Below are positions 1-64,000 of a DNA stretch of 64,000 nucleotides, one piece after another. Positions within the stretch are counted from its first letter, which is position 1; the number at the start of each line of letters is the position of its first letter. A program made the position numbers and the translations under genes. The DNA is from Nepenthes gracilis (taxonomy: Eukaryota > Streptophyta > Magnoliopsida > Caryophyllales > Nepenthaceae): positions 9,665,597 to 9,729,596 of the forward strand of contig BSYO01000028.1 in NCBI GenBank assembly GCA_033239525.1, in the 5' to 3' direction. The notes under the pieces are model-generated. The model did no database searches and was not told the origin of the DNA. It was given only the letters and a program-made list of their open reading frames with translations.

Positions 1-272
1 CATTGATAGCATCAAAGAACCGCTGCTCTAGTGACCAGGCAGCCGTGACTGATAACGGATTCTGGCTGGTCTCAATTATGGTTGGTTTGGAGGGGAATAG
101 GAAGGTCCGGAGCTTTGAATTTCCTTTGCTTTTGAGGCGATCGTGTTCTGCAAACATATGAAGGAGATCCTCCTCTGATTTTACGGAGACTAAGGCATCA
201 AGTTCCCAGAGGCTATCTGATACTTTAGGACAGAGTCCCCCTCGAAAAGGCTGGTGATCTTCTTCATAAGCT
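1..272 (-). CDS. PB1-domain protein, exon 2 (partial, with apparent frameshift)
   Basis: This is the second exon of a small plant PB1 (Phox/Bem1p, octicosapeptide) protein; PB1 domains mediate protein-protein pairing through a ubiquitin-like fold. Read on the minus strand from 272, the first part gives ELMKKITSLFEGDSVLKYQ (typical mid-PB1). From about 208 downwards a different frame gives LDALVSVKSEEDLLHMF and then KLRTFLFPSKP, the classical end of the domain. Reading then continues openly to the window edge. The frame change lies at or next to the CCC run 205-207 and is explained by one missing base. The acceptor AG is at 274-273, and its phase matches exon 1 (TCA G / AG CTT). An alternative acceptor at 219-217 would restore the frame but drop about 20 residues of the domain. 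The 3' end of the gene lies outside the window. Family is certain; functionality is not. Confidence 0.85.
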
Positions 273-1969
273 CTGCTCACACAGATTAAAAGCAAACAAT
301 AAAAAGCAAAGAAGAAAGCATAGCAGTAAGTACCAAGGAAAACTTCGCGCCCTGGTACAGTAACATTGGGCAAATGGACACAGGGAAAACTGTTATACCT
401 CCAATTCTAACATCTGCTTTGTCAGTTAGATTACAAAAAATAGATAACACAGATTTCTCTATAAATTCAAAATGCTACTCTATTGTAACATACATGTCAT
501 AGGTAAACTACAAAAACAATCTGTTTGCAATATAAGAGTCACACTATCTGCATTTAACCCTCCTAGAATTTGCAATGCTGAAAGTTCAGTGAATAGGGTC
601 ATGGTTATAATCTTCAGAAGAAAAAAAAACAAGCAAACCTTCTTATCGTTAAGTATCATAGGTCTATTTCACTAGTTCACTTTGTGCATCCATCAGTCCT
701 CACTAGGCGTTCATATCTTCAAATAAGGCAACCATGATCCTTGTAAGGATCTTTCCAACAATCAACAAGTAACTAACCTATCAGAAAAAAACACTAATCA
801 AAGTACATTTTAAATCAAACCATGTCATTCTTTCTTCTAAATTCACATGAAAATAATAAGATGATATGAGTTGGATTAGAAGTGAACAACAAAGGATGCA
901 AGGGTTATCTACCGGGACCATTCTTTAATATGCTTTAATATGGCGATTATTGCTTTGTATGAATAAACCGCTTTAAATGCATTTCTTGTATTTTCTTGAA
1001 TGGGATCTATCCCACTTTATTTTTCATAACATCCTTTTGAATCTTATCTTTATAATACTAAACATGCATAGCAACATTTTCAATTCAACTGTAGTCATTT
1101 TCTGAGCAAATTGGTGCTTCATTGTCAATATTTGCCTAATACAATATGGTTGGCATTATAGTCAACTCAAAGTATTTTCCCGAGAGTTTGAGCATATTTT
1201 TTGTGGGATTGCAAATGGTTGCTTTGATGCAAATCATGTGATTAAATGTGCATCAAAATGAATTGTTAAATTGAGACAAACCATCCAAATCATTGGTTGT
1301 TGGTTGGTTTGGTTTGGGGAGTGTGCTACTAAATGTTTTACTACAAAATTCATTCATTCAATTTAAGATATCACATACAGTAATCAAACCAAGTAAATAA
1401 TAATAATCTCTTAAAAATCAAGTGTAGCAAAAATACATAATAAAAAATAATTATATAATGCCGTTGTGTCATCTTAATCATTATTTTTTGATAAAATTTT
1501 TCAAATAGAAATAGACCTTAGTAGAATCTAAACAATTATTAATAATAATTTAGTGAAATGTTTTCAAAGATAGTAGGCCCAGATGCATTTCTTCCTAGAT
1601 TTGTGTTACAATTTAATAGATCATAATTAAAATATTCTTAAGACCAACTTTATTGCACCAGTAAAGAAGAACTTCCTAATTATAAAAAAAAAAAAATAGC
1701 ATAACTCACATATATATCATCCTATTGTTTTAAAACATAATTAACTTGCCTGCTACTACTTTGGTACCACTAATATTCAACTGAAATATAAATCAATGGC
1801 AAAAACCTATTGAAATATTCCATTAAAAGAATCATACCTAAGGATAGGATGTGGAAGAAGAGAAGGCGCAAAAGGGAGTAATTTAGGGTGTACATGTTTT
1901 GAAATGGGGTGAGCGGTGTGCTGACTATGTAGGAGGCTGCTAAGGGGGAGAATGGAAGGCAAGGCGACA
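273..1969. other. AT-rich intron sequence, no feature seen
   Basis: This is the acceptor-proximal part of the PB1 intron. It contains only short chance open frames and AT-rich sequence. I see no coding similarity, LTR end or RNA gene in it. Confidence 0.6.
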
Positions 1970-2224
1970 GAGCTATTTACATTTTGTTTTGTAAGGCCTA
2001 AGTTGATAGACAAATTAATTTATATATTAATTTGTGTTGTTTGGTTTTGGTAGATTGAAGTTCTCAAAGCATAATCAATGGATAAAAATCAAACTGCACA
2101 TATGTCAAAGAGTTGGTTTTTATTCGGGTTGGGTGGTTTGACAAAAAAAAATTGTTTTCATTTACTATCTGATCATACAGAACCACTAAAGCACTCTCCA
2201 TTTTGTATAGCCAGCTTTGAAGAT
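1970..2224 (+). repeat. Left copy of 255-259 bp direct duplication flanking a LINE
   Basis: The stretch from GAGCTATTTACATTTTG to AGCTTTGAAGAT is repeated at 4478-4736 in the same orientation with only scattered differences (for example a small indel after GTAAGGC). The two copies bracket the LINE fragment exactly, so the arrangement looks like an unusually long target-site duplication or a repair-associated duplication. Confidence 0.9.
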
Positions 2225-4477
2225 CTCTCATTGGGAAAATCACCCGTTGAATCACGTCGTGGAAGAACCGTTGGCTCTTGTTTGGTGGACAGCTCCAACT
2301 TGTCTCCTCTATCCTCTCATCCATCCACCTCTACTGGGCCTCCATGTTCATCCTGCCTAAATTTATCCTCGAAACGATTGAATGCCATCTTCGTCGGTTT
2401 CTTTGGAATGGAACCCTTGACGAAAAGGTGAATGCAAATGTGGCATGGAGTGATATCTGCTATCCGACGAGTGAAGGTGGCCTGGGATTAAAAAACCTGT
2501 AGGCCCAAAACAAAGCATTGATATGTAAACTGCTTTGGCGTCTCATCACTAAGGATCCGGCATCGGCTTAGTCTTCTTGGATCCACCAAAATAGGATCAA
2601 GAACCATTGTATTTGAACCCTTAAAGTCCCTGTTTCAACCCCATGGTGTTGGAGGAAAATTATGAAGTTACGGTCTTTTATGTGCATACATACCACCGAC
2701 TCCATTGGCGATGGCTCCGAAACCTTTTTATGGCATGATAGCTAATATCCTCTGGGCCCGCTGAGAGATGTGAGTATTGACCGTACCCGGTTGGTCTCTG
2801 GCCTTCCATGGGATGCAAAAGTCACTGATATTATTTGGGATGACCAATGGTCTTGGCCTAACCCCTATGACTTGAAGGTTTCACGTCTTGCGGAAAACAT
2901 GCCCTACTATCTCCCCAATACTTGTTGTAAGGATTCAGTGCGATGGAATGGCAAAGATCGATGGCCTCCATTTCGACCCGATCCTGCCTATTTCCTCCAC
3001 CCACCTGCATCAAAATAAGTCAGGCCGCTTTTGTGGGGCCCATCCCACATCCCTTCCCACGCCTTCTCTCTTTGGTTGGCAATTAGAGGCAGACTTACCA
3101 CCCTTAACCAACTTCATGGAGTCCCCATTCTATCCACCACATGCTCTTTATGCCACGATCAGCGTGAAGATCATGAGCACTTTTTCTTCTCCTGCCCCTT
3201 TTCTAAATCCCTATGGCGCATGATTCAAGGTCGTGTAAGAATTCACTGGCCTTGCCCTGATGGTCTCAGAACATTTATTGGGCTGTAAATAAATGGAAAG
3301 GAAAAAATTTTCAGGCCCTCTCTAAACAGCTCTCTCTTGTGGCTACAGTTTATTTTATTTGGAAGGAGCGCAACAACCACATTTTTCAAACCCCCCCACA
3401 GGACACCTCTCATCTATGTTCTCTTATCATCAATGTCGTTAGGTCCAAACTGATAATCTATATTGATGATACCAAAAGTGTGGACCGAACGCACTGAATT
3501 CGTTGGAACCTGTAGTGGATCCAAAAAAAAAAATTTCAGGTGTTGCCCGCCCCGGTTTTCTTGAATCATCTGTTGGTTTGGATGCTGTTGGATGCCAAAA
3601 AAAAAAAAAAAAAATCCTTTATGTTGTTGCCCGACCCGAGTTTTTTTCTTGGGTCATCTGATGGTTTAGCTGTTGTTGGATGCTACAAAAAAAAAAAAAA
3701 AACCCTTACTGTTGTCACCCAACCCGGGTTTTTTTCTTGGTTCATCCGATGGTTTAGTTGTTGTGGGAAAAAAAAAAAAAGCTGCACCCCCCGGATGTTC
3801 TGCTATTTTGTCGCCCGCCCTGTTTCTTTGGTTCAGATGTTGGTTTCTCTTGATGTTGGGAGCTGACCTTTGTGTATGCGAATGTCGGTTCTGGTGGTGG
3901 GGTTTGATGGAGCTGGTGCATTGGCATTTTGTCTGGCCGATATAACTTGTCTGTGCCATGCCCGGGTTACTGCGTTGTCATGATTAGCTGATTTGTTGGT
4001 AGTGCAGACTTGTATGCTTCCGCCCCCTGATCTGGAAGGTGCTGGATTTGACTGTTTTGGAAGCTACTTCTTTGCCCCATGGGGGTTCATTTGTTTCTGT
4101 GGCACAAGCTGAACTCCCTTCCAGTAGCAGTGTCCGAAGGACTGCTGTGCCATCATATTCGAGCTTGGAGTGGTTGCTTTGTGTTTTTTTCTGAACTGGT
4201 TTCATTTATATATCCAAAAATACTAATACTAATAATAATAATTTTACATAAATATCTATATATATATATATATTTTTATATATATTTTTTACTTATTTAT
4301 TTTTTATCTCCACCCCTGATCCTTGTTGGGAGTGTTGGTTGATTGGCTGAGATTAAGTAGGCCGATTTGCTGTTGTCGTGATGACGTGGATGAGCCCGAG
4401 ATCCCGTTGCACATGGACGAGTTGCAGCCCTCTCGCCGAGGTGTTGTCCTCTTTTCCCTATGAGACGCAGTTTGGCC
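2225..4477 (+). mobile_element. 5'-truncated non-LTR retrotransposon (LINE, L1-like), 3' part
   Basis: Broken plus-strand frames between 2225 and 3290 match the end of a plant L1-type ORF2. At 2278-2502 they give GGQLQLVSSIL, YWASMFILP, RRFLWNG and SEGGLGLKNL (thumb region after the reverse transcriptase). At 3031-3288 comes the C-terminal zf-RVT zinc domain: HAFSLWLAIRGRL, then CSLCHDQREDHEHFFFSCPFS, with Cys/His positions kept. The palm domain with the YADD site is absent, so only the 3' third was inserted. Stops and frame changes show it is dead. The 3' tail (3530-4340) holds A-rich tandem repeats and an AT tract. It lies in the PB1 intron. Confidence 0.85.
3530..3790 (+). repeat. A-tailed tandem repeats in the LINE 3' region
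   Basis: Three to four imperfect units of about 70-90 bp follow one another. Each contains a core like GTTGCCCGACCCGAGTTTTT, then CTTGGGTCATCTGATGGTTTAG..TTGTTGG, and each ends in a run of 13-18 A. Every unit having its own poly-A suggests repeated slippage or template jumping at the 3' end of the LINE RNA. Confidence 0.8.
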
Positions 4478-4736
4478 GAGCTATTTACATTTTGTTTTGT
4501 AAGGCATTGTGACGGTTGATAGACAAATTAATTTATATATTAATTTGTGTTGTTTGGTTTTGTAGATTGAAGTTCTCAAAGCATAATGAATGGATAAAAA
4601 ATCAAACTGCACATATGTCAAAGAGTTGGTTTTATTCAGGTTGGGTGGTTTGACAAAAAAAAATTGTTTTCATTTACTATCTGATCATACAGAACCACTA
4701 AAGCACTCTCCATTTTGTATAGCCAGCTTTGAAGAT
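4478..4736 (+). repeat. Right copy of 255-259 bp direct duplication flanking a LINE
   Basis: Partner of the copy at 1970-2224. The right junction is followed by AATATCCAAATTGG, which would be the original flank if this is a target-site duplication. Confidence 0.9.
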
Positions 4737-5430
4737 AATATCCAAATTGGAGGCATATCAGTCTAAACCATTTGTTTAAGTTATTTAGGTTTTGGTTGGG
4801 GTGACCAATTCTAAACACGATCCATGCTTTAAGCTTATTACCTAAACTCAATCCACAATGCTTTTGATGAGGTAAAAATCTGAGAGTTTGGCTTAATTAA
4901 ACACAACATAAAAGCAAAATCATTCCTTTTTTTTTTTCTCTTAAAATTTCAAATTTAAGGATATAGTTTAATAATGAAAATTTGATCCGTCATTACATAT
5001 TGGTCACAGATATTCAAATTCTTGTAATAACACCGTAGTTTATCAATTAATTATTAAAATGGAAAAAAATGCTGGATGTTGAAAATGAATATATGCCAAA
5101 TGCCGAACAATAATAATCCAAGCTCCAAATCCTTTGAGAAAAAAAAAAGATAAAAATAGAAAATGAAAAGATAAAAAGGCACTTCAAAAGAACAAGGACA
5201 TCAACCGGGAGACAAAGAGCACTCAAGTGAAAGTGGTGAGATTCCTTGATGAAAACTGAAAGCAAAAGTGACAACTTATGAAGATAGAATAGAGCCGAGT
5301 TGGAAGGAAGGCAACGTGAAGCTGGCTCGGCAGAAGAGAGGATTGTGCAAGGTGGAGTAGATGAAAGTTGATGTGGACATCTTAAGACATTAAAGAAATT
5401 TAATTTTGTGTGAGAGAGATTATGCCTATT
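4737..5430. other. Intron sequence, no feature seen
   Basis: AT-rich spacer between two LINE copies. No coding similarity was recognised. Confidence 0.5.
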
Positions 5431-7430
5431 ACTTGTTGTAATATGATCAATAAAATCATCGCTAAAATCATCATTAATCATCTTAAATCAACTCTTCCGG
5501 TCCTTATCAACCTCTACCAAAATGGCTTTTGTGAAAGTCAAGCATATTAGCAATAACATCCTCCTAGAGCAAAAATTATACTACAAATATAATTTGAACA
5601 AAGGCCAAAATCGATGCAGCTTCAAGGTTGATATCATGAAAGCCTTCAACTCAATAAAGTGGGACTTTGTCATTGAATCCCAGTCATTTTTGTCAGATGG
5701 ATCAAAGAATGCATCACCTCTCCTACTTTCTCTACCTCCATCAATGGAGAATCTTCAGGTTTCTTCAAAGGTGGTAGAGGGTTTCACCAAGGAGACCCTA
5801 TGTTTCCCTACCTTTTTGTCCTTCGCATAGAGGTCATTTATCGCATTATCAAGGTCAAAACCCCCAATAATTCAAACTTCTCATATCATTGGAAATGTAA
5901 ATATACCAAGGCTACAATGCTTGCTTTTGTTGATGACCTTCCCTCTTTTGTGGGGCCTATCGAGTTAGTAAAAACCCTTCATTAGTGCTTCTAGATCTTC
6001 TCCAATCTCTCTGGTTAGACTCCTTATTTGAAGAAGAGCAAATGCTTCATATGCAATTGTGATAATCAATTCCCTGATATTATCAAGGATATTACTGGTT
6101 TCTGGCTCTGACATTTTCTAGTCTACTACTTACTGTATCTGTCATCTTCTAGTCCTTGGTTTCCGGCTCTGTCATCTTCTAGTCTACTACTTACCGTATC
6201 TGATTGCTAAGGCCTAATAGATAGAATATCTACTAGGACTATATCCTAGAAAAATCGCTACCTCTCATTTGATAGCTTCTTCCAGCTTATTTTCCTCGAT
6301 TTTTACAAATATCCAGGGCTATTGGGCTTCCATCTTCATTCTGCACAAATCTTTCTTGGAAAAAATTAGTTACATCCTCGGGAGATTTCTATAGCATGGG
6401 ACTAATCCAGGAGGATCACTACCAAGGTCATCTGAAATAATGTTTGTAAGCCCTAAAAAGAAGGTGGTTTTGGCCTTAAGAGCTCAATTGCTTGAAACAA
6501 AGTCCTACTTGCCAGCCACTTATTGCATCTGTTAACGAGAGATGGCGATTCAATTTGGATAAATTGAATTAGATGTTACTGTATTAAAGATAAATGTATT
6601 TGGACTATCAAAATTTCCAAGTCTGTCCTTTGGAGCTTCCATAAAATTATAAAACTACGAGACTCCTTTAGACCCCTTTTGCGTTATATTGTGGGCAATA
6701 GGAATAATAGCTTTCCATGGTTTATTTTTGGCACCCACTAGGTGATCTTAATCTTTTTTTACTGTATTACTCTTGGTACAAGTATACACTTTAGTACAAA
6801 GGTTGACACTATTATCTCGGATGATCATTGGAGATAGCCTCCTTTCACTCTTCTTTTTGTAGGATTATTTATTAGAATGTGGCCTTCTTATGACCCCTGC
6901 CCCTCCTATGCGGACTTGATTCGCTAGAATCCTGAACCCAGTGGTATCTTTTTTGTCAGCTCAGTTTAGGATTTTCTAGCTAGCAAGTCCGGAGGTCCAC
7001 TAGACCCTCTTGGTTGGGGTTTTAGCCATCACTCCTCTTATGCCTTCATTCTCTAGTTGACTATAAAAGATGTACTCGGGACCATGGACAGATGTTGTTT
7101 CCTCTATCTCCCATCTCGTTGCGTGTTTTGTAGGTCTGTAGAGGAATTCATACACCACCTCTCCTTCTAATGCAAGGTTATAAAATAGATTTGGAGAAAT
7201 ATCTGATCTAGCATCAAATGTGCTTAGCCAAACGTTGACCGAGCAAAGGCATCAGATGGGAAGCTATTAGATAGTCCGCTTGCTCCAACTACAATCATTG
7301 CCTCAAGTTGGCCCTAACAGCCATAATTTACTTCATTTGGAGAGATCAAAGTGGTTAATATAGTCAATTGTGTTGATCGTGCCAATACCAACTAGAATGG
7401 ATTTTTATGCTATGCTCAAAGATATTTGAA
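5431..7430 (+). mobile_element. Degenerate LINE ORF2 (reverse transcriptase to zf-RVT)
   Basis: This older plus-strand LINE copy can be followed through many frame changes. Around 5440-5600 it gives NKIIAKIIINHLK and SNNILLEQ (RT fingers). At 5610-5660 comes FKVDIMKAFNSIKWDFV, with the first catalytic aspartate in KVD. At 5920-5945 comes AFVDDL, the FADD active-site box. Later comes SGLTPYLKKSKCFICN-like sequence and, near 7050-7190, remnants of the zinc domain (TIKDVLGTMDR, CVFCRSVEEFIHHLSF). It lies in the PB1 intron, is more decayed than the copy at 2.2-4.5 kb, and has no ends or duplication that I could define. Confidence 0.75.
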
Positions 7431-10400
7431 AATAATCTACCTTTGATAACTGCATATTCTTGCATTCCTGTTGTCTACTTCTGAATTATTACTAAATTTA
7501 TTGTATATACTTAAATCTCTGTTATAATCATTACATAACTTTTAGCTTCAATAGTCTTTTCAAGCTCTCAATTTAGGTCAATGTGCACTAGTCTAATTCA
7601 CCAAGACTGTCATTTGCAAAAGGCATGTACCAAGGTTTATTAGCTCAAATATGTGCAGTCAATTCATCTATAGACAAGGGGTATGGATAGGGGCTTAAAG
7701 CTAATCCATGGTGAAAATAAATTATGATTAGAAAAACGTGTGTCCAATATGATGTCTTTGCATAAGTCATTGTTACATTACATATTACTCTATCCAGGGT
7801 TTGAGTTTGATTTTATCAAGTTGAAACAACTCATGCCAAACCCAAAACCTGCACAATGCACACACACAACATGTGGACAACAAGAATGAGGTCAAGAAGG
7901 GTCCACCCAAGATCCGTCACACCTAAAGATCTATCGCTATTTTGCAGACAATTAGGAGTGTCAATTTGTATTGTTGTGCCGTATTAATTGTATCAAGACA
8001 TGGGTATAATAGAGTACACATTTGACCAAACATAACACAATTTGCAATTATGTCAATAAAATAAACATGATACAGCCCATTAAATAAACGAATAACACAA
8101 TAGACACACATAAACAGTTTGCAAATAGTTTGTATTCGTTTGACAAAACAAGACACGTTTAGTACTCCAATACGATATAATATGACCCACTTATCTTACT
8201 TGATTCATTACACGTTTATTAAGCAAATTGTTGATTGAATAAATGAGTTTTAACAATGATAGTCTGTGATAGTATTTAATTTGACATGTTTATTAACCAT
8301 ATTATATCGTGTTATTTTTAGGTTAACACGTCAAGAAGAAATATGATGAGATTAATTCATGTTATAACATGTTAACCTGGTAATGACACAACCCCCATTT
8401 AATACAAACTAAAATCCTCTTATTTCTTGTCGTACTTTGTCATGTTTAATATTACCAACTTTAAGGACAATAGGCAAGGGGACCAAAGGGCATCTGCCTG
8501 GAGATCCATTAAGTTTAATAGCCACTGTTTTTCATCTTCTTCCGAGAACCAAATCTTCTTCTAGATGAAGCATGAATACGGAAGCACTACAACTAAAAAG
8601 AAAACGGCCAGTGGAAGCCTCAGAAATTACACAACAAGACGAATTTCTATAACATTAGTCAACAATGTATTTGAGATGGGTGATCGGAAGGAGGGAAAGG
8701 CCAAGATAGTGAACTTGGCCTAAGGGTAACTTGATTTGGCTAAGGAAATTAAACAAGGCAAGGCAAATCTAAAAGTATACATAGCGTTTGAGTGATAACT
8801 ATCAAAAACCCTTCTCTCCACTCTCTTATATGTCATCTCTTTTTCCCTCGCACTCTTCTACATTTAAATGGAAAAATTAATAATGATGTGATGGTTAGAA
8901 TTAATATAGGTTAATTAAAATGGAAAAGTATACTGGGTGTGATTTGTTATTGCAACATACCTCAAAAATTAAAAAGAAAATTTTATAAATCATATATTGC
9001 ACCTACTATATTTTATAGATTAGAATATTAGACAATCAAAAAATAAATATAGAAAGCAGAAGTTGTATAGATGAGATGCTTAGGTAAATGAGTTGAGTCT
9101 CATTAAAATATAAGATAATACCCATGTATTTTACGGATCATAATGTTGAACAATCAAATAATAAATATAAAAAAATGTTGTAGAGATAAAAATGATAAAA
9201 TAGATGAATAAAGTCATAGTGAAAGATAAGACAAAGAATGATAATATTTTTAAATATTGATAAGTTGCACTTAAACAAATAAAATCAGGGAAGAACATAT
9301 AAGATGAATAGGAAACTTAAACATAAGTCGAGTGAAGCACTTGTGAAGAAAGATGAGGTAGTTGTTATTAGAGGAAAGAAAGAAAGAGATAGACTTTAAA
9401 AAAAATTAAAATGAGCCGATAATAATATTTAATATCACTTCTATATGGGAGAATATTGTTTTAAATTAAATGAAATGTTAAAAATAAATTCATACAGTTG
9501 ACTTGACCCATTCGAAGAAATTTCAAACTTTGTTGTTGTTGTTATCCCTTTGTTTTTAAAGTCTTTAGAGGCATTGAGGACATAGCAACGGCTAACTATA
9601 AGTCCGGCACATTAGGTTGATACTTTACATCCAAATTCCAATCTATCCATTCCATTATAATGCCCCAAACCATACTAAAGCTGGGCTCTTGGTCAATGTC
9701 TGCAGGGATTGCTCTTATCTATGTTGTTTTTGTAGTTACAGTGCTGCATTTGTAATCTTACTTTAACTTGAGCCTACTGAAATTATGAACGGGAATCCCA
9801 GATTATATTAAGCTTCATGGGAAAAAAGTCGATGAAATAGAGTCGAATGCCTAAAGAAGTCCAGTCGCACTGTTTCTTCAAAAACAGAACGTAGAGCTAA
9901 AGTGCAAAATGATTATCGTCTTCTATTTATAATGCTAAAACATGATCAGCTTATGCCGCCAAGCAAGAAAAATTAAGCAGTTGCAAGAAGCAGCATTGCC
10001 TCCTTTAATTGTAGAAAACTATGATAATAACAAAAAAAAAAAAATCATACTAAATATAATCAATTATATAAATTATTTTACCACAAAATTCTCTCTTGAT
10101 AGACACCACTTCACCTCTTATTTTTTCACCTTGATTCAAATAATTCTAGGCTTATCTCTCCCTTTTCTTTTTCCTCTAACCTCAGTCAAATTAATATTTC
10201 TCATTGGAGCTTTGTTAAGCCTATACTTAAAGTGTATGAACCATCTTAATAGCACTCTATTGTATATTTTTCATCAGGTGTTATTTCATATTAGTTACTT
10301 ACATGTTCTCTGTTTATTTTATGTTTTACAGTGATCATACTTATCTATCATAATCTTTTTATCCAAATAACCTTTTTATTTATGCCTTTTAATTCTTTAA

Positions 10401-11020
10401 AAATTTGATCCATAAAGCAGAGTGGGCTAATAATATCTTATAAAATCTTTCATTCAATTGTAAGAGTATCTTCCATTCGCAACATGCTTCTCATATCAGT
10501 TCTCTGTTTCATCATTATACATTAACCTTATTTTTCACTCTTCATAGTCTTGAATAAAAAAAAGATAACAAAATATAATATTTCAAGGAATATCTACATA
10601 ATTAATTGTGACTTATTTACTATTTCATATAGAATTACTAAAAGCACATTCCATTTATTTTGTTTTACTCCTTATTTTAGTCCCTTCGGATTCTAAAGAT
10701 TTTGTCCATAAATATAACCTCGCTACACTCTCACACTTAGTTTTCTCTCTCAAACTAATATCATCCACAAAAACCATATATTAACACACTTTATCTTAAA
10801 TGTCTTCTAAGTTCATTCATAAGTAAGGCATACGTTGATATTTGATACACATATTATAATGGAAAATTTCGAGTATCTCTTCCAGCAGTTATAGCATCAG
10901 ATGTTGCCCCTCCTATATATTTTTAACAATGTATGTTATTGTATGACTATATACATACATATATATATTCCATAAGTTCTTTTTTTTTTTTTTCCTAACA
11001 CATACCATAATACGTCTCGG
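7431..11020. other. Intron sequence, no feature seen
   Basis: AT-rich DNA inside the PB1 intron. The longest frame (9942-10334, plus) is low-complexity with poly-Lys and Ile/Leu/Tyr runs and has no family resemblance. Confidence 0.5.
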
Positions 11021-11311
11021 ACACTTTATCGGAAGTCTTTTCAAAATGAATGGGACTATCATATCAGCGTATAATAGTTTCAGTGGTTGAATGCCTGACA
11101 TAAACCAAATTGGTTAAAGAAAAGTGTATTTCTTATTTTAATCCATTCAGTTAGTCTGTCCTAAACTTCCATAACTTGACTCATTGATTTAATTCTAGAT
11201 CACCATTACAATTTCATCATTGTCACGAAAACTAATATGTGTATATATATATATGTATATATATGTATGTATGTATATGTATCTATGTGTATATGTGTAT
11301 GTGTATATATG

Positions 11312-11364
<53 letters not shown>

Positions 11365-11590
11365 CACTTTATCGGAAGTCTTTTCAAAATGAATGGGACT
11401 ATCATATCAGCGTATAATAGTTTCAGTGGTTGAATGCCTGACATAAACCAAATTGGTTAAAGAAAAGTGTATTTCTTATTTTAATCCATTCAGTTAGTCT
11501 GTCCTAAACTTCCATAACTTGACTCATTGATTTAATTCTAGATCACCACTACAATTTCATCATTTCACGAAAACTAATATGTGTATATAT
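11021..11590 (+). repeat. 343-bp-period tandem duplication with microsatellites
   Basis: The block ACACTTTATCGGAAGTC..CACGAAAACTAATATGTG begins at 11021 and again at 11364, nearly identical over about 215 bp. Each copy runs into a mixed TA/TG/CA microsatellite, so the sequence duplicated together with its repeat tail. Confidence 0.9.
11313..11353 (+). repeat. (CA)n microsatellite
   Basis: About 20 uninterrupted CA units followed by a short TA tract. Confidence 0.95.
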
Positions 11591-11679
11591 ATATATGTAT
11601 GTATGTATATGTATGCATATATATGTATCTATGTGTATGTGTATATATGTCATACATACATATATACATATATACCTAC

Positions 11680-11739
<60 letters not shown>

Positions 11740-11780
11740 ATATATGTGTATATATATGTATGTATATGTGTATATATGTA
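11580..11780 (+). repeat. (TA)n/(TG)n compound microsatellite
   Basis: Mixed ATGT/TATA repeats lead into a TA run (about 11680-11702) and then about 16 TG units (11703-11735). Open frames across it are artefacts of the repeat. Confidence 0.95.
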
Positions 11781-12209
11781 TTCACATTAATTTATATTCC
11801 GTGTCCCTCTTCGTTTAATTATCATCGTACAAACTTTTTCTCATCAGCACATTCTTTGTCCGACACTTTCAAATTTATCTGACAAGACTTTAAGGAGGCT
11901 ATTAATATTAACATTTACTATAGTTCCATAAAAGTGTTCATAAATCTAAACAACTTTTATTATTGTTTGCTTGTTAAGGCAAAAACTGGTTAAAATCAAA
12001 CCTTACGTTTGAATTTTTATTACATGTGGTGGGGAATAAAGGGAAACTATCAATCTCACAAGGCTTAGCATCCCTTCATGTAATTTCGGAAAATGGAACC
12101 AACTGGTTACAGTTGACTACTTTTCCCGTAGTTTATCATAGAGAGATCAAAAACATAAAAAGCTCTAATAAATCTAATCGAATTTAAAGCAGACAAATTT
12201 TAGTCTCTA
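11781..12209. other. Intron sequence, no feature seen
   Basis: AT-rich spacer up to the start of the solo LTR. Nothing recognised. Confidence 0.5.
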
Positions 12210-13973
12210 TATTAGGGTTAGTCACTCCCTTATAGGTGACTCAACAAATGAAAACATTATTGGATTACACAAATTTTGTGTGATATTCAAAGTGCTGCTA
12301 ACTAGCTGTAGCAAAGACCACGATGACTGTTTGCCGGAAAAGGTAAATCTCGGAGGATGACCGTTTGCCAGAGAAGGCAAATCTTGGAGGAGTCTATTTA
12401 CTGGAGAAGGCAAATCTCGGAGGATAACCATTTGTCGGAGAAGGCAAATCTCGCAGGAAGACCATTTGCTGGGCAAATCTCGGAGGAGACCATTTATCGG
12501 AGAAGGCAAATCTCGGAGGAGTCCATTTGCCGGAGAAGGCAAATCTCGGAGGATGACCATTTGCCTGGTGGGCAAATCTCGGAGGGGCAAATTTCGGAGT
12601 GGAATTTCCTGGAGAGGAAATTCGGAAAAGATTTCCAGAGATGATTTCCGAAGAGGAAATCCAGAGAGCAAATCCGGAGAGTATTTCCGGAGTGGCAAAT
12701 TCCGGAGTGAGAAATCCGGAGTGGAAACCCAAGTGAGGATTTCCGAAGTGCATTTTCCGGAGTAAAAAATGTCGGCTTGCATTTTCGGAGTGAAAATGCG
12801 GGAGTCCATTTTCCGAAGACGCAAAAGCCAGAGTGGATTTAAATACCGGAATGGCATTTAGTGGTGGAAATCTGGAGTGGATTTTCAGAGAGCAAAATGC
12901 CGGAGTAGCATTTTGCTGTGGAGATTCGGAGAAATTTCTGGAGTGCTTTTGCAAAGTAGGCAAGAAGCTTGTGGCCAGGCTGCTGGAAGGCAAAGTGGCT
13001 AGTCAACGGAGGTTGACCGACTGAAGGTAAAATTACCAACCGGCTAAAGTTGCACGGAATTTGACCGGTTGCAAGAAATGGCCAGTTTGGAGCAAATTGC
13101 CAGGATGGCCAGTTTGGCGGGACGGAGTCAACAATGTTGCCAGAGGATGGCCAGCCGGTCAACAGGAGGTTAACTGGCTGAATGTGTGCAGCAAAGTTGG
13201 TCGCAGGCTTTTCAGAGTAAGCAGTTGACTTGCAGGGCACGCCTTCTGAATAGTGCAGAGCATGCGCCGTCTGCAGGAAGTTTGGAAACTGGTGAAGGCG
13301 CAGAAATGATAGGGATGGTGTGACAGATCATCTGCAAGATGGCCAGTTGAGCAGATGAGATTTGGTGGAGCCGGGTCATTATAAAAGTGCACTAGAAGCT
13401 TCAGATAAGAGATGTAAAAAATCACCAAGAGCCATTGTGCTAGGCACTAAGGACTATGCTGGTGTGTGAGAAATCACCAAGAGCTAGTGTGGTAGGCATC
13501 AAAGGTTGTGCTGGTGTGTGAGAAATTACCAGAGGCACTGTGCGCAAGGCCGTATGTTTACAGGGGTAAAACGGAGGCTGCCGTTTCACCACATTTTTAA
13601 AATGTCTATGAGCAGAGAGTATCACAGTGATAAGAAGAAGAGGAGAAAAACATAGAGATAGGAGGGAAGGAGAGTTTCCTTACCATTGGTGATTTTTTTT
13701 GTTATTTGTTCTTCGGGAGTTTGTGTAGCCAGGGTGGGTTACTGATATTCTGTTTCGAGGTTTTTATAACCGATTTTACATAGTAAAAATTTTCAGAGTT
13801 TATCCTGTGGTTTTCTCCCCTTAGTTGAGAAGGGGTTTTCACGTTAAAAATCGTTGTATATTCTTGTGGTCTTTGTGCTTACATTAATGGTAGCTAACGG
13901 TCAATGAGAGGTTCGGATTTTTCCACTGTGCCGAATCTGGGATGTGTGAATCCGGCAATATCGAACCCCAACA
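12210..13973 (+). mobile_element. Probable solo LTR of a Copia-type element
   Basis: The stretch begins TATTAGGGTTAGTCACTCCC, close to the TGTTGGGGTCACTCCC start of the Copia LTR at 55089, and ends CCCCAACA like the other Copia LTRs here. Its flanks are CTCTA and CTCTT, a 4-of-5 match expected for an aged target-site duplication. The last 250 bp (GTGGTTTTCTCCCCTTAG, then GGGGTTTTCACGTTAAAAATCG) closely resemble the R/U5 part of the LTRs at 17635 and 55089. A TATA-like CATTATAAAAG sits at about 13378. At 1.76 kb it is more than twice as long as those LTRs, mainly through the repeat array in its 5' half. No internal domain or second LTR is present. Confidence 0.7.
12320..12600 (+). repeat. 33-34 bp tandem array inside the solo LTR
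   Basis: About eight imperfect units of the form ACCATTTGCCGGAGAAGG followed by CAAATCTCGGAGGA. Further degenerate CGGAG/AAATC-rich repeats continue to about 12900. The spacing is direct and head-to-tail without unique spacers, so it is a satellite-like expansion in U3. Confidence 0.85.
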
Positions 13974-14101
13974 CTCTCTTCATGTCAAGAACAGACAAAA
14001 ATAATAATAATCAGAGTTTCAAGCTGTTCACAATTCTACACAATTTATTTTCGATAGTTTTCTTCAGTAAATTTCAAACCACAATCAGATGAAGATGTAA
14101 C

Positions 14102-14135
<34 letters not shown>

Positions 14136-14136
<1 letters not shown>

Positions 14137-14325
14137 TGAGATGGTGATTTCACGAGAAACAGCTATAACGCGCGTCTCGCCGCCGACATACTTTAGGACG
14201 CCGTCTGAAGGCCGCGCCAATATCTTCCCTCCATAACTACAGAAAAACTTCACCCTGCCCGTCGGCGATACCGTTGGCGTTTCATCGCTACCTCCGCCGC
14301 TACCTTCACCGTCTTCCGAAGCCAT
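14136..14325 (-). CDS. PB1-domain protein, exon 1
   Basis: The ATG at 14325 opens an acidic, Gly/Ser-rich start (MASEDGEGSGGGSDE). This is followed by the N-terminal half of a PB1 domain: RVKFFCSYGGKILARPSDG, then LKYVGGETRVIAVSREITIS. The basic Lys/Arg and the GGETR motif are characteristic of the plant octicosapeptide/PB1 family. The exon has 63 codons plus one base and ends CAG at a GC donor (14135-14134). Joined to 272-1 it would give a continuous domain apart from the frameshift in exon 2. Members of this group are small soluble proteins of about 200 residues with poorly known roles. The reading frame continues into the CT repeat, but those codons are intronic. Confidence 0.85.
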
Positions 14326-14387
14326 GTTACCGGGGAAAAATCGAATTTACGTGATAAATAATTGAACCGTCGGCAATGTGTCTATAT

Positions 14388-14666
14388 CTGCAACTAATAA
14401 TCAAGAACGATTCACATTCATATTCTTATAAAAGCTCTCTACAAATGCAGTGCAGTCATTTCGAATTCCAAGCAAAACCAATACTCCGACGTTCCTATGA
14501 CGGACTACTGAAATACTAATTAGGGCAAAATTGCAGATAAAAACAAACAGATGAAATTTGAAATCCTCAGTGAAAAAAAAAAAACTAAATCTGGCAAGCT
14601 CCAGGAAAATTTGAAATAATCAAGCAAACAGAAAGCAGATTTGGATTAAAATGTAATAGTAATCTA
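14388..14666 (-). other. Possible 5' UTR intron of the PB1 gene
   Basis: On the minus strand CCAAAG/GTAGATTAC at 14667/14666 is a good donor and TTGCAG/ATATAG at 14388/14387 is a possible acceptor. The interval is AT-rich compared with its flanks. Such leader introns are common in plant genes; no transcript evidence is available here. Confidence 0.35.
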
Positions 14667-14734
14667 CCTTTGGCAGGTTGGAGAATTTGCGTTTGGAAAG
14701 GGAGTGAAAGGCTCCCCTCCGCTGATCCCATGGG

Positions 14735-14750
14735 AGAGTGGTTATAAATG
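14735..14750 (-). promoter_or_regulatory. Possible TATA box of the PB1 gene
   Basis: The minus strand reads CATTTATAACC here, about 400 bp above the ATG and about 70 bp above the possible leader donor. Position and sequence suit a core promoter; this is inference. Confidence 0.35.
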
Positions 14751-17634
14751 AGAGTGCTGTCTGACAGAACAATCGCCTGCGATTTTGCGTGTTTTCAGAG
14801 AGAACATTCGGCAGTTTGTTCTTTCATGCAATTTTCGTTTTCCTGATTTGCCCATTTCGTCCTTATCGTCCACGTATTGTAATTTGTATGTTCATTTTAT
14901 TATACTTCCCGTCCATGAAAATAATTCTACCAAAAATATGCATGAAAAAAAGATAATTCTAATGTATAATAATAATAACTTACATTAAGTTTATATTTCA
15001 AAAATTCAGTATTTATTTTTTGATAATTTACAATATCAAAATATCATATCATGCTTCAAATTGTTTCTCAACTCAAGCATTTTAATTTAGTATAACGATG
15101 ACCTTAAGTTCATATTTGGTTGTTAAAATAAGGTGAAAATAGAATTTTTATTCTAAGAGAATAAAAGAAAGTTCAACTTGAATAATTACTTTCTTGGACC
15201 TAGCACCACAAACAATAAATATGAAGGGGCTCAAATTGCATTTTTAGAAAAAATTTTTAATACTTTAGCCAGTAGAAGCTCATGTCTATAAAAGGTGATA
15301 GAGAATTATCCACCTTTTTAAATTGAATGGTAAGACTGTTATTTTAGGTGAGAATGAAGGCAATTGAGCTGCTGATTGGAAAGCTTTCTATTAAACATAG
15401 ACGATTTGAAACCGAAATAACAAATTCTTGATTGAGTAATTAAAATACAACTAAAACACTTTAAAATTATTTCTTCTAAAAAGTTTCTCCAATGGCTGAA
15501 ATCTTTACAAATATATCCGAACTCATTAATTTAAAAGATTAGTAAAAAATAGTAAGAATGAACTTAATACTTAACAAATATGCATCATATATATAGAGAG
15601 ATAATAGTGAAATAAACATGCAAATATACAATAACTATGAATCGAAAACCAAAATGGCAAAAGAGTCAAAACAATAACAAAGCATGTGAAAATCGTATAA
15701 AAATATATAAATTAATGATTAGTGAAAACCTTACCAATGATAATCGAATATTAAAGATTGGGTTATGATTATTTTTATATAGGCAAAAGCCACATGATTT
15801 TATTTATGATTCATGGTGGCCCAATTATATTATATTTTTTATAGTCAGTGTTAAATATCACATTTCTAATTTGCAGATCTTAAGTTTAACTTTGGATTTG
15901 TAAATAATATATTAAAACATGTATATCTGGTTAATTTTTTCATAATTGTTCTTCTTTCATCAAAATTGAAACATTGTAACAAAAAATTAAATATACAATT
16001 TTTTTAAAAAAAATTTGGAAAATACTTCATCTTTAAAAAAAAAAAATTTTTTTTTGAAGTATAGTTTTTACCTAAATACTTACTTAAAATAGGCATTCCA
16101 GGATGATTTCTTAAAGATTTTAGGATATAAGATAACATACTTAAATTAAGGTGTAACTTTTTAAATTTTACGAAATAAAAATAAAATTAACATACATATA
16201 ATAAGATATCAAGTGAAGTAAATGAACATCACATGTATGAATATTTGAATAAAAATATTAAGAGATTTAATAAAATTAAGTAACAAAGGAAAAATAAATT
16301 TATATACACTTACCTTAACTTTAATTTATTAAAAATTAGCTTGGATTCATTTTAATTTCTCTTTCTCATTCTTTCTCTCTTTATTTCAATCTCTTTTTCT
16401 CTTCTCTCTCTCTCTCTCTTTATTTTTTTTTTATTTTCTCTCAAGAATTATGAAAATGTGAGCTAAAATCAATAAAAGAATTCTTTTATAATAAATTGGC
16501 ATACATGCACTAGTTAAACGGTTCAAGTGTAGAATCAAAATTAGGTCTGAGCATGAACATCTATTAACCTTACCTTAAGCATAGCTATCATGGAATAAAT
16601 CCACATGAGTATTACTTACGCATATCTTAGGGAAGCAAATCTCCCTTAAACATGCTCATACGTGGCTCAGATATACATCAAGTGCCACTCATTCCTATCT
16701 TACTATGATCCAACACTTAATTTATCATATGAATCTACAATCAATATTAATAATCCACTGATTATTTAACTTTAACGTAACAATACAAATCTTAGGGTTT
16801 GGATCCCTTCAAATATGTGAAGGACTCGTGTCCTAAGTAGAACAACAGATCCATTGGGTCACACAAGCAGGAGTTGATGGGCCATGTGTTTTGAAGTCAG
16901 CAGTTGGCACGCATGCTCCCGAGCACCCTTGCTGCATCTAATGAGAGCCTGTCCACGCCTCATCTTTTCACCGGTGTAGGTGTCATCCTCTATAATGTGA
17001 AAGGCATGCTTCCTGTCATCTGACATATATTCAGCGATCCTTGTAATCGGTAATACTTAGGTGTTGTTCCAGCATTCAAGGACTCACATTTGTGGCCCTA
17101 TGGTAAGCTCAATTTAGTGAAAAAGGATACCTACCAAGTAGGTAATTCTATTCTGATCTAGACTTTCATGGGTTAGTTGCATTCGAGAGTGATAAAAAAC
17201 TTTGTCACTACATTCTTTTTGTGCATATGGTCTCCGGGACGCTTTTGATGTATGATATATTATTTTTTCGTAATAAAACTGTCTTACTCTAAATTTTAAA
17301 ATGTAAAAAATTAAAATGCTTATGAGGTGTAGTTATCCAATAAGTATAGAAATTAAAATACTAGAATTTAAAGTGTAAAAATCTAAAATCGTAAAGTGAT
17401 TTAGCCATTCAACGCTTGAAAAATTAAATAAAAAAAAAAAAACAGTGAATAAAATATGAGAATTTAAATGACATAAATGTAAAGTTGTGAGACTGGTGGT
17501 AGTTTAGCCATTCAATGCTTAGTAAAATAAAAAGATAGAAAAGTAAAATGTGAAAAATTAAAGAATGAAAACTTAAAGTTGCTAAATAATTAAAATAGTT
17601 AACTGTAATATATTAATTCCTACAATGTGATATA
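14751..17634. other. Intergenic region, no gene seen
   Basis: AT-rich DNA upstream of the PB1 gene. There is a CT-rich stretch near 16360-16440. A less AT-rich patch at 16800-17200 has no open frame I could assign. Confidence 0.5.
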
Positions 17635-18410
17635 TGTTGGGTTATGGGTCATTCCCGTGTGGATCCATACTCACTTGATGTGGCAGATGGAGGTAAATAT
17701 CCTCACCGCATAAAGAAGGCTCGAGTTGTGCCTGTTGGACGCTCAAGCCGCAAATTCCAATAAGCCCCCGCTCGCTGCTCACCTCAATGTCGCTCAAGCT
17801 GCAAATTCCAGTAAGCCCCCGCTTGCCGCTCGCCTGAATGTCGCTCGAGCCCAAATTCCAATAGCATGCCGCTCACTGTGCACTCAAATGGCGCTAGAGC
17901 GCGGGCCTACGCCCGATGAGGGCTCAACGGGTGCTCGAGCGCGCGCCTATTATATAAAACGCGTACTTTGTATTTTTAGATTATTCCAATCAGTTTTGAG
18001 CGTCGTTCCAGAAAAGAAAGAGAGAAAAGAAAGAGAAGAAGGAGAAGAGGAAGATTTGAGCTTCCGTTTGAATTTTCAATCAAGTTTCAATTTTCGATAA
18101 TCACACGTACGAAGTTCTTGCTACTGAGAAGAACATCTGTTGGGTTTTATCTCTACTCTTGCTCTTTATATTTCTTATACCGGCTGTGCAAAGTTAGTTG
18201 ATATTGATTCTTATGATTTGGGGTTTGTATAACTGATCAATTGTTGCTAGTAAAAATTTCGAACTCTATATCCCGTGATTTTTCTCCCTCGTTTCCTAGA
18301 GAATTTTCCACTTAAAAATCGTGCCTTTATTGTTTGTGTTTGTTTATTGTGTGTATACTATTATCTACTACGTGTTTCCTCACGGTTTAAACAAGTAATT
18401 AATTCTAACA
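17635..18410 (+). repeat. 5' LTR of Copia element 1
   Basis: 776 bp, TG..CA ends. It contains CTATTATATAAAACGCG (TATA box near 17950) preceded by a GC-rich GCTCGAGCGCGC block. A segment of about 48 bp (GCCGCAAATTCCAATAAGCC and on) is tandemly duplicated at about 17745-17845. The 3' LTR has only one copy, which accounts for most of the length difference. Confidence 0.95.
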
Positions 18411-18412
18411 AG

Positions 18413-18423
18413 TGGTATCAGAG
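18413..18423 (+). promoter_or_regulatory. Primer binding site of Copia element 1
   Basis: TGGTATCAGAG two bases after the LTR. It is complementary to the 3' end of initiator tRNA-Met, the usual primer of plant Copia elements. Confidence 0.9.
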
Positions 18424-18480
18424 ATTTTGGTTCGTGTTGGGTATTGTGACTTGTTTGAATAATTGGAGGTCAGAAATAAG

Positions 18481-18893
18481 ATGATGTATTTGAATGGTAC
18501 GAACTATGATATTTGGCGCAGCAAGATGAAGGACTTGCTGTTTGTGAAATTGATGTACCATCCAGTTTTTGCGTAGTAAAAACCAGAATCAAAGTCCGAG
18601 GAGGATTGGGCATTTGAGCATGAACAAGTTTGTGGTTATATTAGACAATTTGTGGATGATAATGTATATAATCACATCCGAAATGAGACACATGCAAGGA
18701 CTTTGTGGCAGAAACTTGAAACACTTTATACCTCAAAGACCAGTAACAATAAATTGTTTCACTTGATGAAGCTTATGCAAGTGAGGTACAAGGAGGGCTC
18801 GTTTGTCGCCGATCACTTAAATGAGTTTCAAGGATGTGTTGATCAATTGAGTGGCATGAGTATAAAATTTGATGATGAACTTTCAGATTTGTA
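18481..18893 (+). pseudogene. Copia gag remnant (element 1)
   Basis: The frame opens MMYLNGTNYDIWRSKMKDLL at 18481, hits a stop at about 18574, and continues in another frame with FVDDNVYNHIRNETHARTLW and VADHLNEFQGCVDQLSGM. This is the UBN2/gag-polypeptide fold of Copia capsids. The late gag with the zinc knuckle is missing: at about 18885 the sequence jumps straight to the pre-integrase region. Confidence 0.9.
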
Positions 18894-18894
18894 G

Positions 18895-19460
18895 CACCGT
18901 CGGTTGAGTCATATGGGTGAGAAAGACCTAAACTGTTTAACTAGGAAAAATTATCTTCGGGGTGTAAAAACAGTTCAACTGAAGACTTGTCCTCATTGCA
19001 TGGTTGGAAAGCAACGATGGATTTCATTCAATGGCAATTCATTTACTAGGAAGATTGATCTTCTTGAATTGGTCCACACCGACTTATGTGACCCATTCAA
19101 GGTAAATACTCTTGGAGAAGTACTTTATTTTATCACATTCATTGATAACTATTCTCGAAAATTATGGGTGTATCCACTGAAATTGAAGGATCAAGCTTTC
19201 ATATTCTTCAAATATTTTCACGCCTTGGTTGAGAGGCAAACGGGGAAGAAACGGAAATGCATCCGAAGTGATAATGGTGGGGAGTATATCGGAGTGTTTG
19301 ATGAGTATTGCCGATCTCATGAAATTCGTCATCAGGAGACTCCACCGAAGACACCGCAACTAAATGGGGTAGCCGAACGAATAAATGAGACTTTGATGGA
19401 GAGGGTCCAATGTGTACTTTCGGAGGCGAAGCTCCCTGGGTCATTTTGGGGGAAGCCTTG
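18895..19460 (+). pseudogene. Copia integrase remnant (element 1)
   Basis: It begins HRRLSHMGEKDLNCL and CPHCMVGKQ, the HHCC zinc domain. The catalytic core follows with aspartates in HTDLCDPF and RSDNGGEY and the glutamate in VAERINET, so the D,D-35-E triad is visible. The frame ends at a stop after GSFWGKP. The following 550 bases carry the integrase C-terminal region and linker in another frame. In an active element this enzyme inserts the cDNA. Confidence 0.9.
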
Positions 19461-20011
19461 AGGGCTGTGGCTCATGTCCTTAATTTGTCACCGCACGGTA
19501 CCTTGAATGGAGAAGTGCTTGAAAAGATATGGACCGAAAAAAATGTATCCTACAATCACTTGCTGGTATTTAGATGTAAGGTCTTTGTTCACGTTTCTAA
19601 AGATAAAAGGATCAAGTTGGAGTCAAAGACCAGACAGTGTATATTTCTCAGTTATGGGGAAGATGCGTTTCGATATCGACTGTATCATCTGATTGAGAAG
19701 AAGCTGATTCGATCTAGGGATGTCGTGTTTGTCGAGAACGAGACTATAGAGGATATCGACAAAAGTTCAGAGTTTGTCTCCAAGAATGATGAAAGTTGGG
19801 CATGTGATTCAGATCTTACGCCGGTACTTGTTCGTTATCAAAGTAAAAGTCAAGCCAATGCTGAAGATGAAGAAGATCACGAGACTGTAGTACTGATAGA
19901 GTTGAGGATGAGGCTATTCCTCATGATACTGCCGAGTCTATCGAGATTGTTCCACTCCAACGATCCACGAGAGATCGAAGATCCTCCACTCGTCTATCGG
20001 TCAAGGAGTAT

Positions 20012-20820
20012 GTGTTATTCACAGACGGAGGAGAGCCTGAATGCTTTGAGGAAGCAATGGATGACGAACATAAGGCGGAGTGGATGGAAGCTATGCGAGA
20101 AGAGATGGCATCGCTGCATGAAAATCACACGTTTGAGTTGATAAGGTTGCCAAAGGGAAGACGAGCATTGAAGAACAGGTGGGTATTCAGGTTGAAGACA
20201 GATGAAAATAGCTCACAACCGAGGTACAAAGCGAGACGGTTGTGAAGGGCTTCAATCAACGAAAAGGTATTGACTTCGACGAGATCTTTGCACCGGTGGC
20301 AAAGATGTCTTCTATTCAAGTGGTGCTCGAGTTGGCTGTTGTTCTTGACCTGGAGGTAGAACAAATGGATATGCGGACGGCGTTTCTTCACGGTGATCTT
20401 AAAGAAGAAATCTATGTGGAGCAACCGGAGAGATTCGTAGTCAAGGGGAAGGAGAACTTAGTGTGTCATCTTAAGAAAAGTCTGTATGGATTAAAACAAG
20501 CACCAAGGCAATGGTATAGGAAGTTTGAATCTGTTATGGTAAATCATGGCTATTAGAAGACGACCTCGAATCATTGTGTTTTTATTCAAACCTTTTCAGA
20601 GGATGATTTTGTTGTTCTTTTGCTCTATGTAGATGATATGCTGATTGTTGGGCGTAATGCTTCTCGAATCACAGAGTTAAAGCGACAACTTAGGAAGTCC
20701 TTTACTATGAAAGATTTGGGACCGGCGAAGTAAATTCTGAGAATTAGAATATTTTACAACCGCAAATTAAGGAAGCTATGGATGTCACAATAGAGTTATG
20801 TGGGGAAAGTACTTTAACAT
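20012..20820 (+). pseudogene. Copia reverse transcriptase remnant (element 1)
   Basis: Reading starts in CFEEAMDDEHKAEWMEAM and NRWVFRLK, then after a frame change VEQMDMRTAFLHGDL (first catalytic Asp region), GLKQAPRQWYRKF and LLYVDDMLIVG with the YVDD active site. Stops at 20554 and near 20730 and a frame change at about 20243 disable it. Confidence 0.9.
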
Positions 20821-20826
20821 TTCAAC

Positions 20827-21606
20827 ATGAAAAAGTCAAAATCAGTGAGCACACCGTTGGCCAATCACTTAGAGTTGAGCAATTATCAATGTCCTTCTAC
20901 CAAAAAAGAAAATGCATACATGAAAAGCATATCCTATTCTTCAGTTGTGAGTAGCCTAATGTATGCAATGGTGTGTACGAGACCAGATATATCTTATACT
21001 GTTGAAGTTGTCAGTCGATTCTTGTCAAATCCCGATAAGGAGCATTGGTCCGCGGTAAAATGGATTCTAAAGTATCTCCGAGGAACTTCTAAATTGTGTT
21101 TGTGCTTTGAAAGCAACATGCCCCTTCTGGTTGGATATACTGATGTAGATATGGAGGGTGATGTCGACTCACGGAAGTCTACTTTGAGATATTTAGTCAT
21201 GTTTGCGGGTGGAGCCGTTTCCTAGCAATCGAGATTACAGAGTTATGTTGCTCTCTCCACTGCTAAAGCGGAATTCATTGTTATTAAGGAGGCAAGCAAG
21301 GAGATGCTATGGATGAATAAATTCATTCGGGAACTTGGTCTCAAACAGAAACGATATGTATTGTTTTGCGATAATCAAAGTGCGATTCATCTTAGCAAGA
21401 ACTCGTCTTTTCACGTCAAATCAAAGCACATCGATGTGAGGTATCAATGGGTGCAGAATGTTGTTGACACGGGTTTGTTGGTGCTAGAAAATATCGGGAC
21501 CGAGGATAATGAATCAGATATGATGACCAAGGCATTACAAAAGGGGAAGCTTGAAACTTGCTGTTCAATTGCCGAGATGACAATAAATGGCCTCACACGG
21601 TCATGA
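20827..21606 (+). pseudogene. Copia RNase H remnant (element 1)
   Basis: SSLMYAMVCTRPDISY and the connection domain are followed by RNase H sequence: GYTDVDMEGD, TAKAEFIVIKEASKE, then FCDNQSAIHLSKN and KHIDVRYQWV. A stop at about 21223 interrupts it. The last codons run to 21606, just before the polypurine tract. Confidence 0.9.
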
Positions 21607-21615
21607 GGAAAAGTT
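21604..21615 (+). promoter_or_regulatory. Polypurine tract of Copia element 1
   Basis: TGAGGAAAAGTT immediately before the 3' LTR. It is the expected plus-strand primer position. Confidence 0.75.
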
Positions 21616-22343
21616 TGTTGGGTTATGGTTCACTCCCATGTGGACCCATACCCATTTGATGTGGCGGATGGAGGTAAATATCCTCACCGTATGAAGAAGG
21701 TTCGAGTTACGCCTGTTGGGCGCTCGAGCCGCAAATTCCAGTAAGCCCCCGTTCACCGTTTGCCTGAATGTCGCTCGAGCCCAAATTCCAGTAGCATGTC
21801 GCTCGCTGTGCGCCCGAATAGCGCTTGAGAGCGGGCCTGCAGCCCGATGCGCGCTCGACGGGCGCTCGAGCGCGTGTCTATTATATAAAACGCGCACTTT
21901 GTGTTTTTAGGTTATTCCAATTAGTTTTGAGCATCGTTCCAGAAAAGAAAAAGAGAGAAAAGAGAGAGAAGAAGGAGAAGAGGAAGATTTGAGCTTCCGT
22001 TTGGGTTTTCTATCAAGTTTCAGTATTCGGTAATCACACGTACGAGGTTCTTGCTGCTGAGAAAAACATCTGTCGGGTTTTATCTCTACTCTTACTCTTT
22101 ATATTTCTTGTACGAGTCGTGTAAAGCTAGTTGATATTGATTCTTATGATTTTGGATTTGTGTAACCGATCAACTGTTACTAGTGAAAATTTCGGACTCT
22201 GTGTCCTGTGGTTTTTTTTCCTCGTTTCATAGGGAGTTTTTCATATAAAAATCGTGCATTTATTGTTTGTGGTTATTTATTGTGTGTATGCTATCATCTA
22301 CTACGTGTTTCCTCACGTTTTAAACAAGTAATTAATTCTAACA
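21616..22343 (+). repeat. 3' LTR of Copia element 1
   Basis: 728 bp, same ends as the 5' LTR, TATTATATAAAACGCGC near 21879, and a single copy of the 48-bp segment duplicated in the 5' LTR. Followed by the ATATA duplication. Confidence 0.95.
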
Positions 22344-23668
22344 ATATAATTTAAAATTATAATATTTTGATGTTGACCGAATACTAAATTAATCAGTGAT
22401 AATAAAATACATACGGTATGAAAGCCAACAAAGTCAAGTTGATCTAAAAGCAAACTTGACATTGAACAAAAATTTTATAGTAAAAAAATGTATTTGTAGT
22501 AAAAAGCCTGTAATACTCAAATATTAAATTTGTGAAATAAAAAGTAACAACATAAATTAAAATATTCACCTTTTTTCTCTCATTCTTGATGTTCTTCAGT
22601 CTCATTCCTTATTTGCATTACAGAGGAGAGAGAGATCGTGGAAGACTTCAATAATCCCCCCCCCCCCCCACCACACATATATGCACCAATCTGATGCTAT
22701 CATTAATTTACAAGAATTTTGCTTTGTTTTTACACCTCTAACCAGTTGACTGTGTTGATAAAATAAAGATCTTATTTGGTTTATTGATTTATTTTATTCT
22801 TAAAAAATCTTTTCGGCGTTTAAATTAATGCCTATATAATTAAAATATATAATATAATTTAATATTATTAGAGAATAATAATAAATAAGTGGGGTTGAAA
22901 ATATAATATCGTTGTTCATCAGAAACCCTTCTCATTAAAAAAAAAATACAGAATCCTTCATCCAAACAACTATCTCTATTATGATAAGATTTGGTTGGAA
23001 ATAACTTTTTTTTTTTGGTAAGCAGGGTTAGAAATAATCATCTATCAATTTAATTATATAACTCCTTTACAATAACACGAGTAAGAGCCAATTGCCAATA
23101 ACCCTTCCAAATTATCTTGTTCATATTATACCATAAGCATAATATTTGGTTACCATCAATCACTGCTATCTTTATTCTATAACCCAAATATTGAGTTATC
23201 ACTAACATAATATGTGCATTTTAGTTGTACAAAACCTCAAACTGAACAAACCAAAGAGATAAGAGAATACATTCGCAAGAGGAACAAAAAACAATCATAA
23301 TATATTATATAATCAAAGTTAAAATAATATACCTGAGGTTAGTGAGGAGTAGACTGTGATTTGAACCCCAAATTGTTGGCAAATCCTCTTTTTTATCTTT
23401 TCTTCTCTCTTTTTTCTCCTTTCAGCAACGCAATGAGTTTGAATAATCTCCTTAAATGATTTAAAAATTAATATTAAAAGTCGCTAGAGTGACAATAACA
23501 TAGCTCACCTTTGGTTTGCGATTGAAATTCTTCTCGAACCTATAATCATTTAGTTTATGGCCATCTTGTGAAGTCCCCTCGAAAGGATCAACTCAAGCAA
23601 AATCTCACGAAAACATCATATAAATGATTTTGTTAGTATCGGAACCAAAAAATTATATGTCTAATAGA
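22344..23668. other. Intergenic region, no gene seen
   Basis: AT-rich spacer with a C10-type run at about 22657-22669 and a short GA tract. No coding or element ends recognised. Confidence 0.5.
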
Positions 23669-24042
23669 TGTGACACTCTTAAAATACAACAACTCTATTA
23701 CAAGTGTTTTTCATATAGTAGATGCGAGATTTCGGGGCTAAAAATATAATAAATATGAGGTAATCAATGTGATAATAATAAATACTAAACTTATTGAACG
23801 AATGAATATGCGTATCGGAAGAAAAATCTGTTGTGAACTGCTGATGCGCTACCAGCAGGTCGCGCTTGCTGTGCTTTCGAGCCAGGGCTTGAGCATAAAA
23901 AGCAGTAGCGCCAGTAGTAGGTTGCGCCTATTGTGCGCTTGAATCTAGGCTCGAGCACAAAAGGCAATAGCGCCCTGCTCGTCGCGCGCATCTGCGGGCT
24001 CGAGCGTAGCTCGGCTGCAAGGCTGCACTCGCCGAGCGCTCA

Positions 24043-24150
24043 AGCGCCCGGTGATTATAAACCTGCGTCCTGCTTTACGATTTTCATTTCTCCATGAGCG
24101 CCCGGCGATTATAAACCCGCGTCTTACTTTGCGATTTTTATTTCTCCACG
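24043..24150 (+). promoter_or_regulatory. Duplicated core promoter in the solo LTR
   Basis: Two head-to-tail units of about 54 bp, each reading AGCGCCCGG, GATTATAAACC and then CGATTTT and ATTTCTCCA. Each carries its own TATAAA. A GA-rich stretch follows at about 24163-24210. Confidence 0.65.
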
Positions 24151-24499
24151 CCGCCAAACCCTTTTAGAGAGAGAGAGCGCCATTCCTAGAGAGAGAAGGG
24201 AGGAGATCGAGCCGTGGAGTCCGATTCCGTCCAATAGTTAGTTATAAAAGAGGTTGCACGCGTCGAGGCAAGTGTTTTCATACTCACTAACTTTCCTCTT
24301 TCGTTATTTTTCGTTTATCATTGGGTATTTTCGTCTTAATACCCACCCAAAGTATGGAAAATGTAATATCCGTGACTTGAGACCAAGGATTATGTAATTT
24401 ATTATCCAATTTACTCATTGATCCGGTCGGTAGAGTACTACCAAGCCATAACCTACGGGAATTGGGGGTTTTTCGTTCCCGCACCATATTTTATTAAAT

Positions 24500-24835
24500 A
24501 AACCCCAAAATATGAATCACTAAGTCCCAAATGTGTATATATATCGGCCGTGTGATCGATCTCACACATTTTGACCCGTTCGCGGCGTCCGAGCCCTCTA
24601 AAAGGGCACTAATACTGTTCACCTGAAATTAAAAGGAAAATTTGCATGTTTCCACTTTCGTAAAATATTGAAGTGACTTCAAAATATGAATCCCCACATC
24701 CCAATTATGAGTATATATCGACCAAACTTCCGATTCTGCAAGAATCGACCCGTTCGCGGTGTCTGAGCCCTCTAAAAGTGGCCTAACTCTGTTTACCTGA
24801 AAATGGAATGTAAATGTGCATGATTTAACTCTCTT
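24500..24835 (+). repeat. Tandemly duplicated segment in the solo LTR
   Basis: GACCCGTTCGCGGCGTCCGA and then GCCCTCTAAAAG appears near 24575. A diverged copy (CGGTGTCTGAG) appears near 24747, each preceded by GTATATATCG and followed by GTTTACCTGAAA or its relative. The period is about 170-190 bp. Confidence 0.75.
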
Positions 24836-25362
24836 CAATTGTGATGGAACTTATGACTAAATATTTGTGTCAAATTGTAAGCCCTGAAAATGTGTAATTG
24901 TGCATTGGGAGCAAGGGAATGCGCCGTGGAGGCTTTTAAGGTAGTGTTTGACCAATGGAGGTAAATAAAACCAAACTCTTTTGCGAGCTCAAATTGAATG
25001 GTTAAAAGATTTAAGTTCCAAAGAAAGAAAGAAACCAAGCAAGTAAATAGAGAGAAATCCACAAGGCACAATATGACGGATTTGATTTCCTAGATGGAGA
25101 TACGTGATGCAAATATGATATCCCGATTCGAAAATGTAATGGAACTATGATGGATATTCCCTCAAGGAAAAGGTAAATATTGAAATTAGGACCATGGTTC
25201 ATAGGGGTAGTACCCTCTAACTTGCTATGTACATCACTGTTGGAACCCAAGGAATACTCCAACCGCTCCTAGGGACGGGTGATGTTCAGGGTACGCTTTA
25301 GGATACTACTGTGAAAGAACGAGAATTACCCTGGTCCTCGAGGGATATGGGGCGATTGAGAT

Positions 25363-25500
25363 AGCCGTATGTTGCAGGCCTAAAATGTAGTCGATGGACG
25401 AGTACTGCAGACCTAAAATGTAGCGGATGGTCGAGTGTTGCAGACCTAAAATGTACCCGATGGTCGAGTGCTGCAGACCTAAAATATAGCCGACTTTAGA
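25363..25500 (+). repeat. 35-bp tandem repeats in the solo LTR
   Basis: Four units of about 35 bp: TGCAGACCTAAAATGTAGCC then GATGGTCGAGTG, with small variations. Confidence 0.85.
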
Positions 25501-26659
25501 ATGTGTAGTGTACACATTCCTTTCATCGTTCTCTCACATCATTGGCTAGTACGACTTACTGGCTCCGGGGTCCGCAAAGATTAACGATAATAATGAAAGT
25601 GAATAAAACGTAACTGGTGTAAACACGTGAACTAGATAATTCTGGATGTTCTCTTTCCTCTCATGTTTTTCTTTGTCCTGAGTATATGACTTTTTATCCA
25701 GTTATTACTTTCACTTTTACCTGCCTATAGTTAGTGATGTATACTTTCATTTGTTGGGCTGTACGCTCACTCTTACTGTATATCATTCAGATGAGAACGC
25801 ATTGATACACGATGAGACAGAATAGGGCATAGAAGTGCGATAGACAGCTGATATTGCACGCAGGGCTCGAGATTGAGACTTAGCTGATTTTATGTATGAA
25901 ACAGAAATTTTATTTTACTTTTGTAAACTGTATAAGACATGTATGGTGGTGATTAATGATGTTTGGTATGGATGAATGATGGATCAGTTTTCGCTATATA
26001 TTGTGGTTTTTATACTTTCGCAGGTCTTTCTCATTGTGGTTATGATCGAGATTTTTAGTTGGCATCCTTTCCCACCGGCATTATACTAGAGTTATGATGT
26101 CGGTACCATATCGGTTGATGTGGCGATTAGATCCTGTGTAGTGTATTGAGCAATAAGACTCGTAGTTTTGTTGTGGATTGTTGTAAATTGTTGTGCAGGG
26201 TTGATTTCTAGGTGTTTGTATTTTGACAAACGCTCGATTTACAAACGGAATTCTGCCCAATTTTTTACAGAAATTAATAATTTTAATTAGGAATACTAGT
26301 CTATTATTATGTTTGATGGTGGTTATTTAAGAAAAATAACCCAATCCGTCACAGTAGACAACCAAACCTTACCAATGAAAATCTTATATACAAAATCATG
26401 TGTTGAGGGACCCGCCTCAAATACAATTCTAACATGAGAACATAAGAAAGATCATGGTTTATACTATAAATGTAATGAAAAATTTTCTCCATATCGCAGA
26501 TTTAGTAACAATCAGTTTGGTATAATTCTAGCAAAAGTTAAACTATTTGTATGAGTCATTTTGACAAGAAGAATACTACCCAGAAAAAAGTAAAACATAG
26601 ATCAGGTTTCAATGAAAAATATATCTAGAAAATAGATATAATAGGACTATTTTTTCTCA

Positions 26660-28150
26660 AATTGATGAAAGTTTATCAAAAAGTATCAATTTATTAATTA
26701 TAAATTACAATTGTTGTTATGGTAAAGTCTTGTTGAACACAACAACCGCTTGAAAGTTTGTGAAAATGAATGAAAGAGTAATTACATGCTAATCAAACAC
26801 TTCATGAATGGAGTGATTTCAATATTGATATACTTTGCCTATCATAAATAATTAGATTTGAGTCAATTTGAATAGCATTGGTGTAATCAGTATAGAGCAG
26901 AGTAGGTTGGAGTTGAAGAATGCCAAGTCTGCCTAGCAGACCCATAAGCCATAAAATATCAAAGAAAATTTGAGAACATAGTAAGATGCTAAAACTCGGT
27001 GGAGTACCTCAAGACATGGTCTTACTTCTTATTCTTTCAATTAAAAAAATGCATTATTAATAGACATGCACTAGCTAGTAACTAAACGATGATATCTATT
27101 CACCCAACATGATCGGTATCATTTTAGCCATTAATTGTAGATGACCCTATAAAAAAATATAAATGTCAATTGGAAATACCATTTGCATAATAAATAATAT
27201 GGTGTACTGCAATTAAATGTGTGTATATAGTGTTTATATAAACTAATCTACTTAACTATAAAAGAAATATATGGCATGGTAGTTGTCAAATAATTTAAAC
27301 TACCAATTGGATGCTTATAAATATATGAATCAGACAATAATTCTCTATCATCTTCCTCAAGCTTTAACTTTTCCGCTATAAGTGTAATGATTGAGTTTCA
27401 TGACTAAAGACCAAGCAAAGCATGTGCATGTTTATGTTGATGCAAAAGTTATACTCATGAAAGTAGAATGCACTTCAAGACTAAGAAAATATTATAATAA
27501 ACTTAGATATTTCATATAAAATGAAGTCCTAAGATATTATTGTAATAGTTTAATAATTGAAAATTAGATATAATTATGATAATATTATCAACATATATAA
27601 GAAACATAAAAATTTTAATATTGGTCTTTTTCAGAAAGAAAGATGAATCATACTAACTCTAAATAAATTTAAAATCAATAAAAGTAGCATAAAATTTCTC
27701 AAATCATGCACGATATACTTATTTTAGCTTGTACAGAGACCATTTAGTTCTACAAACCTTTTAGGTGAATCTAGTGAACATGCTAGGATAAGAAGTAATG
27801 CATATTTCTTCCTTAATACACCTATGAAAAACTACATTTTTCACAACCATTTGTGAAGACACCAATCTCTTGAGGCAGCAACAACAATCCATTTGTAGAA
27901 CAACACTGAGCTTGAGGTTTGAATTTGCCTTTTTCCTAAATGATATATACTACATTAACCATCTTAAAGCTATTATTTCTTATGTTATACTAAGCTATGT
28001 GGCTAGATATTTTTCTTCTTGAAAAAATTCTCCCGAGCACATATTAAAGGATAAGATAGGATTGTGAATTGGCAATCTATCTCCGATAGCCTCCAATTCA
28101 TCATAAATTGATCTCTAACACTCACACTAGGACCTTCTTGAAGCAATTGT
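26660..28150 (-). mobile_element. Heavily decayed Copia fragment
   Basis: On the minus strand around 26770-26930, frames patched by eye show an RNase H-like run: NAIQI-type residues after a PTYSALY stretch, then KYINIE resembling TKHIEID. Further minus-strand patches near 27720-28140 look like linker/RT text but are too damaged to assign. No LTRs found. The remainder of 26354-29923 is AT-rich with a GA microsatellite at about 28560-28582. Confidence 0.4.
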
Positions 28151-29923
28151 TGACTTAACCGATTTTTTTACTTCACAAATTTATAAATTCAATATAAAAA
28201 TTATTTTATAGAAAGATTAAATTATTTATAGTTAGCAATTTTTAATTTTAAGTGAATTTTTTGGGTATTATTTTTTTGGTTATAAATATATCTAAAATAA
28301 TCCCACATTTTTTTAACAATAGTGAATGATTAAAAACTATTTACTACATGTTCAATTAAACCGAACAATCAATACAAAATATAAACATCCTTATTGTCCC
28401 ATTGCTCATATTTCTTTGACTCAATGGAAGCTTTAGATAATCTGTTTAAATAACTTCAAAATTCATTTTACTTTAACAAATATTTTAAATTAAAATTTTT
28501 ATGTGGAACAATTCTCTCTATTAAAATGAATGATAAAATTTTTCTACACACACACACATAGAGAGAGAGAGAGAGAGAGAGAGGGGCTAAACACAGCAAA
28601 AAAATATCAACACAATGGGATATTCTATTGAGAGGTCTTCTCCATTAAATAAGAACAACGAATATCAATTATAATGTATGGAATCTCGAAATTACAATAG
28701 AAAAATAAATTTTAATAACAATTGAGCAACATATGCTAAATAAGAAAACTAAATATTTTACTTCATTATGTACAATTTAATAAACAGGCAGATAGACACA
28801 CCAGCTATATAAACTATGGGCTAATGAGTAGGAAACGAAAGGAAGCAGTAGTGTAAACTCCCCTTAATTATTGAAAGAATAGGTTGTTTGTGAAGGGCTT
28901 GTCTTTTGACACGAATCTTCGATACAGTCTACAGATCGACTGTTATCAAATAGTTTATTATTATTTTTTTGGCAAGTTCATATTACTTCTAGCTGCTTCC
29001 ATCAAGGAAGATCACTAGCTGCTATGAGAAACAAAGGACAAAATACAGTAGGTTTTTTCATTTCAGTAGTTTTAATTCTTTGCCACGTCTTTCTTTCTAG
29101 TAGTGATCTCATTCCGACTCTCTATTCAGTTCTTCAATAGTCTGCTCCTGTGCTATTCTTCTGCTCTTCTATTAATCACTCATTCCTATCCTTGCCCTGT
29201 GATTGTGGCCTCTACATCACACAAGTTACAGGGAGAAGCATGCAAAAATGCAAAAATATGCTCATGGGTAACAGAGAAAAATGAAAAGAACGCACAGCAA
29301 TTTGGCATTATGCTGAAATGGCCCTTCAAGTTCGGACAGTTCAAATAATACGCATAGCATAGCAGGGAGTTTCCATTGCATATGAAGAAGAAATGAATTG
29401 CAAATTCAGGGTAATCAACAGCCAGACTCTTTCACTACTCTATAACCATCCTAAAAACACTACCAAGAACACGCACGCTGTGTTATCTACTAAATGACAT
29501 ACACTACAAATACAGGCAGTATGTCAATGCAGAAACCAAGACAACTAGTACTTAAATGCTTGACCTTGATGTAAAAATAAAACAACCAGAAGTCAATCAT
29601 TCTGTGAATAGTCTCACACTAACGATCATGACAATCTTACACTAATCAATTTTTGTCTGTATAGTTCTTGCTGTATATGCTACACACACAACAGCCAATG
29701 AATGGTCTACACATATAAACCTGTAAATAGATGTCATAGCACCCCATTTATACAGAAATAAACACGAAGACAGTGAGTTACACAGGATTTAACAACTACG
29801 AGCTATGATAACAGCAGCCAACAATAGCTATAATCAGTACACAAGTGCATCCATGTTGAATTTTAAAGTGACTTATTAGCTTGCCTAGAAAAATAATAGG
29901 GTTATCATGGGATCTGTAATCCT
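28151..29923. other. Region downstream of NFU, no gene seen
   Basis: AT-rich sequence past the NFU stop codon, expected to include its 3' UTR just below 29924. The plus-strand frame at 29103-29348 has no family resemblance. Confidence 0.5.
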
Positions 29924-30115
29924 TCAAGATAAAAGTTGAACTGCTGCAATGGCAGGGATTTTCTCTCGCAGTTTCTGCGTGACAGCCACCCGGACAGTCA
30001 TGACCCCTGCTGCCGGACCATCGATTCGAACTTTTACTATTGGCTCTTCAATTGCCACCAGCTCCAAAGTTCCACCAGCTGGCCCCACGAGGTATGGCCT
30101 TATTTCTTCAAGAAC
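29924..30115 (-). CDS. NFU2: NifU-like scaffold protein, exon 4 (last)
   Basis: The final 64 codons, starting after TTTTCAG at 30116, encode [19 protein letters not shown], then [28 protein letters not shown] and [11 protein letters not shown], ending at TGA 29926-29924. This is the second, degenerate NifU domain of plastid NFU1-3, which has lost the Cys-X-X-Cys of the first domain. The join to exon 3 is phase 0 (AAG / GTT). The symbol NFU2 is by family resemblance; NFU3 is equally possible. Confidence 0.95.
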
Positions 30116-31591
30116 CTGAAAACAGATGGGTTCCGTTTTATAAAAGTTGATAATAATCTACAAATACTTAATAGTTTTACAGGATATATTGGAAATCTCA
30201 CACCAGAGGGAGATATATTAGGTAGCATCAAACACCAAAATAGGGCAAGTTAATCAAGATGGCTTGAACTGGGGTGTTTGCCCCGGCTATGAGAGTGCCA
30301 TTCTTGATAAGCTCTTTTTATTCACAATTACTCCTACAATGACTATATAATGGCTAGTTTTACCATACCTATAATTTATAGGGTACAATGAGGGATGCTG
30401 GCTAATATAGAGATTCATCGTCACAAAAAAAATTGCCACTTTAGAGTTTTTTATTTTTATTTTTATATTTTTTTAATGTAGGCACAAACTCTACAACCAG
30501 TGGAAATAAATTATACCTTGCAAATAAAGCTTACAGAGGGTGCGGGGGATAACATGCTGCCCCTTTTATTTCACACTTTATTTTTTTGAGGTCTCTGCAG
30601 CCTCAAGGTTCTTGGTTTCAAATTGCTAAGCATGGACCCTGGTAAGTGTATTATTAAGTATAGAGAAGTAGAGGAGAAGGCTTGGTACTCAATAAGCACA
30701 AAACTACCATACTTGTAGAATTATACGGGTATTATTACAATATTACCCTTTATCCAAAAACACTCCTCAAATTGGTGCATATATATCATGTGTGCCAAGC
30801 TTGTCACATATGTATTTAAGTCTAAGAGATCTAAAGGATTTAGTAAATAAATTCGCAAGTTGATTGTTTGAACTAACATAAGATGTGGATATCGTCTTTG
30901 CCAATAATTTCTCTCATACAGAATGGCAATCAATCTCAATATGCTTAATCCACTTATAAAGTACAGGGTTTGAGATAATGTGTAAAATAACTTAATTATC
31001 ATACATCAATTTTATTGGTAAAGAACAGTCCACTATAAGCTCAATGAGGACTCTTTTTATCCATACCAGCTAACACTAGATAATGCCATCGAGTGGTACT
31101 CAAACTCTGCATTAGAACATGTACCATTGCCTACTTTTTGCTTTTTCAGGATATTAAATTTTTACCTATGAATACACAATACTTGGAAGGTCAATTGAAA
31201 ATCCTATCAAATCAGCATCTGAATAACTTGTAATATCGAAATGCCCCCTATTCCCATAGAATAATCCCTTGTTAGGAGCTCGTTTAATGTATCGAAGAAT
31301 ACGCATGACAGCTTTCAAATGACTTTCACGTGAAGAGTTTAAGAATTAACTCACCACATATACTAAAAAAAAAAAAAATTAGACGATTTACAGTAAAATG
31401 GTTAAGTTTGCCAACCAATCTTCTGTATTATCTTGGGTTAGGCATCAAGTTTCCTTCATCAGATAGTAATTTGATATTGGGATCCATCAACGAGTCACAC
31501 AGTCAAGAGCATAGCATAGCTATTTCACTTAAGATGTCAAGAGCACACTTGGCATTGAGAAATAAATACCCACTTTTTCAATCTGGCAACT

Positions 31592-32150
31592 TCAATCTCT
31601 AAGAAGCACCTCAATAGTTCTAAGTCCTTTGTTTGAAATTATTATTACAAGAAAGTTTTTCACTTCTCTTATGTCTTTGACGTCATCTTTAGTGATAACT
31701 TTATCATGCATATAGACGATTAGCCATAAACATTTTTCCCTTAATGAATGTCGATAAAATATTGAATGATCAATACCACACTGCTTCAATCCAAATTGTA
31801 AAACAACCATTCTAAAATGACCAAACTACCCTAAGGAGATTACTTTAAGCCATACAAGGACATTTTAATTATACAAACCTTGTCAAACTCTTCTTGAGCA
31901 ACAAACCCAAGTGGTTACTCTATATCAATTTTCTCTTGCAAATCACCATTCAAAAATACATTTTTGATGTCCAATCGATATAAGGGCCAACAATACTTAG
32001 TAACAGATGCCAAGAAGGTACAAACAGAAGACATCTTAGCAACCAAAAAAAGGTATCATCATAATTAAGTCCATACGCTTTAGTATAACCCTTGGCCACC
32101 AGGCAAGTCTTAAGGCAATCAATAAAGCCATTAGGGAAAAGCTTCACAAT
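31592..32150 (-). pseudogene. Copia reverse transcriptase remnant in NFU intron
   Basis: Minus-strand pieces include VAKGYTKAYGLNYDDTF (as in GYTQTYGIDYEETF of Copia RT) at about 32100-32030, and FGLKQCGIDHSIFYRH then CLWLIVYMHDKVI at about 31800-31690. The active-site YVDD is altered to YMHD. Stops separate the pieces. Confidence 0.75.
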
Positions 32151-32939
32151 GTAGTTCCACCAATATCCTACGGTAATCTTGTCGGGAGGAAGAGAAAGTA
32201 ATTTCTAGGTACCATTAGAGTGCAAACCAGACATTTCATCAAGTAGAGCGATATGCCACACTAAATTCACAAGGATTTCATTAACAAATTTAGGAATAGA
32301 GATAAAAAATAAGGAAGTAACAAAAGAAGAAAACATGGGTGACAAGGAACCGTAGAAGGTGACATTAAAAATAGGATATGAGGTTATATAACAATAAGTA
32401 CCTTTACATTGTATAATTAAGAGGTCTAAATTGGATGAATGGTGGACTAGTGAAGGAATCGGAGGAAGTGTGGTGACAGGTGCTGGCATGTTTTGTGGAG
32501 GAGTGCAAGAGCATTGTAAACATACATGGACATTTGGCTTGTTCAAACGGGAGGAGCTCTCTACAGGTTCGGACACGGATATATCCTCCAAAGTAGTAGA
32601 TAGTGTAAAGGAACCTAGAGATGGAAGTAGAAGAACCAAAAGAGGAAGAGCCTCAGTCACAAAATCAAAAGAAGGTAAAGAAGAAAAAAAGTAGGGGACA
32701 AATTCAAAGAATGTTACATCTATCTAGGCAAAGAATTTGTATAACTAAGGAGAAAACATCGATACCCCTTCTGGTACCATACATAATTAAGAAAAATACA
32801 TTTGAAAGAACGGGGAGCTACTTTGACATAACCGAGAGATAGATTATGAACAAATATATGCATTCAAAGGCACGTAGAGGTCATGGGGGAAAAGAATAGA
32901 AAATGGAATTTGGTTGAGGAGCACAAACAAGAGCATATG

Positions 32940-33400
32940 ATTATTCAGATAACATATAGTAAGGATGGTGCCATCCTTAAAGTCAGAGTTATGCATGTGA
33001 ATGAGTAATGTATAAGTAGTTTTGCTAGATTGTCAATTCTTTTTCTCAACCATCCCATTTTGTTGTGGAGTGTGAGAGCAAGATATCTAGTGGAAAATAC
33101 TGTATGTAGACATGAAGGAACAAAATGGGGTAGTAAATATTCTTTGGTATTATCAGTGCATAACATTTAAACGAAAATGCCAAACTATGTGTGGATCTCA
33201 ACACAAGAGATGAAAAAAATAGAAAACATTTCTAGTTAATCTTTTATTAAATATAACCAAGTCATTCAAGAGTAATCATCAATAAATGTGATAAAATAAC
33301 AACCAGTCTTGAAGATAACACGACTAAGATCCTAGATATTAGAATGAACTAACGTAAAGGGTGTAGAAGCTTGTTTATTAATTGACTCACAAAAGGACTA
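32940..33400 (-). pseudogene. Copia integrase remnant in NFU intron
   Basis: The minus strand reads LCTDNTKEYLLPHF at about 33165-33120, the second catalytic region (RTDNGGEY type) of Copia integrase. Adjacent frames are broken. Confidence 0.6.
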
Positions 33401-33879
33401 TAGATATACTTTTTTAACTAATAGGTTGACATAAAATTTCAAAAAAATGGTTAAGAGTAGGATCATCTTTTCCATAGAAGATAGAGATGGATGACCAACA
33501 CAACTATGCATTTGCTTGAGTGCAGGCAAAGCAGTACAAGTAGTAGGAACTTTAATGTTCAAGTAGTACAAGCACTAAAATTCATGCTCAGAACCAATCT
33601 TCCTGCATGTCCTCAAGTCCTAAACAATAACAAAATTAAGAGAAAAGGTTACAAAATAGTTAAATACTTTGGTTGATTTGCTAACAAATAATAAGTTAAA
33701 TGAAACTTTGGAGAAATAAAGAACAAATTATAAAGAAATCGAATAACTAGGACAGACGGATCCAATCCCACTCATAAATGTAGAAGAGCCATCTGCAAGA
33801 CTAACATTAAATAAGGTATCTGAGTGATGGATATAGGAAAATAATGTGGTATTACCACCCATGATTGGCGGCACCAGAG

Positions 33880-35100
33880 TCAATCATCCATAGGCTTCAA
33901 TGTGCTACAGTCTGCGATAAACATGCCATTGAGGATCCATGACTTGTTTAAACAAGTGAGATAGTTGGTGGTGCAATTGGATGAGCAGCATGCTGTTTAG
34001 CCTAAAATTATAGAACTTAGTATACTCCTCGGATACATAAATGAAAGGTGTAAGATGTTGGTGGCCTAGAGATAGAGATGGTCTCCATAGTATCAAGTTG
34101 GGTTGCATTTGCTATTTGCGGTGGTCAACCATGCAGATTTAGTATCTAACAAGTGTCACATACATGGTCTAATTTGTTACAAAAAAAAAAAAAAAAAGAA
34201 TGGGATGACCATCATTTCGATTATGCTGAATTGTCCTCCATCACCATGGCCTCTACCGCATGGTCTGTAAGAGCTAATATCATCATGACTAGTAGAATGT
34301 GTCACAAGATTTGAACAGCCCAAAAGAGATTATATTGCATTGGGCTAAGGACTAGCACACATAATATGAGTGAATGCCTCGGTAACGGTAGGAAGCATGA
34401 GACTACACAAAATCTAGGCGCGAATAGGCCCGTACCCATAAGGAAGAGCTTGGAGCATATGTATGATAAATAATTACTTATGTTGCACCACAACGTGTAG
34501 ATGTTTATGCTCAATGGAAAGATCTTATTAAATTCAATCGTCGATCGCCCATAAAGACATAATTATCCAGCTGTAGCCAATTCAAATCATTAACTACATT
34601 ATAAATATGGTGGGAATCATTGGTATACATATCTCAGGTGGTAAACTATACAGATTGACATAATTGATATACTCGGAACAAATCCTGTAATTCACAATCA
34701 TAGACTGCCATAACAAACTCCATAATTGTGTATCAACAAAATTCCACAACTTGCTATTAATAGAAAACAAGCTATCAACAAGTTCAGTAGACAAGTGATC
34801 TTCCAAATCTTGACCAATAAACTAACTCTCAATGGAAGTTATCTAATGCGAATAATTCCTACCATTTAATTTGGTTATGATAATAGTTGAAATGCCTGAA
34901 AAACTAGGAGTAACAATGGATGTTGTCATTTCACTAGTTGTGACATCAACAACTAACCTAGAAGTGTCGATGGAAGAAGATATCTGAAATAAAACACCCA
35001 CAATATAGAAAAAATAATATATGTGAGGTCTCCTATATTCTCATCTAACACGGGTCGAACACGGGACAATAGCCACTATTAAAAAAATATGTGCTTTTCT
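33880..35100 (-). pseudogene. Copia gag remnant in NFU intron
   Basis: Broken minus-strand frames between the integrase remnant and the primer site (for example LWNFVDTQLWSLLWQSM and LPPEICIPMIPTIF near 34800-34600). Position makes this gag; sequence support is weak. Confidence 0.45.
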
Positions 35101-35897
35101 GCTTTCAAAAAATGAACCCATGCATATGACTTAAACATGCGACAAAGGTGTATGAATAAATGGCATTAAAAATATGACATGGATAAAATTCTGACTAGAC
35201 ACCCGGTAGAGATAGAATACATCCATGAGGAACAAAGCTATGACAGTTGTCACGTTGCGTGTGGGACTCACACACCAATGGGAGGCAATGTGTGCGAGGG
35301 TGAGGACGGTAGTTTTCATTTTCCTACGTGACTCTTCACGATTAGTCCAAGTGGTTTTTCGATTAACTTCATTGTTTGTTGTAGATTTAAGAAATGAGAG
35401 AAAATACACACCAATAGAAAAATGAGGAGTGGCGGTACAAGGGGTTTGGCTTCCAGGATTCGGTGTGGTTCTCCTAGTTGACCATGGTAGTGCAGTTAAA
35501 TTTTCAATTGGATTTATGATTTGTTGTAGATTTGGAAAAATAAAATGGAGTAGATTTGAGGCCACGGCTCTCCCAGGGTTTTCGGAGGATTTGGGGCTAG
35601 GGATGTGGGTATATGGTGTCAAGGCTATGTGTACCTATGGCATGGAGTGGTGAAGGTGCAGTAACGGGAGCAACTAAAGCACGTGACGATGGCATGGTGG
35701 GGTAGTGGTGAATAACTTTGGCACAGTGGGTATGTGAAATATGTGTGGCAAATGACAGTGGGCATTTTGAAGGGTCTAGCGGGTATATGGGAATGTGAAA
35801 TATTTGTGGCGACAGCAGTGGGTATGTTGAAGGGGACGGTAGCAGCTGTGATGACACGGTAGGGGCTACGGTGTCGCTAGGGATTTCAGAACCCTAG

Positions 35898-35908
35898 CTC
35901 TGATACCA
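35898..35908 (-). promoter_or_regulatory. Primer binding site of the NFU-intron Copia
   Basis: The minus strand reads TGGTATCAGAG directly after the CTTAACA end of the LTR. Complement of initiator tRNA-Met. Confidence 0.9.
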
Positions 35909-37381
35909 TGTTAAGTATATTATTAAGTATAGAGCAGTCTAAGTATAGAGTAGGGAAAGAAGTAGAGGAGAAAGCTTAGTATTTAATGAGTACTAACTCC
36001 CATATTTATGTAGAATTATACGGGTATAATTACAATACTACCCTTTACCCAAATAACAAACTCAAATGCAGGACTGGGGGAATAAGTTTCTTCATAGAAG
36101 GAGCTAGTAGCTAGTTTTACGTTGTCCTATCAGTTGGGCTAAGAAGCCACTATTTTTGCGAGGAAAGTTTAAGAATCTCAAATTGGAAAGCATATATGAT
36201 ATGGCTACACTAATAAGTAATCACTAAGATTATGATGAAAAGAGGGAAATATAGCAACAAGACTAGTCTCTTTCATGTATCATGAGACAGCTCTGGCAAT
36301 TGAAGATTTCTCATGGTGCCAATTCAAAGGTGTGCTCCTTCTTGGGTTTTCTTTTTCTTTTTTTCTTTTTCTTTTTAAGATTAAGACGAAAAAAATAAAA
36401 ATATTACCAAATCAACTATAATCTTTGAAGTACCATCAGGCAACTCTAATAGTTGAAGTTTACTCGTGGTGTTACTTGGAAGGGAATGGTGCTTCTTCCC
36501 TCCTAGTGCCCTCCATCAACTTCTTTTCCCTGTAGTTTTTTATCATTCAGAACTTTTACGAAGTCATGATCAAGAACTTTTCCAAGTCTCAAATCCTGCA
36601 GAATCCTCCCTTCCCTACCTATCATTCAGAATGTGAAAGCAGGCTAAAATCATATGTAACCCCAACCAAAACCTGCTAAGTTTTTTGGATCAGTAAACCC
36701 CAAGCCCACATAATTCTAAAACAACCTAATCTACCAGTGATTATTTAGACAATATAAAATCTGCAATCCCATTCTAGGAATGGCCAAGCCAAAGGCAACT
36801 GGCTGTTTCAGGACCAAATAATGATCTCTAGGAAGCACCATCCATCACAATTGCCAAGTTTCCATTCTAATGACCAAAGAAACAAAATTAACGTCTTAGT
36901 GAGGACTTCTGTTTATTTTGCTACTCAGAGACAATCATGAACAGCCAAATATGAGCTCCAAACTACCCAAATTATATACGATGTATTGCCTTCTTTCACT
37001 TGTATACTTCTATAGATTATCTTCTCATTCAACCATCACCAAACCTCCATGTCACCTTCCCAGATATGTTACCAATCAACCAATTTATTCACTACCACTT
37101 TAAAATGATCCTAGGTAGTACGGAAACAGGTGGTAAAAAATAGAAGATCCAGTTGGTGAGATTGCATCTCCCATCACCAGCATGATGAAGCTTTTATCCC
37201 ATAGAGTATCCACAAAAACAAAAAGCCAAAAATTCAATACATGAATATTCCATGGCTATTAAAAACAATCAGGTCAGTATCACTGGAAGACTCATTGAAA
37301 ATACAACATCAAACATAAAATTACAAATTGAGAGCTCAAATTTTAAATTTTTGGCAGTGGCTGACTATTCAAATTGCATAC

Positions 37382-37692
37382 CTTCTCTATGTTTTCTTCA
37401 TTCAACTCAAGGCCATCTTCTTTATCTGATACTGCTTCAACAGCAACAACCTCAGGAATCTTTTCCATTAGACGGCGCTCAATCCCCATCTTCATGGTCA
37501 TTACAGAACTTGGACAAGACCCACAAGCTCCCTGCAACTTCAACCGGACAACATTACCATCAATCTCATGTAGAGCTACATTACCTCCATCAGCTATGAG
37601 ATATGGCCGGACTTCATCCAAAACTTTTTCAATATTTTCCTCTGTCAAGGGCAACTCTACAGCATAATCTGGAATAGCAACAGCTTTTACAA
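37382..37692 (-). CDS. NFU2: NifU-like scaffold protein, exon 3
   Basis: Encodes [16 protein letters not shown], then [58 protein letters not shown] and [10 protein letters not shown]. This is the functional NifU domain: the pair of cysteines in CGSC (residues 133 and 136 of the deduced protein) binds the transferable Fe-S cluster in the plastid stroma. The acceptor is TTTTGCAG/TTG at 37693/37692, phase 1 with exon 2; the donor is AAG/GTATGC. The upstream in-frame ATG at 37720 is intronic and not the start. Length and motifs match plastid NFU2/NFU3, which supply 4Fe-4S and 2Fe-2S proteins including photosystem I. Confidence 0.97.
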
Positions 37693-40526
37693 CTGCAAAA
37701 CGGTTTGTTGGACAGAACATTTAGCTACTGTTGTACAAATCATATAGACTAATTAATACCAAGGGTGAATGATGATACTAAGTTTCCAACATGCAGAAGA
37801 AGAATATGAAAGCCATGCTCATCTGTCTTTGTAGCTGTGACTACAATAGAACAGTTTGGACAGAGATCAAGCTTATACTGAGAGTTGAGAACATAACACC
37901 AGTATTTTTCATATAGCTGAAATGGCATTAGGAAGACTAGATAGAAGGGTGCAATAAGCAGGAAATGGAAAGGCTAGTACAGATGGTTCTTTTTCTAGCA
38001 TTTACACGAAAGGAACAGCAGCATTTCGGCACTCATAGCAGACAATCACAGAAAATCAAACAAATTATGCTGGGGGATACACTTGAAAGTTAAACTGCAT
38101 ATAGCGGTAGGCTAATAGTTTGTGTCCAATTGGGGATTGAACTGATGTGACTGGGCATGCCAGGTAATGTTTGCACAAGCTATCAAGCCAAGTGTTCGCT
38201 TGATAGGCATGGCTTAGGTTTTGCAGTTACCTCAATTCTATGATTCTGATCATATTCATCAACTTGCCCATATAGGAATTTCAAGGAAAAGGCTTAAAGC
38301 TGATAAAGAGTTTATTAGAGAGTGTTGCAAGCATTTGATAAAATTGCATCTGATCAAGGAGTGGTAACTCATTTCATGGGAGGAAACTTAGCCCAAGGTT
38401 ATATTATTATTAATGGCTGGCACCATTATTTATTATGCACATAGGCATCCCTCATTTTGGTCAACTGACTATGGAAGGTTTTACTTGGGTGGGCGATCTT
38501 GGACCATATGAGCCTATTGGACCAAAAACTTCTCAAGTTTAAACATTTACTTTTTCATATTTATAGATGCAAATCTTGATAGGAACCAAGGTTAGTACCA
38601 GCCCCTGCCTCATTACAATACCTTACCCCTTATACAGGAGCTATGCTGATTGAATTTACCATGTGAAGCTGACATTCTACCGTTTAGTTATATCCATCCC
38701 TGCTCTCATCAAGAAATAGATTTGGATGAAGCTAGGCTCCTGTGCACGTAATTAGATGACTTTAATATGCACAAAGGCCATTTTGCTACATCTGCTACCC
38801 AAACAGATGAAGTCCCCATGTTAACTTTATATGCTATTGTAAGGGCTACTTGTGGTCCAGAGATACCAAAACTTGCAGAGGTAGCTCAAAAAAGTTATCT
38901 TGACCAATCACTACCAAAACCTACAAATTCATCCACAGTATTAATGGAAATTGGTAAGTTATTAAAATATTATATTATCTTTATGATTGATTTTTATTCA
39001 CTTATTAACTAATGGTTGAATTTTTATTTCTATTACAGTAAGATGAATTCATCAAGAGATGAAAAGTCGGCTTATATTCACGCAAATATATCATTACTCT
39101 TGTGGTCCAAAGATAGCTCAAAATGAGGTCATTTCAAGAAATGAAATGTAAATCGAGACAATTCTTCAATTGATGATCTTATTGAAAGATTTGAAGGCAT
39201 GAATTTGCAAATTTAGAAGAATTGCAATGGCAGTGTTGCCTGTTGGTTCAAAACTCCCAGTGGGTACTCCTCCCAGGCATCTAGCCAACATGCAATCAAG
39301 AATTTAACAAGCCCGAATTTCAAGCTTTCTTCATTCATCTAAAGACAAATGGAAGAAAGATTCACAACGTTCAGTTACAAGGTTCTATTTTCATTCCAGT
39401 TGAAGACTTCATTTGAAGTTCAAAAGACCTTATTGTTTACTTTTTCACATAGCTTTTCATTTTTAAAGTTACTACTGGAACTGTTTCATTGAGTTTCATT
39501 GTTGTTCTGCTACTTTATCAAGGAAACAAACTTTTTTGTGATGCAGGAATGAGATTGCATACATGTTACTCTCCCTAAAATCCCATGATGTGACAAACTC
39601 TTGCACCGAGCTGCCCTGTTTCTCTTTTTCATCTAGCAAAGTTTCTTCACTTAATATAGGGTGAAGCTTGGCACAATAATTAGGCTGTTCCATGGTGATT
39701 CAAAAATCACATGTTCAAACTATGCAAACAACTTCTCTCCAATGCTAATGATACATACATCTGATCCTCTGAATACCCTATGATGTGCAAATCTCATGCA
39801 CTAGGTGGTATATATTTAGTGATCCAAAGGAACATTCTATTCATCAAAAGTCAACCAATTGCGTTCCAGATAAATGTTTACCCCCTACTGATTGACATTC
39901 CAGATGAACCTTGCTTGTAACATGCCCTAATTCTTCCAGAAGTAGTAAGTACACTCATTACCAACCAAAACAAGGAATGCATTATGAAGTTAAAAACTAT
40001 AATTTGGTCTGAGAAATCAAACTGAGACTAGAGACCAATCTCACAATAAAATTCTAAATCCATGAGAGACTTTCACCGCATCAGCTCACAAAATTGAAGT
40101 AAATATGCTTCATTTTGCTTATATTTAAATTGTGCTCCTTAACTGGCAAACAAAATCACAAGGAAGGGCTTTTTGTTATCCAAGTGGAGTTTGTTAAGGA
40201 TCTAGGGTGGCTATAATTATAAGCTATCATTATTATGAAACAAAAAAGGAAAAAAAACTTTTGATACCACAAAAATTAACTGCTCGGCACACACAAAAAG
40301 GTTACAGTTTACGCTGCATAAATAGTGAGATGGTCAATTACGTATAAATAGGTCAGGAAATGACTCCCCATGGAGCAGTCAACAAAGCATGGAATAACAA
40401 CAAACACGAACACCAAGCCAAAATATCGAAGGGGGGAAAAAAGAAGAAGCGTGCATCTCACAAATAGATCTCATCCAAAATCAGAAGCAGAATGAGAAAG
40501 GTTAACAAAAAGAGATAGAAACTCAC
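37693..40526 (-). other. NFU intron 2
   Basis: 2.8 kb, donor CAAG/GTGAGT, acceptor TTTTGCAG. It contains a plus-strand open stretch at 38767-39012 that I cannot assign; otherwise nothing recognised. Confidence 0.9.
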
Positions 40527-40635
40527 CTTGCCACGGACTAGCAGGCAACCGTTTACCAACGGAACGGGAAGCGCTGCGCCTGAACTGATTACATCTTCCA
40601 GAGAGAGAAATTTGGGGTCCGAACAGTCCGGAATT
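40527..40635 (-). CDS. NFU2: NifU-like scaffold protein, exon 2
   Basis: 36 codons plus one base: NSGLFGPQISLSGRCNQF, then RRSASRSVGKRLPASPWQ. Rich in Ser, Arg and Gly with few acids, as expected for the rear part of a plastid transit peptide. The acceptor is TTTTGCAG/AATTCC. The donor CAAG/GTGAGT leaves phase 1, which joins exon 3 to make Val. Confidence 0.92.
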
Positions 40636-40730
40636 CTGCAAAATTCGGTCGACCAAGAGTTCATACCAAAAGGATAGATTCAACCTCGGCAAAAAGGAGA
40701 TACAGAGAGAGAATGGGGGCGCATGCGAAC

Positions 40731-40850
40731 CTTGAGGTGGGCCGCATAGGTTGCTGATGGTGAGATTGGATAGGAACACGAGGGTTCTAGGGTTTGACGT
40801 GCCCTGCAATATGATGATTGACTCATCACCACACCGTGCATAGACTGCAT
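40731..40850 (-). CDS. NFU2: NifU-like scaffold protein, exon 1
   Basis: 40 codons from the ATG at 40850: MQSMHGVVMSQSSYC and on to SATYAAHLK, ending at CTCAAG/GTTCGC. It is the Ser/Thr/Ala-rich transit peptide start. This frame was chosen over the longer overlapping frame beginning at 40914 because only it ends in phase 0, matching exon 2 (AAT TCC GGA). The MQ start also agrees with plastid NFU proteins. The whole protein is 243 residues. A CT-rich leader lies upstream on the coding strand. Confidence 0.9.
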
Positions 40851-41164
40851 CTCTCTCTCTCACAGATGATTCCTCTGCTTCCTTCCGGATTCTCAGAGGA
40901 GAAACACTGAACAATTAAACTTGAATGAAGAAACGCGAGCGAGAACGCAGAGCTTATACGGTTTCACGCTCTATTTCTCTCTCTCGCAATCCAAATTCCT
41001 CTCTCCCTCTCTCTCTCTCTCTCTCTCACAGCGTGTGTGCCAAACTCCCAGGAAGGGGAGAACTTTCTCGCAATCCAGAATCCGTTTTTATTATTAAAAT
41101 ACAAATTTTTTTATATTTTTTATTTAATTTTAAAAATTTTAAATAATAAGGAATTCCGGTTGAT
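40851..41164 (-). promoter_or_regulatory. NFU leader and proximal promoter
   Basis: GA/CT-rich tracts at 40851-40862 and 41007-41027 lie upstream of the NFU start, typical of plant housekeeping leaders. No clear TATA is assigned. LINE-derived sequence begins at about 41165, so only about 300 bp separate the ATG from it. Confidence 0.5.
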
Positions 41165-42760
41165 AAAATGACTACAAAATCTTTCGAAATCATCCTCCTC
41201 TCTGCAGCCTCCTGGTTCCTGGCTGCCGCCGGCCATGGCCGGGGAGCGTTTTCTCCCCTCCCTTCTTCAGCCTCCTTTCCATCTGAGCTGAAAGTTTCTT
41301 CTGTCGATCCACCCTCTCTCCGTTCTAGTCCCCCTTTCTGTTTGTTATCTCCCTTCTTCTTCTATTGGGGGTTCTCAATCCTTTTATTCTCCTATTATCG
41401 AGAAAAACCCTATCCTCTTGGGGTGTGTTTCGCAACTGATTCAGTCGTCTAAGGCCTTGTAAGAGGAGGATGTTTCATGGATTGCTAAAAATCGCGTTTG
41501 GAGTTCTCCGCTGAGGTTAAATCGCTTCTAAAAGTTTTGAAGTGCCCAACGACGCTCCTGATGTCTTGAAGCTTTGCTCGCCATCTGGTGCCCATCATGT
41601 TGCTTGTCCTTTTAGCTCCTTTGATGGAAATTTGATGGGTTTGCTTTATGCAGTCATGCCAAAGGAGGAGGTTGATTCTATTGCTCATGGTCTTGAGGAG
41701 GTGCAGTGCAGCAAGGCTCCTGGGAAAAGCTGGGCTGAGTTGGCGGTAGATTCCTAGAGCTCTAAGAAATTCCTTCTCTCTTATCACCCTCCTAGTGTTA
41801 GGAATGGCAGGAATGTGGTCATCCCTCCTCCAGATGTTCATGTTTTTGGGAGCTAGGAATTGGAGCACTCCCTTGCTGGTTACATCTTGAGGGAAAAATG
41901 TCCTCCTTTGTTGTGTCGTCGGCTAGGAAGATTTGGGGTAAGTTTGACCTGTCTCAGTTTGTATCTGACTCAAATGTCTTCTTTCTCTTCAAGTTCACTG
42001 ACCCTGATAATATGATGGAAGCCTGTGAAGGAGGTCCGTGGAGCTTTGCAGGTTTCCCTATTTTCCTGAAGGTTCGTAAGCTTGGTATGGATATGAAGAG
42101 GGACAAGCTCAACACTAGTCCTATCTGGATTAAGCTTCGCAATCTCCCTCGGAGTTCAGGACTAATAAGGGCCTTAGTTATGTTGCCAATGATATTGAGG
42201 TTCCTCTATTTACGGATTCCCAAGCCAAAAAATCTGTCATCATGTGGATGTTAATTTCAATCTCCCCGATACCATTGACCTGGTTGTGCTGTGGATCCGA
42301 TTTCCAGGAAGGAGTATGCTATTGAAGCTGCGGCTGAGTATACGTGGAAGCCGACCTTTTACAAGGGTTGCAAACTCCCCAGCCGTTCAAATAAACCCTG
42401 CAAAAAGTTGGCGAAGAAGAAAGAGTTCAGGCCTACAGGGTATTTAATTAAGAATGTTGATCCTCCTGTCCTACGTGCTGATGGTTTGGCTGGGGCCCAA
42501 GAGGTTGATTGTGCTGTTAGTGCTCCTATTGGGTTTCTTGTCCTCCGCTTGGGGGCGGGGGTGGCTTTGGAAAAGTCCAACCCTTTCTCTGTCTTGAAGA
42601 TTCAGATGGGCTAGTTCAGGAGGTGGTTTTGAACTGCTCGGTGATGGGTGGATCTTGCAAGCCCCATGGCACCCTTCGTTCGGGGCTCCAGCCTGATGCT
42701 GATATAGTTGTGGACCTACTGGTCCTGTTGATCTGGGTTGCTCCGAGGTAGAGGGTGCTG
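41165..42760 (+). mobile_element. LINE ORF1 fragment (DUF4283 / zinc-knuckle)
   Basis: The plus frame 41898-42254 encodes KFDLSQFVSDSNVFFLFKF, then MEACEGGPWSFAGFPIFLKV and NTSPIWIKLRNLP, the DUF4283 nucleic-acid-binding domain of plant L1 ORF1. After a frame change come VNFNLPDTIDLVV and EAAAEYTWKPTFYKGCKLP, matching the region that precedes the zinc knuckle. Upstream 41170-41890 reads as a damaged ORF1 N-terminus. No ORF2 follows. It is divergent to NFU, about 300 bp from its start. Confidence 0.8.
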
Positions 42761-42779
42761 AGTTGCCCTCTGTTGATTG

Positions 42780-45700
42780 TCTTGGTATATACAAAGAAAC
42801 ACGTGGAGGCAGAAGGATGAAGAAGATGGAAAACTGAAGGCCAAAAAGAGAAGGACGAGTAATGAATCAAAAAACGCAATGAAGTGTAATCAGCTGTAAT
42901 GTATTTAATGCGCAATGTGAAAAATAGCGTCCCACCTCCTTAAATAATATAATTTTTCTTTCAAAAAATACAAAATAAAATATTCTTAAATAGAAAATAA
43001 ATCCTAACAAACCTACAAAAATTTGAACATCTGTTTGACAAACAGAATAAAAACAGTTACAAAATGTTTACAAAAACAAAAACAAACAAATGCTAGTACT
43101 AAAATGGGCGGATTCCAATCGAAAATTTGCAACTGGGCTATAGAAGATCTGCTAGAAATGGAACGGGCCACTGATGCTATAGGAAAATAATAGACAAACA
43201 GATTAGGACAGCTTCTACTGTAATTGACTTTCTGATACCCTTTTATAAGATGGAGCATATAGATTAATAATGTCCATATTGGATAAATGTGATTTCAAAA
43301 GATGAGACGATATAATTTTCATAAAAATATTTGCCAGTTAATTATAAGTAGTGATATAATATGTGCGCGAATGCTTCCTTTTTGAATCTTATCACTGATT
43401 AAATGATAATCTAATTCAATATATTTGGTATGTTCATGAAAAATGGGATTTGTTGCAATGTGAATGGTAGCTTGGTTGTCACAATATAGATGTGCTGCAT
43501 GAGAATGTGATATTTGTAAGTTATTCAAAATATATCATAACCAATATAATTTACAATAAGTTGTGGCCATGGAACAATATTCCGTTTTTGCTAAAGAATG
43601 GGAAACAATAGACTGTATCTTGTATTTTCAGGAAATAAGAGAGTCTTCTAAAAAGATACAATAGCTAGTAATGGATCTTTGAGTATCTAGGCATAAAGTC
43701 CAATCGGCATCACAGAAAGCTTTAGAGTGTATTTCAGATGTAGTGAAAAGTAATATTCCTTATCCTGAATTCAATTTTAAATACCATAATACCTGATGAG
43801 CTGCATACATATGGTAAGAAGTTGGCTCATTCATAAATTGGCTCAAAATTTATACTACATAATATATATCTGGCTTTGTCAAGGTTAGATAAAGGAGTCT
43901 TTTAACTAATTTTCTATACTCACTTGGATCCTATAAAATAGTTCCGACTTCTTTACTTAATTTTAAATTTTGATCCATTGGAAATTTAAGAGGTTTTGAT
44001 CTGAAAGTGTCAGAATCAGCAACAATATCATTAGCATATTTTCTTTGACAAATGTGTATGTCATTTGAAGATCGTGCCACTTCTATACGAAGAAAAAACC
44101 TTAAAACACCAAGATCCTTAATTTTGAAATTTTGGTTGAGGAATGATTTGATAGATGTAACTAATTCGAAGCAAGTACTTGCCACAATAATACCATCCAC
44201 GTATACAAGAAGAACTGTATAGCCAGCCTTGTATTGAATAAATCAAGAGGCAACAAGAGAGGTAGAAAGTTTAGAATGCCATTGTCTAGAAACTTGTTTA
44301 AGATCATAAATGCTTTTCATCAACCTACATATCTGATGTGGCTTCCATTTGGTATAATTGAGAGGTTTTTGTATATAAATTTTCTCATCTAGATTTCTAT
44401 ATAAGAATACATTATTGACATCAAAATAATATAAATGCTATCCTTTAATAGCTGATATAGCTAAAAGACATTGAACAATAACAAATTTAGCAAAAGGATA
44501 AAAAGTTTCATGATAATCTATGCCTTATTACTTCATGTACACTTTAGCCACCAACTTAGATTTATACCACTCAATACTTTCATCACTATTAAATTTCAAC
44601 TTGTAAACATATCGACATCCAACTGCATTATTTCTAAGAGGTAAATCCGTGATGACCTAAGTTTTATTATGTTCTAAAGCTTTCAGTTTATTTTCTTTGT
44701 CTTTGTGCCAATTGGGGTCATGTATGGCCTTGGCATATGTTTTTGGTTTAGTATGAGAGGAGATGGAAGATGAAAAATTACAAAAAATAGGAGACAATTT
44801 TTCATATGATATAAAGTTTGTGAGAGGATATGGCTTACCTGGAAGAATCAAGTCCATCGAATGGGTGGGTGAAGTGTGAGCAACCCGATGACAATGAAAA
44901 TCCCTTAATATTGAGGAGCCCTTCTGATTCTTGTGGATTGGTGAATAGATATATCATCAGCAGTGGTAGATTGGGTATTGGTTGTGAAATCACTGGTTGA
45001 GCTTCATTGGGCTAGGGTTTTGGGTTGGGCTGTGGCGTGGGCATTCAGGTTAGGGTTCTAGGTTTCGAGTCATCTGATGAAGGTGGTCGCTGAGGGTTTC
45101 AGGTTGGTTCGTAGTATGGTGGGGTTGGGTCTGGGTTTGGGTGTGGTTTGGCTTGACTTCACGGCGATTGGAGCGGTGGTAATTGCGGTGGTCAGCGGCG
45201 ACATGGGGAGGTTGGTGCTCCAGCCTCTGGCGGTGGTGGCTCCGTTCGACTGCAGCAGCTACTTCGTGCTTTTCTGCCGTTGTGCTCTCTATCTTTTTTT
45301 TTTAACAGAGACAATGAACGTATCCTTCTTCGTCTGCTGCTTCCTTTTTTTTACAAACAGAACATTGTTTTTATTTTTTTGTTTTGCTTTGTGATAGAGG
45401 CAGTGCTCAAAAAAATACTATTTTTTTAACAATATAAAGATGAGGCAGCCGTGGTTGAGACGGGCCCACTGGCAGATGCACAATAAGACCTTTGTAGGGT
45501 GGCTAACGGGTGGTGGGACAGTGGGCAGTGGGACAATGGAGGGGATGGTGTGGTGGGTTGCTGATTGCGGGAAGTTGTGTGGTTGGTTATTGGTTGCAGG
45601 AAGGTGTTGTTGCTGGAGGCAAAAATGATAGGATTTTATCTCTAATACTAATTTGATGTATGGAGGGAAAGAGTATGGAAGAAATACAGATAGGTAGAGA

Positions 45701-45790
45701 AAAGAATAGAGATCAGAGAAATAGATATAAGAAAGAGAAGATACCAATGGAAAGAAGAGGAAGGAGGTCATAAACACTTAATTGTATTCA
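42780..45790 (-). mobile_element. Decayed Copia element, minus strand
   Basis: Minus-strand frames, in element order: 44857-44657 (YPLTNFISYEKLSP and SSHTKPKTYAKAIHD, the pre-RT linker), 44600-43700 RT debris, 44200-43931 (KSFLNQNFKIKDLGVLRFFL, RT end) and 43528-43319 (HLYCDNQATIHIATNP then HTKYIELDYHLI, RNase H). At about 45640-45655 a damaged primer site (three mismatches to GCTCTGATACCA) is followed by LTR-like sequence to about 45790. Integrase and gag are not visible, so the left part is deleted or unreadable. A matching second LTR was not confirmed. Confidence 0.75.
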
Positions 45791-46059
45791 ATGTCTCAAA
45801 ATATTCATCAATGTCCTTAAATAATAGAAGTATGGGTTCTTATATAGAGAATCAAATGTTTAAGAAAATTAAAAATAAAATCACCGCCAAATAACGCCTA
45901 ATCGGGAAATAGAATCAAACCAAAATAAAATCAAATCTCTACTAAATAAAAAATCAAATCAAATCTAATTAATAATCAAAACTGATATGAAAATAAAATC
46001 AAATTTAATTTAAAAAGTAAATCAAAATAAATTTTCATCTTGAATGTCCACATCAGTTA

Positions 46060-46235
46060 TCATGAGTGTGCCTTGAAAGTAGATCTTCACAAAGCCTTCA
46101 ATTCAGCCTGGTTGCTGCTATTTAGGTTATGAAGTTTCCTCCCATCTTATCAGGTGGGCCAGTAAGCGTGTCACCATTACCTCCTCCTCTATTTCAATCA
46201 ATAAAGAATATGTGAGTTTTTAAAGGGGCTTTATT
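46060..46235 (+). mobile_element. Short LINE reverse transcriptase fragment
   Basis: Patched plus-strand frames read CALKVDLHKAFNSAW (RT motif with the KVD/KAF signature), then FLPSYQVGQ and a NGEYVGFFKG-like end near 46200-46230. Very short and decayed. Confidence 0.6.
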
Positions 46236-47500
46236 TATTTATTTATTTTTTTTCTATTTCTTTGGAAGTGCTCTGTCGTATAATAGTGCATAATACCCTT
46301 TTTTTTAGTAAATACTCAATTACATAACAAAAAAGAATGAAATAGTAGAAACAAAAAATCGTTGAAAACATCACCTTAATCAAGAATAGAAGGAGGGAGA
46401 AACCGGGAGCCAACTGGAGCAAGATAGACCTATTAGGCATTAACCGGTGGGGCAACACCGTTGGGAATGCCTTTATCAAATTGATAGTTTTAAATGATAC
46501 GAGCAGTTTTATCATCATTAAACGAGGATAGATGAAAGAGATAAGAATTTCAGTCCATTTAGATAAAGTACATAGTAGCCGTAAGAGTGAGTTTGAAATG
46601 AAAGTAAATTTGATATTTGATATTCCATTTGATTGTTGCCGACCTAATAGCTCTATACCAGTTAATGTATAGTCATATGCATTAGATTTTGCTCTAAATA
46701 ACTCTCTAAACCTTGTGAGTAACCACACATTGAAGGAAAAACTCAGGTTCCTGCAAAACACACAACACAAAGGAATATGGAAGAATGTAGTCTATTCAAG
46801 GTCTTAATGTGGTTTCTGATTGCCAACTAGAGAATAGAAGTATGAGAATAATAGAATTTAGGGCTCCAGACTAGGAAGGCCTAGGCAAATTTTGCATCAG
46901 CAATTAAAAAATTCTTCAGGTTGAGCTGATAGAAAAACTGTCATTAGCCTCCATATTCCATTTAATGGAATTGTACAAATCATGGGAAGGATCATACGAA
47001 GGTGACGACTAGATAAAGGATCCCACAAAAACCTAAACTTTCGCTGGTCATCTCATCTCAAATGAATACCACAAACAACAGACTCTACCTTTGCTTCCTA
47101 CTGAATGCCCATGCCAGGAGCAGTACAGCCTAAAAAAGTAACGATCAATGGCCCAAAAGGATAATAAAAATATTACCACAAGAAGGTATTTTTTTCTGTT
47201 TTCCACAATGTGATTCAAAAAAGATTTCAAAAAAGAACCCAAGTCTCATAATTTTGTGAAAGATTTAACGAATAAATTGATGATCTTAATTGCTTATATG
47301 CATCTATTCTTAATACAGTGTCTCCTAACCCAATCCACCCAATTTGATGTACTACCACCCACCAAAAGAAGCCAAAGGTGTTCATTCATGGGCGATTTGT
47401 TCCAGGTCACCAAGTTCTTTTGAACCAAAGTCATCCATGGCTACATTTGCCGAGGTCTTTCTAGTGCTAAACCTATACAAGAGAAACTGCCAAAGAGTAT
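46236..47500. other. Intergenic region, no gene seen
   Basis: A minus-strand frame at 46243-46770 (175 codons) has no recognisable motif. The remainder is AT-rich. Confidence 0.4.
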
Positions 47501-47509
47501 GTATATCTA

Positions 47510-47790
47510 TTGAGTAAGTACATTTATGATCCCGTCCTTATTATCGAAATGAAACCATTACAAATCTAAGAAATATTTAGCATACGAAGAGGAGCCAATT
47601 TGTGTAATTGATCAAAAGGATGGGTTTATTCATACAAAAGTTATATCATTGGTTAAACTGTTATGGAATCATCATAATATAGAAGTAACTTGGGATTTCA
47701 AAGATGAAATGGGAACAAAGTATCCTCATGTATTCTCAACCTTAGGTAATTATAACTATAAGGACAAAATTTTTTCAAGGAATGTAGATT
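47510..47790 (+). mobile_element. 3' end of a Gypsy polyprotein
   Basis: Plus-strand frames give SKYIYDPVLIIEMKPLQI and, at 47649-47831, KLLWNHHNIEVTWDFKDEM followed by GTKYPHVFS. This is the chromatin-binding tail of plant Ty3/Gypsy polyproteins (usually VLWxxHgveeaTWExE..mrkkYP). The following GGACAAAATTTTTTCAAGGAATGTAG resembles the tract before the 3' LTR. The LTR itself was not delimited. Confidence 0.65.
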
Positions 47791-48579
47791 ATAAAATCTT
47801 AAATTTTCAATTATATAATGTATTTATTTGAGCCTTATTTAGACTAATTATTATTATCTGATAATTATTATTTGATTAAATTGGGATTATAAATTTTTAT
47901 ATCAAAGTAATTATTATAGAGAAGGAGAATAAAAAAATGAAATAGAAATAAGGAGAAGTAGAGAAGCAGAATAGAGGAACGGAGGAGAAAATCCATGAAA
48001 CAAAATGGGGTATATATTTTGATGTTTTACACATTGTTAGTTTAACCTCATATATGTTCCAACCATAACTTAGATTATAGTGAGCAGATTGTTAAATTAA
48101 TTACTCGATACTCAAATATTATCCTAAATCAAAGATCAATATAACTTTAAAATGTACTAAGATTTCTTCTTTAAATTGATAACATGGATTTTAGAGAAAA
48201 TATTATATTTATCTGGATAAGTTATGGCTCAAAATAGAAAATCATGAGAATTATTTAATATGATACACAATAGATGATCATTAAATTTGTCAACATTAGG
48301 TTTGATTATGTAAAATTCGATCAAGGAAAGTGCAGCAAGTGGATTATGAGGTGAATTAGAAACGGTGAGTTATAAATATTAGTTGAATTAGAAATAAAAT
48401 GACCCGAATTGAATGCAGAAGGCAAAATTCTAAGGAAGATAGAAAGAGAAGAATTCCAAAAAATGAAGAAAGAAGAAAAAGTTTGGTAACAAATTCCAGT
48501 ATTTTATACCTTTTTAGATTCTTAAATGATCATTCGTTTGTATTAAATATTTGTTCATGTTATCAAATTTGAGAGAAAT
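47791..48579. other. AT-rich sequence, possibly Gypsy LTR remnant
   Basis: Follows the Gypsy C-terminus and precedes the gene-capturing element. It may contain the decayed 3' LTR; no second copy found in the window. Confidence 0.35.
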
Positions 48580-48909
48580 TGTTACGTACTCGAACCCCTT
48601 TCCCCGTAAACTGTTCCCCGTTACCCATTACCCATTTCCCGTTATCCGTTCCTTGTTACCCGTGTTTCCCCGTTGCCCGTTTATATATGCTCACAGGCGT
48701 GTAATGAGAAGGCAAGAAGATATTTTCCAATTACTTTCCCTCTCTCACTCCTTGTCACTCGACTCTCTCTCTCTGGTTTCCCTCTTCCCTTTCCCCTTCT
48801 CCCTTTTTCCCTCCTTCTCTCGCACAAGTTGTCTTCTCCTCTACCAGAAATCCCCTTCCCCGTCACTACTTCGTCGATCATCAACGAGCCGCACATGGAG
48901 CATGTATCA
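48580..48909 (+). repeat. 5' LTR of the gene-capturing element
   Basis: 330 bp. It opens with degenerate heptamer-like repeats (CCCGTTACCCATTACCC and similar) and has TTTATATATGC as a TATA box at about 48679. A CT-rich leader follows and it ends GGAGCATGTATCA. Confidence 0.93.
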
Positions 48910-50415
48910 AATGGTATTCTCATTGAGACAAAAGCAGAGGAGATGATGGCCGAGGAACAAGCCCTCGAAGCGCTGGAAGCTGCTGTGGCAAGGCTGTCGA
49001 AGGAGATGAAGAGCCTGGTAGGGATCGTCCACCGGCAAACAACGATCATTCAACGACATACAGAACAACTCGCCTCTTTTTCTTCCACTACGGCACAGAT
49101 CCAGTCTTCCATGGTTGAAATCCATCACTCTCTGGCCCGAATCGAACAACAACGAAGCGAACACCATTCCCGGTCGTCTACAATTACCGCTTCGATTGAA
49201 CACCATTCCCGATCGTCTACAATTTCTGCTTCGATTATCATCACGTCCTCTCATCGTCGTCTGCATTCCACAGAAATCTTACATTTCTGTTCAATCCCTA
49301 GCTTACCAGAAATGATGAAGGAGTTCCACGAGTTGCAGACGACTGTACCGCCACGCGCCGATTGGCCGAGTGCTGAGCTAGACGGCGAGCCGATTGCTGC
49401 GGTACTAAACACAGGTAACCCCTTCCATCTTTCCCTACCTGCAAACCCTTTCGCCTCAGAGCAGATTCTGTCATTCAAACCCGCAAAGGACTCTGGTGGT
49501 GCTGACTTGGCTGAGCTAGGGAAGACGCATGTGAAATTTTCGGACCTTGGTAGCCTCGGTGGAGATGATGAGGTGCCGCAGCCGAAAGAATCGACTCTTG
49601 CTCAAGCATTTCTGTCCGTGATTTCCTCTGTTCTTCCAGCGCCTGAGAAAAGCATACTGGATTCTTGTGGACAACCATGCTCCGATGGAAAGAATCGACA
49701 ATGGCTTCTCTACTCTTTGCGTTGTCCTGCTCCATCACCTCGGTTCATTACACCTCCGTTCAATTGTAGCACAGGACTGAGGTCCTACTGTAACTCAAAC
49801 CGAGATTCCTTCCATTTGCAACTTCGAGCGCTGCATGCAACATCTTTTCTTCAACTACAAGCCCCGCGCACATCAAATTGGGGCATCGAGCTAAATCTTA
49901 TTAGCCAGCAATTTCACCTCCATGTCTGGACAATTGGACAGGCAAAATTGCTAGCCACTCTTGCCGCTGAACTGCCTACCATCCCACGACTTCATAATGA
50001 AGTTTTTCTAGAAGGGGCACACCTAGAGACGACAACATTATTTGATGACACTTCTTGGAAAATTTCGATGGTTTGGGACGAGGCCCCAGACGGAGCAATC
50101 GGACGCTACAACCACCCGACCGAATTGCGGACTACATTTCCATTTACGTTTGAATCGCTGATTTGGCGTTCATACATTCTTCTCATATATTCTCTGTTAG
50201 TTTCACACACATGTGCAAAGTTGAGATTGCACTTGATTCTAACTGCCGCGATTCTTCTGTATTGCTGCGATGCTTTTATTCTGCCGAGCTGTTGCTGTTC
50301 TGCGGAGATGCTTCTATTCTACCGAGATGATGCCGTTCTGTTCCACATCATACCCTCATCACAACGGCAAACATTTCCAACCGCAGAAATAGAAGCAAGA
50401 TCCAGAGGGTTGTAA
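48673..50415 (+). CDS. Coiled-coil gag-like ORF of the gene-capturing element
   Basis: 580 codons starting within the LTR; an ATG just inside or after the LTR (48894, MEHVSNGILIE) is a more natural start. Residues about 85-165 (EEQALEALEAAVARLSKEM, then HRQTTIIQRHTEQLASF and MVEIHHSLARIEQQ) form a heptad-rich helix like the N-terminus of some plant Gypsy gag proteins. A 13-residue unit (EHHSRSSTITASI) is tandemly repeated at about 49159-49236. The remaining 350 residues are unassigned and could contain further captured exons. No zinc knuckle or protease is seen. Whether it is translated is unknown. Confidence 0.55.
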   Translation: MPVYICSQACNEKARRYFPITFPLSLLVTRLSLSGFPLPFPLLPFSLLLSHKLSSPLPEIPFPVTTSSIINEPHMEHVSNGILIETKAEEMMAEEQALEALEAAVARLSKEMKSLVGIVHRQTTIIQRHTEQLASFSSTTAQIQSSMVEIHHSLARIEQQRSEHHSRSSTITASIEHHSRSSTISASIIITSSHRRLHSTEILHFCSIPSLPEMMKEFHELQTTVPPRADWPSAELDGEPIAAVLNTGNPFHLSLPANPFASEQILSFKPAKDSGGADLAELGKTHVKFSDLGSLGGDDEVPQPKESTLAQAFLSVISSVLPAPEKSILDSCGQPCSDGKNRQWLLYSLRCPAPSPRFITPPFNCSTGLRSYCNSNRDSFHLQLRALHATSFLQLQAPRTSNWGIELNLISQQFHLHVWTIGQAKLLATLAAELPTIPRLHNEVFLEGAHLETTTLFDDTSWKISMVWDEAPDGAIGRYNHPTELRTTFPFTFESLIWRSYILLIYSLLVSHTCAKLRLHLILTAAILLYCCDAFILPSCCCSAEMLLFYRDDAVLFHIIPSSQRQTFPTAEIEARSRGL

Positions 50416-50604
50416 CATTGCAGCTAATAGAGAAAGATGTGGCAGTTGAAATTGGCCCACAGTCCTTTGGAATTGCTCGTGACAACTATGAGGATGCAAA
50501 TGAGCTTCACGTGTCGTTGTTATCTCTTGTTACGCACCTTACTCCTTCCGCACCGCACTACGCAGCTTTCCGTCCACGTGACACAGTGATTCACCTATTG
50601 CCAG

Positions 50605-51861
50605 TTGCTATTCAACGTGCATACAGAGTGTCCGCTATTCTTCTTTGCCGTTAACCTGGAGGATATGGGTGTTATAGTGGCTGCCGTTTTAAAATTGCTA
50701 CCTAGTGCACAGGGGGCCAGAGCCTCTGACCAGCCCTGCAATGCCCATGCCTCGGCATGGAAATGGTTGAAGCTACTGCGGCCACAGCATCAAGGCCCCA
50801 TGATCTCTCATGATACTTTAGCTAGTATAAGTGGTACCAAGATGTGTTGGGCAACATATTTATGTTGTATTTGTATGTCAAGGAGTTTGGTGGATAGAAC
50901 GCTACAACGGCCTTGGCTCCCTGATCAGCAGCAGCATCACCCACAACACTTGCCAGTACCAACTCCAAGACCACCAGGCCTGCGATGTCCTGCTGCAACT
51001 GCATTCCCAATGCTTCCACTTGTTTACCCAGCTACACGGCATTGGACCAGTCCTCCCCCAACAGCTTCAGTAACAAAAATTAACTATGGCTGGGTTTTCT
51101 CCTCACAACAACAAATATTTTCCTTAATCAATGCCTTAAGAAATAGCTCCACTCACGCTCGTGTTGGGATGTCAATTAATGCCTTAAGAAGGCTGGATGA
51201 AGCAATAGCATCTGAGGTGGAGGGCTTAAGCCTATCACGCATGGAGATTCAGCGGTATGTGATACATTCCTTAGCTAACCTGCAGCAAGCTATTCCTCCA
51301 ATGAATTTCATGGCAGTGAGAGACCAAGTTCTCGTTGATCTTCGTGATCCATATCGATTTAATCAGACAAAAGCTCGCCATGAATCGCTGACTACCACAA
51401 TGAAGGATGGACTCCCTGCTTTGGGTCTTGAAATGAATGAGGCAGTGCAGTGTGCGTTTGCCAACCCAGAGACAACTCGCTTTGTTCTGGCACTAGGAGG
51501 AAGAAAAAGTCTACTAATCACAAGTTTCTTTGGAATGGCTGCTTCAATGTTCCTGTTGCCTTTGTCCTCCACATGGAAGGCGAGAGGACATCATCACTGT
51601 ACTGTATGCAGCATACCTGACTCAGTCCACGGAACAAATCCTGCTAGTGCTGCCAGGTGTGGAATGAAAATTGTGTCTGTTGGAACTGATGCTAAGGGGA
51701 ACATTAATATGGAAGACTCGAGAAAGGCTGCTGAAGCAAACAATGACAATCTGTCTGCTCTCATGGTTACATATCTTTCAACTCATGGAATTTATGAAGA
51801 AGAAATTTATGAGATTTGTGAAATAATTCATGATAGTGGAGGTCAAGTTTACAGGGATTGA
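50605..51861 (+). CDS. Chimeric ORF: unknown segment, glucose transporter piece, glycine decarboxylase piece
   Basis: 418 codons in the same phase as the 580-codon frame upstream. About 51090-51495 encodes an unassigned, protein-like segment ([20 protein letters not shown], then [19 protein letters not shown] and [11 protein letters not shown]). It is followed without a break by a short sugar-transporter segment and then a glycine decarboxylase segment. The frame ends at TGA 51859-51861, where the conserved sequence has glycine (GGA), so a single substitution ended it. The first 150 codons are Pro/Gln/His-rich and unassigned. A multi-gene fusion like this is not a host gene. Confidence 0.6.
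51497..51582 (+). pseudogene. Captured fragment: plastid glucose transporter
   Basis: [20 protein letters not shown] followed by LSSTWK matches a membrane segment of the plastidic glucose transporter (pGlcT, sugar-porter family), including the GRK loop motif that begins a transmembrane helix. Only about 28 codons are present. A second echo (LLSLSFIWK) lies at about 51957-51983, between the glycine decarboxylase and lysyl-tRNA synthetase pieces. Confidence 0.7.
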
Positions 51862-51952
51862 GCGAATGTGAATGCACAGGGTGGAGAAGGTCCTGGAATG
51901 AGACCCATTGGAGTGAAGAAACACTTGGCGCCTTTTCTGCCATCACATACTG
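51583..51952 (+). pseudogene. Captured fragment: glycine decarboxylase P-protein
   Basis: [20 protein letters not shown], then [37 protein letters not shown] and [12 protein letters not shown] are unmistakable for the mitochondrial glycine decarboxylase P subunit. After the in-frame TGA, ANVNAQ continues, then skips the stretch with the pyridoxal-phosphate lysine (HLNLHKTF in the family), resuming at GPGMRPIGVKKHLAPFLPSH. The active-site lysine is therefore absent and the fragment cannot be catalytic. Confidence 0.9.
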
Positions 51953-52716
51953 TGCTGTTATCTTTGTCCTTTATATGGAAGCTTTATTGTGAAAAGGAGA
52001 AGCTTCATGGGGATCAGTTTGAGCAGTTGAAAACACTTGTAGATAGTGAGAATATTCTAGGGTCATGTGACACAGTGAAGCGGACAGACAAAGGAGAGCT
52101 TTCTGTTTGTGTGAGTTCCTTTGCACTTCTTACGAAATCTTTACTGCCATTGCCGGATAAATATCATGGACTAATTGATGTGGCTAAGCGCTATCGTCGA
52201 TGGGATGTCGATATGATTGCAAATCCTGAAGTGGCAGCGGTATTCCGAAAGAGAACAAAGATTGACTCGGAGATATGCAAGACAGTGGAATCTTTAGGCT
52301 TTGTTGAAATTGAAACTCCAGTTTTACAGGGAGCTGCTGGTGGAGCTGAAGCGAGGCCATTTGTAACGTACCATAATCCACTGGGGAGGACGCTTTATCT
52401 GAGAATAGCAACTGAGCTTTCCTTGAAGAGAATGCTAGTTGCGGATGCAGGACAATCGAACGATTTAAGGAATTGGTGTCCTTCAGCTGCACCATCCTTC
52501 AATCAGGGACAGGGTTGTGGTGCCGGGTCTAGGACATTTGTGCATAAGCTGTTTGACATTGAGGACAGGGTCATTTTGATGGGAACGACAATGTTACGTA
52601 CTCGAACCCCTTTCCCCGTTAACCGTTCCCCGTTACCCGTTACCCATTTCCCGTTACCCGTTCCTTGTTATCCGTGTTTTCCCGTTGTCCATTTATATAT
52701 GTTGACAGGCGTGTAA
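51868..52716 (+). CDS. Chimeric ORF: glycine decarboxylase tail plus lysyl-tRNA synthetase piece
   Basis: 282 codons, same phase as the two frames above, so only the TGA at 51859 and stops around 50413-50600 break a single long frame. It covers the end of the glycine decarboxylase piece, the lysyl-tRNA synthetase piece, about 40 unassigned residues (with FVHKLFDIEDRVILMG), and then reads into the 3' LTR. As for its neighbour, it is carried by the element and is not an independent gene. Confidence 0.6.
   Translation: MNAQGGEGPGMRPIGVKKHLAPFLPSHTVLLSLSFIWKLYCEKEKLHGDQFEQLKTLVDSENILGSCDTVKRTDKGELSVCVSSFALLTKSLLPLPDKYHGLIDVAKRYRRWDVDMIANPEVAAVFRKRTKIDSEICKTVESLGFVEIETPVLQGAAGGAEARPFVTYHNPLGRTLYLRIATELSLKRMLVADAGQSNDLRNWCPSAAPSFNQGQGCGAGSRTFVHKLFDIEDRVILMGTTMLRTRTPFPVNRSPLPVTHFPLPVPCYPCFPVVHLYMLTGV
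51984..52443 (+). pseudogene. Captured fragment: organellar lysyl-tRNA synthetase
   Basis: LYCEKEKLHGDQFEQLKTLV, then KGELSVCVSSFALLTKSLLP, PDKYHGLIDVAKRYRRW, ESLGFVEIETPVLQGAAGGA and ARPFVTYHNPLGRTLYLRIA match class II lysyl-tRNA synthetase of the bacterial/organellar type. They run from the anticodon-binding domain into motif 1 and the start of the catalytic core. Motifs 2 and 3 are missing, so no activity is possible. The fragment is colinear and without introns over 150 codons, suggesting capture from spliced RNA or from more than one exon. Confidence 0.9.
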
Positions 52717-52917
52717 TGAGAAGGCAAGAAGATATTTTCCAATTACTTTCCCTCTCTCACTCCCTGTCCCTCGACTCTCTCTCGTTTCCCTCTTCCCTTT
52801 CCCCTTCTCCCTTTTTCCCTCCTTCTCTCGCACAAGCTGTCTTCTCTTCTGTCAGAACTCTCATTCCCCGTCACTACTTCGTCGATCATCAACGAGCCGC
52901 ATATGGAGCACGTATCA
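52592..52917 (+). repeat. 3' LTR of the gene-capturing element
   Basis: 326 bp, same ends, TTTATATATG box and CT-rich leader as the 5' copy. Followed by the GAAAT duplication. Confidence 0.93.
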
Positions 52918-53696
52918 GAAATCTAATAATAATTTTTGATTGAGGGTTGTTTTATAATTTTTTATTTGTAATTTCAATTTTAATAGTTCTATAGTAATGA
53001 TATATAGTGATATTGTTAATCATTATTTGTTAAATGTTAATGAAAAATACGAATTCGGAAGAATGAAAGATTCGGAGCAAAGAGGGCAAAAAACAAAGCA
53101 TCGGCCACCGTGTTCTCTTGATGAACACTGCTCATCTTCGCGGGGGAGTGGCTCCTTCTCAGCACTGTAGCTGTGGAAAAATGATGGATTTTGGTTATTA
53201 ATGAGTTATTTGAATATGGTAATTAATTATTTAGTAGAAGAAAAGTATTTTAGTGATTATTTTGAGTACATATTGTATAAATGGAATTTCAAAGGATATA
53301 TTTTTAGTAACTCAATCTAATAAATTGATTTTTTTTTTTTGCTTGTTTAATTATGACTTTCATAAATATTAACATGTTAAGTGTTGTGATGACATTTAAT
53401 TAATAAATATGAATAATACATTTAATTTTGATATTTTAAAAAAATAAATGATACATTATATTATATTGAGATATGTACTTTTCATTCTACACTAATGCAT
53501 TATATTAATACTTAGTGTTATTCACATTTTCTTATTTTTCATTCACAAATCTATTTCTAATAGGCAATCTTAGTAGAACGGAGTAAAAAATTACTTATTA
53601 AAATAACATAAAATTATCAGTGCATGGATAGATAATACTTTATGTTATAATTTAATATAGTATGATATTTCATTATATATTTTATGGATAAAGTAA

Positions 53697-53727
<31 letters not shown>

Positions 53728-54480
53728 TAGGATGATAGTGGCCCAAGATGTCTTACTGTTGTCTGTATTATTCGATACTAAAATCATTTTATTAATTTTA
53801 ATGGCATATTTATTTTTCCTTCATAATTTATAAGTATTATATGGATATTTTGAGATATTTAAAGATGGATCAGACCAAAGGTATTGATTGGTCAATCCAC
53901 AAGGCATTAATAGAGAGTGGTATGAGTATATATAATTTACACAATTAATAGGAATATAAATATATTAGTCTTAAATTTACACTGATAGGAAGATAATCAC
54001 TGTAGATTCTTCTTAAGAAATCTTTATTTATTAATATGATCTTATATTTATGAGTTATTATATCTCAAATTTTAAACTTTATATTATTTTTTATAATTAT
54101 TATATTCCTGATTATAAAACTATTTATTGAGGGTTCGGTTCACACATTTATTTTCTTTAACCTTCTAGATTAACATTAGGTGATTGTAAAAGAAGAAGTC
54201 AGCAAATAACAATCGACGTTATTATTTGAGATATAGAGATGGATGTTTTATATGTTATTTTAAAGTATGACAGTTACATAGAGATAGTTTTGCACAAATA
54301 GTTTATAGGATACATCACTGAATATAAGAAGTTACACTAATAATATAAATAAATAAAAGATAAGTAGGTGTCCTTTGATTAAAAGATCAAATTATGATAT
54401 AAAGATGAATGTACGATATAATTATAGGTTACTTTTAGTATTATCAACTAAATTATTAAAAAAAATATAGTAAGAGCCAC
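52918..54480. other. AT-rich region, no gene seen
   Basis: Mostly AT-rich with a TA run at about 53697-53722. A less AT-rich patch at 53040-53170 could be decayed LTR but has no partner. Confidence 0.5.
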
Positions 54481-54489
54481 CTAGGGAGC

Positions 54490-55088
54490 GCCATTTTACG
54501 AGATATTTTGTGGATCAAAGGTTTCCATAGTTCGTTAAATTGCCTTATCCCATGCTTGTCGACGATGGGATGGGATGTTTGAAGTTAGTAGATGCTAGAG
54601 TGGGGATAAGGTTTGCTTAATCTTCAGCCGCTTTGCTGGTGAGGATAATTATTGGTGGAAGATGATCAAGCGCAAGCTCAATACCACGGTAGAGGAGATT
54701 TCTTTGGAGGAGTTCTTATAGTGTTTTAACAACAAATTCTTTTTATTTTACATATAGACGAGCAAAGAGGAAGAGTTCTTGACCCTCACACAAGAGGGCA
54801 TGACGATAGCCTAGTACGAGGTCCGATTTACCATTCAATCCCGTTTCTCCCCTTATCTAGTAGCAGATGAGGAATGGAAGGTTAGATGTTTTTAAAAAGG
54901 ACTAGCTAATGCTATTTAGATCCAGCTTATATATTTAGACTTTATTGAGTATGGCGCTGTGTTGAGAAGAGCCATGGTGGTAAAATAAGCATTGCTCAAG
55001 CAGGCATGACTTTAATAGACTACTCATACACAGCCTTGAGGCAAATTCTAGAAGTTCATCCTTAGTAAGCCCCAGAAGACGATTAAGT
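54490..55088 (+). mobile_element. Gypsy gag remnant, left half of a split element
   Basis: Patched plus-strand frames read CLIFSRFAGEDNYWWKMIKR, then FLTLTQEGMTIAQYEVRFT and IQSRFSPYLVADEEWKVRCF, the retrotrans_gag domain of Ty3/Gypsy elements. Several stops. It is interrupted at 55088 by the Copia element; the TAAGT duplication links it to the continuation at 60499. Confidence 0.75.
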
Positions 55089-55790
55089 TGTTGGGGTCAC
55101 TCCCGAGTGGCATGATGTTCGCGGACTCCATTGGAAGAATGGATTAGGACTTCTGTTGAAGCGTCATGTCCGAGCGGTTGCTGAGGACGAGGATGAGGAG
55201 CCTAGAGTCATAGGCGTTGGCTCTATCAACGTAGGCCTGCAGTTGGCCGTTTTTGCAGGTGGGTTGGTCACCTACTCTGATTGGATGTTGCAGCGGCTGC
55301 AACTTCCCAATGACAGGCCTGCCATCTGACACGCCATGCATGCGCCTGCCATGGCAGGCCTAGGGCGTAGGCCTGAAGACCTACGCCCAGTAGGGTGGGC
55401 GGACACGCCACCCTTTGTGTATATAAAGAAGCCTGTTGCCCTTGTTGAAGTGTGTGCTAGAGTTGGGATATTTTGAGTTCTAAGAGCCTTGAGAGGGCTG
55501 TGGGCAAGCTTTGTTGTAAAGATAGAGTGAGATACACTTTGAGAGAGGAAGGTTGTACACTTGAGATTGTTTTCTTTCGTTAGAGCTTGAGTAGCCAACA
55601 CTTGTAAACAATTCTCTTATAGTACATTTCTTCGTGGTTTTTCCCTTGGTTTAAGAAGAGATTTCCACGTTAAAACTTGTGTGTTCTCTTTTATTCTCTA
55701 TCCTTACTTTCATTGCCGTCCGAGAGCTCGTCTGTGTCTTTCGAGAACTCATCTCGGTCGGTCACCGTGGGTCGAGTGTTTTTCCCAACA
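55089..55790 (+). repeat. 5' LTR of Copia element 2
   Basis: 702 bp, TG..CA ends. TATA-like GTGTATATAAAGAAGCC at about 55417. The U5 end (GTGGTTTTTCCCTTGG, then GAGATTTCCACGTTAAAACTTG) is shared with the solo LTR at 12210. Confidence 0.95.
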
Positions 55791-55792
55791 AG

Positions 55793-55803
55793 TGGTATCA
55801 GAG
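55793..55803 (+). promoter_or_regulatory. Primer binding site of Copia element 2
   Basis: TGGTATCAGAG two bases after the LTR, complementary to initiator tRNA-Met. Confidence 0.9.
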
Positions 55804-55842
55804 ATTTAGGTTCTTTGTACGGTGATCTTGTTGTCGGCTGCT

Positions 55843-56620
55843 ATGGAGTACGGAAGCAAAATGCCTTGCTTGAACGGATCCAACTATGACAGTTGGCAAA
55901 GCAAGATGTCTGACTTGCTATATGTGAAGTCCATGCATAATCCGGTTTTTGCCACAGAAAAGCCAGCGGGAAAAACGGACGAGGCATGGACGCTGGAACA
56001 CAAGCAAGTGTGCGGCTTTATATGGCAGTTCGTTGATGACAACGTGCACAACCACGTTCGCAGAGAAACGAATGCCAAGACGCTTTGGGAAAAGCTGGAG
56101 AAGCTTTTTGCCTAAGTTTGGGAACAACAAAATTTATCACCTGATGAGGCTGGTACATATCCGTTACAAGGACGGATCATCTGTTGCGGACCACCTGAAT
56201 GAATTTCAAGGCTGTGTGGACCGGCTGACAGGCATGGGTATTAAGTTCGAGGATGAGGTGCTCGCACTCTGGCTCCTAGCAACCCTCCCGGACTCATGGG
56301 AGACCATGAGGGTTACCATCGCCAATACAGCTCCAAACAGTGTGGTGAATTTAGAGATGGTCAAAGGAGTTGTGCTGAACGAGGAGGTGCGGCGGCGTTC
56401 TCAGGGAACGACGACCTCTCAGCAATCCGAGGTCCTTGTCACTGAGTCAAGGGGAAGAAGCCGAGGACGTGGCCAAAAGTCTGAAGACAAAGGGCGGAGT
56501 AAGTCACGTTCTCGATATCAGGATATGGAGTGCCATCATTGTGGCAAGAAGGGCCACATCAAGAAATTTTGTTACAAATGGAAGCGTGAAAACGCTGGAG
56601 GAGATAGGGGCATGAAGAGA
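55843..56620 (+). pseudogene. Copia gag remnant (element 2)
   Basis: Opens MEYGSKMPCLNGSNYDSWQS at 55843, stops at about 56114 through a frame change, and continues at about 56120 in another frame. That frame gives VADHLNEFQGCVDRLTGMG, ALWLLATLPDSWETMR, a Ser/Arg-rich basic stretch and the zinc knuckle CHHCGKKGHIKKFC at about 56531-56572. Otherwise near full length. Confidence 0.92.
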
Positions 56621-56629
56621 CGCGGCGAG

Positions 56630-57180
56630 GAAGAGTCCTCGGTCTCTCGTCGTCACGGAGGTGACCTCCTTCCGGCTTGCAGTCGAAGACTCGGTGAGCG
56701 TGTCCGAGCAAGCCTCGGACCGGGTGGTGGATTCGCGCATCTATCCACGTCACTCCCGTGAGAGAGTTCTCCCACTTATAATCCCTGCGCCCGGGAGTAT
56801 TAAAGATGGGCAACTTGAGACGTCCAAAATTGTTGGACGAGGAGACATCTCCTTGTTAACCAACACCGGTGCCCGGCTGGTTTTGAGGGACGCCCTACGT
56901 TCCCGATATTCGCATGAATATCATTTCCGGGGGAGCTTCGACGATGAAGGCCACCGGCGTCTTTTTTTGACGGCAGCTTCAAGGCAAGAAGGGCTCGATG
57001 GTGGTTGCTCGAGGAGTAAAGGCTTGTGCCTTTACACTATGAACGCTCGGGCCGAGGTAGCGGTGAATGCTACGAGGAGTGTGGAGTCCTTGGGCTCGTG
57101 GTATAAAGACTTGGACACATGAGTGTGCGTGGCGTATGAGTCATCGGCGAAAAGGGTCTCATTCCTGAGATAGATCGAGA
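56630..57180 (+). pseudogene. Copia protease and pre-integrase remnant (element 2)
   Basis: VVDSRIYPRHS at about 56727 stands where active copies have a VDSGASxH aspartic-protease site, so the Gly-Ala is lost through small deletions. Then come IKDGQLETSKIVGRGDISLL and RLVLRDALRSR and the damaged pre-integrase zinc region near 57090-57200. Confidence 0.8.
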
Positions 57181-57206
57181 AATGCCGAGGGATTGGCCCT
57201 CACCGC

Positions 57207-57900
57207 ATGATGGGGAAGCAACGAAGGGTCTCCTTTTTAGGAGACGCATCTTCCAAGAAGTCCGAGATCTTGGAACTCGTCCACACACAGACGTGTGTGG
57301 GCCTCTACCGAGAAGTCATTTGGAGGTGCACAATACTTTGTGACCTTTATCGACGATTGTTCAAGGAAGCCGTGGGTGTTCCCGAAAAACCAAGGACCGG
57401 GTTGCGGGGAACCTTTGGCGATTCCCATGCGCTCGTTGAGTGAAAAACCGGGAAGAGGTTAAAGGCCGTGCGGAGCGACAACGGCGGTGCGTTCATTGGA
57501 ACGTTTGATGCCTATTGCAAAACTCTCTGCATCAAACATCAGAAGACTCCACCCAAGACGCCACAACTGAATGGCGTGGCCGAGAGGATGAATCGCACTC
57601 TGATGGAAAGGGTCAGGTGCATGTTGTCCGAGGCCAGGCTTCCGGGATCTTTTTGGGCCGAGGCCTTGAAGACGGCCGCCCACGTGATAAACCGGTCGCC
57701 TTGTAAGCCTCTGGATGGGGAAGTTCCAGAGCGGATTTGGACCTGAAGGGAACCACTTACAACCATCTCGGGACTTTTGGTCAGTAAAGCCTTTGTTCAT
57801 ATTCCGAGATGAGAGAACCAAGCTTGAGCCAAAGACCATGCAATGTGTCTTTCTGGCTATGGCGAGGATGAGTTTGGGTTCAGGGGAGTCAGTATGACCC
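57207..57900 (+). pseudogene. Copia integrase remnant (element 2)
   Basis: MMGKQRRVSFLGDASSKKSE and LELVHTQTCVGLYRE (first Asp site damaged), then at 57468 RSDNGGAFIGTFDAYCKTL (second Asp) and TPQLNGVAERMNRTLMERV (Glu). Frame changes at about 57290-57460 and 57745. Confidence 0.88.
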
Positions 57901-58120
57901 AAAGGAAAAGAAGTTGGTCCCGAGACGTGGTTTTCGTTGAGGACGAGACCATAGAGGACTTTGGGAAAGAGTTGGGAAGTCTCTACCCAACACTTCCTGA
58001 CGGACAATAGTGCGGCGATAGTGTCCGTCTCAGACGTCTTGCGTCCGACGTTAGCGGACCAAGAGTTGTTGCCAACCGGGATCGGGGCGATTCCGGCGCC
58101 TCGGGATCGGAATTGAAGAT

Positions 58121-58900
58121 TTGGTGCTTCAAGTGGATGAGGAGGCACTTGTGAGACGATCGTCCAGGCCAAGACGACCGTCCGTCCGCCTTCCAGCAAG
58201 TGAGTACGTCCTCCTCATTGATGCTGGAGAACCAGAGGATTTTGGCGAGGCTATGAGGAGCTCCCAGAAGGATAAATGGTTTGAGGCCATGGAAGAGAAA
58301 ATGGCCTCACTTCATGAGAACCATACCTTTGAGCTAGCCAAGCTGCCTAAGGAGAAGAAGGCCCTGAAGAATAAATGGGTCTTCCGGCTGAAGGCGACCG
58401 AGGACCCGAGCGCCCCGAGACACAAGGCACGACTTGTTGTTAAGGGATTTGGTCAACAAAAGGGTGTTGACTTTGGTGAAATTTTTGTGCCGGTTGTGAA
58501 GATGTCCTCGGTCCGTGTAGTACTCGGACTGGCAGCAGCTTTGGACCTTGAGATTGAGCAACTGGATGTCCGGACAGCTTTTCTCCATGGAGATTTAGAG
58601 GAAGAGATCTACATGGAGCAACCAGACGGTTTTGAAGTCAAAGGGAAGGAAGGACTTGTTTGTCGTTTGAAGAAGAGCTTGTATGAAATTTGAAACAAGC
58701 TCCGAGACAATGGTATCGGAAGTTTGAGTGCTGTATGATCGGACAAGGGTACCATAAGACTTCTTTGGACCATTGTGTCTTTGTGCGTAAGTTCTCGGAA
58801 ACGATTTCGTCATCCTTCTCCTTTATGTGGACGATATCTTCGGTTGTCGGACACAATAGTGCTCGGATCGAGGAGTCAAGAAGCAACCTGGACGATCTTT
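58121..58900 (+). pseudogene. Copia reverse transcriptase remnant (element 2)
   Basis: LKNKWVFRLKATEDPSAPRH, then VEIEQLDVRTAFLHGDL-like sequence (LEIEQLDVRTAFLHGDLEEE) and, after a frame change at about 58690, KQAPRQWYRKFECCM. The YVDD box is present in the nucleotides near 58821-58835. Later RT is broken. Confidence 0.88.
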
Positions 58901-58999
58901 CGCCATGAAAGACCTCGGATCAAGCGAAACAGATTAAAGAGATCGAATTTCTACGCGACCGAGAGGGCAAAAAGCTTTAGGCTGTCCCGGAAGGCTATA

Positions 59000-59781
59000 T
59001 TGCAGGTGCTTGAGATTCAAAGATGGAAGGGTCCAAGCCTCGGTACCCCATTGGCCCGAACCATTTCAGTGAGTAAAGAAGCGGTGTCCGTCCTCGGACA
59101 CCGAAGGCGCGCATGAGTAAGGTTCTTACTCCTCGGCGTTGGGCGACTTGATGTACTTGGCCGTGTACGCGGGCGGACATCTCATGCACGGTTGGCCTTG
59201 TGGCATTTCTCTCAAACCCGTGTATGGAGTATTGGTCGGCGGTGAAGTGGATCTTGAGGATATCTTCGCGGGACCTCAAGACGAGTTTGCGGTTTGGAGA
59301 TGAAAAGCCTCGGTGATTGCGTACACGGACTTGGGATATGGCGAGGGACGTTGATTCTCGAAAATCAACGTCCGGGATACTGGTAAAGTTTGCGGGAGGG
59401 CGGTCTCTGGCGGTCCAAGTTGCGAGTGCGTCGCTCTCTCCACTCTGACCCGAGTTTATTGCCGTGACCGAGGCCTGTAAAGAGATGCTTTGGATGAAGA
59501 GGTTCGTCCAATAGTTGGGTCTAAGGCATGAGACGTACGAGGTCCTTTGTGATAGTCAAAGTGCCATTCACTTGTGTAAAAACTCCTCATTCCATTCTCG
59601 GTCAAAACATATTGACGTGCGATATCATTGGGTGAGAGATGTTTTTGATAATGGGCAGCTATCAATTGGGAAAGTTCGGTCAGAAGAAAATGTCTCGTAC
59701 ATGTTGACCAAGATTTTGCCAAAGGGGAAGCTAGAAGCTTGTTGTGATATTGCCGGTCTAACTAACTTCACTCGGTCGTGA
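59000..59781 (+). pseudogene. Copia RNase H remnant (element 2)
   Basis: The last part is clear at 59515-59781: LCDSQSAIHLCKNSSFHSRS and KHIDVRYHWVRDVF, to NFTRS at the stop. The preceding connection region is broken into short frames. Confidence 0.88.
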
Positions 59782-59790
59782 GGGGAAGTT
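59779..59790 (+). promoter_or_regulatory. Polypurine tract of Copia element 2
   Basis: TGAGGGGAAGTT directly before the 3' LTR. Confidence 0.75.
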
Positions 59791-60498
59791 TGTTGGGGTC
59801 ACTCCCGAGTGGCATGATATCCGCGGACTCCATTGGAAGAATGGACGAGGATTTCTGTTGAAGCGTCATATCCGAGCGGTTGCTGAGGACGAGGATGAGG
59901 AGCCTAGAGTCATAAAGCGTTGGCTCTATCAACGTAGGCTGCGCATTGGCCGTTTTGCAGTGGGTTGGTCATCCACTCGATTGGATGTTGCGGCGGGCCG
60001 CAACTTTCCAATGACAGCTCCGCCATCCGACACGCCGAGCATGCGCCGCCATGGCAGCCTAGGGCGTAGGCCCTCGGGAGACCTACGCCCAGTAGAGTGG
60101 GCGGACACGCCACCCTTTGTGTATATAAAGAAGCTTGTTGCCCTTACTGAAGTGTGTGCTAGAGTTGGGACATTTTGAATTCTAAGAGCCTTGAGAGAGT
60201 TGTGGGCAAGCTTTGTTGTAAAGATAAAGTGAGATACACTTTGAGAGAGGAATGTTGTACACTTGAAATTGTTTTCTTTCGTTAGAGCTTGAATAGCCAA
60301 CACTTGTAAACAATTCTCTTATAGTACATTTCTTCGTGGTTTTTCCCTTGGTTTAAGAAGGGTTTTCCACGTTAAAACTTGTGTGTTCTCTTTTGTTTTC
60401 TATCCTTATTTTCCTTGCCGTCCGAGAGCTCTGCTCTGTGTGCTGTCCGAGAACTCTGTCTGCTCGGTCACCGTGCAGTCCGAGTGTTTTCCCCAACA
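59791..60498 (+). repeat. 3' LTR of Copia element 2
   Basis: 708 bp, same ends as the 5' copy, followed by the TAAGT duplication. Confidence 0.95.
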
Positions 60499-61330
60499 TA
60501 AGTTTGGTGACTAGCAGCGGTGCTTTCAATGTCATAAAACTAGACATACTATCAGGAAGTGCAGAGCGTCAAGACTGATCCTAGTCATTTCCTTTGCTTT
60601 TTCCCTGGCAGCACCATCATCAAGACAAATTGAGCCACCATTGTACTTCAATTGTGGCAAACCAAGTCATTTTATGAAGGATTGTCATGCATTGAAGAGT
60701 GGGGCGATAGCTTGGCCTAGATAGTAGCAATCCCATGTGCCGAGGTGTGCTTATGCAGTGATCGAGCAAGAGGCTCTTGACTCTCCCTCTATAGTTCATA
60801 GTTATTATTTTTATTTCTGATCACTCGCCCCTTGCATTATTTAATTATGGTGCGACACATTCTTTTCTATCATCCCATTTTGCGGTACACTTGAAGGTTG
60901 TTCCAAGGCCTTGGACTTTAAGATGGTGGTGTCCACTCCCATCTGTGAGATTGTAAATATTGATCTCATGTATACTTACTATGTTGCTCAAGTGGCCAGT
61001 CGGTCAACTTACGACCTGATCCTTCTTGATATGAATAGGTTGATCACTTGCCATGCTAGTATTGACTGTGCTAAGAAGATCATGCGTTTTGTGATGCCTG
61101 AGCATTCACCTTTTGAATTTTGTGGTGTGAGGAGAAAGGTTACCTTTCCAATGGTATTGGTGCTGCACACTAGACATTTGTTTGGGAGTATTTGTAGATG
61201 ATTCTTGGCCATTGTATCAACTGTGAAGGTGAAAGAAACTAGGATTGAGGACATTCAATGTATCCAGGAGTTCACTGACATTTCTCTTAAGGAGTTATTG
61301 GATTTTCCTGTAGGGTTTTATCGTGTCATC
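60499..61330 (+). mobile_element. Gypsy zinc knuckle and protease, right half of a split element
   Basis: Plus-strand frames continue the Gypsy interrupted at 55088. CFQCHKTRHTIRKC at about 60517-60558 is an intact CCHC knuckle. A second knuckle has lost its first Cys (YFNCGKPSHFMKDC). LFNYGATHSFLSSHF at about 60837-60880 is the aspartic protease with Asp-Ser-Gly-Ala changed to NYGA. IQCIQEFTDISLKELLDFP near 61255-61310 is the protease-RT linker. RT is absent beyond. Confidence 0.8.
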
Positions 61331-63120
61331 GTATCAAACCTGAATAATTAACTGATTTGATCCATTTCTAATTAGTTGAGTTAATTAATTTTTTTTATTA
61401 CATCATAAAACTCAAATAAGATCGACAAATTTTTCTTTTTATCGCAAAACTCTACATATCGGGCATAATCCTGAAATCATATATCAATAACCACATTAAG
61501 GGATCCAAAAATATCGCATCATCAAGTAGCTAAAATGCAGACCCTACCATAAATTTCACAACTCCTGTATGATACATAGAAGAATAAAAGGTCATATGAT
61601 CCATAGACAGGTCCTAAGATGAATTTCATCCAATGCTTAAGCTAATAATATACTAGTTGAACAAAGATGTATGGGAGTATTTGAAATGTGTACCTCTTTG
61701 GCCATCTTGATATGAGGATGTAGGAGTACTTGGAGCGTCATTACATAAAAGCTTGTAATGGGAAACCTTTGTTATGATTGAAGATCCAATATCATTAACA
61801 CTGCTGTAATTTTTTCTATTTTTAATATTTGTCTTATGATTTGTATCTGTCATATTTTGTTAACTTTTTTTTTTTAGTAAGACGATGTGGGATGATATCA
61901 ACTTTAAATGAACTCCTCTAGACTACAATTCCTTCATGAAATTTAGCTAGGGAGGGTCCAATCCCGAAAAGTTTAGCTTTGATAACTCGATGTTGCTACT
62001 ATAAATTCGACCCCATGGTTCCTACTCTTTAGAGTCAGCCTCCTAGAGTCGTTCTTTCAGAATTGGTCCCCAAGGATCCTACAATGAGTCTATTTCTTCA
62101 TCATATTACAAGGTGCTTTGACTGATTCGTCATAAGAGTTGTATTCATTTTTACGGTGGACTATCGCTCGCTATTCTCTTTATCAATTAGTCATAATTTG
62201 CCGTTATTTTTAGAAAATATGTCTCAATAATATAATAAGCAACATTAATTATCTTTCCTTCCGACGAATTTTCACTCTTCCTTTAACTTGCCATATAGAT
62301 TATCATAAGGGGAATGAGAAACAAATAACAGACATGAAGAGAAGCATCTCTCAAGTTCAACACTTGGCTAGGGTTTTAAAGCAATGGAATAGCTAAATCT
62401 CTCGACTACTGGAGCCAAGTAAATTCAGTAACTCCAGTATAAGCGGACTTGAGGTTCAATTTCAAGCTTAGGGCTTAGGCAACTCTAGATGGGATTGCAG
62501 TCACATACTTCTATAAACCGATATTTAATTTAATCCAATTTAATTTTTGAGAGTATTATACCAAAATTACTTTTAAATCTCAAATTAAAAAAATTAACGA
62601 TATAGAATATCAATCTTAGAAGACACAAACCGGAAATTTATATGAATATGTCATGCATTATGCATGATGGTTTCATAATCATAAAAATCAAAATTTTAAG
62701 ATTTATGGCGAGAGATGCAAAGACTTAAATTTCATGGAAAATACTAATTGGCAAATAGTTTAAATTATTAAATATTAATAAAAAATAATTTAAAATTTAT
62801 AACAATTCTTTTTCAAAATATTCTTAATCGGCCGATGATTTAATGGATCAATATTAAATTGATTAATATTTTTTATATGAGTCAATATAGATAGATAGCT
62901 AAGTAAAATTTTAATGAAATTTATCCAAATTAAATTAGAAAACCAAACTTGGACCAATTGAGTCTTGTTCCCTTCTTTTGAAGTGATTATGGATTGTGCT
63001 TTTCTCATAAAAAATTACATAATTTAGTCAAATATGATTTTTTTTTTTTTTTTGGTGTGCGTAGATTGTAAAAGAAAATGAAATAAAAAGGAAAATATTA
63101 TAATATTATATATATATTTT
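61331..63120. other. Intergenic region, no gene seen
   Basis: AT-rich sequence with poly-T and TA tracts. No coding similarity recognised on either strand. Confidence 0.5.
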
Positions 63121-63203
63121 TCTGGCGCTGCTCCGTCGTCCCGGCTCAGGCGGGGAGATTTTTTTTTTCTGCTGGCTCAAACAATTCACGAGAGAGAGAG
63201 AGA
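63121..63203 (+). promoter_or_regulatory. Leader of the right-edge gene
   Basis: GC-rich patch followed by GAGAGAGAGAGAGA directly upstream of the ATG at 63204, typical of plant 5' leaders. No firm TATA; TATTATATATATA at 63105 is a candidate. Confidence 0.45.
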
Positions 63204-63236
63204 ATGGCGTGCTCGAGCATGGCGACATTTCGAAAG
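63204..63236 (+). CDS. Probable plastid protein of unknown function, exon 1
   Basis: Eleven codons (MACSSMATFRK) ending at donor AAG/GTGCGAG. The Met-Ala-Ser/Thr-rich start fits a plastid transit peptide. Exon 2 follows in phase 0. In this frame an unspliced read would stop four codons later, supporting splicing. Confidence 0.55.
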
Positions 63237-63326
63237 GTGCGAGAATAATCGAGCTCAGCTGAGTTTATTTCAACTTTTAACGATTGATTCCTTCAGAACT
63301 CTCACTCTCTGAAAGTTGAATTTCAG

Positions 63327-63446
63327 GGAGCGGCGCCTCAAATTCAAATCTTATGCGGAAAGAAAGAGAGGAGAGATCAGCACCCCTATAAAGTCATCGA
63401 AATTTCTCCTCCTCCCAAGAACCTCGGTATCCGCCGCTTTCCCTCG
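63327..63446 (+). CDS. Probable plastid protein of unknown function, exon 2
   Basis: After acceptor TTTCAG the phase-0 frame gives GAAPQIQILCGKKERRDQ, then HPYKVIEISPPPKNLGIR and RFPS, ending at TCG/GTATGTC. The PYKVIEISPPPKNLGIR stretch recalls, from memory, a conserved small plant plastid protein whose later part contains a CGESV..YTV..VTHRYQLRKGKYEPS region. That part would lie beyond the window. A different frame of the same bases opens at 63316 but has no such resemblance. Function unknown. Confidence 0.6.
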
Positions 63447-64000
63447 GTATGTCTTATTTTTGCATATATACTACTACTGCTACTACTTTAACACTGTTCC
63501 GTTTCCTCTTCTGATTATTAGTGACTTCGCTCTCCGATCCGTTTCTGATGTTTACCTTATTCATCGCCCCAGAACCATTTAGGAAGTGCGTACCATAATT
63601 TGGCGATTCATTGAAATTCCCTATTTTTTTCTGTAGATATATTTTTTTCGACATAGCGATGTCGCATTTGCTTGTTCTCTCTTAAATCAGCGACGGTAGA
63701 GCGACAGTACAATTTTTTCAGTACAATTTATTGAAATTCTCACCGTAGTCCAAGTTATAGAATAAAGCAACAGGTAACCCAGCTTTCTTTTCAGGTTATA
63801 AAAACTTAATTCTAATGATTTCTTTCATATGTTACATAGATTTAAAATCTTTTAAAGTAATATTTGAATACTTTGAAAAATATTTTTTTAGGATTTGTAA
63901 TCGATAAGTTTATCAAAAAAAAAAAAAAAAATTGCAAATGGGCCAAATTAATTTTTTTTTTACCTGAAAAATCAAATAGTAGCATACATTATAGAACAAT
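63447..64000 (+). other. Start of intron 2 of the right-edge gene
   Basis: AT-rich, no further exon of the gene recognised before the window ends. Confidence 0.5.

Follow-up and report, generated by a model that had tools for sequence, protein, structure and literature searches.

In retroviral oncogene transduction, splicing to a cellular exon creates the left join and a template jump the right one, and the maize element Bs1 retains a recognisable gag remnant. Host-gene capture by LTR elements is usually ascribed to unspecified template switching. Passages of one review describe Bs1 as an LTR element with three host-gene segments and a chimeric reading frame (PMC13317346), and excerpts on maize, rice and sorghum report further LTR elements with pieces of host genes inside them (PMC2774510, PMC3726574). 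TRIM elements with acquired exons have also been described, and the section concerned likens their capture to that of Bs1, in which only exons were taken (PMC4717578).

We analysed a window of 64,000 nucleotides from contig C28 of the 752.5-Mb Nepenthes gracilis genome and confirmed that positions 48580-52917 (4.3 kb) are a decayed non-autonomous LTR retrotransposon. Like Bs1, the element carries exons without introns from several host genes: pGlcT (plastid-type glucose transporter), GLDC (glycine decarboxylase P-protein) and LysRS (lysyl-tRNA synthetase of bacterial type). It differs from Bs1 in that the Nepenthes family is large, its cargo changes and comes from many genes, the ends fall on exon borders, the copies appear to record the order of capture, and the upkeep of the frame was tested. 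It shares with the TRIM elements described in part of PMC4717578 the non-autonomous LTR structure and acquired exons, but it is not very short, and its 3.7-kb interior combines a single long frame with pieces from several host genes. The likeness to retroviral oncogene transduction lies in left joins at host exon starts for GLDC, LysRS and S1P lyase (sphingosine-1-phosphate lyase, in another copy); the differences are that this system is plant, non-autonomous and serial, and that GLDC and LysRS finish at exon ends on the right side too. Pack-MULEs and Helitrons capture genomic DNA with introns, whereas here the LysRS copies are exon-only and the elements have LTRs with 5-bp duplications. Two features go beyond the Bs1 precedent, namely cargo ends on donor splice sites and a single LTR-to-LTR frame with stop depletion, and our searches of the open-licence literature listed neither a report of this family nor one of LTR elements capturing exon-bounded pieces serially. 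We favor, with a probability of about 0.6, the reading that the window copy is a decayed member of a non-autonomous LTR retrotransposon family expanding through splicing-based trapping of host exons. These small elements, seemingly without enzymes of their own and with host exons strung in frame, may offer a record of how genes are captured and perhaps of why they are kept. The window copy is laid out as follows.

48575..48579, unstranded: left target-site duplication GAAAT, adjoining the 5' LTR
48580..48909, plus strand: 5' LTR, 330 bp, with TATATA at 48682 and the main-frame start AUG at 48895, 15 bases before the LTR end
48910..48928, plus strand: candidate primer-binding region, with TTTGGTGCTTTCATTGAGA here in other copies
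48895..49200, plus strand: leader with a coiled-coil-like N terminus, common to the family
49201..50412, plus strand: family module, up to the end of the first window ORF (from the window ORFs)
50413..50589, plus strand: stretch outside the main frame in this copy, with four main-frame stops
50590..51497, plus strand: family module, in the main frame
51498..51579, plus strand: pGlcT piece, whose last letters TGGAAG are the joining point
51580..51954, plus strand: GLDC exons, both ends exactly donor exon ends, with a main-frame stop at 51859
51955..51981, plus strand: second pGlcT stretch, 27 nt, again ending in TGGAAG, 22/27 identical to 51553-51579
51982..52437, plus strand: LysRS exons, intronless, both ends exactly donor exon ends
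52438..52591, plus strand: tail, common to many copies
52592..52917, plus strand: 3' LTR, 326 bp (repeat finder)
52918..52922, unstranded: right target-site duplication GAAAT, adjoining the 3' LTR

The first-pass annotation had proposed a complete LTR insertion with a GAAAT duplication, and the matching LTRs of 330 and 326 bp with GAAAT on both sides bear this out; its span of 48580..52917 is right for the element itself and leaves out the two target-site copies. Both LTRs begin with TGTTACG and end with GTATCA, so that the element has the paired TG..CA LTRs and the target-site duplication of an LTR retrotransposon. The LTRs are 93% identical according to the repeat finder, and their K2P divergence of 0.068 (326 aligned sites) corresponds to 2.6-4.9 My at substitution rates of 1.3e-8 and 7e-9 per site and year. 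Of eight further LTR-pair copies, five are immediately flanked by a perfect 5-bp duplication whose letters differ from GAAAT, and the other three (C3, C23 and C1:21.4M) are not. The sequence TTTGGTGCTTTCATTGAGA right after the LTR is conserved across copies, its region being only a candidate primer-binding site, and a check for a polypurine tract before the 3' LTR gave GATGGGAACG.CAA, which is purine only in part. Within the family module, window positions 49159-49236 consist of two 39-nt direct repeats that are 92% alike.

The interior was proposed to be without pol, and this held: neither the window ORFs (Pfam, NCBIfam) nor the sibling ORFs scanned matched a pol or gag family, one sibling family scan giving only the top 25 families, and the leader matched no Pfam gag in window or sibling ORFs. 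The five matches from a short-motif scan look like chance, four of them being antisense and the fifth lying in a flank. In copy L003, a zinc-knuckle-like motif lies in the flank upstream of the 5' LTR and perhaps belongs to another retroelement.

Further copies with the same LTR, whose cargo the first-pass annotation had proposed to compare, were found, and their cargo differs. The window LTR plus leader gave 41 matches (best 40 of 586 candidates scored), as did the LTR plus leader of a sibling (best 40 of 665). A leader-protein query gave 1150 first-look candidates, and all of the best 150, those that were scored, matched (150/150); the open frames around these best 150 of 1150 reached at least 500 codons in 35 cases and at least 1000 codons in 6, with a median of 329. 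The copies compared throughout are top matches rather than a random sample and are mutually non-independent. They have the LTR and leader in common, and many the tail, with variable cargo between. Among the listed matches (best 40 of 586 and 40 of 665), no pair of LTRs enclosed a longer interior of the kind expected of an autonomous partner, and protein searches with the leader of copy L079 gave no matches. The presence of gene fragments as cargo could in principle reflect a chance repeat or an ordinary pseudogene array, but the paired LTRs, the target duplications flanking the window element and 5/8 further copies, and the dispersal of copies with the window LTR through the genome make this reading negligible. 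We found none of the three outcomes that had been named as fatal to the first-pass annotation (a chance duplication, a pseudogene array without LTR copies, a normal pol). Three MON2-carrying copies (L049-L051, C31:1728901-1737493) form a tandem array on one strand at intervals of about 3.7 kb and have some stop codons in common. At C4:6354354, C10:16825548 and C35:1598589, the GLDC piece is in two parts about 0.5 kb or more apart with a 20-base overlap in the query, the pattern that an insertion with a short duplication would leave.

The three host genes proposed for the window, all on the sense strand, were identified as such. GLDC and LysRS were named from NCBIfam and PDB matches, GLDC with E 7e-28 in PDB and 4.9e-33 for NCBIfam gcvP, and LysRS with 7.2e-38 in PDB, 5.1e-45 for NCBIfam lysS_bact and 3.3e-14 in Pfam. 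We take this bacterial-type LysRS to be the organellar LysRS, with which its bacterial type is consistent. The pGlcT piece, the shortest, was named from its match to a manually composed pGlcT-like query (69% over 36 residues, E 1.9e-5) and from sibling L035, in which about 330 pGlcT residues (NCBIfam GlcP-type 5.2e-65, sugar porter 3e-64) continue directly into gcvP. Three exons of the GLDC donor at C1:14026249-14027514 match in order (94, 92 and 95%), and the window piece lacks 78 nt internally compared with copy L023. The LysRS donor at C11:9623284-9628137 matches in five stretches in order over 4.9 kb, with its splice sites read directly. A genome search with this gene, the only one queried in this way, gave 31 rows outside the gene, 31/31 of them exons only and none intron-bearing. 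These rows argue against the possibility that host DNA was inserted with its introns first, and that these and partial flanking introns were spliced out over later rounds of retrotransposition. Such a history would likewise yield exon-bounded ends, but no intermediate was seen, and we consider it quite unlikely.

We read both the element and the donor gene at each of seven host-side cargo ends. Five of the seven were exactly on splice sites (GLDC start and end, LysRS start and end, and S1P lyase start), so that the left join is at a host exon start for these three genes; the DUF7798 start is off a splice site, and the MON2 start is ambiguous, with an AG present and a pyrimidine tract absent. 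The chance probability of at least 5/7 ends on borders is 2e-9 if one boundary per 100 bases is assumed, and 5e-7 for 3 per 100. At the pGlcT point TGGAAG|GT, the next piece is GLDC in some copies and LysRS in others. Because five of seven ends are exact and one pGlcT point has two partners, our findings suggest that cargo capture went through splicing. The same two observations count against plain template switching, in which reverse transcriptase leaves the element RNA for mature mRNAs of the host and then returns, ends coincide with exon borders by chance, and the open frame is simply inherited from native coding sequence. This route is accepted in reviews (PMC13317346, in its section 4) and accounts for the intronless, sense cargo and for a GLDC-to-pGlcT return and a DUF7798 start off splice sites; as the whole story, it is made unlikely by the exon-bounded ends.

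The joins themselves fall into a series. In L067, pGlcT is continuous across TGGAAG|GTTCTGG, and in L035 and L037, TGGAAG is followed by GLDC, 27 nt of pGlcT again, TGGAAG and then GTTCTGG. In L022, L023, L024, L013 and the window, LysRS follows the second TGGAAG, and in L020, L059 and L079, TGGAAG leads directly to LysRS without intervening GLDC. L079 has S1P lyase joined where the LysRS of L022 and L023 reads TTTGT|GTGAGT. We read L067, then L035 and L037, then the window type as probable successive stages of capture, an order drawn from the joins rather than from a tree. Since copies at different stages keep successive joins at one point, the capture mechanism becomes readable from sequence. 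The return from GLDC to pGlcT is accompanied by the 27-nt duplication, is preceded by no AG and looks like a template jump. In the host pGlcT gene (C22), GTTCTGG comes after the same TGGAAG and reads as coding, so that TGGAAG|GT is a cryptic donor at best.

Under splicing-based trapping, the element RNA would use weak 5' splice sites inside captured exons (TGGAAG|GT in pGlcT, TTTGT|GTGAGT in LysRS), and these sites would join further host exons to it. Enzymes supplied by an autonomous partner, itself unseen, would then copy and integrate the chimeric RNA. Joins would spread only if they kept the frame open, either because translation almost to the end spares an RNA from nonsense-mediated decay or because packaging needs translation in cis, and the captured pieces would end up mainly as open-frame filler. 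The fuller proposal is a self-feeding trap in which donors in captured exons seize further host exons entire, the host coding sequence being kept only as open-frame filler that lets an enzyme-less RNA be translated near to its end and evade nonsense-mediated decay; we advance it tentatively, at somewhat less than even odds. The points that we count against a splice trap are the MON2 and DUF7798 starts, the GLDC-to-pGlcT return without AG, a stop depletion in the +1 frame, and a leader unconstrained in the closer copy set.

The family interior is a single frame that runs from an AUG in the 5' LTR towards the 3' LTR. In the window, the AUG at 48895 lies downstream of TATATA at 48682, two other AUGs (48687 and 48704) are close to where the RNA is expected to begin, and three long ORFs share one frame, broken by the shifted stretch at 50413-50589 and the stop at 51859. 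The frame is intact in L079, with 1295 codons terminating inside its own 3' LTR. The AUG is missing from its usual place in L043, L049, L050 and L051; L043 has one a few codons upstream. The minimum number of stops and frame changes is 3 in the window, 0 in L079, 0 in the available part of L043 and up to 15 in L062, and summed over 19 elements or parts it is 95 in the sense direction, 491 in antisense and 527 in shuffles. Plant nonsense decay can detect long 3' UTRs, with mixed transcriptome-wide support, according to sections of PMC6173133, and a plant virus that has just one ORF and a short 3' UTR evades it, as outlined in PMC5031192. A frame terminating in the 3' LTR would fit such escape, and translation-coupled packaging predicts the same pattern.

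Stop codons and amino acids changed differently among the copies. Over 1074 codons in 37 copies, many of them partial, shared changes included 6 stop-gains against 18.8 expected (P 5.9e-4), and singleton changes 29 against 35.9. Leaving out two of the three tandem C31 copies gave 5 shared against 18.4 (P 2.4e-4) and 30 singleton against 36.5 (P 0.16), the P values taking changes as independent. Shared stop-gains were 0 against 3.9 expected in the cargo alone, and in the shifted frames 18 against 26.7 (+1) and 19 against 18.9 (+2). Between copies, pN/pS was 1.17 for pGlcT plus GLDC (66 pairs) and 0.88 for LysRS (21 pairs). Because shared stop-gains are depleted while cargo amino acids drift almost freely, we infer that selection keeps the frame open, perhaps for escape from nonsense-mediated decay. 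This combination makes it testable whether a gene-less RNA parasite must carry an open frame. The first 42 codons of the leader had a pN/pS of 0.51 in 15 divergent copies (105 pairs), with no constraint seen in the closer set (20 shared changes). A chimeric protein functional for element or host, and under selection, could account for this value, the long open frames and six annotated N. gracilis proteins with family sequence. Cargo pN/pS near 1 lowers that reading, as do singleton stops near expectation (30 vs 36.5) and cargo that varies among copies, and we regard it as very unlikely.

The first-pass remark that all three captured genes are organelle-related is true of the window copy and fails for the family. 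Between the LTRs of L061-L064 we found PPR, DUF7798, a mitochondrial carrier and a weak OST48_N, and in other copies MON2, an amino-acid transporter (Aa_trans) with a MIP1 leucine zipper, an ABC membrane part, a long pGlcT, GH3, an NLP GAF, transketolase and S1P lyase, the last identified from PDB matches. OST48_N, Pyridoxal_deC and GST_N scored below Pfam's own cut-offs, and the DYW, E-motif and ALMT matches are not assigned to an element, the stretches scanned including flanks. With siblings carrying non-organelle host genes, the organelle theme is no family trait, and the MON2, MIP1, Aa_trans, ABC, S1P lyase, GH3 and NLP cargo rules out organelle targeting as a capture rule. At least 25 Pfam families were matched by the 120 longest of 241 sense ORFs, compared with 0/123 antisense ORFs of at least 85 codons at 1e-3, a comparison that favors the longer sense ORFs; the longest antisense ORF in 55 loci has 180 codons. 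The closest donor match seen was that of the MON2 cargo of L050, 96-100% identical to four host-gene exons at C16:10952166-10954616, and this capture is therefore probably recent.

Chimeras derived from the family stand as predicted proteins in the N. gracilis annotation. The six annotated proteins that resemble the leader ORF and share family sequence (P0001-P0006), all from N. gracilis, carry ion transport, MFS and weak GST domains. The gene filter for N. mirabilis uses transposon Pfam names, as stated in part of PMC12244726, and a filter of this kind would leave such chimeras in gene sets. Nepenthes gene sets should accordingly be used with the warning that they contain element chimeras as predicted proteins.
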